Shown: in pieces, positions 1-64,000 of the stretch
Layout of the letters: every line of letters begins with the position of its first letter
Numbering within the stretch: the stretch's first letter is position 1
Assembly (NCBI GenBank): GCA_001799995.1
Contig: MGUK01000097.1
Coordinates: 1 to 64,000 of the forward strand
Direction: 5' to 3'
DNA length: 64,000 nucleotides
Source: Elusimicrobia bacterium GWF2_62_30
GTDB taxonomy: Bacteria; Elusimicrobiota; Elusimicrobia; Elusimicrobiales; UBA9959
Position numbers and translations under genes: made by a program
The notes under the pieces: model-generated
What the model saw: only the letters and a program-made list of their open reading frames with translations
Told to the model about the DNA's origin: nothing
Database searches by the model: none

Positions 1-73
1 CAGGAGAGCTGTTTGTAGTTTGTTGCCATAACACCTAGAGTACTGCTTTAGCTCTAAGTGTTGCACTTCATTA

Positions 74-104
74 TTGAACCCGGGCATCTACTTTTAGATA
101 TAAT
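74..104 (+). promoter_or_regulatory. possible sigma70-like promoter (TTGAAC, 19-bp spacer, TATAAT) upstream of sensor kinase
   Basis: TTGAAC at 74-79 and TATAAT at 99-104; spacer longer than the optimal 17 bp. Confidence 0.35.
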
Positions 105-177
105 TCCTGAATTCCGGCTTATGGAACCCGGGGCTTAATGCCGCGGCGCCGATCACGCAGCATGGGAAGAGATCTTT

Positions 178-2460
178 ATGTCTATCCGATCGAAGCTTAT
201 CCTCACCTATCTGGCCTTAGCAATTATCCCCCTGCTTTTGCTGAGCGCGCTCACTTCCCGTAAATACCGGGGTTCCCTGGAAAATCTCCGCCTCGTCCAA
301 CTGCGGGATATCTCGGTTTATAAGGCCGACCGGCTCGCTAGTTTTTTTTCCGGGCTGAAAGCCGATATCCGGATAGCGCAGGATTTTTACAATATAAAAA
401 CCAACCTCCCGGTGCTGGACTCGCTTGCCGCAAACCCCTCGGCGCCGGAGTTCCAGGCGGCTAAAAAAATGCTGGACGGCCAGTTGCAGCCTATGCAGGC
501 GGTTAAAGGGCTGACCGATATCATGCTGGTCAATCCCGGCGGAAAAGTGGTTTATTCAAGCAATCCGGCGCATTTCCGGAAAGACTTTCTTAAGAGCCTT
601 TCCGACCCGCGGCAAAAAGCCTTCGGGGAAGGGAAAAAGAAAGTTTGTTTTTCAGATGTGTTTTTCAGGAAAGACGAAGCGGGCAGGCCCGTAATGCTGG
701 TTTCCGCCCCCATCGCCGGCTTTAACGGTAAATTTTCAGGGGTGGTTGTTTTTGAGGTGGACATGAGCCCGGTTTACAGCCTTATCCAGGACAGCACCGG
801 GCTGGGAACCACCGGCGAGACCCTGATAGGCCAAAAAGAAGGCGGGGACGTTCTGTTCCTGAACCCGCTGCGGCATGACCCGCTGGCGGCGCTTAAAAGG
901 CAGGTAAGCCTTGGCGGCGGGGTCGGCTTCCCTGTACAGGAAGCGGCGCAGGGCAGGACCGGGACCGGCTTGGTGAAAGATTACCGAGGCATAGAGGTGA
1001 TAGCGGCCTGGCGGCCTGTTCCCGGGACAGGCTGGGGGCTGGTGGCAAAAATAGACGCTGCGGAGGCCTTCGCCGAAGCGGATCAACTGCGGCGCCTGGT
1101 AGTTGTCATCCTGATCGTTCTCTTTTTTATCTGCGGCCTGACGGCTTTGTTTATAGCGCGGTCCATCTCCGGCCCGATAAAGAATCTTTCAGAAGGCACG
1201 GCGATCATCGGGAGCGGGAACCTCGACCATAAGGTGGGGACTGACCATACGGATGAAATAGGCCAGCTTTCAAGGGCGTTCGACGCCATGACCGAAAATT
1301 TAAAGAAGACCACCGCTTCGCGCGACGAGCTGAACGAGGAGATAGCGGAGCGCAAAAAGACCGAAGAGGCGCTGCGCGAAAGCGGGCAGCGCCTGAACAA
1401 AGCGCAGGAGATGGCCCACCTCGGCAGCTGGGAGCTTGACATCGTCAAGAACAGGCTCTCCTGGTCCGACGAGGTCTACAGGATCTTCGGGCTGAAACCC
1501 CAGGAGTTCGCGGCCACCTACGAAGCCTTCCTGGCGGCGGTGCACCCCGCTGACCGCGCGGCGGTGGACGCCGCCTACTCCGGCTCGCTGCGGGAGGGAA
1601 GGGATTTCTATGAGATAGAGCACCGCGTGGTAAGGCAAGCCACCGGCGAGGTGCGTTTCGTCCTTGAAAGATGCGCGCACTTCCGGGACGGCTCCGGAGC
1701 CATCCGGCGGTCGGTCGGCATGGTACACGACATCACCGAGCAAAAGAAGGCGGAGGCCGAGATCCGGCGCTCCAACGAGAGCCTGGAGCAGTTCGCCTAT
1801 GTGGCCTCGCACGACCTCCAGGAGCCGCTGCGGGTGATGGGCAGCTATTCGGAGCTGCTGGGGCGGCGCTACCAGGGGAAACTGGGCTCCGACGCGGACG
1901 AGTTCATCGGTTATATCGTAGACGGGGCTAAACGCATGCAGAACTTGATAAACGATCTCCTGACGTATTCCCGCGTGGGCTGCGCCGACAAGAACGGGGG
2001 AGAGGTGGACTGCAATGCGGCGCTTGCCAGGGTTCTTAGCGGCATGCGCAACGCCATAGCGGAAAGCGGGGCGGCTGTGACCCATGACAGCCTGCCGGTG
2101 CTGACCGGCTGCGAGAGCGATTTTGTCCAGCTTTTCCAGAACCTTATAAGCAACGGGGTAAAATTCCGCGGGCCGGGGGCGCCGCGCGTTCACATTAAAG
2201 CGGAAAGGCAGGGCTCCGACTGGCTGTTCTCGGTAAAGGACAACGGCATAGGGCTGGAGCCGCAGTATAAAGACCGCATTTTCGTTATCTTCAAGCGCCT
2301 GCACGCAAAAAACGACTATCCCGGCACGGGCATTGGGCTTGCGGTCTGCAAGAAGATAGTGGAAGCGCAGGGCGGACGGATCTGGGTTGAGTCGGAGCCA
2401 GGCAAAGGCGCGGCTTTTTATTTTACGCTGCCGGCAAAAGGACCTATAAACAATGACTGA
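178..2460 (+). CDS. membrane sensor histidine kinase (extracytoplasmic Cache-like sensor, HAMP, PAS, HisKA, HATPase)
   Basis: N-terminal TM, second TM near residue 310, HAMP-like segment ([25 protein letters not shown]), PAS with [11 protein letters not shown] end, [19 protein letters not shown]-box, [24 protein letters not shown] ATPase motifs. Confidence 0.9.
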
Positions 2461-2905
2461 CGAGAATTATGTGCTGCCGATAGAAATACTGCTGGTGGAA
2501 GACAACCCGGCCGACGTGCGGCTGACCACCGAAATGCTTAAAGAGGAAAAAGCGTACAATAATCTGCATGTCGTTCACGACGGGGTGGAAGCCATGGCCT
2601 TTCTCCGCAAAGAAGGCAAGTACGCGAAAGCGGTACGGCCTGACCTGATCTTATTGGACCTGAACCTCCCCAAAAAAGACGGCCGCGAGGTGCTTAAGGA
2701 AATAAAGGAAGACGAGGACCTGAAGATCATCCCGGTAGTGGTGCTTACGGTCTCAAAAGCCGAGGAAGACATTTTAAAATCTTATAAACTGCACGCGAAC
2801 TGCTATATCACAAAACCGGTGGACCTCCAGCAGTTCATAAAAGTGGCCAAGTCCATCCAGGATTTCTGGCTCGCGATGGTCAAACTGCCGCCAAAGATAG
2901 GGTAA
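2453..2905 (+). CDS. single-domain response regulator (Rcp1-like)
   Basis: [48 protein letters not shown]; 8-nt overlap with preceding kinase. Confidence 0.9.
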
Positions 2906-2961
2906 TTGTCCGGTGGCGGCAAAAAGACATCTATGGAGAACGCCCGCGCAAGCCGGGCGGC

Positions 2962-3129
2962 TCAAACTTTAAATACGTTGCCGCAAACGGAACAGGTGGT
3001 GGGCTGCCTGCCGCCGCGCAGGGCCAGGAGGCCCAGCGGGCAGAAAAGCACGGCTATAACTATGCGCCAGGCCGCGAAACCGGCCCGCTCTGTAAGGCTG
3101 TCGCACTTCGGACAAACTATCTGAGCCAT
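2962..3129 (-). CDS. small CxxC...CxxC zinc-ribbon protein with hydrophobic insert (LITAF/BRI3-like layout)
   Basis: MAQIVCPKCDSLTERAGFAAWRIVIAVLFCPLGLLALRGGRQPTTCSVCGNVFKV; internal ATG at 3129 preferred. Confidence 0.6.
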   Translation of the reverse strand: MAQIVCPKCDSLTERAGFAAWRIVIAVLFCPLGLLALRGGRQPTTCSVCGNVFKV

Positions 3130-3154
3130 AGCTCCCCCCTTAGCCCGCAAACCG

Positions 3155-3421
3155 CTATTCTTTAACGCCCCAGCGCCGGAGCTCGCCTATGAGCCAGGGG
3201 TCTGCTTCCTCCCCGGCCAGGATGTCCCGGTAATCCCAGATGGCCGCGTCTACCGCTTCCTTCAATTTTTTCAGGGAACCGCGGGAAATGATAATGGCGT
3301 CGCGCTTAACCCGTTCCACCTCGCGGTGCCCTTCCTTGGAACCGTAGGGGAACAGGATTATCAGCGCTTCGGGCGCCTGTTCATCGGTAAAATATCTTTT
3401 TATCCAGTCTCTGGTCTTCAT
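3155..3421 (-). CDS. hypothetical protein (88 aa)
   Basis: ORF with plausible composition; no recognised family. Confidence 0.5.
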   Translation of the reverse strand: MKTRDWIKRYFTDEQAPEALIILFPYGSKEGHREVERVKRDAIIISRGSLKKLKEAVDAAIWDYRDILAGEEADPWLIGELRRWGVKE

Positions 3422-3523
3422 TGCGCGGCCGTAATTGCGTCGAATACGATCATGATTATATGAAGTTTTCCACGCCCCCCGCTTTTGCAGGGCCGGGCGC
3501 GGAAAGCGGGTACACGGCTTGAG

Positions 3524-3832
3524 CTATTTTTTAGGGGAGCGCTGTATGAGCACGCCGGTCTTGGTAATTACCTTCCGGTAATCCTTGCCGGTGGCGCCCC
3601 AATCTATGATCTCGATGCGGAAAGGGAACTTGGCGGCGTTGAACGCGGCGGTCAGCTTTTCCAGCCGGGGCGCCAGCAGGGGCTTATCGGAGATCACCGC
3701 GAGGTCGAGATAAGAATGTTTCTTGGCCGTACTGCCGGCGCGGGAGCCGTAAACCAGCACGTCGAATTCGGGCATGTTCTTGGAGAGGATGCCTTTGACC
3801 TTTTTCAAATAAACCGGTTCCAGATCTATCAT
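3524..3832 (-). CDS. nucleotidyltransferase-fold (MNT-like) domain protein
   Basis: VYGSRAGSTAKKHSYLDLAVISDKPL resembles the GSx(10)DxD nucleotidyltransferase motif. Confidence 0.65.
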   Translation of the reverse strand: MIDLEPVYLKKVKGILSKNMPEFDVLVYGSRAGSTAKKHSYLDLAVISDKPLLAPRLEKLTAAFNAAKFPFRIEIIDWGATGKDYRKVITKTGVLIQRSPKK

Positions 3833-3955
3833 GACGCGGCCTGCCTTTTAAACCCTTACCTATCTTATACCAAATACGGAGAGGCCAGGCCCGTTTTATC
3901 AGGCAGCCGCCGGGAGCCTTTTTGCCGGGCGCCGGGGAAATGATAGGATAAGGCT

Positions 3956-5179
3956 TTGAGAGACGAACCGTTTGAACCGCGACGAATGACAAGGACAAAA
4001 AAAACGCCCGCAACAGCCGTCTCCCTTTCCGCCGAAGAAGCGCGGCGGGGAGTTCTTGCGGCCAACGGGCTGCTCGGGGCGCCCCGTTTCGGCCAAGGCA
4101 AAGCCGGCGCGCTGGCGGCCATAGAACATCTGGGCTACGTGCAGATAGACACCATCTCGGTGGTGGAGCGCGCCCATCACCACACCCTGTGGGCCCGGGT
4201 TCCCGGGTATTTGCCCGCCCAACTCCACGAGCTCCAGGCCGCGGACCGCGCGGTGTTCGAATACTGGAGCCATGCCGCCGCTTTCCTGCCGCTGCGCGAC
4301 TACCGCTTTGCGCTGCGCCGCATGGAGGCTTTTTCACGTGGCAAGCGGCACTGGTTCAGGCGCGACAACAAGGCGCACCGCTACGTGCTGGACCGCATCC
4401 GCGCCGAGGGGCCGCTGCGCGCCAGGGATTTCGAAGCCCCGCCCGGGCACCGCGGCGGCAGCTGGTTCGAGTGGAAGCCCGCTAAAACGGCCCTGGAGCA
4501 GCTGTTCTGGTGCGGGGAGCTCATGGTGCGGGAAAGGCGCGGCTTTGAAAAAGTCTTCGACCTGCGCGAGCGCGTCCTGCCGGCCCGGGCCGACACCAGG
4601 CTGCCTTCGGAAGAGGAATTCTGCCGGCACCTGGCGCTGACCTTCCTGCGCGCGCAGGGGCTGGCGACCGCGCGGGAGATCGCCTACCTGCGGGCGGTAA
4701 ACCCTGCGCGGCTGCGCAAAACTTTATTGGAGCTGAGCGAAGCCGGAGAAATACTCGAGTTCAAAGTGGAAGGTCTGCCGGAAGACATTTATTACGGGCT
4801 CAAAGGTTTCCCGGCCGCCGCGCCGCGGCCCGTCGGGCCGGCGGAAGAGATCCATATCCTTTCGCCTTTCGATAATCTTGTCATACAGCGCAGGCGGCTG
4901 GCGCGCCTGTTCGGCTTCGACTACCAGGTGGAATGCTATGTGCCCGCGCCCAAACGCAGGTTCGGCTACTTCTGCCTGCCGCTGGTCAAAGGGCCCGCTT
5001 TCCTGGGGCGCGCGGACACCAAAGCCGACAGAGCGGCCCGAGTGCTGCGCGTGGGGAAACTCCACTGGGAAAACTCCGCGCAACCCAGCGCCGGCGCAGC
5101 GGCCGCCTTAAGGGCCGCTCTCGACCGCTTCGCCCGCTTTAACGGCTGCGCCGAAGTCCGCGGCCTCCGTGGCAGCTGA
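3956..5179 (+). CDS. winged-helix DNA-binding / crosslink repair DNA glycosylase YcaQ family protein
   Basis: GYVQIDTISVVERAHHHTLWARVPGY, FEYWSHAAAFLPLRDYRFALRRM, SPFDNLVIQRRRLARLFGFDYQVECYVPAPKRRFGYFCLPLV are typical of the HTH_42/YcaQ family. Confidence 0.85.
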   Translation: MRDEPFEPRRMTRTKKTPATAVSLSAEEARRGVLAANGLLGAPRFGQGKAGALAAIEHLGYVQIDTISVVERAHHHTLWARVPGYLPAQLHELQAADRAVFEYWSHAAAFLPLRDYRFALRRMEAFSRGKRHWFRRDNKAHRYVLDRIRAEGPLRARDFEAPPGHRGGSWFEWKPAKTALEQLFWCGELMVRERRGFEKVFDLRERVLPARADTRLPSEEEFCRHLALTFLRAQGLATAREIAYLRAVNPARLRKTLLELSEAGEILEFKVEGLPEDIYYGLKGFPAAAPRPVGPAEEIHILSPFDNLVIQRRRLARLFGFDYQVECYVPAPKRRFGYFCLPLVKGPAFLGRADTKADRAARVLRVGKLHWENSAQPSAGAAAALRAALDRFARFNGCAEVRGLRGS

Positions 5180-5191
5180 TTTCCGCCGCGG

Positions 5192-8100
5192 CTACCTGAT
5201 TATCTCCACGGAGCCGCCGGCCGTGCGGCCGAAAACTTCCGGCTCGTACATGCCTTCTACCAGGCCCGACGGCGCGTAATAGACGCCCGGGCTGGTGGCC
5301 TGCACGATGTAGGAATACTTATGCTCGCCGGCGGTAAGGTAGTCGGCGAAGACCAGCAGCCGGTCGTCGTAGCGCTCGGCGCGCTCGAATTCCCCCCAGC
5401 CGCCGCCGCGCTCGGCCTTGGCCCGCAGCGCCCGCGCGTCTTCCGCCCCTTCTACGGCGAACTCCGTGTTCACCACCTCGAAGCCCGCGGCCACCGGGTC
5501 GTTGATGGCCACGAAGGTGCGGTCCTGCGGGGTCTTCACCGTGAGCGTGACGACGGCCCGCGTACCCGCCTTAAAGGATTTGGAACCGTCCATCGGTTTT
5601 ATCTCTTTGCTGAGCTCGAACCCTTCCGAAGCCGGCTGGTCGCGCTTGGCCGGGACAAAGCCCATGCGCATCGTATAATACAGCCGGCCCGTGCCGGTCT
5701 TGGAGAAAGAAAGGTCCGCCCGTTCTCCGTCGCCGAACAGGGCCGGGAAGCCGAACGTCTTCTCCGCGGAATCCAGCCCGCGCCCGGAGAACTGCGCCTG
5801 CATCAGCAGGTTCCCGGTCTCGCCCTTCTTAGACACCAGCGCCATGAAGCCGGGGGTCTCTTTTTCGTAGCGGCGGTAAAAGGCCTCGAAGGCCCGCAGC
5901 GCCCAGGAATTTTCCTGCGTGGTGCGCCAGCGCCCCTTGTTCTTCTTCTCCGTGGTCAGCCACTTAACGGCCTTCTCATCTCCGGGGAAGCCGCCGCGCG
6001 CCGCCAGCAGGGCGTCCAGCATCACCGCCGTGGTCTTCACCGCGGTGTTGTGGATCCACGGCATGGGCTCCGCGTCCTCGAAGTGCAGCTGCGCGGGCGA
6101 ATAGCGCGCCTGCGACATGATCTCGTCGGCCAGCTTCCTGACCGTGATCGCGTCCACGCCCAGCAGCACAGCCGCCTTCACCATGTAAGCCTTGGCCAGG
6201 TACGGCACCTGGCTGCGGTTGGCGTAGAGCTGGTTGAAGTAGGCGCTCATATTGCGCCCGTGCAGGGCCAGCGCGTAAACCGCGTAAGCCCGCGCCGCGT
6301 AGGTCTCGCTGGTGTTATAAGGATACGCCCACTCTTTCTGCGCCGAGCCCAGGTACTGCGTCAGCCAGTCGGCGCCGCGCCTGAGCACTTCCGGGTCCAC
6401 CTTGTATTTTTCTTTCTGCGCCAGCGCCGCCGCCTCCAGCGCGTAGGCGCTCAGGTACGGATCCGGCCGCGCGCAGCCGCCGGTCCAGTAGCAGAACCCG
6501 CCGGACGGGTGCTGGAAGTTCGGCAGCTGGTCGAACACCTTCTGCGTCTCCTCTTTGAGCGTGCCCAGCCCGCCCAGGCCGAAAGTTCCTATCAGCTCCG
6601 CGCCGGTGATCACCGGCATGGCGCGCGACAGCTTCTGCTCCAGGCAGCCGTAAGGATATTCCAGCAGGTAGCGGGCGCCTTCGCTCAGGCCGTTGAGCGC
6701 CGTCGGGGAAAGGCCTATCAGCAGGTCCCCCTCCGCGCCGGGATAAGGGCGCAGCAGCGCCTCTTCCGCCCTGTCCTGGGCCACGCCGCTGGTGGCCGCG
6801 TATTCGCGCGGCTCCCAGGTCTTCACCGGCAGCTTCCATTCTAGCCCGTCAGTTTCCGTGCCGGCCGCGGCGCGGAACCTGAACACCGTCGCGCCGGGTT
6901 TTTCCGCCGAGCACTCCCAGCTCACCTCGGCGGCTTTGCCGGCGGCCACGCTGACCTGCCGCGTATCTTCGCCTCTCACCAGCACGGCGCCGCCGGAGGC
7001 TTCCAGCGAAACTGTCACACTGGAAACCGTGGGAGCGTAATTGTGCACCACCACGCCGCAATCGAACCTGTCGCCGGCGCGCGCCAGCCGCGGCATGCTG
7101 GGCCGCAGCATCAGCGGCTTGGACACCGTCACCCTGGCCTCGCCGGAACCGAACCGGGTCCCCGCGTTGGCCACGGCCATCAGCCGGAAGCGCGTAAGGC
7201 TGTCTGGCAGGCTGAACTTCACCTGCGCCCTGCCGTTGGCGCCGGTCCGCACCGCAGGGTTCCAGTAGGCCGTGGGCGTGAACTTGGAGCGCAGGTCGAT
7301 GCCGGCCAGGGAAGCCCCGCCGCCGCCGCCGCGCGCCTCGCCCTTTTCGCCGTAGCTGCGCTGGCCTATCACGTGCAGGCGCGAATCCGCCGTAAGCACG
7401 TTGAGCGGCCGCGCGCCGTAGAAGGCCGAGAAGACGTCCGGCGTGCCGTAGCCGGTCAGGCTCAGCACGCCCTCGTCCACCGCGAAGACCGTCAGCTCGG
7501 AAACGACGGGGCGGCCGGTCTCGTCGGCCGCTTTAATGTCCAGGGTCACTTCCTTGCCCGGCCGGTAATCGGCTTTGTCGCTCTTCAGCTCCAGCACCAG
7601 CCGGCGGCCGGCGGGGCTCACGTCGAAGGCCGCGTAGCCGAATTTGGCCTGGGGTTTTGAAAGGTCGCTGTCGCCGTCCGCGGAATATTTCTGCTCCTCG
7701 GCGCGGCCCTTGAAAAGGATCACGCTCACATAGGCGTTGGGCAGATATTTTTCTTTTATGGGCACGGTGATGAAGTCCGCGCCGCCCTTCGTGGTAGTGG
7801 TCCAGCGGTCCAGCACGCCCTCGCGCTCCACCGTCACCAGCGCCACCGCCTCGGTGTAGGGAGACTTCACCATGATCTTGGCCGTCTCTCCGGGCTTGTA
7901 ATCGTATTTCTCGGCCACCAGCTCTATGATGTCGGAGTCTTCGCGCGCCCACCAGGCGTCGCCTTTGCCGAACACGTAGAAGCTGAACTGCGTCTCCGCC
8001 TGACGGCCGTCGTCGTCCTTGCCGGCCACGCTCAGTATGTAATAGCCGCCCTCGGCCGGAGTATACGTCCAGGTCTCCGTAGAACCCGAGGCCGTGAACG

Positions 8101-10915
8101 GGAAGGTGGACACCACGGTATCTTTAACCTCGGTCACCCACTCCAGCCGCCCGCCCAGGCCCGCGCGTTTCGCGCTCAGCCACTGGCGCTTGGTCAGTTT
8201 AGCCACGCTCTTAATCCCTTCGACAGGCGAGCCGTCGGGATGCACGGTTATTATCTGCGCGCTCCAGGGCTTGCCCGCCTCGACGAAGCCGCCGGAGGCT
8301 TTCACGCCGAAGTACAGGTCCGCTTTATGCACGTAGGCCGAGGCTCTGCCGAACAGGCGCTGGCGCTCCGGGTCGGTGACGCCGGCCTCGAAAGACGCGC
8401 GCACGGCGTTGCCGCCGCCTTTAAGGACCTTGTCTATTTTAACTTCCACCTCCGCTTTTCCCTTCGAGTCGAGCTCGGCGCCGCCGGAACCGGCCAGGCG
8501 GTCGATGGAGCCTTCCCTGGTTTCACGGCCGAAGGCAAAGCCGTCCTTACCGGGCGGCGCGTAGTAGGCGCTCTCCAGCCGCAGGGTCCAGTCGGCCTTG
8601 CTCTCGCTCATGGGCGCGCCGAACAGGTACCAGCCCTCGATAGCCGCGCGGAACTTGTCCCCGGCCAGGTAGGCGCCCTCCAGCGAGCGGACCTTCACTT
8701 CGAACACGGCGGGCTTAAACTCTTCCACGCGGAAGGTTTCGGTGAACAGGAAAGGGCGCTCTTTGCCCTGATAGCTGCGGTATTGGTCCTCTTCTTCGCC
8801 CTCCACGGCGCGGGCGGACGCGCGGTCGTCCTCGTAAGGCTCGGCGGCTTCCACGGTCCACACGCCGGTAGGAGCGCCTTCCGGCAGGTTATAGGCGTAG
8901 TCGAACGAGGAAAAGGCGTTATTAACCGGCACGGTGGTCTTGAAGACGCGGTTGCCCCGGGAATCGGTGACCGAGAGCTGCACTGCGCGGAAATCCAGCG
9001 CAGCCCAGTCCCCGCCGGACAGCTTGCGCCCTATGCCTTTCACGTCCACGGTCTCGCCGGGGCGGTAGATGCCGCGCTCGGTGAACAATGCCGCCGAATA
9101 GCGGCGGGGCCGCGGGTAATTGTCGTAATTGACGCTGAAGCGCCACGGCTCCACGCCGCCGGTCCACGAGGTGTTCAGCACCGCCGTGCCGTTCTTATGC
9201 CGCGCGAACACCCACAGCGAAGGCCGGCGCCAGCGCTCCCAGTCGGCCAGGCCCAGGCCCAGCCAGCCGGGCGCGTCGGCGAAGCCCTGCTTGTCGGTCG
9301 CCCCGGTCCAGAGCACCTTGTTGGCATCGTCGCGTATCTCCACCGGCACGCCGCCGGCCGCGCGGCCGGTGCGCAGGAAGCTGGTCCAGATCAGCGTGGA
9401 ATCCTGGGAGCTCTTAAGCGTCAGGCCGACGCGCGTGACATTGTCCAGCACGCGGTAAGGCTCGCCGCTTCCGAGGGTGGGCGCGCGCAGGAAGCCGAAG
9501 CCGCCCTCGTCCGGCCCAAAGACCCCGGCATAGTCCAGGAAGGTGCGGATGCGGATGTTGCGCTGGCCGGCGGACGGGTCCCAGTCTTTCGACACTTCGG
9601 AAGCCAGCAGGGTCTCGTCCTTCATTTGCCCGACGTAGAACGGGATGAAGTCCTCTTCCGGCACTTTCCCCTTCAGGACGTTCAGCACGCCGGCGTTAAC
9701 GGCGTCCACCGGGTGGCGCGCGGGCAGGTAGCCTTCCAGTACGCCGAAGCCGTACGGCGTGGAGAGCTGCGGACAGTAATCCCCGGTCGTCTGGGCGAAG
9801 TAAGCCTCCTTCTCCAGCTTATTGCCGAAGATGTCGGTGAGCTTGGGCGGGAGCTTGAAAGAATACGGCAGCGCCGGCTTAAAAGCGTCGGCGGGCAGGT
9901 AGTATTCCACCTGGCGCTTTTCGCTGTTGCGGTAGCCTTCGTACTGGCCCTCGCCTTCGGAATATTTGGGCAGCGCCACGGCCGGGACCACCACTAGTTT
10001 GGAATAGAACTCGGCGTTCTTGACCGGGTTGGACAGCGCCAGCTTGAACTCGTGCGGCAGGCAGCCGCCGGCGGGGGTCTCCGTCACCCTGAAGGTGTAG
10101 TACGGCTCGAAGTTGAGCATCCTGTCGCCGGCCAGCCCCAGGTTGCCGGCGCCGGCCAGCAGGCCTTTGCCGAACTTAAGCGCGTAGGCGTGGTCGGGCC
10201 TGAGCTTTGAGCCGGGCCTTATGGCCAGCACCGTGCCGGTGGAGACAGACTGCCAGGGCCGGTTCCATATCTTTTTTACTTCTTCGTCCTTGGCCAGCCT
10301 TATCCCGGCCGGGACTTCTTTCACCGTGCCGTCGGGCGCGGTCTCTTCCAGCTTTATGAAGTCGCGGGCCCGGGCCTGGTCCATCAACTGGTTGAAGGCG
10401 GCATACACCACCGTATCCAGCGGCAGCCAGCGCTGCTCGTCGTAAGGCGCGCTTTCACGCAGGGCCGGGCGCACCGTCCCGAAGAACCAGACCGCGTCCT
10501 CGTCCGTCTGCCCGCCGGTCGCGCTTTTCGCGCCGGCTTTAACCCTGGCCGCGTACAGCGTGGCCGGGGCCAGCGGCCCTTCAGGCTCGAAGGCCGCGGT
10601 CTGCGTACCCTGCCAGCGGCAGCGGCCGGCCACGGGTTTCAGTTCCCTGAATTTATCCAACTCGGCGGAGGATGAATCGATAAAATTATCGGTGGTTAGG
10701 ACGTCGCCTATTTCAAAAAGTTCCAGCGGGCAGTTCCCGCCCATTTTTTCGGCCGAGCTCAGGGCGCTCATCGGCTGGCTGAAAGTGGCCGCTATGGACC
10801 GCGCGGCGTTCATGTCGCTGATCTGTCCGGAAGGCGTTTTAGAGACCACCGTTACCTGCGCCGAAGCCGCCCCCGCCAGTTGCAGCAGCGACACGAAAAA
10901 TATGTATTTTTTCAT
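5192..10915 (-). CDS. bacterial alpha-2-macroglobulin family protein (large, exported)
   Basis: 1907 aa; signal peptide; MG-domain repeats; TERGIYRPGETVDVKG; thioester motif EYPYGCLEQKLSRAMP; SLPDSLTRFRLMAVA. Confidence 0.92.
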   Translation of the reverse strand: MKKYIFFVSLLQLAGAASAQVTVVSKTPSGQISDMNAARSIAATFSQPMSALSSAEKMGGNCPLELFEIGDVLTTDNFIDSSSAELDKFRELKPVAGRCRWQGTQTAAFEPEGPLAPATLYAARVKAGAKSATGGQTDEDAVWFFGTVRPALRESAPYDEQRWLPLDTVVYAAFNQLMDQARARDFIKLEETAPDGTVKEVPAGIRLAKDEEVKKIWNRPWQSVSTGTVLAIRPGSKLRPDHAYALKFGKGLLAGAGNLGLAGDRMLNFEPYYTFRVTETPAGGCLPHEFKLALSNPVKNAEFYSKLVVVPAVALPKYSEGEGQYEGYRNSEKRQVEYYLPADAFKPALPYSFKLPPKLTDIFGNKLEKEAYFAQTTGDYCPQLSTPYGFGVLEGYLPARHPVDAVNAGVLNVLKGKVPEEDFIPFYVGQMKDETLLASEVSKDWDPSAGQRNIRIRTFLDYAGVFGPDEGGFGFLRAPTLGSGEPYRVLDNVTRVGLTLKSSQDSTLIWTSFLRTGRAAGGVPVEIRDDANKVLWTGATDKQGFADAPGWLGLGLADWERWRRPSLWVFARHKNGTAVLNTSWTGGVEPWRFSVNYDNYPRPRRYSAALFTERGIYRPGETVDVKGIGRKLSGGDWAALDFRAVQLSVTDSRGNRVFKTTVPVNNAFSSFDYAYNLPEGAPTGVWTVEAAEPYEDDRASARAVEGEEEDQYRSYQGKERPFLFTETFRVEEFKPAVFEVKVRSLEGAYLAGDKFRAAIEGWYLFGAPMSESKADWTLRLESAYYAPPGKDGFAFGRETREGSIDRLAGSGGAELDSKGKAEVEVKIDKVLKGGGNAVRASFEAGVTDPERQRLFGRASAYVHKADLYFGVKASGGFVEAGKPWSAQIITVHPDGSPVEGIKSVAKLTKRQWLSAKRAGLGGRLEWVTEVKDTVVSTFPFTASGSTETWTYTPAEGGYYILSVAGKDDDGRQAETQFSFYVFGKGDAWWAREDSDIIELVAEKYDYKPGETAKIMVKSPYTEAVALVTVEREGVLDRWTTTTKGGADFITVPIKEKYLPNAYVSVILFKGRAEEQKYSADGDSDLSKPQAKFGYAAFDVSPAGRRLVLELKSDKADYRPGKEVTLDIKAADETGRPVVSELTVFAVDEGVLSLTGYGTPDVFSAFYGARPLNVLTADSRLHVIGQRSYGEKGEARGGGGGASLAGIDLRSKFTPTAYWNPAVRTGANGRAQVKFSLPDSLTRFRLMAVANAGTRFGSGEARVTVSKPLMLRPSMPRLARAGDRFDCGVVVHNYAPTVSSVTVSLEASGGAVLVRGEDTRQVSVAAGKAAEVSWECSAEKPGATVFRFRAAAGTETDGLEWKLPVKTWEPREYAATSGVAQDRAEEALLRPYPGAEGDLLIGLSPTALNGLSEGARYLLEYPYGCLEQKLSRAMPVITGAELIGTFGLGGLGTLKEETQKVFDQLPNFQHPSGGFCYWTGGCARPDPYLSAYALEAAALAQKEKYKVDPEVLRRGADWLTQYLGSAQKEWAYPYNTSETYAARAYAVYALALHGRNMSAYFNQLYANRSQVPYLAKAYMVKAAVLLGVDAITVRKLADEIMSQARYSPAQLHFEDAEPMPWIHNTAVKTTAVMLDALLAARGGFPGDEKAVKWLTTEKKNKGRWRTTQENSWALRAFEAFYRRYEKETPGFMALVSKKGETGNLLMQAQFSGRGLDSAEKTFGFPALFGDGERADLSFSKTGTGRLYYTMRMGFVPAKRDQPASEGFELSKEIKPMDGSKSFKAGTRAVVTLTVKTPQDRTFVAINDPVAAGFEVVNTEFAVEGAEDARALRAKAERGGGWGEFERAERYDDRLLVFADYLTAGEHKYSYIVQATSPGVYYAPSGLVEGMYEPEVFGRTAGGSVEIIR

Positions 10916-10987
10916 TATATAACCCCTCCGGAAATCCGTCCCCCAATTATGCTTGTTTTAACCGCCCCTTGGCAACTTGCGCAGCCG

Positions 10988-11011
10988 GGGTCAGGCACTG
11001 GTGCCTGACCC
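10988..11011. repeat. 24-bp palindrome GGGTCAGGCAC-TG-GTGCCTGACCC, REP-like
   Basis: Perfect 11-bp arms; followed at 11036-11048 by a second palindrome GGGGTCAGACCCC. Confidence 0.7.
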
Positions 11012-11084
11012 TAGTTAACATAATGTCACCCGGCTGGGGTCAGACCCCATGCCGTGCCGGGCGGGGATTTTGTAACATAAGGGC

Positions 11085-12110
11085 ATGAAGCCGGACATAC
11101 GCGACTTTACCCGGGCGGAACTGGAAGAGGAACTACTTTCCCTGGGCTTGAAGGCTACCCATGCGGGGCGCGTGTTCGAATGTCTTTATAAACAGGGTAT
11201 TACGGACTTTGAAGAGATGGCCGAGGTCCCGCCAAAAGTGCGCGCGGCCCTTGCCGGTAAATATTCGCTCTGCCCGTTCCCGCCGGCCGAGAAACGCGTC
11301 TCGCTGCTGGACGGCACCCAAAAGCTGCTTTTCAGGTTCCACGGCGGGGCCCCGGCGGAAAGCGTAATACTGCCCGGCAAAGGCCGGCTCTCCGCCTGCC
11401 TCTCCTCCCAGGCCGGCTGCGCCTGCGGCTGCACCTTCTGCGCCACCGGCGCGCTGGGGCTCAAGCGCGACCTGCGGCCCTCGGAGATAACCGCTCAGTT
11501 CGCCGCCTGCCTGCGCGAAGCCGGCGGCAGCCTGAGCAGCCTGGTCTTTATGGGCATGGGCGAACCGTTCCTGAACTGGGAGAACGTGAAAAAGGCCATC
11601 CTGATACTCTCCGACGGACGCAGCTGGAACTACTCGCAGGGTAAAATGACGGTGTCTACAGTCGGCATTGTGCCGGTGATAAACGAACTGGCTACCTCTA
11701 CGCTGAAAGTAAAGCTTGCCATCTCGGTAGTAGCGGCCGACGAGGTCCTGCGTGCAAAACTGGTCCCGATGCAGGCGAAATACCCGCTGAGCGAAGTGAT
11801 AGCCGCGGCGCGCTCCTACTGCCGGGCTCGCAAGGCGCAGGTCTTCTTCGAATATATTGTTTTTACCGGGGTCAACGATTCCGCCGCGGACGCGGAGAAA
11901 TTAATCAGGTTGATAAAGGGAATAGACTGCCGCGTGAACCTGATCCCCCACAACTCGCCCGCCGGCCGCACCGGCGACGGCGAACCTTCTGTCAAAACCA
12001 AGGCTTTCCAGAAACAACTGATCGCCGCCGGGCTGCGCACCTACCTCCGCCTGGAGAAAGGTTCGGACATCCTGGCCGCCTGCGGCCAGCTCGCCGCGAA
12101 GCTTCCTTAA
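11085..12110 (+). CDS. rlmN: 23S rRNA (adenine(2503)-C(2))-methyltransferase RlmN
   Basis: CACGCTFCATG radical SAM motif, SLVFMGMGEPFLNW, STVGIVPVINELA, VNLIPHNSPAG. Confidence 0.95.
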   Translation: MKPDIRDFTRAELEEELLSLGLKATHAGRVFECLYKQGITDFEEMAEVPPKVRAALAGKYSLCPFPPAEKRVSLLDGTQKLLFRFHGGAPAESVILPGKGRLSACLSSQAGCACGCTFCATGALGLKRDLRPSEITAQFAACLREAGGSLSSLVFMGMGEPFLNWENVKKAILILSDGRSWNYSQGKMTVSTVGIVPVINELATSTLKVKLAISVVAADEVLRAKLVPMQAKYPLSEVIAAARSYCRARKAQVFFEYIVFTGVNDSAADAEKLIRLIKGIDCRVNLIPHNSPAGRTGDGEPSVKTKAFQKQLIAAGLRTYLRLEKGSDILAACGQLAAKLP

Positions 12111-12119
12111 ATTTCCCGG

Positions 12120-13424
12120 TTATTTATCTTCGGAGCGCGGCTCTTCCGGAGCGGCGGCAGACTCCCCGGCCAGGTAGCCGGTGGAAAACGCTTCCTGCAG
12201 GTTATAGCCGCCGGTGACGCCGTCGAGGTCCAGCACTTCGCCGCAGAAATACAGCCCGCGCACCAGGCGCGACTCCATCGTCTGCGGGTTCACTTCCGCC
12301 AGGCACACGCCGCCGCGCGTGACGGTGGCGTCCCGGAGCGGGCGCGGCCTGCTCAGGTTCAGCCTGAAACCGCCGAGCAGTTCCGCTATTCTCCGGCGCT
12401 CGGGGGCGGTGATGGAGGCGCATTTCCTGGTCCGGTCTATGCAGCAGCACCCTTCGAACACCGGCACGAGCGAGGCCGGCAGCGTGTCTTTAACATAGCT
12501 CGAGAAAAGCTTGGCGCCGTTAGCGGCGAAATAGCCCTGTATGGCCGCGGCCAGCTCTTCGGCATTCAGTTCCGGCTTCAGGTTTACGCAAAGCTCCACC
12601 CTGACGCCGGGCCTGGCCAACGCGTCCACGGCTGTGCCGCTCATAACAAGCAGCTGCGGGCCGGAGACGCCGAAATGTGTGAACAGCAGGTCGCCTTTAC
12701 CCGATGCCTCCTTCTTCCCGTTGACCAATATCGAAAGACTTACGTTCTGCAGCGTCAGGCCCTGCAGGTCTTTGATGAACGGCTCGTCCGATTCCAGCGC
12801 CGTCAGCCCGGGCCTGAGCGCGACGATGGTATGCCCGCCTTGTCTGGCTAGGGCATAGCCGTCTCCGGTGGAGCCCGTGGCCGGGTAGGACAGGCCGCCG
12901 GTGGCGATTATCACTTTATTGGCGCGCAAAGTCCGCCCGTCCGCTAGTTTTACGCCCGTTACCTGCGTCCCGCCGCCCAGCAGGCCTGAGGCCTGCGCGC
13001 CGAAAAGCTCCGTCACTTTGCCGCGGCCGAGATAACCTTGCAGCGCGTTCAGGACGCTTTGCGCCTTATCGTCGGCGGGGAAGATCTTGCCGTCCGGGTC
13101 GGTGCGCGTGTACACGCCGAAGGACTTCAAAAAACCGACCAGTTTTTCATTGGAGAAAACAGTAAGCGCCCGGTACAGGAATTTTCCGTTCCTGCCGAAA
13201 GCCGCGATAAAGCCTTTCAGGGCGGCGCTGTTGGTGACGTTGCACCTGCCCCCGCCCGTGAGCAGCAGCTTCAGCCCCAGGCGCTGGTTCTTTTCCAGCA
13301 GGATCACGCCGGCGCCCAGTTCGGCCGCGCGTCCCGCGGCCATCAAGCCGGCAGGCCCTCCGCCGATAACGATAACGTCGGCGTCACCTTGTTCTGCGCG
13401 TTTTATTTTTGGATCGGTCGACAT
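12120..13424 (-). CDS. NAD(P)/FAD-dependent oxidoreductase, HI0933/BaiN-like family
   Basis: VIVIGGGPAGLMAAGRAAELGAGVILLEKN, GGGRCNVTN, ATGGLSYPATGSTGDGY, RGLYFCGEVLDLDGVTGGYNLQEAFSTG. Confidence 0.93.
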   Translation of the reverse strand: MSTDPKIKRAEQGDADVIVIGGGPAGLMAAGRAAELGAGVILLEKNQRLGLKLLLTGGGRCNVTNSAALKGFIAAFGRNGKFLYRALTVFSNEKLVGFLKSFGVYTRTDPDGKIFPADDKAQSVLNALQGYLGRGKVTELFGAQASGLLGGGTQVTGVKLADGRTLRANKVIIATGGLSYPATGSTGDGYALARQGGHTIVALRPGLTALESDEPFIKDLQGLTLQNVSLSILVNGKKEASGKGDLLFTHFGVSGPQLLVMSGTAVDALARPGVRVELCVNLKPELNAEELAAAIQGYFAANGAKLFSSYVKDTLPASLVPVFEGCCCIDRTRKCASITAPERRRIAELLGGFRLNLSRPRPLRDATVTRGGVCLAEVNPQTMESRLVRGLYFCGEVLDLDGVTGGYNLQEAFSTGYLAGESAAAPEEPRSEDK

Positions 13425-13550
13425 ATTTTAGCCGCGGCAGCATACAGTATCTCGAGGCAGCTTATTCCTTTTAGATTCTCTGTCATGCTCTTATAAGATT
13501 ATCCCAAAAATCCGCCGCTGGCGGAACGCCCGGACCCTGCCGCCGCGCCG

Positions 13551-15932
13551 TTAATACTGCCCGAGCTTTATCCCCCGCCTGGCGGCCGGCGCCGAAATAT
13601 CCCCGGGCGGGGCGCCCCGCATCTTCACCAGGATTATATCTTCTGTCAGCGCAGCTTCCCAGACCTTGCCTTCCAGCCAGCCCACGTCGTGCTTCTTTAT
13701 GAGGTCCGGCAGCCTCTCCTCCGCCGCCGCCAAAAATTCCTCAAATACTCCCGCCGGCATTTCTCTTAATTCTCCCGTTACCTGCAGGGCCAAAGCGCGC
13801 GGCAGGTCCGCCGGCGCCACTATCCACGAAGCGAACAGCTCTTCAGCCGCGGCCGACAGGACCGGGTCCGCCGCCGCCGCTTCGACGCTCAGCCCTTTCT
13901 TTTCGGCCAGCAGGGCCAGCGCCCGCATGGCCGAGCGGCGGGTAGCCCAGGCCCGCCGCTGCCAGGTCTTTTCCCTCAACTGCAGCACCGTATCGCCGTA
14001 TTTCTCCGGGCCGTCCCAGTAGGACAGAGTGCCGAAGAGATAGCGCCAGGCCCGGTAGGCGCGCTGCTCGTAGTCGGGCGTGAAGGGCGTTACCGCGGTT
14101 CCCTTGAGCAGCCGTACCAGTTCGGTGGACAGGAAAGCCCCGTCTTCCAGCACCCTGGCCGCCCGGGCCCGGCTCATCCTTACCGAGAAAGCGGGCGGGC
14201 GCGTCCTGAAAAAATTTTCCAGTTTCGCCAGCAGCCTTGCCTCCGCGGGCGACAGCGGGCTGAGGCGTTTTTCCTCCGCCGCCAGGTTCAGGGCGGACTT
14301 CTCGCCGATGGAGAGCCCCATCTTTTTCTCCACCGGCTGCCAGCCCGGCGGTACGCCCCCGCGTATCCACTCACCGAGGCCCCGCGCATAACCTTCAAGC
14401 TCGCGGTATTTTCCCCCGGCGTCCTGGCTGGCCAGGCTGGCCGTCTCCGCCGCCTTGTCCGTGGCCGGGCGGCGCACGGGGAAGTCGGTAACCAGCACGG
14501 CGAAGCCGAGCCGCAGACCTTTACCCGCGAGCAGTTCCGCGGCCGGGCCCATTTCCACGTCGACGGTAGAGATACCGGCCGCCAAAGCCTGTGTTATCCA
14601 GAGCGGGGTTTCCTCCAGCGGAGAAACGGCGCTTTTATGCGGGCGGAAATCGGCCGCCGAACCCAGCGCATTAGGGATCTCCCGGCCGCCGCCGGCTATT
14701 ATATGCGAAGGGTAGACCAGGTCGTACAGGGGCCGCGCCTCCAGGGAGCCGCCCGAGCCGGCTATTACCACCGTTCTGATGCCGGTGGACTTTTCTACCA
14801 GGTACCTGAGGCTCTCGCCCAGAGTTTCCCCGTAAAATGAGGAGCGCGCGGTTATGACGCCCCAGCGGCCGGCCCCGGCCGGCTGGTACACGTCCAGGCG
14901 CCAGTCGTCCGCGGCGTCGGAGAAGGAAGTGACGGACCAGGAGGACCAGTAGAGCCTGAAAGCCTCCCCGTAGCCGGTTATGACCCCTTCCAGCCCGGCA
15001 CACCCGGACGGGTTGACGGTGCAGAGCCCGGACAGCCGCCGGTAATAAGGCTCATAGGCCGAGGCAGCTTCCGCCACCCTGATGCCCGGGGCTTTTTTAC
15101 CGGAATAATAGCGCTTCAGCAGCAGTTCGAAATGCCGCAGGTAGATGCGGCCCTCGAGATCGCTGAGCACCAGCTGCCTGCGCCCGTCTTCGCCTGTCAG
15201 CAGCCAGAGCTTCTTGGCGTAGCCGCTTATGGGCAGGTTCAGCGAAAGCAGCTCCGTCTTTTGGCCCGGCGGGGAAGGCAGGGCCGCCAGCGGCAGGTTG
15301 GAGAGGATTATCTCGTCGCCGGCCCCGAGCCGGTCCAGCAGGGCGGAGAGGGGCCCTATGCGGGAATACGCGTAGCCTGAGGCGCCCTTCCAGTTCACCA
15401 GCCCGGGATCTACGCCCGCCAGTTCCGGGGAGCCGTTCGCGTGGAAGACCAGGTCGGCGGGAGGCTTAACCGGTTCCGGCTGCGGCGCCTCCGCCCAGGC
15501 CGGCGCGTCCGACGGGTTTATATAGGCGCGGGCCGCGGCTATGGCGCGGCTTATACTTTCCCCGGCCGACCCGCCGCCGGGGATAAGGCCGGCGGCCGCG
15601 TCGAACAGCTCGGCCTGGCCGGGATTTCCCCGCGCCGCCAGCTCCTTCAGCGCGGCCGCGGCAACAGCGGGGTCCCGCGCGGCCAGCACAGCCCTGGAGG
15701 CCGGTGTCTTCCGGAGCTCATAAGTTATGGCCTCATAAAAAACTTCAGCGCTGCGCAGCCTGAGTTCGTACGCGGCGCCGGAGTCCAGCCCGGCCAGGGC
15801 GGAAAGCGGCGCCAGCGCAATGACCGCGCAGAACAGGAAAGATCTTATTAGTCGCATGAGGCGCTTTAAGAAAACCCACCGGCCGGCTTCGCAGCCAGGA
15901 TAGAGAGCGGCAGCGATAACCGGGTTGTTCAC
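13551..15932 (-). CDS. large exported hypothetical protein, possible distant nucleoside-phosphorylase-like segment
   Basis: 793-aa ORF with N-terminal hydrophobic signal segment; central segment VVIAGSGGSLEARPLYDLVYPSHIIAGGG...HKSAVSPLEETPLW...GISTVDVEMGPAAEL. Confidence 0.65.
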   Translation of the reverse strand: MNNPVIAAALYPGCEAGRWVFLKRLMRLIRSFLFCAVIALAPLSALAGLDSGAAYELRLRSAEVFYEAITYELRKTPASRAVLAARDPAVAAAALKELAARGNPGQAELFDAAAGLIPGGGSAGESISRAIAAARAYINPSDAPAWAEAPQPEPVKPPADLVFHANGSPELAGVDPGLVNWKGASGYAYSRIGPLSALLDRLGAGDEIILSNLPLAALPSPPGQKTELLSLNLPISGYAKKLWLLTGEDGRRQLVLSDLEGRIYLRHFELLLKRYYSGKKAPGIRVAEAASAYEPYYRRLSGLCTVNPSGCAGLEGVITGYGEAFRLYWSSWSVTSFSDAADDWRLDVYQPAGAGRWGVITARSSFYGETLGESLRYLVEKSTGIRTVVIAGSGGSLEARPLYDLVYPSHIIAGGGREIPNALGSAADFRPHKSAVSPLEETPLWITQALAAGISTVDVEMGPAAELLAGKGLRLGFAVLVTDFPVRRPATDKAAETASLASQDAGGKYRELEGYARGLGEWIRGGVPPGWQPVEKKMGLSIGEKSALNLAAEEKRLSPLSPAEARLLAKLENFFRTRPPAFSVRMSRARAARVLEDGAFLSTELVRLLKGTAVTPFTPDYEQRAYRAWRYLFGTLSYWDGPEKYGDTVLQLREKTWQRRAWATRRSAMRALALLAEKKGLSVEAAAADPVLSAAAEELFASWIVAPADLPRALALQVTGELREMPAGVFEEFLAAAEERLPDLIKKHDVGWLEGKVWEAALTEDIILVKMRGAPPGDISAPAARRGIKLGQY

Positions 15933-15978
15933 TATTCTACCAAAACAATGCCACCGAGCTTCCCCGGCGGTTTAACCT

Positions 15979-16000
15979 GAAAGTTGCAGTTGCAACTTTC
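15979..16000. repeat. perfect palindrome GAAAGTTGCA-GT-TGCAACTTTC
   Basis: 10-bp perfect arms read directly. Confidence 0.85.
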
Positions 16001-16132
16001 CGCCCGCATAGCGGGCGCCCTTCGGGAGGTATACACCTCGTCGGGCCGGGCGCGCATAGCGCTGGGCCCTCCGCCCGCTGCCCTATGGGCGTGCCGCATC
16101 AGGAGCTATGCTCATCAGGCGGCCTTCGCGGG

Positions 16133-16197
16133 GAATCCTGCAGAATGATTCTGTTCCCTGATTTTCACAATGAGAATTATACTGAACTGCAGGATTC
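16133..16197. repeat. inverted repeat GAATCCTGCAG ... CTGCAGGATTC
   Basis: 11-bp perfect arms (16133-16143, 16187-16197), with CAGAATGATTCTG nested at 16141-16153. Confidence 0.8.
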
Positions 16198-16295
16198 AGG
16201 TTAACCATTCAACGGTGTGAAAGCTATTTAGCCCTGCCCGAATAACATCGGAGCGGGCAAATGCGTTCGCATGAGCATAAGCCTGGTTTTATTTT

Positions 16296-16320
16296 CATTT
16301 GAAAAACATATTTTCAAATG
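16296..16320. repeat. hairpin CATTTGAAAA-ACATA-TTTTCAAATG
   Basis: 10-bp perfect arms with a 5-nt loop, ~180 bp upstream of the Cys-rich gene. Confidence 0.8.
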
Positions 16321-16503
16321 AGAATATTTTTCGCCACTTTAAACCCAGGCAGCAGATCGATAGAAACCTCTGGCCATCCGATGAAAACAGTAAAAAAACG
16401 TTCCGCCGGCAGCGTTGGCATAAAAGTTGCACTGTATCGGCTGTACGCAGAACCGGAGAGGGTGGGCTCAATACCGGAATTCAAAGCCAGAACGGAGAAA
16501 ACA

Positions 16504-17142
16504 ATGAAGAAGTTAATGATAGCGGCTGCGGCGGTGGTCGGAATAGGTCTCGGATTCGCCCAGGCAGGCGATATCGTAGATTTTGACGGGAAAGGTGCCG
16601 GCGCCAGGAGTTTTATGGAGAAGCTTAATAAGGCTTCCGACATGCAATGCCGGGTCGTGTGCGAGCGGCCCGGTGATTGCACCACCATCTGCACACCCGT
16701 CAACAAGACTGCGGGGCTTGATATCGCGGCAGTATCGGCGCCCGTACAGGTAGCCGAAGCCGTTATTCCTGCCAGGCGCTTCGACGCCGCGGAAATAGCG
16801 AATATGGACAGGTCCATAGGCACGGCCATTGCTTATGTGCAGTCGCACAAACAGGGCGCGCCGCTTGCGGCAAGCTTTGAATGCCTTAGGAACAGCGGCA
16901 CGCCGGAACAAAAGTTCGCCTTTGTATATAAGGCCGATGCCGCGCCGTATTCGTTCCCCGAAAACTGCGTAAGACAGGACAAGGGTATCTGCAGCTGGGT
17001 CGTAGAGAGTGTCTGCACCACGATCACGGTCGTTTCCTGCGCCTGGGTAACCTCCGGCGACAATCCGCCCATCACCAAGAAAGAATGCCATGACGAATCA
17101 AAAGAGGACTGCAAGAAGGTGAAAAGCTGGATCTGCGACTAA
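16504..17142 (+). CDS. exported Cys-rich hypothetical protein
   Basis: MKKLMIAAAAVVGIGLGFAQAGD signal peptide at internal ATG 16504; many cysteines (CRVVCERPGDCTTIC; CSWVVESVC; ECHDESKEDCKKVKSWICD). Confidence 0.7.
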   Translation: MKKLMIAAAAVVGIGLGFAQAGDIVDFDGKGAGARSFMEKLNKASDMQCRVVCERPGDCTTICTPVNKTAGLDIAAVSAPVQVAEAVIPARRFDAAEIANMDRSIGTAIAYVQSHKQGAPLAASFECLRNSGTPEQKFAFVYKADAAPYSFPENCVRQDKGICSWVVESVCTTITVVSCAWVTSGDNPPITKKECHDESKEDCKKVKSWICD

Positions 17143-17231
17143 TAAGTTAAACTGTTCAGACCGGCCGAGCGGCGTTCCTGCGGGGGCCTTGCCCCAAGCG
17201 GCCTGAGCGGCAAATAAACAGGAGATTTACA

Positions 17232-17723
17232 ATGGAAGTAACACTTATCATACTGGTCCTGTTCGGAGTAACTATCCTGGAGGGCGCCTCCGTCGGCGCG
17301 GGACTGGCGGGCATGGGCGTGGCGGCGGCTTTCGGGGCGGCTTCGGTCGTTATGCTGTTAAAAAAACAGAAGCCCCGGGCATCGGAATTCGCGATAAAGG
17401 CCGCCGTTTCCATTCTTGCGGTCATGCTGCTGTTCGGGTTCAGCAAGCTTAACGGGCGGATTGGGCGCCAGGGCGCCGAAAGCATCGCGGCGGCCTGCGA
17501 TGAATATAAAACCAAAACCGGATCTTATCCGGCTTCAGTGGAACAACTGGTCCCCGGCTATCTCAGCCGGATCCCGGCTGCAAAGATAGCCCTGAGATGG
17601 AATCACTACTGGCTCAAGGACAACAAGGTGTTGTTCGCCGGCGAGCCTGGAATGTATATCCTGTCCTACGACCTTGCGGCTAAGCAGTGGGGAAATATCC
17701 CTACGGACAAGCTGTTTAAATGA
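17232..17723 (+). CDS. membrane hypothetical protein with pseudopilin-like C-terminal region
   Basis: Two to three hydrophobic segments; AESIAAACDEYKTKTGSYPASVEQLVPGYLSRIP resembles type II secretion/pilin-like tails. Confidence 0.55.
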   Translation: MEVTLIILVLFGVTILEGASVGAGLAGMGVAAAFGAASVVMLLKKQKPRASEFAIKAAVSILAVMLLFGFSKLNGRIGRQGAESIAAACDEYKTKTGSYPASVEQLVPGYLSRIPAAKIALRWNHYWLKDNKVLFAGEPGMYILSYDLAAKQWGNIPTDKLFK

Positions 17724-17730
17724 CCAGCCG

Positions 17731-18528
17731 TTAGCGGGCGGGGCGTTTTCCGCCCGGCTTTTCCGGGGGCGGCAGCACCGCGGCCGCCCGCGCGGCCAGT
17801 TCCGCCGCCCTGAGCGGGCGGTCGTATACCCTTACCTCGTCTATATAGCCGCGGAACGCCTGGTTGTCCTGGTACCAGGTACCGAGCGTGAGCTTAAGGA
17901 TGTTCAGGTCCGGGGGCGGCGCGTCCTTGGCCGTATCCGCCAGCTTCCCGTCCAGGAACAGTTCCAGGGTGGCATCCGGCGCGTCGTAGACCAGCGCCGC
18001 GTGGAACCAGCGGTTCGGGACTATCCCGTAGGGAGCGGAAAGCACCCAGGCGTGTTCGCTTTCCTGCACGTCCTTCCTGTAGCGGGAAACGGAGCCCTGC
18101 AGCGCCCACGGCTTGTGCAGCGGGCAGCCCGGCGCGGTGATGGAAAGAGAAGCGCCGGTGGTGAGGGCGGCCACGGTCTGCCAGCCGGACCCGCCCTTGT
18201 AGGGATTGGTCCAGTCGTCCCTCTTTACCAGAAGTTCCAGCGTGAAACCGCCGCCGAGGGAGACCGCGCTGCTCAGCGGGATCTCGAGCCAGTCCTTGGT
18301 GCCGCCGATGAACAGCGCCTTGCCCGCGCGGGCCGGCACCAGCCTGACCTCGTCTCCCGAGGGCTTCGCCTTGAAACCGAACGGGCCTTCGTCGTCGAAG
18401 CCGTTATCGAATGATAAGTTAAGCATCGGCGGGCGGACATCAAAAGGCTCCATCGCCCCGGCCGGCGCCGGGAAAAGCTGCAGGACGGCGCAGAACGCCA
18501 GCGCGCGCAAAAAGTTATTCATTTTCAC
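17731..18528 (-). CDS. exported LamG / concanavalin A-like lectin domain protein
   Basis: Signal peptide; LSFDNGFDDEG, GGGFTLELLVKRDDW, NRWFHAALVYDAPDATLELFLDGKL, GYIDEVRVYDRPLRAAEL. Confidence 0.8.
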   Translation of the reverse strand: MKMNNFLRALAFCAVLQLFPAPAGAMEPFDVRPPMLNLSFDNGFDDEGPFGFKAKPSGDEVRLVPARAGKALFIGGTKDWLEIPLSSAVSLGGGFTLELLVKRDDWTNPYKGGSGWQTVAALTTGASLSITAPGCPLHKPWALQGSVSRYRKDVQESEHAWVLSAPYGIVPNRWFHAALVYDAPDATLELFLDGKLADTAKDAPPPDLNILKLTLGTWYQDNQAFRGYIDEVRVYDRPLRAAELAARAAAVLPPPEKPGGKRPAR

Positions 18529-19736
18529 TCCTTCGCCTTTAACACCTGTATCCCCACCAGGCCCAGCACTATTTTCCCGGCGCGATCGCGGGCGCAGATA
18601 AGGCGCTCGCCGGGGCCAGCCCGTTTGAAGATCTTCAGCCGGAAGCGGCCCCCGCCGCCGGCCGGCAGCGGGTAAAGGTGATAGTCCGGCGCCGAGCCGC
18701 AGGCGGCCGCCGAAGCGAGCTTGCCTCCCGCTTCCGGGAACGAGATCACCGCCTCGTCCCCCGGTCTCAGCGAGGAGAGGTCCGCGCGGCCCTCCGCGGC
18801 GGCGCTCGTAAGAGCGAAAGGCGCGGGCTCGTCCAGGGTCTTCACGCGCAGGCCTTTGACGGCGGGCGAAGCCGGGGAAAGGGCGAACACAGCCCCGCGC
18901 GCCTGCTCGGCGGCATTTTGCCCTTCGGAAACGTACCAGGAGGAACTCATGCCGGCGCGCGCCTGGGGCAGCAGGTCCATAGAGACCTCCGCCGCCTTGG
19001 AAGCAAGCTTGTACTCTCCCGGCTCGGGTACGGCCAGGGAGAACCGGCCCATGTGGTCCGCGCGGGCCGAGTAAGCGCGGCCGCTGCGCGCGTCCACCGC
19101 GAACACGAAAGCCACGGGATGCTCCCGGGCGGTCTCTATCACCCCGGAAATAGAATAAGGTTTAAGCCCCTCGGGCGCCCAGAGCGCGCGCAGATCGGCG
19201 GCGTCCTGTGCCGGGAGCCCGGCAGGCTCGCCGCGCCCCCAGGCCCGGGGCCCGCTGAACATCACAGAAGCCGGCGTTGCCGAGTGCCCCAGGCCCAGCG
19301 TATGGCCTATCTCGTGTATCAGCGTGGCGGCGTCCATGGCGGAGGGACTGCGGCTGACGAAGAAATACCCCCGCTTGTAGCGGCCGGGAATAGCGCCGTT
19401 AAAAGAGCCGTGCGCCAGTTCGCCGTGGAAATTCCGCGCGCCGTAGAGCACCGCGTGCACGCAGCCGTCATAAGGAACGGACGTGAGGCCGTCATAGCCG
19501 GGCGCTGAAAGGCCCGAGTCGCGCAGGGTCAGCGCGCCGCCGGAAGCCTCCTCCCACAGGGCGAAGGCCCGGCGCAGGCGGACGAGGACTTCCGCCGAAA
19601 CGGGCGCGGCGCGCCCCGCGGCCGCGTCCCACATCTGCGCGGTCGCCTTGTAGCAGAGCGCTTCCGCCGCCGCCGGGCCCCGCAGGGCCGGCAGCAGACA
19701 GAGCGCCGCCGCGGTCGTGAGGATAAATTTATTCAA
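18525..19736 (-). CDS. exported matrixin-family zinc metalloprotease
   Basis: Signal peptide; HEIGHTLGLGHS zinc-binding motif, downstream SVMFS Met-turn-like sequence. Confidence 0.85.
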   Translation of the reverse strand: MNKFILTTAAALCLLPALRGPAAAEALCYKATAQMWDAAAGRAAPVSAEVLVRLRRAFALWEEASGGALTLRDSGLSAPGYDGLTSVPYDGCVHAVLYGARNFHGELAHGSFNGAIPGRYKRGYFFVSRSPSAMDAATLIHEIGHTLGLGHSATPASVMFSGPRAWGRGEPAGLPAQDAADLRALWAPEGLKPYSISGVIETAREHPVAFVFAVDARSGRAYSARADHMGRFSLAVPEPGEYKLASKAAEVSMDLLPQARAGMSSSWYVSEGQNAAEQARGAVFALSPASPAVKGLRVKTLDEPAPFALTSAAAEGRADLSSLRPGDEAVISFPEAGGKLASAAACGSAPDYHLYPLPAGGGGRFRLKIFKRAGPGERLICARDRAGKIVLGLVGIQVLKAKE

Positions 19737-19787
19737 AGGACCTTCGCCTCCCGCTTATCGCCGCTTCTTCTCCCCTGCTTCGGCGCC

Positions 19788-20546
19788 CTAGCTTTTTTCG
19801 CGGCGGAACTTCTTTTCGAATTTGGCGCCGCTCTCTACGCGCAGCACCGTGGCAACGCTGCCCTTCACCGAAAAATGCACGTCGTGGCTGGCCAGGAAAA
19901 AGCCCATGTCGAAGCCTTCCTTCATCTGCGCCTTGTCGCGCGAATTGCGCGGGTCGTGGCGGAGGGTATCCGCGACGAGGCGGCCGAAGCCGGCGTAGCC
20001 GGCTGACTCTACCCTCTCCACGTCCGCCCGGCCCTGCGGCGAGAACTCCACCTCCAGCTCCGGGAAAGCGTTCTGTTCCGCCCAGCCGGCGCGCGCGCCG
20101 GCCGCGGCGTCGTAGTCGGGCAGGTACGGCTTGATATCCAGTATGGGCGTGCCGTTAATAAGGTCGGCGCCGGAAAGATAGACGGTGTCCCCCTCCACGC
20201 GCTCCAGCCTGGCCAGCGACAGCCCTATGGGGTTGGGCCGGTGCGGCGAGCGCGAGGCGAACACGCCCACCTTGCGGCCCTTGAGGCGCGGCGGGTGGAT
20301 CTTGGGCAGGAAGGTCTTGCTGGTGCTCATGTGGAACCAGCACAGCAGCCACACATGGCTGAAGCCGGACAGCCCGTCAAGAGAATGCGCGGGGGCGTAC
20401 TGCGGGAGAATGCGGAGCTTCGACTGCGCGCCGGGCACCAGGCCCGGCTGCCGCGGCGTGCCGAACTTCTCCTGGAAGCAGGATTCCAGTATCCCTATGG
20501 GCTTAAGTTCCATGAGCTGCTGCGGCGTGCTGTTTTTTTTTGGCAT
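19788..20546 (-). CDS. trmO: tRNA (N6-threonylcarbamoyladenosine(37)-N6)-methyltransferase TrmO family
   Basis: KPIGILESCFQEKFGTPRQPGL, FSHVWLLCWFH, GVFASRSPHRPNPIGLSLARLE, DIKPYLPDYD. Confidence 0.9.
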   Translation of the reverse strand: MPKKNSTPQQLMELKPIGILESCFQEKFGTPRQPGLVPGAQSKLRILPQYAPAHSLDGLSGFSHVWLLCWFHMSTSKTFLPKIHPPRLKGRKVGVFASRSPHRPNPIGLSLARLERVEGDTVYLSGADLINGTPILDIKPYLPDYDAAAGARAGWAEQNAFPELEVEFSPQGRADVERVESAGYAGFGRLVADTLRHDPRNSRDKAQMKEGFDMGFFLASHDVHFSVKGSVATVLRVESGAKFEKKFRREKS

Positions 20547-20551
20547 ATTGC

Positions 20552-20633
20552 AGGGGACGCTGGTAAGTATTTAAATTATTACTAACAATTACTGGGCAGT
20601 TGATAAAAACTTAAATACTTACCAGCGTCCCCT
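20552..20633. repeat. perfect 23-bp inverted repeat AGGGGACGCTGGTAAGTATTTAA ... TTAAATACTTACCAGCGTCCCCT
   Basis: Arms 20552-20574 and 20611-20633, 36-nt spacer, between two minus-strand genes. Confidence 0.9.
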
Positions 20634-21378
20634 AAGTCTTTTTGGCCAGTACGATAAGGCGGATACTGTCTTCGGAGAGGGGCTGGCCTTTAAAGCCGCC
20701 CCAGAATTTGAGGGGCTTGAGGCCGGCTTTCTCAAGCGCGGCGCCCAGGCGCTCGCGGGTGTAAAGGCGGCTGAAAAAACTTTTGGTCTGCGCTTTGCCG
20801 GTGCGCTTCATGATCTTGGTCCAGGTGTTGAAGGCGCCGTCCCTGGTCAGCTCCAGCTCTTCCAGGTGGTAATGGTCGCCCATGTCCCACCAGTTGCGCG
20901 GCACGAACCCCTTGCGCACGCACTCCCCGTTGACGATGTCTATAAGAAAAAGCCCGCCTGGCTTAAGCGCGCGCGCCGCGCCCTTGAGCGTCTTCAGGTC
21001 GTCGGAGAAATTCAGGAAATAGCCGAAGCTGGTGAACAGGTTCACGGCCGCGTCGAATTCTTCCCTGAATTTCAGGGCGCGCATGTCGCCGCGCACGAGG
21101 CGCAGGCTTACCTTTTTCTTTTTCGCGCGCGCCGCGGCCTCGCGCAGGTACTCGGCGGAGAAATCGAAACCGGTAACGTTCAGGCCCTTCCCGGCGAATT
21201 CCACGGCGTGGCGCCCCGGGCCGCAGCACAGGTCCAGCAGGGCTTCGCCTCGGCACAGGCCGAGCTGCTTCAGGACGAAGCGCGCCTCGTCGGGGGCTTT
21301 TTTCACCGCGGCCGGTGAGGCCGGGTTATAGAAAGAGTTCTTGAAGAAATTTTTATACCAGCCCGCGGAGGGCCTCAT
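20632..21378 (-). CDS. class I SAM-dependent methyltransferase
   Basis: ALLDLCCGPGRHAVEFAGKGLNVTGFDFSAEYL, FDAAVNLFTSFGYF, LKPGGLFLIDIVN. Confidence 0.88.
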   Translation of the reverse strand: MRPSAGWYKNFFKNSFYNPASPAAVKKAPDEARFVLKQLGLCRGEALLDLCCGPGRHAVEFAGKGLNVTGFDFSAEYLREAAARAKKKKVSLRLVRGDMRALKFREEFDAAVNLFTSFGYFLNFSDDLKTLKGAARALKPGGLFLIDIVNGECVRKGFVPRNWWDMGDHYHLEELELTRDGAFNTWTKIMKRTGKAQTKSFFSRLYTRERLGAALEKAGLKPLKFWGGFKGQPLSEDSIRLIVLAKKT

Positions 21379-21500
21379 CGCGGCTGGGCCTTGCCCACCC
21401 AGCCGGTGCGGTCGGCCTCGTCCACGCCGGCGGCGCGGAGCTTCTCGAGCACCGGCGCCGACGGGGGCAGGTCGTAAAGTTTTACCAGCAGGTCCGCCAT
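21375..21500 (-). CDS. 41-aa small ORF coupled between two genes
   Basis: MADLLVKLYDLPPSAPVLEKLRAAGVDEADRTGWVGKAQPR; start overlaps upstream stop (TAATG) and stop overlaps downstream start (ATGA). Read manually; not in the ORF track. Confidence 0.5.
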   Translation of the reverse strand: MADLLVKLYDLPPSAPVLEKLRAAGVDEADRTGWVGKAQPR

Positions 21501-21958
21501 TATTTGCCGCCCATGCCGGGGATGTTCATGCCGGCCAGCGGATTGGCGCCCGCCGGCCCCTCCGGCTGGTCCTGTTCGCTGAAGGATTTGACCTTTTTCA
21601 GTTTGGGGATGGGTTTACCGTCGGCATCGTACTCGGTTTTCGCGGCGGTTTTTTTCTTCTTGGACTTTTTTACGATGGGATCGGCTTTCTTGTCGAACTT
21701 GTACGTGGGCGTATTGCTCTCGGCCATGAATTTATATTCGGAGACCGGCGCCGGTTTCTTTTTTTTCTTCTTTTTGGCGGCGGCCTTCTTGGCCTTGGGT
21801 TTGGGGGCGGGCGCCTCGTCGGCGGCCGACTGCGCGCCCTCCTGCGTCTGCCCTTCTTCGGGCATCATGGCCGCGGGGTCCTCTTCCTGGGCAAAAGCCG
21901 GCAGGCTGAGCGCCGCGCAGAGAACTACGGCGAACAAAAGGTTCAGGTTTGTTTTCAT
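21500..21958 (-). CDS. exported lysine-rich hypothetical protein
   Basis: MKTNLNLLFAVVLCAALSLPAFAQ signal peptide followed by Lys/Ala/Pro-rich low-complexity tail. Confidence 0.65.
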   Translation of the reverse strand: MKTNLNLLFAVVLCAALSLPAFAQEEDPAAMMPEEGQTQEGAQSAADEAPAPKPKAKKAAAKKKKKKKPAPVSEYKFMAESNTPTYKFDKKADPIVKKSKKKKTAAKTEYDADGKPIPKLKKVKSFSEQDQPEGPAGANPLAGMNIPGMGGK

Positions 21959-22854
21959 GTAAGTATTATTCCTCCCTTTTCGGTCCTGGGGGCGAGTTCC
22001 GCGGCCTTCACCGCGGCCTCCAGCAGGCAGGCCAGCGTGACCGGCCCCACCCCGCCCGGCACGGGCGTAACCGCCGCGGCCGCGTCTTTGATGTCCTCGA
22101 AATCAGCGTCGCCGCACATACGGCCGTTCTCGTCGAAATTGGTGCCCACGTCTACCACCACGGCGCCGGGGGCCAGCATTTCTTTCTTCACCCACTTGGC
22201 CTTGCCGACGGCCAGCATCACCAGGTCGGCGGCCTTGAACACGGCGGCGATGTCCCGGGTGCGGGTGTGGCAGAGCGTAACGGTGGCGTCGAGGGCGGTC
22301 AGCATATGCGCCAGCGGGCGGCCCACCACGGCCGAACGGCCGGCCACCGCGATGTTCTTGCCCGCCACGTCGAAACCGTGATGCCTGAGCAGCCGTATCA
22401 CAGCCAGCGCCGTGCAGGGCAGGAAGAAGCCGCCATCCTCTATCTCGGAGAATTTCCTGGCTATGAACAGGCGGCCCATATTGAGGGAGGAAAGCCCGTC
22501 CACGTCCTTGGCGGCGGGCAGCGCGTCCCAGGTCTCCCTGGTCTCGAAGCCGTCGGGCAGGGGCCGCTCCAGCATGATGGCGTCGTAGGCGGGGTCCGCG
22601 CCCAGCTTCGCCAGCAGCGCCTTGAAGGCTTCATACCCTTCCGCGGCGTCCGGGGCAAAAAGCTTCACGGTTATGCCGAGCTTCTCGCAGGCGGCGATCT
22701 TGCGCTTCACGTATACTGCGGAAGGCGAGTCCGCGAAATAATTGATTATGGCCAGCGACGGGGCGCGGCCCAGCCTCTCGCGTACGCCCGCTATGCGGGG
22801 CGCCAGGGAGGCCAGTATTTCAGCCGAAAGGGTCTTTCCTTCAAGGGTTCTCAT
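21955..22854 (-). CDS. folD: bifunctional methylenetetrahydrofolate dehydrogenase/cyclohydrolase FolD
   Basis: YVKRKIAACEKLGI, LERPLPDG, LPCTALAVIRLLRHH, GKNIAVAGRSAVVGRPLAHMLT, VTPVPGGVGPVTLACLLEAAV; start at ATG 22854 rather than 23112. Confidence 0.92.
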   Translation of the reverse strand: MRTLEGKTLSAEILASLAPRIAGVRERLGRAPSLAIINYFADSPSAVYVKRKIAACEKLGITVKLFAPDAAEGYEAFKALLAKLGADPAYDAIMLERPLPDGFETRETWDALPAAKDVDGLSSLNMGRLFIARKFSEIEDGGFFLPCTALAVIRLLRHHGFDVAGKNIAVAGRSAVVGRPLAHMLTALDATVTLCHTRTRDIAAVFKAADLVMLAVGKAKWVKKEMLAPGAVVVDVGTNFDENGRMCGDADFEDIKDAAAAVTPVPGGVGPVTLACLLEAAVKAAELAPRTEKGGIILT

Positions 22855-22863
22855 ATTGTGAAA

Positions 22864-22888
22864 AAGGGCGGCCCTTAAAGCCGCCCTT
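22864..22888 (-). terminator. intrinsic terminator-like hairpin
   Basis: AAGGGCGGC-CCTTAAA-GCCGCCCTT with T-run on the minus strand, just after the 22911-23474 gene. Confidence 0.75.
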
Positions 22889-22910
22889 CTTTCTTGTACC
22901 GCGGGGACGG

Positions 22911-23474
22911 CTATTCCTCGTCCTGCACGTAGATGCTGCCGCTGAGGTAGCCGGAGCCGCTGAGCGAGAAGAAGCTGGAGGAGCCCGGCCAGCCGGACAC
23001 CGAGATGCTGCCGTTCATGCTGGTGGAGCCGATCAGCTTGCCGTCCTTGTAGAACTGGACGTAAACGTTGGGATGAACGGACTGAAAGACGTGCTGGTTG
23101 GGGTAGACCCACATGGACGCGTTGACGTTGAGGTAGGTATTGTTGCTGGTGACCTTGCCGGTGCTGTCGCGGAAGGTACCCCAGCCGTTGAGCGTCACGG
23201 AAGTGAAGCCGCCGTTAGTCGGCATGAAGCCGTTGCCGTTAAGGCTGACGTAGCCGGAAACCTGCACATAGCGCGCGGCTTTGTACTTGACCGGGGCGGA
23301 GACCTGGGTCTTGGCCGCGGCGGCCTGGGCGGCTATGGGCAGAACTGTCAGCTGCCTGGTGAAATCAGCGGAGCTGAAATCCATATTCTGGGCGGCGCAG
23401 GTCCCGGCCGCGAAAAGGCCGCAGGCGGCCGCTAAAATTACTCTTTTCATTAAGGTTCCCTCCCTGTCTGTCAC
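22911..23474 (-). CDS. exported hypothetical protein
   Basis: Signal peptide MKRVILAAACGLFAAGTCAAQ; Ser/Gly/Tyr-rich beta-type composition. Confidence 0.65.
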   Translation of the reverse strand: MTDREGTLMKRVILAAACGLFAAGTCAAQNMDFSSADFTRQLTVLPIAAQAAAAKTQVSAPVKYKAARYVQVSGYVSLNGNGFMPTNGGFTSVTLNGWGTFRDSTGKVTSNNTYLNVNASMWVYPNQHVFQSVHPNVYVQFYKDGKLIGSTSMNGSISVSGWPGSSSFFSLSGSGYLSGSIYVQDEE

Positions 23475-23551
23475 TTCATCTATATTATACCAAAAATAGA
23501 CGGCTTATTTTTCCGGATTTTCCAATGAAAAATAGCCTGAAAACGTAAAAA

Positions 23552-23577
23552 AACGGGGCCGTCTTTACGGCCCCGTT
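23552..23577 (-). terminator. intrinsic terminator-like hairpin
   Basis: AACGGGGCCGT-CTTT-ACGGCCCCGTT, 11-bp perfect arms; A7 run on + (T-run on -). Confidence 0.8.
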
Positions 23578-23594
23578 CTTTCCCGGTTTCCCTG

Positions 23595-24920
23595 TTAATT
23601 CTGGTTCAGCCAGAGGGTGAATTCGTCCCACTTGGAAACGTTGGCCCACTGCAGGTCGGCGTAGCCGGCGCCCAGGGCGGCTTTGGGGAAGTAGGCCGCT
23701 ATGCCTTTGGCCAGGGTGTAGGCCTTGGGGCCGCTCCAGTAGCCGCCCTTGTCGTCGCGGGTGCGGTTGTGGATGACCAGCGTGCCGGTGATGTAGGTCA
23801 TCAGGGCCTGGCCCTTGGCCTTCACATCGGCGTTCTGACTGCCCTCCACCACGCGGCGGGTGAAGTCGTAGAGGTCGCGGTTCTCGTCCATCGCGAAGTT
23901 GATGGCGGCGTTGCGGGAGGTCTTGGCCAGCTGCTTTTCGCCCGCGGCCATCACGGCCGCGCCGAAGGCGTCGGTCAGCTGCACCAGGCCGCCCACTGCG
24001 GAGGCTTTCACCAGGCTCTGCGTGTAGCCCTGGTCGATGCCGTCGTAATGGTTGGCGTAGCCGTTCACGGCGGCCTTGCCCAGTTCCATGGCGCTCATCG
24101 CGGGGTTCTTGACCACGGGACCCAGGAACAGGTCATAGGTATAGCCGTCGCCGGGCTCGGTCTCCTCGGAGGCCACGATGTAATCCACGGAATCCTTGAT
24201 CTCGTAGTCCACCTCGGCCATCTGCATCAGGCAGGCGTCGGTGCCGACCACGTCGGTCTTGCCAAGCGCCTTCATGATCAGGCCCATCTGGGGGGTGTTA
24301 ATATGGTTGCCGCTCTGCTCATCGTAGGAAATGCCCTTGGTGATGCGGGGCTCGCCGTGCTTGGTCCAGCCGGAGCCGTGGTTCCAGTAGATCAGCATGT
24401 ACTTCTTGGCGGGGTAGGTGGTCTTGGCCCACTTGGCGAAGTCGATGACGCTCTGGTAGGCGCCCATGTCCACCTGGCCCAGGTCGGCCAGGACCTTGGA
24501 GGAAACTTTATTGGTGTCGCTGTCCTTGGTCATGCGGTAGCGGCGCACGCCCTTCCAGTCGCCGTCCGAGGAATCGTAGCCCGCGATGCGGCCGGCTTCC
24601 ACTATAATATTGACCTTGTCGGTGGAGCCGATCTTCTCCATCTCGTTGAGGTCCTTCATCAGGAAGGGTTCCAGATCGTTCTTGCCGTTGCCGAAGACCA
24701 TTATGGTCCACTCAGCCGGGGCCTTGGCGGCCTCGGGCTTCTTGCCGAAAAGCCAATCGAAAATTCCTTTATCAACAGGGGCCGGGGCGGAGGCCTGCGG
24801 CGCGCTCTGTTTGGCGAGCTCCTTGTTCAGGTCGAAGCCCCCCTTGTCGAAATCTACTTCCGCGGCCGCCACGGACGAGAACATGGCCAACGCCAGCGCT
24901 GACAGGGATATTTTGCGCAT
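23595..24920 (-). CDS. exported clostripain-family (C11) cysteine peptidase, paralogue 1
   Basis: WTIMVFGNGKNDLEPFLMKDLNEMEKIGSTDKVNIIVEAGR, KYMLIYWNHGSGW, VVGTDACLMQMAEVDYEIKDSVDYIVASEETEPGDGY; ATG 24920 with GGAGG upstream. Confidence 0.9.
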   Translation of the reverse strand: MRKISLSALALAMFSSVAAAEVDFDKGGFDLNKELAKQSAPQASAPAPVDKGIFDWLFGKKPEAAKAPAEWTIMVFGNGKNDLEPFLMKDLNEMEKIGSTDKVNIIVEAGRIAGYDSSDGDWKGVRRYRMTKDSDTNKVSSKVLADLGQVDMGAYQSVIDFAKWAKTTYPAKKYMLIYWNHGSGWTKHGEPRITKGISYDEQSGNHINTPQMGLIMKALGKTDVVGTDACLMQMAEVDYEIKDSVDYIVASEETEPGDGYTYDLFLGPVVKNPAMSAMELGKAAVNGYANHYDGIDQGYTQSLVKASAVGGLVQLTDAFGAAVMAAGEKQLAKTSRNAAINFAMDENRDLYDFTRRVVEGSQNADVKAKGQALMTYITGTLVIHNRTRDDKGGYWSGPKAYTLAKGIAAYFPKAALGAGYADLQWANVSKWDEFTLWLNQN

Positions 24921-25039
24921 AATTACCTCCGACGCCTTATTAGTATTGCCTTTCATACATATAGTGTACCTTCCTATAGGTTTATGGCAAGGTACAGGCG
25001 GCCCAGGCCCTGCCTTACCCAAAGGACCTATACAACGAA

Positions 25040-25067
25040 GAAGGGCCGGCTTCGCAGCCGGCCCTTC
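25040..25067 (-). terminator. terminator-like hairpin downstream of clostripain paralogue 2
   Basis: GAAGGGCCGGC-TTCGCA-GCCGGCCCTTC perfect arms; weak T-tract. Confidence 0.6.
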
Positions 25068-25087
25068 CTTATTACTTATTATTAAGC

Positions 25088-26353
25088 TTATTCCTGGTCT
25101 TTCTTCAGGTACCAGCCGATGAACTCGTCCCACTTGGACGCGGCGGCCCAGGCGATGGAGTTGTAATCGCTGTTGTAATAATACCCGGGCATATAACCGG
25201 CTATGCCGTAGGAATCATTGTAGTTGTACTGGCGGTTGACCACCACCAGCGTGTTCTTTATGTAGCTGTTGACGGCTTCGGCCTTCGCTTTTACGTTCGC
25301 GTCCTTGGTGGAGGCGGCCATAAGCTGGGCGAAGTGCGCGATGTCGTGGTTGTCGCTGACGGCATAGCTCTGCGCGTTGGAGATGGCGGTCTTCACCACG
25401 GCTTTGTCGCCGGCGGCCATCATCGCTTCCGCGAAGCCGTTCATCAGGGTGAGGAACTGGGGCATCGCGGCTACCTTTACAAGGCTCTGGGTATGGTCCT
25501 GGCCATTGTAATGGTCAGCGTAAGCGTTCACGGTCACTTTTCCCAGCTCTTCCGCGCCCATGGTGGGCTTGGCAACAACGGGGGCAAGGAAGGTATTATA
25601 GGTATAGCCGTCACCGGGTTCGGTTTCTTCGGAACCCACCACATAAGTAACGTTATCCTTTATCTCGTATATGACTTCCGGCATCTGCATCAGGCAGGCG
25701 TCGGAGCCGTACACGTCTATTTTGCCCATGGCTTTAAGGGCCATACCGAGCTGGGGGGTGGTTATGTGGTTTCCGGTCTCATCGTCATAGGAAATGCCCT
25801 TTTCGATGCGCTGGCGGCCGCCTTTGTCCCAGCCGGAACCGTGGTTCCAGACTATCAGCATGTATTTCTTGGCCGGGTAGTTGGTCTTGGCCCAGTTGAC
25901 GAAGTCTATAAGGTGATTATAGTCGCCCATGTCCACTTTGCCCAGTTCCTGCACGATGGGGGAGACGATCTTGGACATATTGGCGTCTTTCTTCACCAGG
26001 TAGCGGCGGGAGGAGATCCAGTTGCCATCGGAGCTGTCATAGCCGTTTATGCGGCCGAGCTCCGTGACCACGTTCACTTTGTCGGTGGAACCGACCATTT
26101 CCATCTCGTTCATGTCCAACATCCCGTATTTTTCCAGGTTGTTCTTGGCATTGATGAAAACCATTATGGTCCATTCCTTATCAACCTTGCCGGAAGCCTT
26201 TTCAGGGGCGGGCGCGGCCGGAATGCTCAGCTCAAGGGCCGAGATTTCCTGCTGGATGGTGGTTTTATTGGGGGTGTCGAAGGTTACGGCGGCCGACACC
26301 AGGGTAGAAACTGTAGCGAGTATCGTGAACACTGCGGCGATCTTTCTCAACAT
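25088..26353 (-). CDS. exported clostripain-family (C11) cysteine peptidase, paralogue 2
   Basis: WTIMVFINAKNNLEKYGMLDMNEMEMVGSTDKVNVVTELGR, KYMLIVWNHGSGW, VYGSDACLMQMPEVIYEIKDNVTYVVGSEETEPGDGY. Confidence 0.9.
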   Translation of the reverse strand: MLRKIAAVFTILATVSTLVSAAVTFDTPNKTTIQQEISALELSIPAAPAPEKASGKVDKEWTIMVFINAKNNLEKYGMLDMNEMEMVGSTDKVNVVTELGRINGYDSSDGNWISSRRYLVKKDANMSKIVSPIVQELGKVDMGDYNHLIDFVNWAKTNYPAKKYMLIVWNHGSGWDKGGRQRIEKGISYDDETGNHITTPQLGMALKAMGKIDVYGSDACLMQMPEVIYEIKDNVTYVVGSEETEPGDGYTYNTFLAPVVAKPTMGAEELGKVTVNAYADHYNGQDHTQSLVKVAAMPQFLTLMNGFAEAMMAAGDKAVVKTAISNAQSYAVSDNHDIAHFAQLMAASTKDANVKAKAEAVNSYIKNTLVVVNRQYNYNDSYGIAGYMPGYYYNSDYNSIAWAAASKWDEFIGWYLKKDQE

Positions 26354-26469
26354 TACTTCCTCCCGTGCTGCTTTTGGTCTGTGGCTCTCTCTTGAAAACC
26401 TACATTCATAGTTTAAGAGGAATATTGATGAACATCAAGGACAAAGGACCCAGGTCTTTTCAGTCCAGT

Positions 26470-26670
26470 AGGCCCATTGCGTTTTGGGCCTTAAGGCCCA
26501 TGGACTTGTCAAGGCTTCATAGGAGAAGGGCCTACCAGAGCGCGGAAAACTATTTTTCATAAAAATAGAGAGGCCCAGAACCGGCCGGCTAAGTGGTCCC
26601 GCGCGTGGGCCCTGTACCTACGCCAATTGGGCCCTTAAGACTTGTCTTTTTATTTAAAAAAAAGGGGCCT
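26470..26670. promoter_or_regulatory. cluster of eight GGGCCT/AGGCCC/GGGCCC hexamers in intergenic DNA
   Basis: Sites at 26470, 26486, 26494, 26528, 26571, 26607, 26629, 26665; includes perfect palindrome TGGGCCTTAAGGCCCA at 26485-26500. Confidence 0.5.
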
Positions 26671-26704
26671 GGCCAAGGTCCCGGACCATGGCTCGGGCGG
26701 GGTT

Positions 26705-27619
26705 CTATTTTCCAGCGCGGGAGTACTCGCGGACGGCGGTTTTAAGGGTGGCCGCATGGATGCGGACCGTATCCCGGAAATTTTTGGCATAGCCGCCGCT
26801 CAGGACCACGGCCACCGGCACCCCGCGGCGCCGGCATTCGGAAAGGACGAAAGAGTCGCGCTTTTCAATGCCACCCAGCGTCAGCTTCAAACCACCCAGC
26901 ATATCGCCCCTGTACACGTCGGCCCCGGCCACGAACACCGCCAGGTCCGGCCTGGCCCTTTCAAAGGCGCGGGGCAGCCCGGCCCGCAGCAGCGCCAGGT
27001 ATTCCCCGTCGCGACAGCCCGGCCGCAGCGGGATATCCAGGGAGCTTTTTTCCTTGTTTTCCGGGTAAATGGCGTCATTATGCATAGAGAAGGTAAAAAC
27101 GCGCCTGTCCCCGCGGAAGATGGCGGCGGTGCCGTTGCCCTGGTGGGCGTCCAGGTCTATTATCAGAGCGCGGCGTATCCGGCCGCTTTTCTGCAACTTT
27201 TTAACGGCCACGGCCATATCGTTGATAAGACAGAAGCCCTCACCGTGGTCCGGGAAGGCGTGGTGGGAACCGCCGCCGCAGTTGAGCCCCAGCCCGGTTT
27301 CCAGCGCCAGCTCGGCGGCTTTGATAGTGCCGCCCGTGTTCAGAAGATGGGCTTCGGCCACGGACCTGGTTAGCTTTATTTCCGCCCTGGCCGAATCGGC
27401 CGGCGCGAACTTGAATTCCAGGTTCCTGCGCGCCCAGGCGCGGGTATGCGCCAGCTCCAGGTCCGCGCGGGAAGGCCGGGCCGGCTCGACGATATCTTTC
27501 CTGGAGAAGACCTTTTCCGCCAGCAGCAGGTTCAGCGCGGCTTCGAACTTATCGGCGCGGAACACGTGCCCTGGCACGCGCGCGGTGTATTTCGGAGAGA
27601 AAATTATTTTAATGCCCAT
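26705..27619 (-). CDS. histone deacetylase family (acetoin utilization-like) protein
   Basis: NCGGGSHHAFPDHGEGFCLINDMAVAV, IIDLDAHQGNGTAAIF, TFSMHNDAIYP, FVAGADVYRGD. Confidence 0.9.
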   Translation of the reverse strand: MGIKIIFSPKYTARVPGHVFRADKFEAALNLLLAEKVFSRKDIVEPARPSRADLELAHTRAWARRNLEFKFAPADSARAEIKLTRSVAEAHLLNTGGTIKAAELALETGLGLNCGGGSHHAFPDHGEGFCLINDMAVAVKKLQKSGRIRRALIIDLDAHQGNGTAAIFRGDRRVFTFSMHNDAIYPENKEKSSLDIPLRPGCRDGEYLALLRAGLPRAFERARPDLAVFVAGADVYRGDMLGGLKLTLGGIEKRDSFVLSECRRRGVPVAVVLSGGYAKNFRDTVRIHAATLKTAVREYSRAGK

Positions 27620-27675
27620 AGCCGGCGCCGCCGCGCGCTCCCGCTATGATAACAAAATTGCCCCCGGAACGGAGG

Positions 27676-28365
27676 TCAGCTTTTTGGGCGGCTTTCCCCT
27701 TGCGCCGGGCGCTTGCCGGCTTCATCCATGACCAGCCGCCCGGAGACATACTTTTCGCTGCTTATTAAATTCCCCTCTTTATCGTACAGCTTCCTCGTCC
27801 CGTGCGGCTTATCGTCCAGGTACCCGGTCTCGCTCTGCAGGCCGCCCCCGTTAAAGTAGGTCCGGAACAATCCCTTCTGCCGGCCGCCGGCCATGACTTT
27901 TTCTTTCGCGACCGTATTGTCCGGATAAAATTCGCGATAAACGCCGTCCGGGATACGGCCGGCGGAACGCTGCAGCCAGCCGTCCAGGTCCACCACCCTG
28001 CTGCCGGCGTATACCCCGTTGACATAATAGACATATTCCAGCGCGCTGCCCACATTGTACGTCTCGAAGCGGAGATATTTCCCGTCTCCCTGGCCGAAGT
28101 ACCTTTCAGCCTGTTCCCGGGTCAGGTCCTGCATCCGTATTTCGGTCCAGGACTCTTTTTTCGAGGCCGGCGCGTTCTCTCCGGGCAGCAGGTCCTTGTT
28201 CTTCTCCCTGGGCAGGTCCCGCTTGGCCCGGAGCACCGTACCGAGCGGAACTATTTCTGCGGCTTCCACCTTCAGCCCGTTCTTAAGGAATATTGTTTCC
28301 GCGGAACCGGCCGCGGCAAGGAACGCGCAGGCGCAAAGCGCCGGCGCTATATGTAAAAACCTCAT
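27676..28365 (-). CDS. exported MORN-like/YwqK-type repeat protein
   Basis: Signal peptide; DGVYREFYPDNTVAKEKVMAGGRQKGLFRTYFNGGGLQSETGYLDDKPHGTRKLYDKEGNL repeats. Confidence 0.75.
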   Translation of the reverse strand: MRFLHIAPALCACAFLAAAGSAETIFLKNGLKVEAAEIVPLGTVLRAKRDLPREKNKDLLPGENAPASKKESWTEIRMQDLTREQAERYFGQGDGKYLRFETYNVGSALEYVYYVNGVYAGSRVVDLDGWLQRSAGRIPDGVYREFYPDNTVAKEKVMAGGRQKGLFRTYFNGGGLQSETGYLDDKPHGTRKLYDKEGNLISSEKYVSGRLVMDEAGKRPAQGESRPKS

Positions 28366-28596
28366 ACGCCCCCCCCTTTCCCGCGGGCGAACCCCGGGAA
28401 AACGGATATGCAGCGGCTTTAAAAAAAGCCGGCTCTATCAAGGGATTGTCCCGCTTACCCAAAGCGGGGCATGAATCCAAGCAAGTGGCAGTTAACCCTT
28501 CCCCTGCGGATAGGTTAGCAGAAATATCTTTATTTCGCCATACCCTGTATCCATTGTCACTTTCGGGGCGGGCGGCGCGTTAAAGTAAGGAGGGGA

Positions 28597-30105
28597 TCAA
28601 AGCAGAACGGCCAGCAGGAAGGCGGCGCAGAGCATGCAGCAGGCGTAGATGAACAGATCGCCGTTGCGCACATAAGCGCTCTGCTGCGCCCGCTCGTCTA
28701 TTACCACCTCGGCCTCGAGCACGCCCACAGCGTTAAGCTCCAGCCTTTTATTCACCCGCCCGTAAGGATCAATAGAGGCCGAGATACCGTTATTGGCCGC
28801 GCGCAGCACCGGGCGGCGGGTCTCTACGGCCCTGAAAATATTGGCCACCAGGTGCTGGGCGGGCGCCGCGGTGTCCAGGTACCAGCCGTCGTTGGTGATG
28901 TTCACGAAGAGCTGCGCGTCGCGCGCGGCGTCGTAGCGGAAAAGGTAAGGGAAGATGGATTCGTAACAGATGACGGGCGCCACCTTGAGGCCTTTTATGT
29001 TCATGAACGGCTGCTTCAGCCCGCCCGGGTCGAATTCGCCCAGCGCCGCCACCGGCTCTATGAACTTGCCGAGCAAGCCGCGCAAAGGGACATACTCGCC
29101 GAAAGGCACCAGCTCGCGCTTGTAGTAATCCCCGCCCTGCAGGCCGGTGGGCTCTATCAGGAACGCGGCCACCCGCCTGCCGTCGCCGCGGGAGACCGAC
29201 CCGACCAGGTGCTGCGCCCCCGACTCGCGCGCCAGCCTGGAGAGCCAGTCCCCGTAATGCTTGTCCTCTATCCAGCCCGGCAGCGCGTTCTCCGGCCAGA
29301 CCACCAGGTCCGGCTTGCCCGCGCCCTTAACCAGGCCTTCCAGCGTCGCTTCTATCTCCGCGGCGTAAACGGCATCCCACTTTTTGTAAAGGTCGATGGA
29401 CGGCTGCAGGAGCGCGGCCTTAAGGACCTTGCCCTCCGGAGCGGCGGCCGGGATCACGGATTTGCCGTAGAACCACAGCCCGCACACCACAAGAAAAGCC
29501 GGCGCCAGCGCAGCCGCGTTCCGCAGCGGTTTTACGCGGCGGTAGGCCAGCGCGCCTATCAGCGCCCCCGTGAAACAGACGGCCCAACTGAGCCCGTAAG
29601 GCCCGGTCAGGGACACCACCTGTATAAGCTCGGTATAGCGCCACTGCGTATAGCCCAGCAGGAACCAGGAGAACCAGATCCCCTTCAGGCTTAGCATGGC
29701 CTTGCCCCATTCCATCAGGGCCCAGCCGGAAGCGAACACGTAGGGGAAAGCGGCGCCGCCGCATTTTTTAAGGCAGAAGCCGAAGCCGCAGGCCAGGACG
29801 AACTCCAGGGCCATGAGCGCCGCCAAGAGCACCAGCCCGAGAGCGGACACCGCCGGCTCCACGCCGCCGGCGCGCATGGTGGGATAGATCCAGTACAGCA
29901 GCCCGAGGTAGAAAAGAAAGCCGGCGCCGAAGCCGCCGAACAGCGCGGCCTTGAGCGTTTTGGAATTGAGGATATGCCAGGCCAGCGGCGCCAGGGCGAA
30001 CCAGGCCAGCCAGCCCTGGTCGAACTTGGGATAACTCAGGATCAGCAGCGCCGCGGTCAGCAGCGGCACAAGCGCCGGGAGAATTTTCTTTGCCATCACT
30101 TGCAT
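28597..30105 (-). CDS. lnt: apolipoprotein N-acyltransferase
   Basis: Multiple TMs plus C-N hydrolase domain: LVVWPENALPGW, YYKRELVPFGEYVPLR, VICYESIFPYLFR, NITNDGWYLDTAAPAQH. Confidence 0.92.
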   Translation of the reverse strand: MQVMAKKILPALVPLLTAALLILSYPKFDQGWLAWFALAPLAWHILNSKTLKAALFGGFGAGFLFYLGLLYWIYPTMRAGGVEPAVSALGLVLLAALMALEFVLACGFGFCLKKCGGAAFPYVFASGWALMEWGKAMLSLKGIWFSWFLLGYTQWRYTELIQVVSLTGPYGLSWAVCFTGALIGALAYRRVKPLRNAAALAPAFLVVCGLWFYGKSVIPAAAPEGKVLKAALLQPSIDLYKKWDAVYAAEIEATLEGLVKGAGKPDLVVWPENALPGWIEDKHYGDWLSRLARESGAQHLVGSVSRGDGRRVAAFLIEPTGLQGGDYYKRELVPFGEYVPLRGLLGKFIEPVAALGEFDPGGLKQPFMNIKGLKVAPVICYESIFPYLFRYDAARDAQLFVNITNDGWYLDTAAPAQHLVANIFRAVETRRPVLRAANNGISASIDPYGRVNKRLELNAVGVLEAEVVIDERAQQSAYVRNGDLFIYACCMLCAAFLLAVLL

Positions 30106-30114
30106 AGCCGACTA

Positions 30115-30256
30115 TTGGAGGGAAGGGCCGCCTGTGGCCTCAGCAAACCCGTTGCAGGAAGGGGGCCCCGCCATAATTTCCGAAAGGCGGGGGGAACCCA
30201 CGTAAGGGGTTCCTCTTCCGGGTTTGCAGAGGCCACAGGCGGTCCGTCCCGAACCC
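30115..30256 (+). repeat. dispersed cloverleaf-like intergenic element, family 1, copy A
   Basis: Closing stem CCGCCTGTGGCCTC-A-GCAAACCCG (30128-30151) with CGGGTTTGC-A-GAGGCCACAGGCGG (30219-30242); internal hairpins CCCCGCC/GGCGGGG and GGAACCC-ACGTAA-G-GGGTTCC. Homologous to 46693-46833 inverted. Confidence 0.85.
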
Positions 30257-30282
30257 AGAGTTTGCGTCCCCCCCTGGCCGAC

Positions 30283-32907
30283 CTACACCGCGCCGTGGCA
30301 CTTCTTGTATTTCTTCCCGGAACCGCAGGGACAGGGGTCGTTGCGCCCCACCTTGGCGGCCAAAGGCCTGGGGGCCTGCTTCGGCTCCTCCTGCCTGGCC
30401 CGCTGCGGCGGCTGCTCAGGCTCCCGGCCCGGCTCGGCGGCCGCGGGGCGCGCCACTGGGCGCGGCGGCAGCTGCACGCGGAAAACGTATTCCACCATCT
30501 GGTCGCGCACGCGCGCCAGCATCGTCTCGAACAGCGCGTAGGACTCCTTCTGGTACTCTATCAGCGGGTCCTTCTGGCCGTAGGCGCGCAGGCCCACGCC
30601 CTTCTTGAGGTGGTCCAGGTCGTACAGGTGGTTCTTCCAGATATGGTCCATGATCTGCAGGAGCAGGATGCGCTGCAGTTCGGTGAAATCCACGTTGCGC
30701 TCGGTAAAATCCTTCACCCGCCCGTCGTAGGCGGCGTCCACGCGCTTGAACACCTCTTCCTCGAGCACGGGCCGTATCAGGCCGTGCAGCTCGTCGGCGG
30801 TGTAGGCCAGGTCGAAGCCGAAGGTCTTTTTAAGATAGACGTTGAGCACTTCCATGTTCCACAGGGAAGCCGGCTGCTCCGCCGGGGCGTTCAGGTCCAG
30901 CTGTTCCATCACCGACTCGCGGATCATCTTCTTGATACGGTCCACCACTTCGGCGCCGTCCAGGATGATATTGCGCAGCTCGTAGATTGCCATGCGCTGC
31001 TTGTTCATCACATTGTCGTAATCCAGCAGCTGCTTGCGGGCGTCGAAGTTCATGCCTTCCACGCGCTTCTGGGCGCCTTCTATCTGGCGGCTGACCAGTG
31101 CGGATTCGATCACCTCGCCCTCTTCCATGCCCAGCTTTTCCATGATGGCGGAAATGCGCTCGCTGCCGAACAGGCGCATCAGTTCGTCTTCGAGCGACAC
31201 GTAAAAAACCGAAGAGCCGGGGTCGCCCTGGCGCGCGCAGCGGCCGCGCAGCTGGTTGTCGATACGGCGGCTCTCGTGCCGCTCGGTGCCCATCACGCAC
31301 AGGCCGCCGGCGCCGTTGACGTATTCCTGCTCGCCGGGCTCGGCGGGGTTGCCGCCCAGCACGATGTCCGTGCCGCGGCCGGCCATATTGGTGGCGATGG
31401 TGACCTGCCCCTTGCGGCCGGCCTGCGAGATGATCTGCGCTTCCATCTCGTGATATTTGGCGTTCAGCACCTGGTGCGGGATGCCCTTCACGCGCAGCAT
31501 CGTGGCCAGCTTCTCGGATTTTTCTATCGAGCGGGTGCCGACCAGCATGGGCTGGCCTTTGCGCCAGCGCTCTTCTATTTCCATCACGATGGCGTTGTTC
31601 TTTTCGCGCTCGGTGCGGTAGATGCGGTCGGGGGAATCCCTGCGCACCAGCGGCCGGTTCGGCGGGATCTCCACCACTTCCAGCTTATAGATCTCCCAGA
31701 ACTCGTCCGACTCGGTCATGGCCGTGCCGGTCATGCCGGAAAGCTTGTTGTAGAGCTTAAAGTAGTTCTGGAACGTGATCGTGGCGAGGGTCTGGTTCTC
31801 CTCTTTGATCCGCATGTTCTCTTTGGCCTCGATGGCCTGGTGCAGCCCGTCGGACCAGCGGCGCCCCGGCATCAGGCGGCCGGTGAACTCGTCGACGATG
31901 ATGATCTCGCCATCCTTGACCACGTACTCCACGTCCTTGCGGAACAGATGGTAGGCGCGCAGGCCCTGCGTAAGGTGGTGCGCCCACTCGGAGCTGACGT
32001 CGTCGTAGATGTTGCCCACGCCCAGGATCTTCTCGGCCTTGTGCACGCCCTCTTCGGTCATCGTCGCGGTGTGGCTCTTCTCGTCGATGATGGCGTCGTA
32101 GCCCTTGCCCAGGTCCACCTCGTCGCGCTTGGCCTCTATCTCTTCCTTCTCGGTGATAAAGCGCGGGGTGAGTAGCGGGATCACGCGGTTGACCAGGTAA
32201 TACTTGTCGGTGGATTCCTCGGCGGGGCCGGAGATGATGAGCGGCGTGCGGGCCTCGTCCACCAGGATGGAGTCCACTTCGTCGACCACGGCGAAATTGC
32301 GCTCGCGCATCACGCGCTCGGACTTGTCCATCACCATGTTGTCGCGCAGGTAGTCGAACCCGACTTCGTTATTGGTGATATAGGTGATGTCGCGGTTGTA
32401 CATCACGCGGCGGTCCTCGTTCTTCATGTCGTGCTGGATGAAGCCGACGGTGAGGCCGAGGAATTCGTGCACGGGCCCCATCCAGAGGCTGTCGCGCTTG
32501 GCCAGGTAGTCGTTGACGGTCACCACGTGCACGCCGTGGCCGGTGAGGGCGTTAAGATAGGCGGGCAGGGTGGAGACCAGGGTCTTGCCCTCGCCGGTGC
32601 GCATCTCGGCTATCTTACCGCGGTGCAGCACCAGGCCGCCGATGAGCTGCACGTCGTAATGGCGCATCTTCAGCACGCGCTTGGACGCTTCGCGCACGCA
32701 GGCGAAGGCCTCGGGCAGGATATCGTCGAGGCTCTCGCCTTTGGCGAGCCGCTCTTTGAACTCGGGCGTTTTCGCTTTGAGCTGCTCGTCGCTGAACTTT
32801 GAAATTTCTTCTTCGAGCGCGTTTATCCGGTCGACCACGGGCTGCACGGTCTTCAGGGCGCGCTCGCTCTTGGAGCCGATGAGGGATTCAACGAGTTTTT
32901 TCAGCAT
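30283..32907 (-). CDS. secA: preprotein translocase subunit SecA
   Basis: [58 protein letters not shown]-terminal [14 protein letters not shown]. Confidence 0.97.
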
Positions 32908-33003
32908 ATGGCTATATTTAACCACTTTTAAACGCGTTTATAAATGGGGGGGCGCTTCTTGAACGGGATTTTGCTCCGGAATGGCCGCGGCCGGGTCCGG
33001 CGG

Positions 33004-34365
33004 CTAGATGCCGGACCTGAGGAGTTTTTTGCGGATGAACATGAACAGCGCCAGGTCCGGGCCGCCGAACCAGCGCAGGTTCCAGTGCGCGTGCTTGAAC
33101 CAGAACCCTATTAACTTCTTTACGGGATTAGAAGAGGAACTCCAGTTGAGGCCGTAATGCACCACTTCCCAGGCCCGGGGCAGGCGCTTGTTCTCGCCGG
33201 CGGTAAGCCAGGGGTAGCTGGGGTTCTCGTCGAAAACGGAACCGGTGGGGTTGTTGTCGTAGAAATTCTCCCATTCCTCGAAGGAGGCCGGGAATTTCAG
33301 GCCGTATTTCTTTACTTCCTCGTAGATGGTCCCGCCGGGGTAGGGCCGGTACACCTGCGGTCCGAGTATCACCACCAGCGGTCCCAGCTCATGCAGTTCG
33401 GAGATAAGCCGGAAGGTTTCTTCCCTGTCGGCCGCGGTCTCGCCGGGCAGGCCGGTTATGAACGAGCAGTTGGCGCTTATGCCGTACTTCACGCACTGCG
33501 TCACCGCGCGCTTTATCTGCGCCACCGTCTGGCCTTTGCGCAGGTAGTTGAGGGTCTTCTGCGAGCCGCTCTCCACGCCGAAGCGCACCTCCACGCAGCC
33601 GGCCCGGCGCATCTCATCGAGCAGCGCGTCGTTTATCTTCAGTTCCGTAAAATTGGTCACGCGGGAGGTGGCCTCCCACTTGAACCGGTAGCCCTTTTCG
33701 AGGATATGCGCTATTACGGCTTTCGCCTTGGCGATGTCGAAGAAGAAATCCTCGTCACGGAAATAGATCCTGGGCGGGCTGAATTCCTTCACGACGTAGT
33801 CGATATCCGCCAGTATCTCGGGGATGGACCGGGGCTCGTAGCGGCAGTTGCGCACGCTGTTGACGCAGAACGAGCATTTAAAAGAACAGTTAAAGCCCGT
33901 AAGCACCTGGGCGCGCTCGCGGCGGTAGGTCCCGCGCACTTTCTCCGGCAGGAACTCGTAGAGGAAGTTGGCGCGCGGCAGCTCGTACGGCACGGCCTCG
34001 TCGATAAGGGCGCCGGCGGGCTGCTCCGGGAAAAGTATGTGGTGCACGCCGCCGGTTATCACGCGCACGCCGGGGTGTTTTTCCTTTATATAGCGGATCA
34101 GCGGCAGCGTATACTTTATCTGCATGGACGTGACGGAGAAGCCGACGGTGTCGCGGTCCTTCACGGCGCTCCTGAATTTTTCCTGGAAATCGTCCTCGTT
34201 GTTCTCGTCGAGGTAGATAACGTCCGCGTCCTGCACGGCGGTCTTCAGGTAGCTGGCCACGGCCCAGGCGCCCCACATCACCTGCCCGGCAAGCTTCGCC
34301 GGGCCGGAACGCGAGTTCACCACCAGTATCCTGCGCATCCGGGAAAGGTCCAGTTGTTCTGTCAT
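33004..34365 (-). CDS. B12-binding-domain radical SAM protein
   Basis: Cobalamin-binding-like N-terminus (VGFSVTSMQIKYTLPLIRYIKEKHPGVRVITGGVH), FNCSFKCSFCVNSVRNCRYEPRS radical SAM motif. Confidence 0.88.
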   Translation of the reverse strand: MTEQLDLSRMRRILVVNSRSGPAKLAGQVMWGAWAVASYLKTAVQDADVIYLDENNEDDFQEKFRSAVKDRDTVGFSVTSMQIKYTLPLIRYIKEKHPGVRVITGGVHHILFPEQPAGALIDEAVPYELPRANFLYEFLPEKVRGTYRRERAQVLTGFNCSFKCSFCVNSVRNCRYEPRSIPEILADIDYVVKEFSPPRIYFRDEDFFFDIAKAKAVIAHILEKGYRFKWEATSRVTNFTELKINDALLDEMRRAGCVEVRFGVESGSQKTLNYLRKGQTVAQIKRAVTQCVKYGISANCSFITGLPGETAADREETFRLISELHELGPLVVILGPQVYRPYPGGTIYEEVKKYGLKFPASFEEWENFYDNNPTGSVFDENPSYPWLTAGENKRLPRAWEVVHYGLNWSSSSNPVKKLIGFWFKHAHWNLRWFGGPDLALFMFIRKKLLRSGI

Positions 34366-34482
34366 TTAAGCCCTGGGCGCCCGCGCCCGCAGGTATTATA
34401 AAATAATTCCGCAAGTAAATATAAGCGCCGTCAGCCCGGGGCTTTTTCGTTATCCTGTTCTTTCCCGGGGCGGCCGTTTTAG

Positions 34483-34511
34483 TTGCCAAACAGCTTGCCT
34501 ATGGGTATAAT
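34483..34511 (+). promoter_or_regulatory. sigma70-like promoter TTGCCA-17 bp-TATAAT
   Basis: TTGCCA 34483-34488, TATAAT 34506-34511, 17-bp spacer, upstream of the 34560 gene. Confidence 0.75.
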
Positions 34512-34559
34512 AGCAATTCGCGCTGAGGAGCCGTAACAGGATAGCTGCCAGAAATCAGA

Positions 34560-35585
34560 ATGTCAAAACTCTCTTATTACCTGGAAATGGGCTCACGGAT
34601 AAGGCCCCTGAAAGCCGCGCCTAAATTTTTCAACTACCTTAAATACAAGGCGCTTAGCCGCAGGGCCGTCACTTCCATCCGCAGGTATACCCCGCAGATC
34701 GCCTCGATCCTGGTCACCATCCGCTGCAACCTCAATTGCGGGTACTGCACGGAGGCAAAGGTGCGCAGGGACAACAAGGAAAGCTGGCGCGACAAAGAGA
34801 TGGACCTGAAGACAATGCGGCGGATCTTCAGCAACCCGCTTTTTTCCGACTGCCTTCTCGTGGACCTGCTGGGCGGAGAGCCGCTGCTGGTGAAAGACCT
34901 GGAAGACATCGTGAGGTTCCTGTCGCGGCGCGGCCACATAACCAACACCTCCACCAACGGCCTGCTGCTGGCCGACAGGATAGCCGGCCTGAAGAAGGCC
35001 GGCATCTCCAGGATAAACGTCTCGCTGTACGAAGCCAACAGGGCGCTGCTGGAGAGGGACCTGGCCAGGGCGAACAAGGTTTTCCCGGTGCACAACAGCT
35101 TTGTGCTGCTGCGCAGCATGATAGAGAAAGAACCCGAAAAGATAGTAGAGACGGCGCGTTTTGTGCGCGACGCCGGCTCTTTAAGCCTGCGCTTCTGGAT
35201 GTACCGCCCCATGGGCATAGATCCCCGGCCCGCGGAAATAACCAAGGAGTCGAACCCGGCCTATCTCGACCTGAAGCGCAGGATAGAGGCGGTTGCCCCG
35301 GGCTTCTGCCTCTGGCCGGAGCCTGTCCATACCGGGAAACCCCGGAAACGCTGTCCCCAGTTGTGGCAGCGCGTGAACTGCCGCGACGCGCACGGCACCA
35401 TGGGTATCTGCTGCGGCACGGAGCGGCCCCTGGCCGGGCCGGGCAGCTGCCTCTTCGACGCGGACCCCGATACAGTTTTCAATCACCCGACGCTTGTGGA
35501 AATGCGCGAAAAGCTGCTGGACCCGGATTGCGAGCCGCCCGAAGTCTGCAGGAGCTGCAACCTCCTGGAAGACCCGGGCTGGTAA
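34560..35585 (+). CDS. radical SAM protein with SPASM-like C-terminus
   Basis: ILVTIRCNLNCGYCTEAKV, VDLLGGEPLLVKDL, C-terminal clustered cysteines (VNCRDAHGTMGICCG; CEPPEVCRSCNLLEDPGW). Confidence 0.88.
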   Translation: MSKLSYYLEMGSRIRPLKAAPKFFNYLKYKALSRRAVTSIRRYTPQIASILVTIRCNLNCGYCTEAKVRRDNKESWRDKEMDLKTMRRIFSNPLFSDCLLVDLLGGEPLLVKDLEDIVRFLSRRGHITNTSTNGLLLADRIAGLKKAGISRINVSLYEANRALLERDLARANKVFPVHNSFVLLRSMIEKEPEKIVETARFVRDAGSLSLRFWMYRPMGIDPRPAEITKESNPAYLDLKRRIEAVAPGFCLWPEPVHTGKPRKRCPQLWQRVNCRDAHGTMGICCGTERPLAGPGSCLFDADPDTVFNHPTLVEMREKLLDPDCEPPEVCRSCNLLEDPGW

Positions 35586-35621
35586 GGCGCCCGGAAAGCG
35601 CGGCATCGACAGGGAATAAAA

Positions 35622-36506
35622 ATGAACGACTCAAAAACGGTTCCGGCCGGACACGCGGGCGGGAGCTACAAAGCCTGCCCGGTCTGCGGCGGCACGGACC
35701 TGAGAAATAAATTTAACGTTAAGGGCTATACCCTGGCGGAATGCGCCGCCTGCACGGCCGTTTTTGTCCGCGAGATCCTGAACGTCGATTACCTGGCCGG
35801 CATCTACCAGGAACAGGAAGGCAACCGCTTTTACGAAGAGGACAACAAAGACTGCCTGAACTACTACAACGAGCTGGTAAAAAAAGAGGTGGACGCGGCA
35901 AAGCCCGGCAAAGGAAAGATCCTGGATATCGGCTGTTCGTCGGGACTCTTCCTTGAACTGATGGAAGGGTGGGAGCGGCACGGCATAGAGGTCTCGGAGG
36001 AGTTCGGCGCCGCCGCGAAGGCGCGGATCGGAGAGAACATCTTTATCGGCACTTTTGAGCAGTACCCGGCGAAAGCGAACTACTTCGACGTGATAACCCT
36101 GTTCGACGTTTTCGACCACTTCCTGGACCCCGGCGAGAATCTCCGGCGCTGCCGCGGCATGCTCAAGCCCGGCGGGCTCATCGTCATCAAGGTGCACAAC
36201 ATTTCCTGCCTGTTCGCGAAAGCCTCCGGGGCCGGTTTCTACGCCATGGTGCCGCCGGTGCACCTGTTCTATTTCAACAGGGAGTCCCTGCGGCACATCC
36301 TCGAAAAGAACGGCTTCACTTTCCTGAAAGCGAAGTTCATCGGCCACCTCATGCGGCTGGCCACCATCTTTTTCAGGCTGTGCAAGGAAGACAAGAAGTC
36401 CTTTCTTTACCGCCTTTACGAATTTTTCAGCCGCGGCCCCCTCAAGGACATTAAGATCCGCAAGAACCTCCACGACATCATTACGGTCTTCGCGGTGAAG
36501 AACTGA
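35622..36506 (+). CDS. class I SAM methyltransferase with N-terminal zinc ribbon
   Basis: CPVCGGTDLRNKFNVKGYTLAECAACTAVFV; ILDIGCSSGLFLELMEGWERHGIEVSEEF; DVITLFDVFDHFLDPGENLRRCRGMLKPGGLIVIKV. Confidence 0.88.
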   Translation: MNDSKTVPAGHAGGSYKACPVCGGTDLRNKFNVKGYTLAECAACTAVFVREILNVDYLAGIYQEQEGNRFYEEDNKDCLNYYNELVKKEVDAAKPGKGKILDIGCSSGLFLELMEGWERHGIEVSEEFGAAAKARIGENIFIGTFEQYPAKANYFDVITLFDVFDHFLDPGENLRRCRGMLKPGGLIVIKVHNISCLFAKASGAGFYAMVPPVHLFYFNRESLRHILEKNGFTFLKAKFIGHLMRLATIFFRLCKEDKKSFLYRLYEFFSRGPLKDIKIRKNLHDIITVFAVKN

Positions 36507-36561
36507 TCCCCGGAACGCGGGTTCGCCCGCACCAAAACCCCCGCATGAACTCCCGGGCATA

Positions 36562-37272
36562 ATGGAAAACGAACAGGAAATACCCGAACGCATAAACTGC
36601 CCGTATTGCGGGGCGGACAATCACATCACCAGCGAACTGTGCGGGGTCTGCGCCAAGGAGCTGCTGGTCCCGGCGCAGGTGCGCGCCGAGGCGAAGATGA
36701 GAAAAAGGGCGGCGGAGCTGACGCTGCCGGCGCCCCCCTCCCACCCCGTGCAGCTCCCGGCCTACCGCCTGTGGGTAAGACTGCTGGTGATAGGCGGCCT
36801 GTCGCTGGTCTACCTGCAATGGTTCAGGCAGACCAACTATTTTTCTTTCCTCGACCACACCAACCTGCTCATACACGAAGCCGGGCACGTAGTGTTCGGC
36901 ATTTTCCCCAGGTTCCTCATGGTGGCCGGCGGCACCATCTTCCAGCTGCTGGTGCCGGCCGCCTTCGTGGTGGCCGGCATACGGCAGGGGCAGAACCTGA
37001 GCTGGCAGCTCTGCCTGTTCTGGCTGGGCGAGAGCCTGCTCAACATCAGCGTTTACGCCGGGGACGCGGTGCGGCAGGCGCTGCCCCTGGTGGGCGGCGG
37101 GCATGACTGGGCCTACCTGCTTGCCGAGCTGGGCCTGATAGCCCACCCGGCCGGCGTGGCCGGCGTCATCTTCGCCGCCGGCTCGGCGGTGATCTTCCTG
37201 AGCTTCTACTTCATCTGGAAAGACGCGCTGGCCCGCGAAAGTATTGAAATGGGCCGGAGCCGGCGCTGGTAA
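36562..37272 (+). CDS. zinc-ribbon integral membrane protein with HEAGH motif (putative M50-like metalloprotease)
   Basis: INCPYCGADNHITSELCGVCAKELL; multiple TMs; NLLIHEAGHVVFGIF within a hydrophobic segment. Confidence 0.65.
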   Translation: MENEQEIPERINCPYCGADNHITSELCGVCAKELLVPAQVRAEAKMRKRAAELTLPAPPSHPVQLPAYRLWVRLLVIGGLSLVYLQWFRQTNYFSFLDHTNLLIHEAGHVVFGIFPRFLMVAGGTIFQLLVPAAFVVAGIRQGQNLSWQLCLFWLGESLLNISVYAGDAVRQALPLVGGGHDWAYLLAELGLIAHPAGVAGVIFAAGSAVIFLSFYFIWKDALARESIEMGRSRRW

Positions 37273-37298
37273 ACTCGCATTTGCTAGAATCAGACTCG

Positions 37299-39521
37299 AT
37301 GCTGCCGGATATAAAACAGATAATGCTGCGCAGCGGGCCCTGCTTTGACAGCCTGCCGCTGCTGCGGCTGTACCTGGCGGCGCTCGGCAGCCCCGTGCTG
37401 AAATGGCCGCTGATATTGCTGCGCCTAAAATTCACCCCCGATATACTTGAGGAGATACGCGCCTCCGGCCTGCCGCTGGAAGAAAAAGCCAGGCTGTTCT
37501 CCAGCGCCATGACGCTTTTCCGCAGCGGCTCCGCCTATAAGACCACCGCCGCCGGGCGCAGCCCGCTCACCGACCGCGCCGTGCTGGAAAAAGTGAAACC
37601 GGGCGCCCTGCTGGTGGAAACCGGCGTGTCCGATGGCATTTCCGCCGCCGGCCTGCTGTCTTCCGCGAAGGACGCGCAGATCCTGCTTTCCGACAGGCAG
37701 ACCGGCTTCCGCTACCAAGACCGCGGCCCCGCCAGGTTCTTCTACAACAACGAGAACGGCGCGCTGTCGCTGAAGCTCCCCGGCTTCTACCTTTGCGCCG
37801 GCCTCGACGCCGGAACCGCGCCCGAGAGCGCCGGCACCATCAAGGCGCTGAACCCGCTCATAGCGGAGACTTTTCCCGGCGCCGAAATTATACCTTTCGA
37901 TATTTTCACCGGTTCCCTGCCGCGCAAGGCCGACGTGATAAAATGCGCCAACGTGCTGAGCAACATAGGTTTCACTCCGGAGGAAATGCTCGGCGCCCTG
38001 GCCAACCTCGCCCGCAACCTGGCCCCGGAAGGCTGGCTGTTCGTCTGCCAGAACAACGCCCGCTACAAGGACGGAGAAGCCTACCTGGCCCTGGAGGAAT
38101 CCGGCGGGCGGCTGGTCCTGCGCGAAGAAGTGAACGGCCACGAGATAATAGAGCATCTGCGCTCCCCGCTCTTCGCCGGCCTCCTCGCCCCGTCCCCGGA
38201 GTTGGACGCGGCCCGGCCCGCGCCGCCCTTTGACGGCGGCCAGAGCCTCCTGCATTCCATCTTCCGCCGCCTCGCCGGGGAACATCCCGGTGAGGGAGGC
38301 GTGGAGTTCCTCCGCCACCTCAGCTGGATAGGCGTGAGCTTCGCGGTGGCGAAGGTCATTTCCGCCCTGGTGAACATCGCCGCCGGCAAAATGCTGGGCC
38401 CCGCCGAGTACGGGAAGATAAACGTGCTGGTCTCGGCCGGGGCGGCCATCTCCCCCTTTATAATCGCGGGGCTGAACAATTCGGTGATCCGCTACGGGGT
38501 GGAAGAGCGCGACCGGAATTCCGTTTTCACCGCGGCGGGCGCCATCTTCCTGGCGCTGGCGCTGGCGGCAACCGGCACAGTCCTCTTCTTCAGGCAGGGA
38601 ATAAGCGCGCTGCTCGGCATCCCCCCGGACATGCTCGGGCTGGCGCTCTGCTACGCGCTGGCCACGGCGCTCTTCCTGCTCACCTCCGGCTTCCTGCAAG
38701 CCTCCGGGAAATTTTCCAGGCGCGGCCTGAGCGAGATAGCCTTCAGCGCCATCCTCTCCGCCGCGTTTTTCCTTGGTATCTACAATTTGGGCCGCACCTA
38801 CGAAACGATGGTTTACGCCTATGTGGCCGGCTTCGGCGGGGTGGGACTTTTCTGGCTGGTGAAGTTCGCATCCTCGCTGCGCTATTCTTTCCCCGCAAAA
38901 GAAAAACTGCGGGCACTGGTCAAGTACAGCGCCTATTCTTTCGGCGGAGGGCTGGGCTACTATCTGATGCTGAACGTGCAGGGACTTATCCTTAACGCCT
39001 TCCTGGCCCCGGAGGAAGTGGGCCTGTACGCGGCCTACAACACCGCCACCATCGGCATCGCGGCCTACCTTGGCTATGCCATCGGCACTGTGCTGTTCCC
39101 CAAGGCTTCGGCCAGCACCAACCGCCGCCGGCTCTGGGAAATGACGGTGAAAGGCTGGGCCCGCCTCAGCCCGGCGCTGATAATTTTCTTTATCCTCGTG
39201 CAGGCGGCGGTGCTGTCGCTGATGGGCAGGCACCAGTACCAGCTGCGCCCGGCGCTGATGCTCTATTTCGCACTTTGCGGGACGCTCATGCTGGTGCACA
39301 GCTCGCTGGCCCAGATAGTTTATTCGGAAGGGGTGAAAGCGTCGCGGCTTTCCTGGCTGATGGCGTGGGGAGGCGGGCTGGTGAACTTCACGGCCTGCCT
39401 GCTGCTGATCCCCGTTTTCCGGGTGAGCGGGGCGGCCATGGCTTTCATACTGACCTACGTTTTCCTTCTGGCCTGGCTCTGGAAGGCTAAAGATTCCTAC
39501 CTGCAGCCCGACCTAAAATAA
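37299..39521 (+). CDS. fusion: N-terminal methyltransferase-like domain plus C-terminal Wzx/MATE-type polysaccharide flippase
   Basis: N-terminus: PGALLVETGVSDGISAAGLL...ADVIKCANVLSNIGFTPEEMLGALANLARNLAPEGWLFVCQNN; C-terminus about 12 TM with AAGKMLGPAEYGKINVLVSAGAAISPF. Confidence 0.75.
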   Translation: MLPDIKQIMLRSGPCFDSLPLLRLYLAALGSPVLKWPLILLRLKFTPDILEEIRASGLPLEEKARLFSSAMTLFRSGSAYKTTAAGRSPLTDRAVLEKVKPGALLVETGVSDGISAAGLLSSAKDAQILLSDRQTGFRYQDRGPARFFYNNENGALSLKLPGFYLCAGLDAGTAPESAGTIKALNPLIAETFPGAEIIPFDIFTGSLPRKADVIKCANVLSNIGFTPEEMLGALANLARNLAPEGWLFVCQNNARYKDGEAYLALEESGGRLVLREEVNGHEIIEHLRSPLFAGLLAPSPELDAARPAPPFDGGQSLLHSIFRRLAGEHPGEGGVEFLRHLSWIGVSFAVAKVISALVNIAAGKMLGPAEYGKINVLVSAGAAISPFIIAGLNNSVIRYGVEERDRNSVFTAAGAIFLALALAATGTVLFFRQGISALLGIPPDMLGLALCYALATALFLLTSGFLQASGKFSRRGLSEIAFSAILSAAFFLGIYNLGRTYETMVYAYVAGFGGVGLFWLVKFASSLRYSFPAKEKLRALVKYSAYSFGGGLGYYLMLNVQGLILNAFLAPEEVGLYAAYNTATIGIAAYLGYAIGTVLFPKASASTNRRRLWEMTVKGWARLSPALIIFFILVQAAVLSLMGRHQYQLRPALMLYFALCGTLMLVHSSLAQIVYSEGVKASRLSWLMAWGGGLVNFTACLLLIPVFRVSGAAMAFILTYVFLLAWLWKAKDSYLQPDLK

Positions 39522-41003
39522 TTTTTCCAGCCTGTGCTTCCACGAGCGCAGCAAAGACCTGGCCGGCCACGGAATGGCGGCCACCGCGCGGTAGCGCAGC
39601 CAGACCGCCGTATCCTTCAGGATTACCGACGCCACGGAAGAGAAATAGCCGGTAAAAAGCACTTTGCGGAGATAGCCCGGCTCCCGGAAAACCGCCGTCA
39701 GGCTCACCGGCAGCCGCCAGGCGTACACGGCCAGCCAGTAGGCGTCCAGCACCTGGTCCATCGGCAGGTCATGCGCGCAAAGTTTGAAATAAGTGGTCAG
39801 CTCCGCGCCAATGTTGGAGAAAAGCCGGTAATTTTCCGGTTTTTTTCCGACGTACTTCTCGTAGATGGCCGTTCCGGGGTACGGCGTCAGCACCGCCTGG
39901 TTGATCCCGTCGGGACCGGTTTCCCTGAGCAGCTCCACGGTAAGCCTCACGTCCTCTTCGGTCTCGCCGGGATGGTTGCACATGATATAGGCCATCCGCG
40001 CCAGCCTGCCGGCCTTGCACAGGGCGAAAGCGCCGCGTATCTGCGCGGTGTTTATCCCTTTCTGTATCCGCGCCAGTATCGAGTCCGAGCCGGATTCGAC
40101 GCCGAAACCTATCATCACGCAGCCGGCGTCCTTCATGGCGGCCACCACTTCGGCGCTTATGTGCTCCACCCGCCCCTGCACCGCCCAGAACATGTCCAGC
40201 TCCTTCATGGCCGCGCAGAGGGCGAGCACCCTGTCCTTACGGAGCAGGAAAGAATCGTCGCCGAAAGCCAGGCACTGGATCTTGTACTTCTCCTTGAGCT
40301 CGCGCACTTCGGCCATGACCTCTTCTATGGGGCGGAACCGCACCGGCGGGCCGGAATTGCATTTCCACACGGTATTGGCCGCGCAGAACTCGCATTTGGA
40401 AGGACAGCCGCGGGAAGTGTAAACCGTAGCCGTCCGCGCGGAGAAGCCGGGCACGGCCCTGTTGGCCGGGTGAAAATGCGGCTCCATCGGGATCAGCCCG
40501 TAATCCAGGCGCGGCAGTACGGCGAGGTCGGCGATGAGCGGCCTTTTCTCCCCCACGAGCATTTTGCCGTCCGCGAGGGCCGCCACGCCGGCCAGGCCGG
40601 CGGGGTCGCCGCCTGCCGCGAGGCGGTCCAGGAGTTCGGCGAGGGTGACCTCGCCTTCCCCCACCACGACATAATCCACCGGGCTGCCCGGGAAAATAAA
40701 ATCCTCGGGATACAGCGAAGCGTGCACGTTGCCGGCCACTACGCGGCAGCCGGAACTCTCTTTGACGACACCCGCGAAGCGCATCACTTCGGGATAGTCG
40801 CAGGTGAAGCAGCCGAAGCCCACCAGCCCCGGCTTGTCGGCCTTCAGCCGCGCCGCTATGGCCGCGGCGGGGTCGGCCAGCCCGCTCAGTTCCAGGATGG
40901 AGGCCCGGTGCTCCGTCTTCGCGTTGATATAGGACGCCAGGGACAGCAGCGAGAACGGCGGCAGTTTTTTGGGCAGGGAGATCAGGAGTATGCTGGTTTT
41001 CAT
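39513..41003 (-). CDS. B12-binding-domain radical SAM protein
   Basis: VGFGCFTCDYPEVMRFAGVVKESSGCRVVAGNVHASLYPEDF; VYTSRGCPSKCEFCAANTVW. Confidence 0.9.
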   Translation of the reverse strand: MKTSILLISLPKKLPPFSLLSLASYINAKTEHRASILELSGLADPAAAIAARLKADKPGLVGFGCFTCDYPEVMRFAGVVKESSGCRVVAGNVHASLYPEDFIFPGSPVDYVVVGEGEVTLAELLDRLAAGGDPAGLAGVAALADGKMLVGEKRPLIADLAVLPRLDYGLIPMEPHFHPANRAVPGFSARTATVYTSRGCPSKCEFCAANTVWKCNSGPPVRFRPIEEVMAEVRELKEKYKIQCLAFGDDSFLLRKDRVLALCAAMKELDMFWAVQGRVEHISAEVVAAMKDAGCVMIGFGVESGSDSILARIQKGINTAQIRGAFALCKAGRLARMAYIMCNHPGETEEDVRLTVELLRETGPDGINQAVLTPYPGTAIYEKYVGKKPENYRLFSNIGAELTTYFKLCAHDLPMDQVLDAYWLAVYAWRLPVSLTAVFREPGYLRKVLFTGYFSSVASVILKDTAVWLRYRAVAAIPWPARSLLRSWKHRLEKLF

Positions 41004-41830
41004 TTTTTCCCGAGGAGGCCGCGCAGGCGGCGCAGGGTCTTGAATTTCATATTGGCGAGGTAAGCCCGGAGGATGACGCGCAGGAAGCCCAGCCTGCGGC
41101 CGTACCGGCGGCCCATGTACCAGTAGATCTCGCCCCAGTAGCCGACCAGGCTTTTCGGCCCTTCTTCTATTTTCAGCGGGGCGTCGTTGAGCGAAAGCTG
41201 CGGCTCGGCGATAAGGTACACCGGCAGGCCGGGCAGGAAAGCGTGTATCTTGAAGGCGTGGTTAATGACCGGGTGGGTGTTCTCCGGGACCGCGAGCCAC
41301 TTTTCCCGGTCGATCACCAGCGAAGTATAGAAGGTGAACTTGGCCGGGTCCCATTCGTTTATATCGAAATGGGAAAGGCCGTAATCGACGTATTCTTCCG
41401 CGGTCTTGAAATACATGTCGTGCGGGAGCCTTATTATCGGCCCTTTGTCCGCCTTCCGGTTGTAGTTAATGAAGAACAGGCCGGCGTCGGGATGGGAGGA
41501 AACGGCTTCCAGTACTTTCTTAACGGCGCCGGGGTAGATCTCGTCGTCGTCGCCCATCAGCCAGCAGTGCCGGCCGCGCGCCAGCTCCAGGACCTTGTTG
41601 AGATTTTTGGAGCCGCCGATGTTGGCCGGGTTCCTGCTGGCGGTGAAATTGGGGCCGGCGAAACTTTTTACCACCTCCGGGGTCGCGTCTACGGAGGCGT
41701 TATCCGAGACCACGATCTCCACCTGGCCCGGATCCGGCAGCGCGGCGGCCTGCGAGGTCACGGCCGAAAGCGTCCGTTTGAGGTATTCGTGGCGGTTATA
41801 GGTGGGGATGCAGATGCTCAGGAGTATCAT
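41000..41830 (-). CDS. family 2 glycosyltransferase
   Basis: MILLSICIPTYNRHEYLKRTLSAV, EIVVSDNASVDAT, GRHCWLMGDDDEIYPGAV; start moved to ATG 41830. Confidence 0.88.
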   Translation of the reverse strand: MILLSICIPTYNRHEYLKRTLSAVTSQAAALPDPGQVEIVVSDNASVDATPEVVKSFAGPNFTASRNPANIGGSKNLNKVLELARGRHCWLMGDDDEIYPGAVKKVLEAVSSHPDAGLFFINYNRKADKGPIIRLPHDMYFKTAEEYVDYGLSHFDINEWDPAKFTFYTSLVIDREKWLAVPENTHPVINHAFKIHAFLPGLPVYLIAEPQLSLNDAPLKIEEGPKSLVGYWGEIYWYMGRRYGRRLGFLRVILRAYLANMKFKTLRRLRGLLGKK

Positions 41831-42306
41831 AGCGCGCCCTCGCGCGGCGCGGCGGCGCGGCGGGTCTGCCTGAGGGCCTCGTAAAGCACGACGCCGGCGG
41901 ACGTGGACAGGTTGAGCGAGCGCACCCGGTCGGACCACATGGGGATCCGGTAGGTGCTCTCGGCGTATTTTTCATACATCCAATCGGGGAAGCCGGCGGT
42001 CTCGGCGCCCAGCACCAGGCAGGAATCTTCTTTATAGGGCGCCTGCCAGTGGTCTTTAACGCCGCGCGTGGAAAAGAAGATGAGCGATGGGTTCTCCGGC
42101 AGGGTCTTGAGGAAGGAATCGAAATCGGGATGGACGGAATATTTCAGGAACTGCCAGTAATCCAGGCCGGAGCGGCGAATCTCTTTGGAGTTTATCTCGA
42201 AGCCCATCTTCCCGACGAAAGCCAGCTCCGTGCCGGTGGCCACGCAGGTGCGCCCTATGTTCCCCGCGTTCCAGGGTATATCAGGATTGATCAATACTAT
42301 TTTCAT
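41827..42306 (-). CDS. trmL: tRNA (cytidine(34)-2'-O)-methyltransferase-like (SpoU/TrmL family)
   Basis: MKIVLINPDIPWNAGNIGRTCVATGTELAFVGKMGFEI, LVLGAETAGFPDWM, IPMWSDRVRSLNLSTSAGVVLYEALRQ. Confidence 0.88.
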   Translation of the reverse strand: MKIVLINPDIPWNAGNIGRTCVATGTELAFVGKMGFEINSKEIRRSGLDYWQFLKYSVHPDFDSFLKTLPENPSLIFFSTRGVKDHWQAPYKEDSCLVLGAETAGFPDWMYEKYAESTYRIPMWSDRVRSLNLSTSAGVVLYEALRQTRRAAAPREGAL

Positions 42307-42324
42307 TTTGGATATCACGCGTTC

Positions 42325-42456
42325 CGCGGACTGCCACGGGGACCGGACCGCAAACCGCGCTCGGCACACCGTGCCTCGCTCATCCTCCGGCCTCGGCGCT
42401 ATGCAAGCCTCGGCCTACGGAAGGGTTTGCTAACCCGGTCCCCGCGTCAGTCCGCG
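42325..42456 (+). repeat. dispersed structured intergenic element, family 2, copy C
   Basis: Closing arms CGCGGACTG..CGGGGACCGG..GCAAACC and GGTTTGC..CCGGTCCCCG..CAGTCCGCG; interior GGCACACCGTGCC hairpin and GGCCTCGGCGCTATGCAAGCCTCGGCC shared with copy D. Confidence 0.75.
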
Positions 42457-42483
42457 AGGCACCGGATAGATACCTGGGCACTA

Positions 42484-44391
42484 TCAGAGCTTAAAATCGT
42501 CAGCGTACTGGCGGTGCCACAGCTCCAGCATCAGCAGCGCCCACAGCTTGTAGCCGTGGTCGCGCTTGCCGCCCTGGTGCTCGTCCCAGAGCCGGTACAA
42601 CCCCTCGCTCTTGAAATAGCCGCGGCCAAGCGCCTTTTTCGAAAGACAGGCCGCCGCCCAGTATTCCTTCAGCTCGCCGCGGAACCATTGTCCCAGCGGC
42701 ACGCCAAAGCCCATCTTGCCGCGGCCGTAGATCTCCGGCGGCAGCATGTTCCGGAACGTTTCCTTCAAGAGCCACTTGGTGCCGCCCAGGCCTTTAAGCT
42801 TCAGGTTCCCCGGCAGCCTGAAAGCGAACTCCAGCACTTTATGGTCCAGGAAAGGCGAGCGCGTCTCCAGGGAGTTGGCCATCGAGGCGATGTCCATCTT
42901 GGTCATCAGGCCCTCGGGCAGGTACGTGTGCAGGTCGCAGTAGGCCAGCCGGTTTAGCAGGTCCTCGCCGGCGGTAGCCTCGAAAGTTTTGGCGAGGTAG
43001 CGCCCGGCGTAATTCTTCTGCGGGCCCAGCAGGGAGATGAACTCATTGCTGTACAGCCCGTCCAGGTCGCCCGGCGAGAAGAAGGACATGGCTGAAAGAT
43101 ATTTTTCCGCCAGGCCGCCCATCAGCGACAGTTTCAGGAATTTCTCCAGCCGCCAGAAGAAGCCGAACGGGGCCGCCTTCGGCAGGTCGCGGATCCCGCG
43201 CAGGGCCGCGGACTTCAGCCAGGCCGGCGCGCCGGAGACCAGGGCTTCGGTCTTCATGGCCGCGTAGCGCAGGTAGCCGCCGAAGGCCTCGTCGCCCCCG
43301 TCGCCGTTGAGGGCCACCGTCACGTCCCGGCGGGTTTCGCGCGAGACGAAATACGAAGGCAGCGCGCTGGGGTCGGCGTAGGGCTCGCCGTAATTGCGGG
43401 CCAGCCGCTCCAGCTCGTCGGCCATCTTGGCCTCCACCGTGAATTCCGTGTGCTTCGTGCCGTACATCCGCGCCACCTGGCGCGCGTAGCCCAGCTCGGA
43501 GAACTTCTCTTCCTTGAAACCGATGGAAAAAGTCTTTACGGGCTTATCCGAATGCCGCGCCATCAGCGCGGTCACAATGGAGGAATCTATGCCGCCGGAC
43601 AGGAAGGCCCCGAGCGGCACGTCGGAGACCAGCCGTATGCGCACCGCCTCGGACAGCTCGAAGCTGAGCCTCTCCTTCAGTTCCGGCAGCGGCACATCGT
43701 CCAGCTTCTTCTCACCGAGCGGCAGGTCCCAGTATTTTTCCGTCCGGGCGCGGCCGTCCTCGAACACCAGCACGGAGGCGGGCTCAAGCTTGTTCACGCC
43801 CTTGAAAACGCTCAGCGGGCTGGGAATATACTGCAGCGTGAGGAAAGCGTCTATCGCGGCGGGGTTCAGCTCGCGCGGGATGTCCCTGGCGGCCAGGAGA
43901 GCGCGCAGCTCGGAGGCGAAGGTGAGGCCGTAAGGCGTAAGCGCGTAGAACAGCGGCTTCTTTCCCAGGCGGTCGCGCGCCAGCACCAGCCGCTTGCGCC
44001 GTATATCCCAGATGGCGATGGCGAACATGCCGCGCAGGTGCCTGGGGAACTCCGTGCCGTATTCCTCGTAGAGGTGCACGATGGTCTCGGTGTCGGACTT
44101 CGTGACGAACTTGTGACCCTTAATGAGGAGCTCGGCGCGCAGGTCCTGGAAATTATAGATCTCGCCGTTGAACACGAGCCAGACGGAGCCGTCCTCGTTC
44201 GAGATAGGCTGGTTCCCGGTGGAGAGGTCGATGATGGAGAGGCGGCGCATGGCCAGGCCGGCGGTCTCGCGGGTGTAGTAGCCCTCGTCGTCCGGCCCGC
44301 GGTGGACCAGCAGGTCGTTCATGGCCTTCAGGTCCTCGCGCGTGACGTGGACCCCGGAGCCGTAATTATAGATGCCGCAGATTCCGCACAT
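42484..44391 (-). CDS. asnB: asparagine synthase (glutamine-hydrolysing)
   Basis: MCGICGIYNYGSG, LVHRGPDDEGYY, FNGEIYNFQDLR, LGAFLSGGIDSSIVTALMARHS. Confidence 0.95.
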   Translation of the reverse strand: MCGICGIYNYGSGVHVTREDLKAMNDLLVHRGPDDEGYYTRETAGLAMRRLSIIDLSTGNQPISNEDGSVWLVFNGEIYNFQDLRAELLIKGHKFVTKSDTETIVHLYEEYGTEFPRHLRGMFAIAIWDIRRKRLVLARDRLGKKPLFYALTPYGLTFASELRALLAARDIPRELNPAAIDAFLTLQYIPSPLSVFKGVNKLEPASVLVFEDGRARTEKYWDLPLGEKKLDDVPLPELKERLSFELSEAVRIRLVSDVPLGAFLSGGIDSSIVTALMARHSDKPVKTFSIGFKEEKFSELGYARQVARMYGTKHTEFTVEAKMADELERLARNYGEPYADPSALPSYFVSRETRRDVTVALNGDGGDEAFGGYLRYAAMKTEALVSGAPAWLKSAALRGIRDLPKAAPFGFFWRLEKFLKLSLMGGLAEKYLSAMSFFSPGDLDGLYSNEFISLLGPQKNYAGRYLAKTFEATAGEDLLNRLAYCDLHTYLPEGLMTKMDIASMANSLETRSPFLDHKVLEFAFRLPGNLKLKGLGGTKWLLKETFRNMLPPEIYGRGKMGFGVPLGQWFRGELKEYWAAACLSKKALGRGYFKSEGLYRLWDEHQGGKRDHGYKLWALLMLELWHRQYADDFKL

Positions 44392-44397
44392 AAATTA

Positions 44398-44493
44398 TCG
44401 ATCGGGAATCGGGGATCGGGGGTCGGGAATCAGGAATAATTTAATAAGACTTTTCATTTGCGATTCCCGATTCTCGATTCCCGATTCTCGATC
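44398..44493. repeat. large imperfect inverted repeat built from iterated ATCGGGAATC-like units
   Basis: Left: CGATCGGGAATCGGGGATCGGGGGTCGGGAATC; right: CGATTCCCGATTCTCGATTCCCGATTCTCGATC. Confidence 0.8.
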
Positions 44494-44495
44494 TA

Positions 44496-45659
44496 TCATT
44501 CCCCTTCGTAAATTTTAAGCACTTCGTCGGCCACGCGCGCCATGGAATACTTTTCCACGGCCGTCTTGCGGGCCTGCTCGCCCATCTTGCCCGCTATGCT
44601 GCGCTCCGCTATATAGCGCCGCAGGCAGGCCTTGATCTCGGCGGGGTTGAGCGGGTCGAAAAGGCAGCCGCTCTCACCTTCGACCACGGCGTCCTTCGCC
44701 CCGTCCACGCGGCTGGCCATGATGGCCACGCCGCAGGCCATGGCTTCCAGCATGGAATTAGACATCCCCTCGGTAAGCGACGGCAGCACGAAGACGTCGG
44801 CCGCGCGGTAATACGGCAGCAGGTCGCCCTTGGGGCCGGCCAGCAGCACGCTGGCCCCCACGCCAAGCTTTTCCACCGCGTTCTTGAGGCTGGCCTCTTC
44901 GGGCCCGGAGCCCACGATGACCAGGCGCATCTTGGGCTTGGTCATCTCCTCTGCCAGCACTTCGGCCCAGAGCTCGACGAACTCGCGCAGCCTTTTCTCG
45001 CGCACCAGCCGCCCGACGGACAGGAAGACGATGTCGTTCTCCAGGCCCACGGCGGCTTTCGCGCTTATCTTTTCGTGGTAGAGCGGCGGCGTATAGCGGC
45101 CGGTGTCCACGCCGTTGCGGAACAGCCGGGGGCGCAGGCCGGTGAACTCCCTGCTGTTCTTCAGCCAGTTATAGGCCTCGGAGCTGAGCACCAGCACTTC
45201 AGGATGGAAGACGGAGAAGAACTTGAGCTTGAGGCGGCCCAGGAAGGTCTTCCCCGAAAGGGAGATCTCGTCGAGACCCTGGCCGCGGCCGAGCTTGACC
45301 ACCGTTCTTTTGCCGGTGAACCTGCCGGCCAGCAGCGCCGCCACGGCGGGCGAGGAGGCGAGGTGCACGTGCGCCACGTCGTACTCCGCGGCGTGCGCGA
45401 GCATATAGAAGAAAACCTTGAACATGAAGACCAGGGAATCGAGCGCGCCGGAGCCGAAGACCCCGAAGCGTTCCACTTTCACTCCGGAGATGACCTCCCG
45501 CGCGGGCAGCCCGTCCACGCGCCTGGTTATCACGGAGACCTTCACCCCCCTGTTAACGAGGGCCTTGGACAGCTCGAAGGCCTGCTTCTCCGCGCCGCCC
45601 AGCACGGGGTAGAAGGTCTGCCCCACCATCAGCACGGACTTTATTCTGCTTTCGGTCAT
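44496..45659 (-). CDS. family 4 glycosyltransferase
   Basis: QTFYPVLGGAEKQAFELSKALVNRG, VFLSVGRLVREKRL, VIVGSGPEEASLKNAVEKLGV, ADVFVLPSLTEGMSNSMLEAMACG; start at ATG 45659 with ATGA overlap. Confidence 0.92.
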   Translation of the reverse strand: MTESRIKSVLMVGQTFYPVLGGAEKQAFELSKALVNRGVKVSVITRRVDGLPAREVISGVKVERFGVFGSGALDSLVFMFKVFFYMLAHAAEYDVAHVHLASSPAVAALLAGRFTGKRTVVKLGRGQGLDEISLSGKTFLGRLKLKFFSVFHPEVLVLSSEAYNWLKNSREFTGLRPRLFRNGVDTGRYTPPLYHEKISAKAAVGLENDIVFLSVGRLVREKRLREFVELWAEVLAEEMTKPKMRLVIVGSGPEEASLKNAVEKLGVGASVLLAGPKGDLLPYYRAADVFVLPSLTEGMSNSMLEAMACGVAIMASRVDGAKDAVVEGESGCLFDPLNPAEIKACLRRYIAERSIAGKMGEQARKTAVEKYSMARVADEVLKIYEGE

Positions 45660-46648
45660 TTCTTTTCCCCGCCCCCGGACGACAGGCCGCCCCAGACCTT
45701 GCCGAGGGAATAGCCCATCTGATAAACGAAGAAGACGCCCAGGACCGTAGTGACGGCGAAAGCGATCACGTGCACGTAGGAGGCGTAGGCCAGCCCGGTG
45801 TTCTCGGGTATGCCCCAGGTAAAAGCCACTTTCTGTATGGCGAACTCGATGGCGCCGAAATACCCCGGCATCCCCGGCACCGAAGCGGCCAGCGCGCCGG
45901 TGAAGGCCAGCACCATGCATTTGAAAGCGTCCATCACGCCGCCGATGCCGAAGGCCAGGCCGAGCCAGAAATAGTTGAGGGCGGACATACCCCACTGCAG
46001 CGCCGCGAACAGCACGATGAGGACGCCGCTCCTGAAAGAATGAAAGCCTTTAACGCCCATCGCGAGCTTCTCCAGTACGTTCCTGAAGAGCGGGAAGCGC
46101 ACGAAGAGCCCGGAGAGCCAGCGGTGCGACACCAGCTCGTCGGCGAAGACCAGCACGGCCATGGCGCCGCCGAGCCCGGCGCACATGCCCCAGAGCCAGC
46201 CGCCGTAATTCATCAGCCCGCCGCCTATGCCGCCCAGGCGCACCGCCACCGCGAACAGGAAGAACATCACAATGAGGTCCACCGCGCGCTCCACCAGTAT
46301 GGTGGCGAAAACCGTTATCATCGGGATGCCGAGGAGCTTCGCGCCGAAGGTCCCGCGGGCCACTTCCCCGAGCCGCATCGGCAGGATATTGTTGAGCCCC
46401 AGGCCCACCGCCTGCAGGCGGAAAGCGTCCCAGAGCCTCACCGGCGCGGAAGGGTTGAGCAGCAGGCGCCACCGCGCGCCGCGCAGCAGCAGCTCGACCA
46501 CGGCCGTTATCACCGCGGGGATTATATACCAGGCGTTGACGGAGGAATAAGCCTGCATCAGCGAGGCGAAGTCCACTTTCCTGAAAGCCATGAAAAGCAG
46601 TCCCGCCCCGATGATAAACCCCGCGATAATGGATATCTTTGCTTTCAT
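45656..46648 (-). CDS. lysylphosphatidylglycerol synthase transmembrane-region family protein (AglD/UPF0104-like)
   Basis: Multi-TM; LRGARWRLLLNPSAPVRLWDAFRLQAVGLGLNNILPMRLGEVARGTFGAK; VPGMPGYFGAIEFA. Confidence 0.85.
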   Translation of the reverse strand: MKAKISIIAGFIIGAGLLFMAFRKVDFASLMQAYSSVNAWYIIPAVITAVVELLLRGARWRLLLNPSAPVRLWDAFRLQAVGLGLNNILPMRLGEVARGTFGAKLLGIPMITVFATILVERAVDLIVMFFLFAVAVRLGGIGGGLMNYGGWLWGMCAGLGGAMAVLVFADELVSHRWLSGLFVRFPLFRNVLEKLAMGVKGFHSFRSGVLIVLFAALQWGMSALNYFWLGLAFGIGGVMDAFKCMVLAFTGALAASVPGMPGYFGAIEFAIQKVAFTWGIPENTGLAYASYVHVIAFAVTTVLGVFFVYQMGYSLGKVWGGLSSGGGEKK

Positions 46649-46692
46649 AAAACTCGCTATCCGATAAACCGCTCAACGACGCAGAAACAACA

Positions 46693-46833
46693 GGTTCGGG
46701 CCGACCCGCCCGGGACCTTTGCAAACCCGGAAGAGGGAACCCTTACGTGGTTCCCCCCCGCCTTTGGAAAATTACGGCGGGGCCCCCCTTCTGCAACGGG
46801 TTTGCTAAGGTCCCGGGCGGTCCGTCCCTCCAA
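46693..46833 (-). repeat. dispersed cloverleaf-like intergenic element, family 1, copy B
   Basis: Stem CCGCCCGGGACCTT-T-GCAAACCCG (46706-46729) with CGGGTTTGC-T-AAGGTCCCGGGCGG (46797-46820); interior matches copy A in reverse complement. Confidence 0.85.
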
Positions 46834-46846
46834 ATCTATCCAAGTA

Positions 46847-46985
46847 CCGGCGGACGGCGCGTGGAGAGGGTTAGCAAAACCTTCACGGAGGCCGAGGCTT
46901 GCGTAAGCGCCGAGGCCGAGTGATGAGGGCGAGCACGGTGTGCGAGACCCGCGTTTTGATAACCCTCTCCACGCGACGGACGCCG
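46847..46985 (-). repeat. dispersed structured intergenic element, family 2, copy D
   Basis: Stem CGCGTGGAGAGGGTTA-G-CAAAAC (46858-46880) with GTTTTG-A-TAACCCTCTCCACGCG (46953-46975); interior matches copy C in reverse complement. Confidence 0.75.
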
Positions 46986-47032
46986 AGCGCGTTTTGTCGG
47001 CCCGGTCCCCGTGATTGCTGCCCCGCCTCGTG

Positions 47033-48979
47033 CTACGCGGCGTCGATGCTTTTGAGGAACGCGTCCTCGCCGGCCGGGCGCCCCAGGAACCGCTCCACCT
47101 GCCCCGCCTCGTCGTAACTGCGCCCCGGCGCCAGGATCAGCTCCCGGTACTTCGCCCCGGTCGCCGGGTTCATCACCCCGGAAGCCTCGAAGGCGCTGAA
47201 AAGGTCCGCCGCTATAACTTCGGACCAGAGATAGCTGTAATAGCCCGCCTCATAGCCGCCCATCAGGTGGCCGAAGCTCGCCTGCGGGTGCGTCCCCGGG
47301 CTCATCGGGATAAGCGAGATCTTCTTCATCAGCTTTTCGTAAAGCCTGGTAGTGTCCACCTTGCCGCGCGCCGTATGGTAGCGCATATCCAGCAGGCTGA
47401 AGAAGATCTGGCGCAGGTAGACCAGGCCGGAATCCATGTTCTTCGCCGAGATCAGCTTGCCTATCAGCTTTTCCGGCAGCTTTTCCGCCGGGTTCCTGAA
47501 ATGGCCGGAGATGCGCCGCAGCACCTCGGGGGAATAGGCCCAGTTCTCCAGCATCTTGGAGGGGACCTCCACAAAGTCGCGCGACACGCTGGTGCCCGAG
47601 AACTTGCCGTACTTCGCCCTGGTGAAGATGTTGTGCGTGACATGCCCGAATTCGTGGAACAGCGTCACCACGTCGTCGAACTGCAGCAGGGCCGGCGAAC
47701 CCTCCGAAGGCGGCGGGAAGTTCCCCACTATCGCGGCGGCGGGCAGCTCGTAGGCGCCGCTTTCCAGCTCGCGGCCGTGGCGCAGGCCGAAGCAGGCCGC
47801 ATGCTTGTACTTGCCGTCGCGCGGGAACAGGTCGAAATAGAAATAGGCCGCTATGGCGCCGTCCGCGTTCTTCACCTCGTAGGCGCGCACGTCCTTGTGC
47901 CAGACCGGCAGCTGCGCCGGTTCGAAGCGCGCCCCGAACACTTCGCCGAAAACACCGAACATGCCTTTCACCACGGTCTCGAGCGGGAAATACTCCTTTA
48001 TCTTCTCGTGGTCTATGGAGTACTTGGTCTTCTTGAGCTGGTTGTTGTAATAGCGCCATTCCCAGGCGTTAAGCGGCTTGTCTTCCCCGCCTTTGAGCTT
48101 GAGCCGCGCCCGCAGTTCCTTGCGGCCTTTCTTCTTGAGCTTGGCCCAGGTCCGGTCCATGAAGGAGATCACGGTTTCGCTGTTCTTGGCCATGCGGTCG
48201 GCCAGCACGTAATCGGCGAAAGAAGCGTAGCCCAGGAGCTTGCTGATCTTGCGGCGCAGGACGATAGCCTTCTCCATCAGTTCCACGTTGGCCGTCGAGC
48301 AGCGGTTGTTGAACAGGGCCTCGTATTTGCGGCGGGCCTCGCCGTTCTCGGCGTTGTCCATGAAAGGGAAATAATCCGGGTAGTTCATCGTCACCTGGTA
48401 TTTCCCGCCCTCGGTCTTGTTGAGCCTGGCCTTGAAATCCTCGGGCACTCCCTTTAAGTCGTCCCCGGAAACCTCCAGGACGTCCTTAACTTCGCGCAGG
48501 TTCTTGGAAAAATCCAGTTCCAGGCCGATGAGTTCCTTCATCAGCTTTTTAACTTTGTTCTTCTTGCGCGGCTCCAGCCCGAGGCCGTTGCGTTTGAAAT
48601 CAAGCAGCGTTTTTTCCAGCAGCCGGGCCTCCACGGTCCCCAGCTTCTCGCCTTTGGCCGCGTATTCATTAAGCACGGCAAAAACGTCCTCGCGGGTGAA
48701 GAGGTCCACGGAGTACTGGCTTATCTTCAGCTCAAGCTCCTGGCCGGCCTTGCGAAGGTCGGCATTGTCGGAGACATAGGCCAGGAAGACGGGGATATTC
48801 ACGGCCTCGCCGAAGCCGCTCACGGCCGCCTCGAAAGCCAGCATGGTGTTCTTGAAGCTGCGCTGGGGACCCGGGATATTAACTATATCCTTGAGTTTTT
48901 CCTCAAGGTCCTTTATCAGGGTTTCGGAAAGGGCTTTGACCAGTTCCGGGGTGTAAGAAAAATCGGGAGCTTTTGACAT
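47033..48979 (-). CDS. M3 family oligoendopeptidase
   Basis: TLFHEFGHVTHNIFTRAKYG zinc motif; YYSYLWSEVIAADLFSAFE; GRPAGEDAFLKSI C-terminus. Confidence 0.93.
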   Translation of the reverse strand: MSKAPDFSYTPELVKALSETLIKDLEEKLKDIVNIPGPQRSFKNTMLAFEAAVSGFGEAVNIPVFLAYVSDNADLRKAGQELELKISQYSVDLFTREDVFAVLNEYAAKGEKLGTVEARLLEKTLLDFKRNGLGLEPRKKNKVKKLMKELIGLELDFSKNLREVKDVLEVSGDDLKGVPEDFKARLNKTEGGKYQVTMNYPDYFPFMDNAENGEARRKYEALFNNRCSTANVELMEKAIVLRRKISKLLGYASFADYVLADRMAKNSETVISFMDRTWAKLKKKGRKELRARLKLKGGEDKPLNAWEWRYYNNQLKKTKYSIDHEKIKEYFPLETVVKGMFGVFGEVFGARFEPAQLPVWHKDVRAYEVKNADGAIAAYFYFDLFPRDGKYKHAACFGLRHGRELESGAYELPAAAIVGNFPPPSEGSPALLQFDDVVTLFHEFGHVTHNIFTRAKYGKFSGTSVSRDFVEVPSKMLENWAYSPEVLRRISGHFRNPAEKLPEKLIGKLISAKNMDSGLVYLRQIFFSLLDMRYHTARGKVDTTRLYEKLMKKISLIPMSPGTHPQASFGHLMGGYEAGYYSYLWSEVIAADLFSAFEASGVMNPATGAKYRELILAPGRSYDEAGQVERFLGRPAGEDAFLKSIDAA

Positions 48980-49198
48980 ATACGCCTCCTGGCGGCTATT
49001 TCCAGCTTCTTAATATCAGTTATTGTATCAAAATAAATATATAGCCTTTACCGGCAGGCCCCGGCGGCAGGACCGGCCCGCCGGAGGGCCTAGAAGAGCC
49101 TGGGCCCTAATACCGCCGAAACAGGCCCTTTCGTCTCTGTCTAAAACCGCCGCCAGAAGCTAAACTATTAATACAGAAGGCGACGGCAAGGAGAGCGA

Positions 49199-50614
49199 AT
49201 GAAAAACGGCATAAGACTTTTAACCGCGGTGTTTTCCCTGGTGCTTCTCGGCAATTCGGCCCTACAGGCCGAAAACTTCAACCTTAACAAAGTGCGCGCT
49301 TCCGGCATAAAAACCGCCGGCGCCGATAAAGGAATCATCCCCCAGATCTTCTCTCACAAGCCCCAGGAAGGCGGCACCAAAGACTGGACCGTCATGGTCT
49401 TCATGAACGCCAAGAACGACCTGGCCCAGAGCAGCCTGCTGGGCCTGGTGGGCAAATGGGCCGAAAGAGACCTGGCCGAGATGCAGAAGGTAGGCACCAC
49501 CGGCAAGATCAACGTGGTCGTGGACATAGGCATAGCGGGCAAGGGCGCCAAGCGCCTGCTGGTGGGCAAGAAAGGCCTGATCGGCGCCTCCGACAAAGTG
49601 CTCTCCACCGACCCCAAGGCAGACATGGGCGACTACCGCCGCGCGATAGATTTCATCAAAACGACGAAGGCCAAGTATCCCGCCAAGAAATATATGTTCG
49701 TCCTCTGGAACCACGGCCTGGGCTGGATAGACCCCGTGATGAAGGACGCCCCCGCCGGCACCGGCACCCAGAAGGGCATCTCCTTCGACGACGAGACCAA
49801 GAATTACATCCGCACCCCCCAGTTGGGCGAGATCTTCCGCCAGGCCGGCTACGTGGACGTGTTCATGCAGAACGCCTGCCTGCAGCAGATGGGCGAAGTG
49901 GCTTACGAAGTGAAGGACGGCGTCGGCCTCATCGTGGCCTCCGAAGAGACCATGCTGGCCCAGGGCTTCGACTACGAGAAGCTGCTGAACTTCATGAACG
50001 GCAACACCGCCTTCTCCAACGAGCAGCTCAGCGACTTCCTGATGAGCTGGTACCGCCAGTTCTACGCCGAAGGGATGCCCATAGGCCCCATCCACATGCC
50101 GCTGACCGGCATGGGCGCCACCCTCTCCACCATCCGCCCGGCCGCGCTTAACGCCCTGCCCGGCTACCTGGACGCTTTCGCCGGCGCTGTGATGCGCAAC
50201 AACGAGACCGCCGCCGTGAAGGCCGCCATCGCCAACGTGGTCCGCTTCACCAGCCTGGACCCCAAGAACGACAAAGAAAAGAAGCTCTCGTTCTACTCGG
50301 ACCTTTACGACTATGCCCGCATCGTGGACGCCAACGCCGGCTCCCCCGACACAAAACAGGCCGCGCAGGACCTGATGGGCTTCATCAAGGGCAGCCTGGT
50401 GATGCGCAGCGTGGGCATAGGCGGCGACACCGACAACAACTACGACTACACCAAGGTGGGCGGCCTGGCGATGAACACCACGCTTAAACTTAAGAAGATC
50501 CCCGACTCCCTCGCCGCCATCTTCGAGACCAAGTATGCCGACCTCTCCCTCTCCAAAGCCAGCCAGTGGGACGAGTTCATAACCTGGACCGACTCGGTCT
50601 GGCAGGCAGAGTAA
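49199..50614 (+). CDS. exported clostripain-family (C11) cysteine peptidase, paralogue 3
   Basis: WTVMVFMNAKNDLAQSSLLGLVGKWAERDLAEMQKVGTTGKINVVVDIG, KYMFVLWNHGLGW, VFMQNACLQQMGEVAYEVKDGVGLIVASEE. Confidence 0.88.
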   Translation: MKNGIRLLTAVFSLVLLGNSALQAENFNLNKVRASGIKTAGADKGIIPQIFSHKPQEGGTKDWTVMVFMNAKNDLAQSSLLGLVGKWAERDLAEMQKVGTTGKINVVVDIGIAGKGAKRLLVGKKGLIGASDKVLSTDPKADMGDYRRAIDFIKTTKAKYPAKKYMFVLWNHGLGWIDPVMKDAPAGTGTQKGISFDDETKNYIRTPQLGEIFRQAGYVDVFMQNACLQQMGEVAYEVKDGVGLIVASEETMLAQGFDYEKLLNFMNGNTAFSNEQLSDFLMSWYRQFYAEGMPIGPIHMPLTGMGATLSTIRPAALNALPGYLDAFAGAVMRNNETAAVKAAIANVVRFTSLDPKNDKEKKLSFYSDLYDYARIVDANAGSPDTKQAAQDLMGFIKGSLVMRSVGIGGDTDNNYDYTKVGGLAMNTTLKLKKIPDSLAAIFETKYADLSLSKASQWDEFITWTDSVWQAE

Positions 50615-50630
50615 GCGCAACGCAGCCAGG

Positions 50631-50660
50631 AAAGGCCCGGGGCAGCCCCCGGGCCTTTTC
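50631..50660 (+). terminator. intrinsic terminator of clostripain paralogue 3
   Basis: AAAGGCCCGGGG-CAGC-CCCCGGGCCTTTT. Confidence 0.85.
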
Positions 50661-50690
50661 TATTCCCCTTCGGTAACACCCTGGAACGAC

Positions 50691-50717
50691 AAGCGCCTCG
50701 AAAGGAGGCGCTTTTTA
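50691..50717 (+). terminator. second intrinsic terminator in tandem
   Basis: AAGCGCCTC-GAAAG-GAGGCGCTT followed by TTT. Confidence 0.8.
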
Positions 50718-50836
50718 TTTCCCCGCCCGCGGGAATCCTACCTACTGCCCCGCGTACAAATCCGTATAGTAAGCGAAGATACGGGAGGGTATAGTATCAA
50801 TAGGCTGGAACCGCGGCATAGCAGCGGGATAAACGG

Positions 50837-51277
50837 ATGAAAATATTTTTGGCTTTGGCCTGTATCCTCGCCGCAGGCTTATACCCGGCCAACGCCCAGG
50901 AGCCGGACAATATCGGGGCGGGGATAATGCTGGGAAAACCCGCGGGCGTAACGGCCAAGCTCCTGTACGGCAGCCGCGCGGTGGCTACCGGCATCGGCTT
51001 TGGCACGGAACTGACGCTGTATGGCGACTATTTATGGGATCTCCGGGGCGCGCAGCCGCGGTCGTCCGGCGGCAAGCTGCCCCTATACCTGGGGCTGGGC
51101 TTCCAGGTGTCGCCCGAAGAGTTCGGGCTGCGCGTCGTCGCGGGGATCGCCTACTGGCTGCCGCACCGCCCCGTGGAGCTGTTTTGCGACGTCATTCCCG
51201 TTCTGCGGCTGTCGCCGGGCGATAGCGGCGGCCTGGGCGTAAGCGCCGGCCTGCGTTACTATTTCAAAGGAACCTGA
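50837..51277 (+). CDS. exported small beta-rich hypothetical protein (possible outer-membrane barrel)
   Basis: Signal peptide MKIFLALACILAAGLYPANAQ; alternating amphipathic strands ending in LRYYFKGT. Confidence 0.6.
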   Translation: MKIFLALACILAAGLYPANAQEPDNIGAGIMLGKPAGVTAKLLYGSRAVATGIGFGTELTLYGDYLWDLRGAQPRSSGGKLPLYLGLGFQVSPEEFGLRVVAGIAYWLPHRPVELFCDVIPVLRLSPGDSGGLGVSAGLRYYFKGT

Positions 51278-51278
51278 C

Positions 51279-51617
51279 ATGAACCTCCTCCTCAACGTGC
51301 TCGTAAGCACCCTGGCCGTCCTGATAACGGCAAAACTCCTCAAAGGAGTCAGCGTAGACGGTTTCTATACCGCGGCGGCGGTCTCCATTGTGCTCGGCGC
51401 TGTCAACTCCGTGCTGGCCCCCCTGCTGATCGCCTTAACCCTGCCGCTCAATGTCCTTACGCTGGGACTGTGCACCTTCGGCATTACCGCCGTCCTGGTC
51501 CAGCTGGTGGCGGCCATGGTACCGGGGTTTAGGGTGGCGAACTTCTGGTGGGCGCTGGGCTTCGGCCTGATCCTGGGCATAGTAAATTCCGCACTGCACG
51601 CGATGGCGGGCGGCTGA
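51279..51617 (+). CDS. phage holin family (PF04020-like) membrane protein
   Basis: Four hydrophobic helices; LLKGVSVDGFYTAAAVSIVLGAVNSVLAPLLIALTLPLNVLTLGL. Confidence 0.75.
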   Translation: MNLLLNVLVSTLAVLITAKLLKGVSVDGFYTAAAVSIVLGAVNSVLAPLLIALTLPLNVLTLGLCTFGITAVLVQLVAAMVPGFRVANFWWALGFGLILGIVNSALHAMAGG

Positions 51618-51653
51618 CCCGCTCTTTTCGGCGATAACGAGGTAGGAGGCTAG

Positions 51654-52010
51654 ATGAAGATCCTGAGCCATATACTTATCAGCAGCCTGGCCGTGATGCT
51701 GGCCGCCCACCTGCTGCCGGGAGCGCGTGTGGACGGTTTCCTTACCGCGGTAGCGGTCGCCGTTATCCTGGGAACCGTGAACGCCCTGCTCGTCCCGGCG
51801 CTGCTGCTGATGTCGGTTACCGCCAGCCTGCCGGTGGTGGCGCTGCTCGCCTTCATCGTCACCGGCGGCCTGGTGCTGCTGACCGCGCGGCTGGTTCCCG
51901 GCTTCCATATCGCCAGCTTCTGGTGGGCGCTGGCCTTTGCCCTCCTGCTCTCGGCTATCAGCGCCTTTTTCCACGGGTTCGACGCCGGCGGAGCGCAAAG
52001 CCATGACTAA
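51654..52010 (+). CDS. phage holin family membrane protein, tandem paralogue
   Basis: LLPGARVDGFLTAVAVAVILGTVNALLVPALLLMSV; similar to the preceding gene. Confidence 0.7.
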   Translation: MKILSHILISSLAVMLAAHLLPGARVDGFLTAVAVAVILGTVNALLVPALLLMSVTASLPVVALLAFIVTGGLVLLTARLVPGFHIASFWWALAFALLLSAISAFFHGFDAGGAQSHD

Positions 52011-53103
52011 GGAAGCCACCGCGGCCCGGCCGGTGACCAGGCGCGCGCACCTTATCACCTTCCTGGGCGCGCTCCTCGCCTGCGTCATTGCCGTCCTTTG
52101 GATGATCGGCCCGTACCTGCTTTCGCTGTTCCTGGGCGCTACGCTGGCCATGCTCACCTACCCGGTGTACCAGTGGTTCAGGGCAAAAAAATGGGGACCC
52201 CGGCTGGCCGGCAGCGCGGTTACGGCCCTGCTGCTGCTGCTTGTCATAGCGCCGCTCACAGGCTTCTCCATCCTGGCGGTAAAGCAGGGCATCACCATCG
52301 GCCAGCGGATGACCGAGCTTAAAGAATTTTCCCCTAAAGCTATCACCGTAACCCTGAGCCGCTGGCAGTTGGTCAGAACGCTGATCGGCGACCCTAAACA
52401 GGTGAACGCCCAGTTGAAGGGCGCCATCCAGGCCGCCGGCGAGTTCACCACCGCGGGCGTGCTGGAACTGGGCAAAGGCATGCCGGAGCTGCTTCTCCAG
52501 CTCATCCTGGCCATGATCGCTTTCTTTTTCTTCCTTCTCGACGGGGAGGAACTGGTGGGCTGGACCTTCGGGCTCGGCGTCTTCGATCCCACCGTGCAGA
52601 AAAACCTGGCGGCGTCGTTCCGGGACACTACCATCTCCTCCGTCCTGGCCGGGCTCGCGGCGGCGGCGGCCCAGGCCGCCCTGATAGTGGTCGGGTTCCT
52701 GGTCATCGGGGTGCCGGGCGCGTTCCTGGCCGGCGGCCTGACGTTCATCTTCGCGTGGATACCGATGCTGGGGACCGCCCCGGCTTCGCTGGCGGGCCTG
52801 ATCTATCTCTACACGATGCAGGGCACCCCCCTGCAGATCGCGTTAATGATCTTCATCACGCTCGCGGCCAGCGTTATAGACAACCTGGTCCGGCCGCTGG
52901 TCCTGAAGGGCCGCAACGACATGCACCCGCTGACGGGGCTGATCGCCATCATCGGCGGCCTGCAGCTGTTCGGGATCCAGGGCGTCCTCATCGGCCCGAT
53001 CCTGGCGGCCATGCTGCTCTCGCTGCTCAAGTTCTGGCCCGTCATCAGGGGCGGTTTAGGCATAGGCGCCGCGGCGGCGCTGGCGCCGGGGAAAGAACCT
53101 TAG
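52003..53103 (+). CDS. AI-2E family transporter
   Basis: Multi-TM; IPMLGTAPASLAGLIYLYTMQGTPLQIALMIFITLAASVIDNLVRPLVLKGRNDMHPLTGLIAIIGGLQLFGIQGVLIGPILAA. Confidence 0.9.
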   Translation: MTKEATAARPVTRRAHLITFLGALLACVIAVLWMIGPYLLSLFLGATLAMLTYPVYQWFRAKKWGPRLAGSAVTALLLLLVIAPLTGFSILAVKQGITIGQRMTELKEFSPKAITVTLSRWQLVRTLIGDPKQVNAQLKGAIQAAGEFTTAGVLELGKGMPELLLQLILAMIAFFFFLLDGEELVGWTFGLGVFDPTVQKNLAASFRDTTISSVLAGLAAAAAQAALIVVGFLVIGVPGAFLAGGLTFIFAWIPMLGTAPASLAGLIYLYTMQGTPLQIALMIFITLAASVIDNLVRPLVLKGRNDMHPLTGLIAIIGGLQLFGIQGVLIGPILAAMLLSLLKFWPVIRGGLGIGAAAALAPGKEP

Positions 53104-53152
53104 TTTTTAAAAGCCCGGCGGCGGCAGGCTGTCTCCCGCAGGGCATTGATCC

Positions 53153-56100
53153 ATGGAGAGGAAAGATCCGTATATGAAGAAAAACAATAAAGTTGTCGCC
53201 TTGCTCGGGGTTACCGCGCTCCTGATAACGGTAATGGTGGCGGCGGCGTTCTGGGCCTTCGGCCAGATCAAAATATCGGCGCAGGCGCGCAAGAACACCT
53301 TCATCGCGATGGACAGCGCGAACAAGGTGCTGTCCGCGCTGGTAGACGCGGAAACCGGCCAGCGCGGCTATTTATTGACGGGCGACGAGGCTTTCCTGGA
53401 ACCGTACCTGGCGGCAAAGGACGGGATAGACATACGCCTGGAAGAACTGCACAAGTTTAATTTAAGCAGCGAGGCACATAAACGCCTCGACGCGCTTGCC
53501 CCGCTGGTGGCAGGCAAACTGGAGAACCTGGCCAACGGTATTGAACTGCGCCGGACCCATCGCGCGGCCGCCGCGCTGGCGGAGGTACGCGGCAGCCAGG
53601 GGAAGGCGCTGATGGAGGCGATCCGCGCCGAGATGGACGCCTTCATCCGGTTAGCGGCGGCCGGGCTGGCGCAGCATGACGCGGAGTTCCGGTTCAAGAT
53701 GCGCCTGTTGCTCGGCATCATTATCGCCTCCAGCCTGTTCATCCTGCTGCCCATGATCTCCTCCTACTACTATATCGAGCGGGAGATCCAGCAGCGGCTT
53801 AAGGACCTGCTTCTTATCGAGACGCAGGACCTGCTGGAGGTCCAGCAGGAGATGAACAAACAGCTGCAACAGACCAACACTACCCTGCAGATCAGCGAGG
53901 AGAAGTTCGCGGTCACGCTCAGGTCCATCGGCGACGCCGTTCTGGCCACCGACGCCGAAGGGCTCGTGACGCTCCTTAATCCCCTTGCCGAGCGGCTCAC
54001 CGGCTGGACGCACGCGCAGGCCGCCGGCCGGCCCGTGGAAGACGTCTTTCATATCATCGATGAGAACACCCGGCAGCTCTCCCGCAGCCCGGTAAGGGAA
54101 ACTCTCGCCAACAGGGTGGCGCCGGTCATGGACCGCCATACGATCCTGCTCTCGCGCGACGGCGCCGAATGCGCCATCGCCGACAGCTGCGCCCCTATCC
54201 GCAACCGCGACGGCGGGCTGGTCGGCGCCGTGATGGTGTTCCGCGACGTCTCCGAGCGCAAAGAAATAGAAACGGGCCTGGAAAAGACCCGGGAAGCGCT
54301 GGAAGTGATCAAGAAGACCGCGAATGAAGCCAGCGAATACGCCGACAGCATAATCAACACGGTGCGCGAGCCCCTGATCTCGCTCGACCAGGACCTGCGG
54401 GTGGTCTCCGCCAGCCGTTCCTTCTACGAGGTTTTCAAAGTGCACCCCGGCGAGACCGTGGGCCAGCTTATCTACGACCTCGGCAACAAGCAATGGGATA
54501 TCCCCAAGCTGCGCGAACTGCTGGAGACAATCCTGCCGCAGAAGGCGACCTTCGACAACTACGAGGTGGAGCACGATTTCGCCGACATCGGCCGCCGCAT
54601 CATGCTCCTGAACGCCCGGCAGATACAACGGGCGTCGGGCAAAGAGCTCATCATCCTCCTGGCCATCGAGGACATCACCGCGCGCAGGGAGATCGAGGAC
54701 GGGCTGGAAAAAGCCCGCAAAGAACTGGCGTCGACAAAGATCTCCGAAGACGCGGAGCGCGAATACTCCGAGAGCCTCATCAACACCGTGCGCGAACCTC
54801 TTATCGCCCTGGACCAGGACCTGCGGGTCGTTTCCGTCAGCCGCTCCTTTTATGAATTCTTCAAGGTAAAGCCCGAGGAGACCGTGGGCCAGCTTATCTA
54901 CGACCTGGGCAACAAGCAGTGGGATATCCCCAAATTGCGGGAGCTGCTGGAAACCATCCTGCCCCAGAAGGCGACCTTCGACAACTACGAGGTGGAACAC
55001 GATTTCGCCGACGTCGGCCGCCGCATCATGCTTTTGAACGCCCGGCAGATACAAAGAGCTTCCGGCAAAGAACGCATCATCCTCCTGGCCATCGAGGACA
55101 TCACCGCGCGCAGGGAGATCGAGGACGGGCTGGAAAAAGCCCGCAAGGAACTGGCGTCCACCAAGATCTCCGAAGACGCGGCCCGGGAATATTCCGACAG
55201 CATCATCAACACCGTGCGCGAACCGCTGATCGCCCTGGACCAGGACCTGCGGGTAGTCTCCGTCAGCCGCTCCTTCTATGAATTCTTCAAGGTAAAACCG
55301 GAAGAGACCATCGGGCAGCTTATTTATGACCTGGGCAATAAGCAATGGAATATTCCGAAGCTCAGGGAACTGCTGGAAACCATCCTGCCCCAGGAGGCGA
55401 CCTTCGACAACTACGAAGTCGAGCACGACTTCGCCGACATCGGCCGCCGCATCATGCTGCTGAACGCCCGGCAGATACAAAGAGCCTCGGGGAAAGAGCG
55501 GATCATCCTGCTCGCCATCGAAGACATCACCGAGCGCAGGGAGATAGAGGACGGGCTGGAAAAAGCCCGCAAAGAGCTGGCCGCTACCAAGATCTCCGAA
55601 GACGCCGCCCACGAATACTCGGACAGCATCATCAATACCGTGCGCGAACCGCTCATCTCGCTGGACCAGAACCTGCGGGTGGTCTCGGCCAGCCGCTCCT
55701 TCTATGAGGTTTTTAAAGTAAACCCCAAAGAAACCGTAGGACAGCTGATCTATGACCTGGGCAATAAACAGTGGAATATTCCTAAGCTGCGGGAACTCCT
55801 GGAAACCATCCTGCCCCAGGAGGCGACCTTCGACAACTACGAAGTCGAGCACGACTTCGCCGACATCGGCCGCCGCATCATGCTGCTGAACGCCCGGCAG
55901 ATACAAAGAGCCTCGGGGAAAGAGCGGATCATCCTGCTTGCCATCGAAGACATCACCGAGCGCAGGGAGATAGAGGACGGGCTGGAAAAAGCCCGCAAGG
56001 AGCTGGCGGCTACCAAGATCTCCGAGGACGCGACCCGCGAATACGCCGAAAGCCTCATCAATACCGTGCGCGAACCCCTGATCGCCATGGACCAGGACCT

Positions 56101-58780
56101 GCGGGTGGTCTCCGTCAGCCGCTCCTTCTATGAATTTTTCAAAGTAAAGCCGGAGGAGACCGTCGGGCAGCTGATCTATGACCTGGGCAACAAACAGTGG
56201 GATATCCCCAGGCTCAGGGAACTCCTGGAAACCATCCTGCCCCAGGAAACCACCTTCGACAACTACGAAGTCGAGCACGACTTCGCCGACGTTGGCCGCC
56301 GCATCATGCTGCTGAACGCACGGCAGATCCAAAGAGCCTCGGGGAAAGAGCGGATCATCCTGCTTGCCATAGAGGACATCACCGAGCGCAGGGAGTTCGA
56401 GAACGGGCTGGAAAAAGCCCGCAAAGAGCTGGCGGCTACCAAGATCTCCGAGGACGCCGCCCGCGAATACTCGGACAGCATCATCAACACCGTGCGCGAG
56501 CCGCTCATCTCGCTGGACCAGGACCTGCGGGTGGTCTCGGCCAGCCGCTCCTTCTATGAAGTTTTCAAGGTGAACCCGGAAGAGACCGTCGGGCATCTTA
56601 TCTATGACCTGGGTAATAAGCAGTGGGATATTCCGAAGCTCCGGGAGCTGCTGGAAACCATCCTGCCGCTGAAGGCGACCTTTGATGACTATGAGGTGGA
56701 GCACGACTTCGCCGACATAGGCCGCCGCATCATGCTGCTGAACGCCAGGCAGATCCAGAGAGCCTCGGGAAAAGAGCGGATCATCCTGCTGTCCATCGAA
56801 GACATCACCGAGCGCAGGGAGATCGAGGACGGGCTGGAAAAAGCCCGCAAGGAACTGGCGTCCACCAAGATCTCCGAAGACGCGGCCCGCGAATATTCCG
56901 ACAGCATCATCAACACCGTGCGCGAACCGCTCATCTCGCTGGACCAGGACCTGCGGGTGGTCTCGGCCAGCCGTTCCTTTTACGAAGTGTTCAAGGTCAA
57001 CCCCAAAGAGACCGTGGGCCAGCTCATCTACGACCTCGGCAACAAGCAGTGGGATATCCCGAAGCTCCGGGAACTGCTGGAGACCATCCTGCCGCAGGAA
57101 ACGACTTTCGACAACTACCAGGTAGAACACGACTTTACCGCCATAGGCCGCCGCATCATGCTTTTAAACGCCCGGCAGATACAGCGGGCGTCGGGCAAAG
57201 AGCGCATCATCCTCCTGTCCATCGAGGACATCACCGCGCGCAGGCAGTTCGAGACCGAGCTGCGCCAGGCGAAGGAAGCCGCCGAGGTGGCCAACCGCTC
57301 CAAAAGCGCCTTCCTCGCCAACATGTCCCACGAGATCCGGACGCCGATGAACGCCATCCTGGGCTTTTCCCAGCTGCTGCGGCGCGACCCCGAGGCCACG
57401 CCCAAACAACGGCAGCAGATCGAGACCATCAACAGGAGCGGCGAGCACCTGCTGGCGCTTATCAACGACATCCTGGAGATGGCGAAGGCGGAAGCCGGCC
57501 GGACGACGCTGAACCCGTCGGCCTTCGACCTGCACGCTTTGATAGACGACGTGGAAAAGATGCTGCAGCAGCGCGCGGAAGACAAGGGCCTGCGGCTGGA
57601 AGTGCAAAGGAGCGGAGACTTGCCCCGTTCCGTGCAGGCCGACGAGGGCAAACTCCGGCAGATCCTGCTTAACCTGCTCAGCAATGCCGTAAAATTCACG
57701 ATGAAGGGCGCGGTGATCCTGCGCGTGGGCGCGAAGCCGGGCGTGGAGCAGGAGTTCCAGCTGACCGCCGAAGTGGAAGACACGGGCCCGGGCATAGCGC
57801 CCCAGGAATTGGGGCGGCTGTTCCACCCGTTCGAACAGGCGAAAGCGGGAAAGAGCGGAGGCACGGGCACGGGACTGGGGCTGGCCATAAGCCGGGGCTA
57901 CGCCCGCCTGATGGGCGGGGACATCACGGTAAAAAGCGTTCCGGACCAGGGCAGCATTTTCAGTTTTAATATCAGCCTGAAGCGGGTCTCCTCCGCGGCA
58001 ACGGCCGGCAAGCTTCAGCCGCGCCAGGTGAAGGGGCTCAAGCCCGGCCAGCCGCGATACAAGGTGCTGGTCGTAGATGACAAGGAGGACAACCGCGAAT
58101 TCCTGGGCCAGCTGCTCGGCCCCGCGGGCTTTGACGTTCTCGAGGCGGTAAACGGCGAAGAAGCTCTTAAGAAGTTCGAGGACTGGCAGCCGCAAATCAT
58201 CCTGATGGACCTGCGCATGCCGGTAATGGACGGTTTTGAAGCCATACGCCGCATCCGGGCCCTGCCCGGCGGAAAAGAAGTGGAGATCATCGCGGTGACC
58301 GCCAGCATCTTCGGGGAGATAAACCGCGACGCGCTCGGGGCCGGGGCCGACGCCCTGATACTTAAGCCTTTCAGGGAAGCGGAGCTGTTCGCGAAGATGG
58401 GGAACCTCCTGGGCGCGGAATATGTCTATGAAGAGACCGGGCCGGCGGCTATCCCCGCCGCGGGACCCGTGACGGGACCGGACAGGGCGCCCGCCCCCGG
58501 GCTCCCGCCGGACCTGTACGCCCAGCTTCGCGAAGCCGCCATCAACGGCGACTTCCACCTCCTGCTTGAGCTGACCGGCCGCGTGGAGGTCCTGGACAAA
58601 GCGCTTGCCGGGGCGCTGCGCGCCCTCGCCGCCAAATTCGACACGCAGAGCATACTTAACCTGCTCAAACAGGATCATGCACCTGCCGGAAATACGCCTG
58701 CTCCGCAGGACGCTCCGCCCATACCTGTGAAGGAGAAAGAAAATGTCACCGGAAGAAACCGCGGCGATGTCCGTAAATGA
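53153..58780 (+). CDS. hybrid sensor histidine kinase: CHASE3, PAS, seven tandem near-identical PAS modules, HisKA, HATPase, REC, helical C-terminal tail
   Basis: CHASE3 (DAETGQRGYLLTGDEAFLEPY), FLANMSHEIRTPMNAILGFSQLL, GTGTGLGLAISRGYARLMGGDI, VLVVDDKEDNREFLGQ...ILMDLRMPVMDG. Confidence 0.93.
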   Translation: MERKDPYMKKNNKVVALLGVTALLITVMVAAAFWAFGQIKISAQARKNTFIAMDSANKVLSALVDAETGQRGYLLTGDEAFLEPYLAAKDGIDIRLEELHKFNLSSEAHKRLDALAPLVAGKLENLANGIELRRTHRAAAALAEVRGSQGKALMEAIRAEMDAFIRLAAAGLAQHDAEFRFKMRLLLGIIIASSLFILLPMISSYYYIEREIQQRLKDLLLIETQDLLEVQQEMNKQLQQTNTTLQISEEKFAVTLRSIGDAVLATDAEGLVTLLNPLAERLTGWTHAQAAGRPVEDVFHIIDENTRQLSRSPVRETLANRVAPVMDRHTILLSRDGAECAIADSCAPIRNRDGGLVGAVMVFRDVSERKEIETGLEKTREALEVIKKTANEASEYADSIINTVREPLISLDQDLRVVSASRSFYEVFKVHPGETVGQLIYDLGNKQWDIPKLRELLETILPQKATFDNYEVEHDFADIGRRIMLLNARQIQRASGKELIILLAIEDITARREIEDGLEKARKELASTKISEDAEREYSESLINTVREPLIALDQDLRVVSVSRSFYEFFKVKPEETVGQLIYDLGNKQWDIPKLRELLETILPQKATFDNYEVEHDFADVGRRIMLLNARQIQRASGKERIILLAIEDITARREIEDGLEKARKELASTKISEDAAREYSDSIINTVREPLIALDQDLRVVSVSRSFYEFFKVKPEETIGQLIYDLGNKQWNIPKLRELLETILPQEATFDNYEVEHDFADIGRRIMLLNARQIQRASGKERIILLAIEDITERREIEDGLEKARKELAATKISEDAAHEYSDSIINTVREPLISLDQNLRVVSASRSFYEVFKVNPKETVGQLIYDLGNKQWNIPKLRELLETILPQEATFDNYEVEHDFADIGRRIMLLNARQIQRASGKERIILLAIEDITERREIEDGLEKARKELAATKISEDATREYAESLINTVREPLIAMDQDLRVVSVSRSFYEFFKVKPEETVGQLIYDLGNKQWDIPRLRELLETILPQETTFDNYEVEHDFADVGRRIMLLNARQIQRASGKERIILLAIEDITERREFENGLEKARKELAATKISEDAAREYSDSIINTVREPLISLDQDLRVVSASRSFYEVFKVNPEETVGHLIYDLGNKQWDIPKLRELLETILPLKATFDDYEVEHDFADIGRRIMLLNARQIQRASGKERIILLSIEDITERREIEDGLEKARKELASTKISEDAAREYSDSIINTVREPLISLDQDLRVVSASRSFYEVFKVNPKETVGQLIYDLGNKQWDIPKLRELLETILPQETTFDNYQVEHDFTAIGRRIMLLNARQIQRASGKERIILLSIEDITARRQFETELRQAKEAAEVANRSKSAFLANMSHEIRTPMNAILGFSQLLRRDPEATPKQRQQIETINRSGEHLLALINDILEMAKAEAGRTTLNPSAFDLHALIDDVEKMLQQRAEDKGLRLEVQRSGDLPRSVQADEGKLRQILLNLLSNAVKFTMKGAVILRVGAKPGVEQEFQLTAEVEDTGPGIAPQELGRLFHPFEQAKAGKSGGTGTGLGLAISRGYARLMGGDITVKSVPDQGSIFSFNISLKRVSSAATAGKLQPRQVKGLKPGQPRYKVLVVDDKEDNREFLGQLLGPAGFDVLEAVNGEEALKKFEDWQPQIILMDLRMPVMDGFEAIRRIRALPGGKEVEIIAVTASIFGEINRDALGAGADALILKPFREAELFAKMGNLLGAEYVYEETGPAAIPAAGPVTGPDRAPAPGLPPDLYAQLREAAINGDFHLLLELTGRVEVLDKALAGALRALAAKFDTQSILNLLKQDHAPAGNTPAPQDAPPIPVKEKENVTGRNRGDVRK
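54330..57250 (+). repeat. seven tandem 426-bp (142-codon) repeats encoding PAS plus linker helix
   Basis: Equivalent positions at 54493, 54919, 55345, 55771, 56197, 56623, 57049 are exactly 426 bp apart; encoded consensus EYSDSIINTVREPLISLDQDLRVVSASRSFYEVFKVNPKETVGQLIYDLGNKQWDIPKLRELLETILPQKATFDNYEVEHDFADIGRRIMLLNARQIQRASGKERIILLAIEDITERREIEDGLEKARKELASTKISEDAAR. Confidence 0.95.
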
Positions 58781-61367
58781 AGCCCTCGAATACGCCGAGA
58801 GCATCATTAACACTTTGCGCGAACCCTTAATAGTCCTCCACCAGGACTTAAGAGTGGTAACCGCCAACCGGGCTTTCTATGAGGTCTTCAAAGTAACCCC
58901 CGAAGAGACCGTGGGGCAGCTTATCTATACCCTGGGCAATAAGCAGTGGGATATCCCCAAGCTGCGGGAACTGCTGGGCGACATCCTTCCGGAAAAGACG
59001 ACCTTTGACAACTACGAGGTCGAGCACGATTTCGCCGACATCGGCAGGCGCACCATGCTTTTGAACGCCCGGCTCCTCCGGAGAGCGGCGGGAAAAGAAA
59101 AGGGCATACTCCTGGTCATCGAAGACATTACCAACCACAAGCAGGCCGAGGAAGCGCTGAAGACCAGCGAGGAACGGTTGATGACCATGTTCAACGAAGC
59201 CCCCCTCGGCATCGCCCTGATGAATTCCCTGACGGGGGAAGTCTACGAAGTGAACCGCATGTTCGCCAGGATCGCGGGGCGGCCCCTGGAAGAAATAAAA
59301 AACATCGACTGGATGAGCTTCACGCACCCCGAAGATGTGCAGAAAGACATGGATAAGATGGCGCTGATGAACGCCGGCAAGATACCCGGGTTCCGGATGG
59401 AAAAGCGCTATCTCCACCCCGACGGAACGGTGATCTGGATAAATATGACCGTCGCCCCGCTGAAGACCTACGATAAACTCCGGCCGCGCCACCTCTGCAT
59501 GGTCGAGGACATCACAGAGCGCAAGCGCCTGGAAACCGCGCGCAAAGAACTGGCGTCTATCAAGATAGCCGAAGACGCGGCCCGCGAATACTCCGAGAGC
59601 ATCATCAACACCGTGCGCGAGCCCCTGATAGCGCTGGACCAGGACCTGCGGGTGGTCTCGGCCAGCCGCTCCTTCTATGAAGTTTTCAAGGTTAACCCCA
59701 AAGAGACCGTAGGACAGCTTATTTACGACCTGGGCAATAAGCAGTGGGATATCCCCAGGCTGCGCGAGCTGCTGGAAAACATCCTTCCCCAAAAAGCGAC
59801 CTTCGACAACTATGAGGTCGAGCATAATTTTACCGACATCGGCAGGCGCATAATGCTTTTGAACGCCCGGCAGATCCAAAGGGTGCTGGGGAAAGAGCGC
59901 ATCATCCTCCTGGCCATCGAGGATATCACCGAGCGCAAGCGGTTCGAAAGCGAACTGAGCCGGGCCAAGGAAGCCGCGGACGCGGCGAACCGGGCTAAAA
60001 GCATCTTCCTGGCGAACATGTCCCACGAGATACGGACCCCCATGAACGCCATCCTGGGCTTTTCCCAGCTGCTGCGCCGCGACCCGGAGGCGACGCCAAA
60101 ACAGATACAGCAGATCGAGACCATAAACCGGAGCGGGGAACATTTGCTGGCGCTTATAAACGACATCCTTGAAATGGCGAAGGCGGAAGCCGGCCGGACA
60201 TCGCTGAACACCTCCGTCATCGACCTCCACGCGCTGGTCGACGATGTCGAGAGCATGCTTCGCCCGCGCGCCGAAGACAAGGGCCTGCGGCTGGAGGTGG
60301 AACGGGGCGCCGGGCTGCCGCGCTTTGCGGCGGCCGATGAGGGCAAGCTCCGCCAGATACTGCTCAACCTGGTCAGCAACGCCTTGAAGTTCACAGCTAA
60401 CGGCGCGGTTATTTTGCGCGTGGGCGCCAGGCCTGGCGCCGGGCAGGAATTTGATTTTACCGCCGAAGTGGAGGACACAGGCCCCGGCATAGAGCCCCGG
60501 GAATTAGCCCTGCTGTTCCATCCGTTCGAGCAGACGGAGACAGGCCGCGCGGGCGGCACCGGCACCGGCCTGGGGCTGGCCATAAGCCGTGAATACGCCC
60601 GCCTTATGGGCGGGGACATAACGGTCAAAAGCCGGCCGGGAGAGGGGAGCGTTTTCTCCTTCCGCGTACCTCTGAAGGAAGCGGCTACCGGGGCCCCGGC
60701 CGAAAAAGCCCGGCCGCGCCAGGTAAAAGGGCTTAAGCCCGGCCAACCGCGCTACCGGGTGCTGGTGGCGGACGATAAAGAGGACAACCGGGAATTCCTG
60801 GCCCAGCTGCTGGGCTCCGCGGGCTTTGAGGTCGGGCAGGCTGCCAACGGGGCGGACGCGCTTAAGCAGTTCGGGGAGTGGCTGCCGCAGCTCATATTGA
60901 TGGACCTTAAAATGCCGGTGATGGACGGTTATGAGGCCATACGCCGCATCCGGGCCCTGGCCGGGGGCAGGGAAGTAAAGATCATCGCGGTGACCGCCAG
61001 CATTTTCGGTGAGACGAAGCGGAAAGCGGCCGGGGCCGGGGCCGACGAGGTGATCCTTAAGCCTTTCAGGGAAGCCGATCTTTTCGAGAAAATGCGGACC
61101 CTTCTTGGCGCGGAATATGATTACGAGAAAGAGGCTCCTGCCGCGGAGGAGGAGGATACGGTAGCGCTGAAGCCGGGGGCGCTGGCCAGCCTGCCGCCCG
61201 GGCTGGTAGTCCAGCTTCGCAAAGCCGCCATCAACGGCGACTTCCACCTCCTGCTTGAACTTACCGGCCGCGTGGAGGTCCTGGACAAAGCGCTTGCCGG
61301 GGCGCTGCGCGCCCTCGCCGCCAAATTCGACACGCAGAGCATACTTAACCTGCTGGGAAAGGAGTGA
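58743..61367 (+). CDS. hybrid sensor histidine kinase with three PAS domains (two of the tandem-array type), HisKA, HATPase, REC
   Basis: Two copies of the NTxREPL...GNKQWDIP...FDNYEVEH PAS type around a canonical PAS; HisKA and REC highly similar to the preceding gene. Confidence 0.93.
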   Translation: MSPEETAAMSVNEALEYAESIINTLREPLIVLHQDLRVVTANRAFYEVFKVTPEETVGQLIYTLGNKQWDIPKLRELLGDILPEKTTFDNYEVEHDFADIGRRTMLLNARLLRRAAGKEKGILLVIEDITNHKQAEEALKTSEERLMTMFNEAPLGIALMNSLTGEVYEVNRMFARIAGRPLEEIKNIDWMSFTHPEDVQKDMDKMALMNAGKIPGFRMEKRYLHPDGTVIWINMTVAPLKTYDKLRPRHLCMVEDITERKRLETARKELASIKIAEDAAREYSESIINTVREPLIALDQDLRVVSASRSFYEVFKVNPKETVGQLIYDLGNKQWDIPRLRELLENILPQKATFDNYEVEHNFTDIGRRIMLLNARQIQRVLGKERIILLAIEDITERKRFESELSRAKEAADAANRAKSIFLANMSHEIRTPMNAILGFSQLLRRDPEATPKQIQQIETINRSGEHLLALINDILEMAKAEAGRTSLNTSVIDLHALVDDVESMLRPRAEDKGLRLEVERGAGLPRFAAADEGKLRQILLNLVSNALKFTANGAVILRVGARPGAGQEFDFTAEVEDTGPGIEPRELALLFHPFEQTETGRAGGTGTGLGLAISREYARLMGGDITVKSRPGEGSVFSFRVPLKEAATGAPAEKARPRQVKGLKPGQPRYRVLVADDKEDNREFLAQLLGSAGFEVGQAANGADALKQFGEWLPQLILMDLKMPVMDGYEAIRRIRALAGGREVKIIAVTASIFGETKRKAAGAGADEVILKPFREADLFEKMRTLLGAEYDYEKEAPAAEEEDTVALKPGALASLPPGLVVQLRKAAINGDFHLLLELTGRVEVLDKALAGALRALAAKFDTQSILNLLGKE

Positions 61368-61371
61368 CGCC

Positions 61372-62487
61372 ATGACAGCGGACGCGGTTATCGGGCAGGC
61401 CGCCCCGAACATCCTGGTCGTGGACGATATGCCCGCGAACCTGGAACTGCTTTCCGGGATGCTCAAAGAACGGCATTGCAGGATCAGGTCCGCCCTCAGC
61501 GGGGAGCTGGCGCTGCAGGCCGCCCGCAACGACCCGCCCGACCTTGTTCTTCTGGACATCAACATGCCCGGGATGGACGGCTATGAAGTGTGCCGGCGCC
61601 TGAAGGCCGACCCGAAGCTTAAAGACATCCCGGTTATTTTCCTGAGTTCGCTGGACGAGATGCAAGACAAGGTCAAGGCTTTTAATGTCGGCGGCGTGGA
61701 CTACATCACCAAGCCCTACCAGCTCGAGGAAGTGCAGGCCCGCGTGGAAACCCATTTGACGCTTAAGGACGCCAGGGAGTTCCTGAAAGACAAGAACCGG
61801 TTCCTGGAATATACTTTTTCCCGCTTTGTCTCGCCCGAAGTGGTGGAAACCATGAAACAGAAACCGATCAGCGAACTGCTTAAAATGGAAAGGAGCGAGA
61901 TCACGGTACTATTCGCGGACCTGCGCGGTTTTACCACCATGGCCAACGAGCTGACCCCGGAAGAGGTTCAGGAAACCCTTAACTCTTTCCTTGAGGTCAC
62001 GGTTGCCGGCGTGCAGAAAGCCGGCGGGATGATGGACAAGTTCCTGGGCGACGGGTTCATGGCTTTGTTCGGGGCGCCGTTCCGGCAGGCCGACCACGCC
62101 AGGCGCGCCCTTAACGCCGCTGTTGCCATTCAGGCGGCGCACCGCGTGTGGATGGACAAGCGCTCGGCCGTGGGACTTCCCTACCGGCCGCTGGGCATAG
62201 GTTTGGCCGCCGGTGAAACGGTAGTAGGCGCTTACGGAACGAGCACCCGCATGGAGTATACGGCGCTCGGCCACGTGGTGAACCTGGCCAGCCGGCTGTG
62301 CGGCGCCGCGGGCGCCGGAGAAACGCTTACAACCCCGTATACCCGCGAGTCGGCGCTGCGCGATGCCCCGGGCCGCGCCGGCCGCTGCGCATTTTCTTTC
62401 CTGCCCAAAGGAAAGATGAATTTCAAGAACATACAGGAAACAGTGGAAGTGATACTTATCACTCCGGAGAAAACAGACCATGAATGA
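61372..62487 (+). CDS. response regulator with C-terminal class III nucleotidyl cyclase domain
   Basis: REC: ILVVDDMPANLELLSGML, LVLLDINMPGMDG; cyclase: ITVLFADLRGFTTMANEL, KFLGDGFMALFGAP, GIGLAAGETVVGAYGTSTRMEYTALGHVVNLASRL. Confidence 0.92.
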   Translation: MTADAVIGQAAPNILVVDDMPANLELLSGMLKERHCRIRSALSGELALQAARNDPPDLVLLDINMPGMDGYEVCRRLKADPKLKDIPVIFLSSLDEMQDKVKAFNVGGVDYITKPYQLEEVQARVETHLTLKDAREFLKDKNRFLEYTFSRFVSPEVVETMKQKPISELLKMERSEITVLFADLRGFTTMANELTPEEVQETLNSFLEVTVAGVQKAGGMMDKFLGDGFMALFGAPFRQADHARRALNAAVAIQAAHRVWMDKRSAVGLPYRPLGIGLAAGETVVGAYGTSTRMEYTALGHVVNLASRLCGAAGAGETLTTPYTRESALRDAPGRAGRCAFSFLPKGKMNFKNIQETVEVILITPEKTDHE

Positions 62488-63655
62488 CCTTATCCGCGCA
62501 GAAATCCCGCCGAGCATACTTATGGTGGACGATACTCCCGCGAACCTGGAACTGCTCACCGTCATGCTGAAGGTGCGCGGCTATAAAGTGCGCGCCGCCA
62601 TCAGCGGGAAATTAGCCCTGCAGGCCGCCCGCAACGCCCCGCCGGACCTTATTCTCCTGGATATAAATATGCCCGTAATGAACGGTTACGAGGTGTGCGC
62701 GGAGCTGAAGTCCGACGAGAAATTAAAAGATATCCCGGTTATTTTCCTGAGCGCCCTCAGCGAAACCATGGACAAGGTAAAGGCCTTCGGCGCGGGCGGC
62801 GTCGATTACATCACCAAGCCGTTCCAGTTCGAGGAAGTGGAAGCGCGCGTTGAAACCCACCTGGAGCTGCGCCGGCAGAAACGCCGGCTGCAGGAGAACC
62901 TGGACGACCTCCACGCGCTCGAGAAAACACGCGACAGCCTGGTGCATATGATCATACACGATCTCCGCTCGCCGCTTACCGGGATCCACGGCTTTCTTGA
63001 ACTGATCAGGGAGGACGAAAAAAAAGACCTTCCGAAAAAGCTAAGCCATTTTATAGAAGAAGCCCTTAAGGCGGCAAAGCAGATGATCGGGATAGTCAAC
63101 GATGTGCTGGACGCGAGCAAGATGGAAGAGGGGAAAATGAACCTGAGCCCCGCGGACTGCGATCTAAGCCGCCTGATGGAGACCGCTATCTCGGGGCTGG
63201 ATCCGTTATTGGAGGGCCGTGAGATAAGGTTTATCCCGCCGAAAAAGCCCGCGGCGGTACTGGCGGACCCCGACATCATTCTCCGGGTCATGCAGAACCT
63301 GCTGGCCAACGCGATAAAATTTTCGCCAAGCGAGGGCGGCATTATCCAGGTCGGCATAGGCTCGGCCGGCCGCCTGGCGCGCGTGACCGTGGCGGACAAC
63401 GGGCCCGGGGTCCCGCCCGAGTACAGGCAGAAGATCTTCGAGAAGTTCGCGCAGGTCGATCTTCCCGCCGGCCGGCAGAAGAATTCCACGGGCCTCGGCC
63501 TCACTTTCTGCAAGCTGGCGGTGGAAGCGCACGGGGGCAGTATCGGAATAGACGCGGGAGCGGGCAACGGAAGCTCCTTCTGGTTCGAACTCCCGGTAGC
63601 CGGGCCCGACCCGGCCAAAAACCCGGGGCAAGGCGCGATAAGGAGCGGAGTATGA
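62480..63655 (+). CDS. REC-HisKA-HATPase hybrid kinase (N-terminal receiver)
   Basis: ILMVDDTPANLELLTVML, LILLDINMPVMNG; MIIHDLRSPLTGIHGFLELI; NLLANAIKFS; STGLGLTFCKLAVEAHGG. Confidence 0.92.
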   Translation: MNDLIRAEIPPSILMVDDTPANLELLTVMLKVRGYKVRAAISGKLALQAARNAPPDLILLDINMPVMNGYEVCAELKSDEKLKDIPVIFLSALSETMDKVKAFGAGGVDYITKPFQFEEVEARVETHLELRRQKRRLQENLDDLHALEKTRDSLVHMIIHDLRSPLTGIHGFLELIREDEKKDLPKKLSHFIEEALKAAKQMIGIVNDVLDASKMEEGKMNLSPADCDLSRLMETAISGLDPLLEGREIRFIPPKKPAAVLADPDIILRVMQNLLANAIKFSPSEGGIIQVGIGSAGRLARVTVADNGPGVPPEYRQKIFEKFAQVDLPAGRQKNSTGLGLTFCKLAVEAHGGSIGIDAGAGNGSSFWFELPVAGPDPAKNPGQGAIRSGV

Positions 63656-64000
63656 CCGATAAGAAACAGATCCTGGTGGTCGACGACCGCCCGGAGAATA
63701 TCGAGCTTCTCGAAGCCTTCCTTGTTCCGCAGGGCTATGCGGTAATCAAGGCCTCGACCGGTGAAGAAGCGCTCCAAAAGCTCTCCGCGAACCCGGTGGA
63801 CCTGATCCTGCTCGACGTGATGCTGCCGGGCATCGACGGCTATGAAGTTACCCGCAGGGTCAGGCAGAACAATGCCTCCCGGCTGCTTCCGATAATTTTA
63901 GTTACCGCCTTGCTGGAAACGAAAGACCGCATACAAGGGATAGAAGCCGGCTGCGACGACTTCATCTCGAAACCTATCGAGTACCTGGAACTGTCGGCCC
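63652..64000 (+). CDS. response-regulator receiver protein, truncated by window end
   Basis: MTDKKQILVVDDRPENIELLEAF...LILLDVMLPGIDGYEVTRRVRQ...CDDFISKPIEYLEL; ATGA overlap with preceding stop; no stop before 64000. Confidence 0.88.
   Translation, partial: MTDKKQILVVDDRPENIELLEAFLVPQGYAVIKASTGEEALQKLSANPVDLILLDVMLPGIDGYEVTRRVRQNNASRLLPIILVTALLETKDRIQGIEAGCDDFISKPIEYLELSA

Follow-up and report, generated by a model that had tools for sequence, protein, structure and literature searches.

Intergenic elements with covarying stems in Elusimicrobiota: probable mosaic DNA palindromes with exchangeable cores

Introduction

In the window (the 64,000-nt stretch of DNA analysed here, part of contig 97 of the 2.9-Mb draft genome of Elusimicrobia bacterium GWF2_62_30), two intergenic copies of an element of about 140 bp differ in the long stem that closes them, and each nevertheless pairs with itself. 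A sequence-only reading of the window had proposed a mobile or processed structured element. The locus raises the question of whether the compensatory changes reflect selection on an RNA fold or a process acting on DNA palindromes.

Results

Structure of the two window copies

Copy A (30115–30256, + strand) lies between secA (30283–32925, − strand), whose stop codon precedes it, and the apolipoprotein N-acyltransferase gene lnt (28597–30105, − strand), whose start comes after it, and is antisense to both. Copy B (46693–46833, − strand) lies between an M3 peptidase gene upstream (47033–48979, − strand) and an LPG_synthase_TM family gene downstream (45656–46648, − strand), and is sense to both, so that the two copies do differ in orientation relative to their flanking minus-strand genes. 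Re-reading the letters, we found that the copies match end to end and that all four outer-stem differences are compensated (CCGCCTGTGGCCTC with GAGGCCACAGGCGG in A, CCGCCCGGGACCTT with AAGGTCCCGGGCGG in B). The pairing of the outer stem was as proposed, but its length was not: instead of 14 bp it spans about 22 bp (in copy A, 5′ arm 30120–30141 and 3′ arm 30229–30250, + strand), is essentially perfect over alignment columns 14–27, and is variable yet paired in every copy. Both copies carry the A-A mismatch, where most other copies have G-A. In copy A, the inner stem consists of GCAAACCCG (30143–30151, +) paired with CGGGTTTGC (30219–30227, +), and is followed by a conserved unpaired bulge, TTGCA (30152–30156, +), which reads TTGCG, TTGGG, or TAGCG in relatives. 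The hairpin CCCCGCC/GGCGGGG (P2; 30166–30192, +) has the loop ATAATTTCCGAAA, and a further hairpin (P3; 30193–30213, +) ends in a GNRA-type tip, C-GTAA-G, with GCAA or GGGA in relatives. The stem of P3 shifts register between copies (GGAACCC/GGGTTCC vs GGGAACC/GGTTCCC), in agreement with the length changes reported earlier. The description "cloverleaf-like" is apt for the shape, a three-way junction, but not for any resemblance to tRNA, of which there is none. The predicted fold energies were −94.9 kcal/mol for copy A (z = −8.5) and −88.9 kcal/mol for copy B (z = −5.6); none of 200 shuffles folded as well as either copy, and both strands folded far better than the shuffles. Pairing of the UUGCR bulge with the CGCAA loop in a pseudoknot was also considered; it suits one subclass but is poor in the others, and the GNRA-type tip was preferred.

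Copy number, distribution, and covariation

The element, designated type 1, occurs in 12 copies in the genome, so the two window copies are not the only ones: ten others are 82–92% identical to copy A along almost their whole length, and a further one matches only its core. DNA searches found matches, usually confined to the core, in 28 of the 32 genomes of the genus (27 of the 31 other species), and in none of 29 genomes outside it. A covariance model built from 20 copies extended the reach to one more genus of the family and, within the class, to a single genome from another family. These distant copies retain the junction, a GNRA-like tip, and the bulge, which reads TAGCGGA instead of TTGCRGA; their scores of about 60 bits are close to the 56 bits reached by reverse strands of true copies, and their assignment therefore rests on inspection rather than on the E-value. 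Pattern matches among named records were without exception from Elusimicrobia MAGs, and no match was found among plasmid records. In Rfam, no family matched anywhere in the window at the gathering threshold, and at a low threshold only hairpin families appeared, far below the gathering threshold. Every genome used is a draft assembly, with several elements at contig ends. In the related MAG CG08_59_10, type 1 copies (L030, L031, and L034) contain an extra hairpin-like stretch of ~47 bp inside P3. Outside the window, contig C91 carries tandem units of ~350 bp (L010, 174–523 and 701–1046), each with a tiny gene that would encode MKEFEIIEEANAPELGWGIGGGVF; the pair looks like a duplicated precursor of a small modified (RiPP-like) peptide.

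The compensatory signal persisted when the alignment was enlarged. In the type 1 alignment (A2), 93.6% of cells pair and 26 of the 51 pairs show two-sided changes, and the covariation score was 0.356, compared with 0.113 ± 0.010 after shuffling and at most 0.111 in the slid control; none of 500 shuffles equalled it, these controls being shuffling and sliding without a tree model. The variation is nearly all in the long stem, the P2 stem is invariant, and one-sided (G-U) variants are scarce relative to two-sided ones. The covariation of type 2 elements (see below) was equally strong. The strand-specific conservation of the loops (GTAA/GCAA/GGGA tips and the UUGCR bulge) suggests recognition of the folded single strand itself, whether RNA or DNA.

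Type 2 elements and locus-specific arms

The sequence adjoining copy B recurs next to many type 1 copies and is a separate hairpin, here called type 2. It is the commoner core, with about 45 copies in the genome, often beside type 1, and two in the window: one directly upstream of copy B (46847–46985, − strand) and another (42326–42456, + strand) after the stop codon of an asparagine synthase gene (42484–44391, − strand). By eye, the left-end fragment of a further type 2 element was read at 46982–47010 (− strand). The outer arms of type 2 elements differ by locus yet are self-complementary, even where the cores are nearly identical: the outer portions of the arms of the same copy bind with a mean of −21.3 kcal/mol, as against −11.7 kcal/mol for those from different copies. 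At C95:8953–9078 in the genome of the window, the terminal arms are of type 1 and the core between them is of type 2. Type 1 is one core type within a larger repeat family. In another species of the genus (G018), the ends GGAGGGG...CGACTnnnCATCTCGCGG occur 32 times, compared with once for the reversed control, and mostly flank type-2-like cores in one orientation, some with small nested hairpins.

Several further arrangements were observed. Small hairpins such as GTGGAGCGAAGCGACAATGCTCC are nested in element cores of G018 and a close species, G026 (L326, L328, L331, L332, and L338), forming a further mosaic layer. Close inverted pairs of type 2 elements, with very large predicted hairpins, occur at L100 1343–1626 (C95:8795–9078) and on contigs C22, C44, C94, and C5; a 391-nt stretch at C95 has a predicted fold of about −244 kcal/mol. 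Behind secA in other species (L110, L111, L114, and L116), there is a third core variant that shares the apical hairpins of type 2 but has another inner stem (GCCTTCTCC...GCGAAGGC).

Genomic context and orientation

None of the 53 type 1 copies examined lies inside a gene. For 44 of them, a simple codon-usage gene caller trained on the window gave a gene on either side; 39 of these 44 lie between tandem genes, 22 in the sense and 17 in the antisense orientation. Most copies begin 0–40 nt past the upstream gene's stop codon, except where a type 2 element intervenes. Since both orientations occur, a strand-specific riboswitch or sRNA is unlikely, and a fixed-strand RNA of this kind was rejected as the main reading; the earlier argument against a simple cis-riboswitch is supported, as is the description of a structured element that is scattered between genes and probably mobile. 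No fixed placement upstream of related genes, as of a cis-riboswitch or 5′ leader, was found. After the elements read by eye, there is no T run of the kind that follows the hairpin of an intrinsic terminator. The idea that the locus-specific arms are captured terminators was discarded because T runs are lacking and the arms of orthologues change in pairs (L199/L250 and L191/L121).

In sister species, the secA gap often contains a type-2-like element with different, compensated arms, so that copy A sits at a site that holds type-2-like elements elsewhere. The gap corresponding to copy B, where readable in sister species, is short or filled by unrelated sequence and is nearly closed in most; on this basis, the copy B block seems to have been acquired in one lineage only.

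Core exchange between close species

Some species pairs of the genus are similar enough to be compared base by base. Exchange was examined in one such pair, G018 and G026, which are 91–93% identical and represented by draft assemblies; the closest pair, G002 and G010, has too few copies for the purpose. Nineteen orthologous type 2 loci were aligned, and 16 were cleanly comparable, with arms retained and locus-specific. The rows left out of the tally were L254/L240 (a 19-kb locus with several cores), L256/L292 where another core was picked (the other alignment gave 94% in the same orientation), and L193/L216 and L264/L242 (no pattern-matched core in G026). The core was conserved (93–100% identity) at five of the 16 loci and different (68–84%) at 11, and at four of these 11 it was also inverted, the flanks of the 11 loci being mostly 88–98% identical. 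The replaced cores usually have a paralogue of 94–100% identity in their own genome, with the exception of one G026 core, for which the value was only 76%. Median core identity was 90% within G018 versus 80% between G018 and G026, and the outer arms showed the reverse, with a median of 79% between orthologues versus 57% between paralogues. In two elements, L193/L216 and the second one of L203/L214, the difference is limited to the P3 tip, where both strands change as one block.

Of five type 1 sites of G018 that were traced in G026, three carry a type-2-like core inside the same ends, and at one of these three (L282/L300) the flanks are clearly unchanged. A fourth site has a short, unrelated hairpin in its place. 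The fifth is empty: its two genes overlap by ATGA, and the direction of insertion is inferred from this overlap. The target duplication at this single empty site is at most AT, and TA ends are absent from the aligned copies.

Discussion

We observed directly that the elements are intergenic, orientation-blind, and present in multiple copies across the genus, that some orthologous sites have the element in one species and lack it in another, and that the arms of a locus stay in place when its core is replaced and inverted. The reading we favour, with somewhat better than even confidence, is that they are mosaic palindromic DNA repeats of about 100–185 bp, located behind stop codons, with a self-complementary stem and an exchangeable three-way-junction core. 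Arm complementarity would probably be kept by template switching between the inverted arms or by hairpin-templated repair, either of which would also invert the core; work on inverted repeats has shown that template switching makes the arms alike and inverts the spacer (PMC8604942) and that it preserves hairpins (PMC8794818). Cores would probably be exchanged by ectopic gene conversion among copies, with hairpin cleavage or fork stalling as a possible trigger, and new sites would be founded by rare insertion via some machinery. SbcCD as the break-maker stays speculation because the search for SbcD gave weak SbcD-like matches only, none of them over the cut-off. As RNA, the giant post-stop hairpin would probably shield the upstream message or divide polycistronic mRNAs in either orientation; such effects on mRNA are plausible. 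A more daring extension, which we hold as doubtful, is that the folded core itself triggers a break or strand exchange at other palindromes and converts them to its own type. If so, the cores would act as a hairpin-based "core drive", spreading by conversion, not transposition, and the repeats would come to resemble covarying RNAs.

The main alternatives differ in what they take the paired changes and the swapped cores to be. The strong covariation, the loops and GNRA-type tip shared by two genera and by a second family, and the placement after stop codons would all suit a structured non-coding RNA, trans-acting or a 3′UTR regulator, under selection on its fold with ordinary compensatory evolution. 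However, sense and antisense copies are equally common, each genome holds tens of copies, cores are replaced and inverted at orthologous loci, and G-U intermediates are few, which makes such an RNA family improbable. For the same reasons of orientation and core replacement, and because the type 2 outer arms are locus-specific and self-complementary even with near-identical cores, the compensatory changes do not support a processed RNA; homogenisation of the arms at the DNA level explains double changes with few G-U intermediates no less well than selection on RNA does. A transposase-driven MITE (DDE or IS200/IS605-like, single-strand) with the ends GGAGGGG and CGACTnnnCATCTCGCGG, in which the swaps are independent insertions at favoured sites, would account for the conserved ends, the presence or absence of elements at L166/L295 and L280/L294, and the almost closed copy B gap in most sister species. 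It is nonetheless unlikely, because L282/L300, L203/L214, and other loci retain ends and flanks and differ in the core alone, no clear target duplication was seen, and the two Y1 transposases of the genome adjoin other palindromes.

Swapping of whole cores between paired arms in either orientation also recalls an integron-like tyrosine recombinase that exchanges cassettes site-specifically on folded single strands, but the sites are single and dispersed, and the replacement of the P3 tip alone at L193/L216 is better explained by conversion than by a fixed crossover point, so that we regard this as very improbable. Hardly credible is an assembly artefact of repeats in metagenome assemblies: despite the draft state of every genome and the elements at contig ends, the same family is seen in independent genomes, mis-joins cannot yield locus-specific self-complementary arms, the swapped loci share gene neighbours on both sides, and near-identical cores occur at other loci of the same species pair.

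Among known systems, the mosaic palindromes proposed here resemble REP/BIME and REPIN-RAYT elements in being dispersed, intergenic, often post-stop, mosaic, often in inverted pairs, and present in tens of copies per genome. REPs are defined as short (20–40 bp) hairpins tagged by GTAG or CGTC (PMC3733652), whereas the Elusimicrobiota elements are far larger (copies of about 140 bp) and have three-way-junction cores, conserved insides, variable outer arms, and no consistent GTAG/CGTC tag at their ends; many type 2 copies do have CGTC near the 3′ end. Mobilisation by a RAYT was rejected since neither Y1 gene of the genome is flanked by these elements; both lie beside other palindromes. These RAYT-like genes (L102 on contig C94 and L101 on C70) are flanked, one by GGGGTCAGACCC palindromes and the other by TTAAGTATACTGTCCC-type repeats, which are two further repeat families in the genome. 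As short, non-autonomous intergenic palindromes in many copies, the elements fit the general outline of bacterial MITEs of the ERIC/NEMIS type, and they share with ERIC, NEMIS/Correia, and YPAL (PMC2229807) a size of about 100–200 bp and stable RNA hairpins, but show no TA ends in the aligned copies and no clear target duplication, and have exchangeable cores in locus-specific arms. Quasi-palindrome template switching (PMC8794818, PMC8604942) offers the same arm homogenisation, spacer inversion, and multi-base compensated changes, but as point events within one locus, whereas in the present family other loci also supply replacement cores. Integron attC sites, which function as folded single strands, are structured palindromes located behind genes. 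The Elusimicrobiota sites are likewise structured, palindromic, and behind genes, but are dispersed, single, and beside housekeeping genes such as secA. With neither the RAYT nor the tag of REPs and no clear target duplication, the family is set apart within the dispersed palindromic repeats.

In the open-access literature, we found no report of intergenic repeats in Elusimicrobia, and for structured RNA in this group only work on RNA decay enzymes; absence there is no proof of novelty. The family is a large and apparently undescribed one of structured repeats in Elusimicrobiota. Much of a very strong covariation signal can come from DNA-level exchange and arm homogenisation, which calls for caution when RNAs are to be discovered by covariation. 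Because it is found at many orthologous loci of close species, the family also provides a natural system for measuring template switching, the inversion of palindromes, and ectopic exchange of cores in bacteria.
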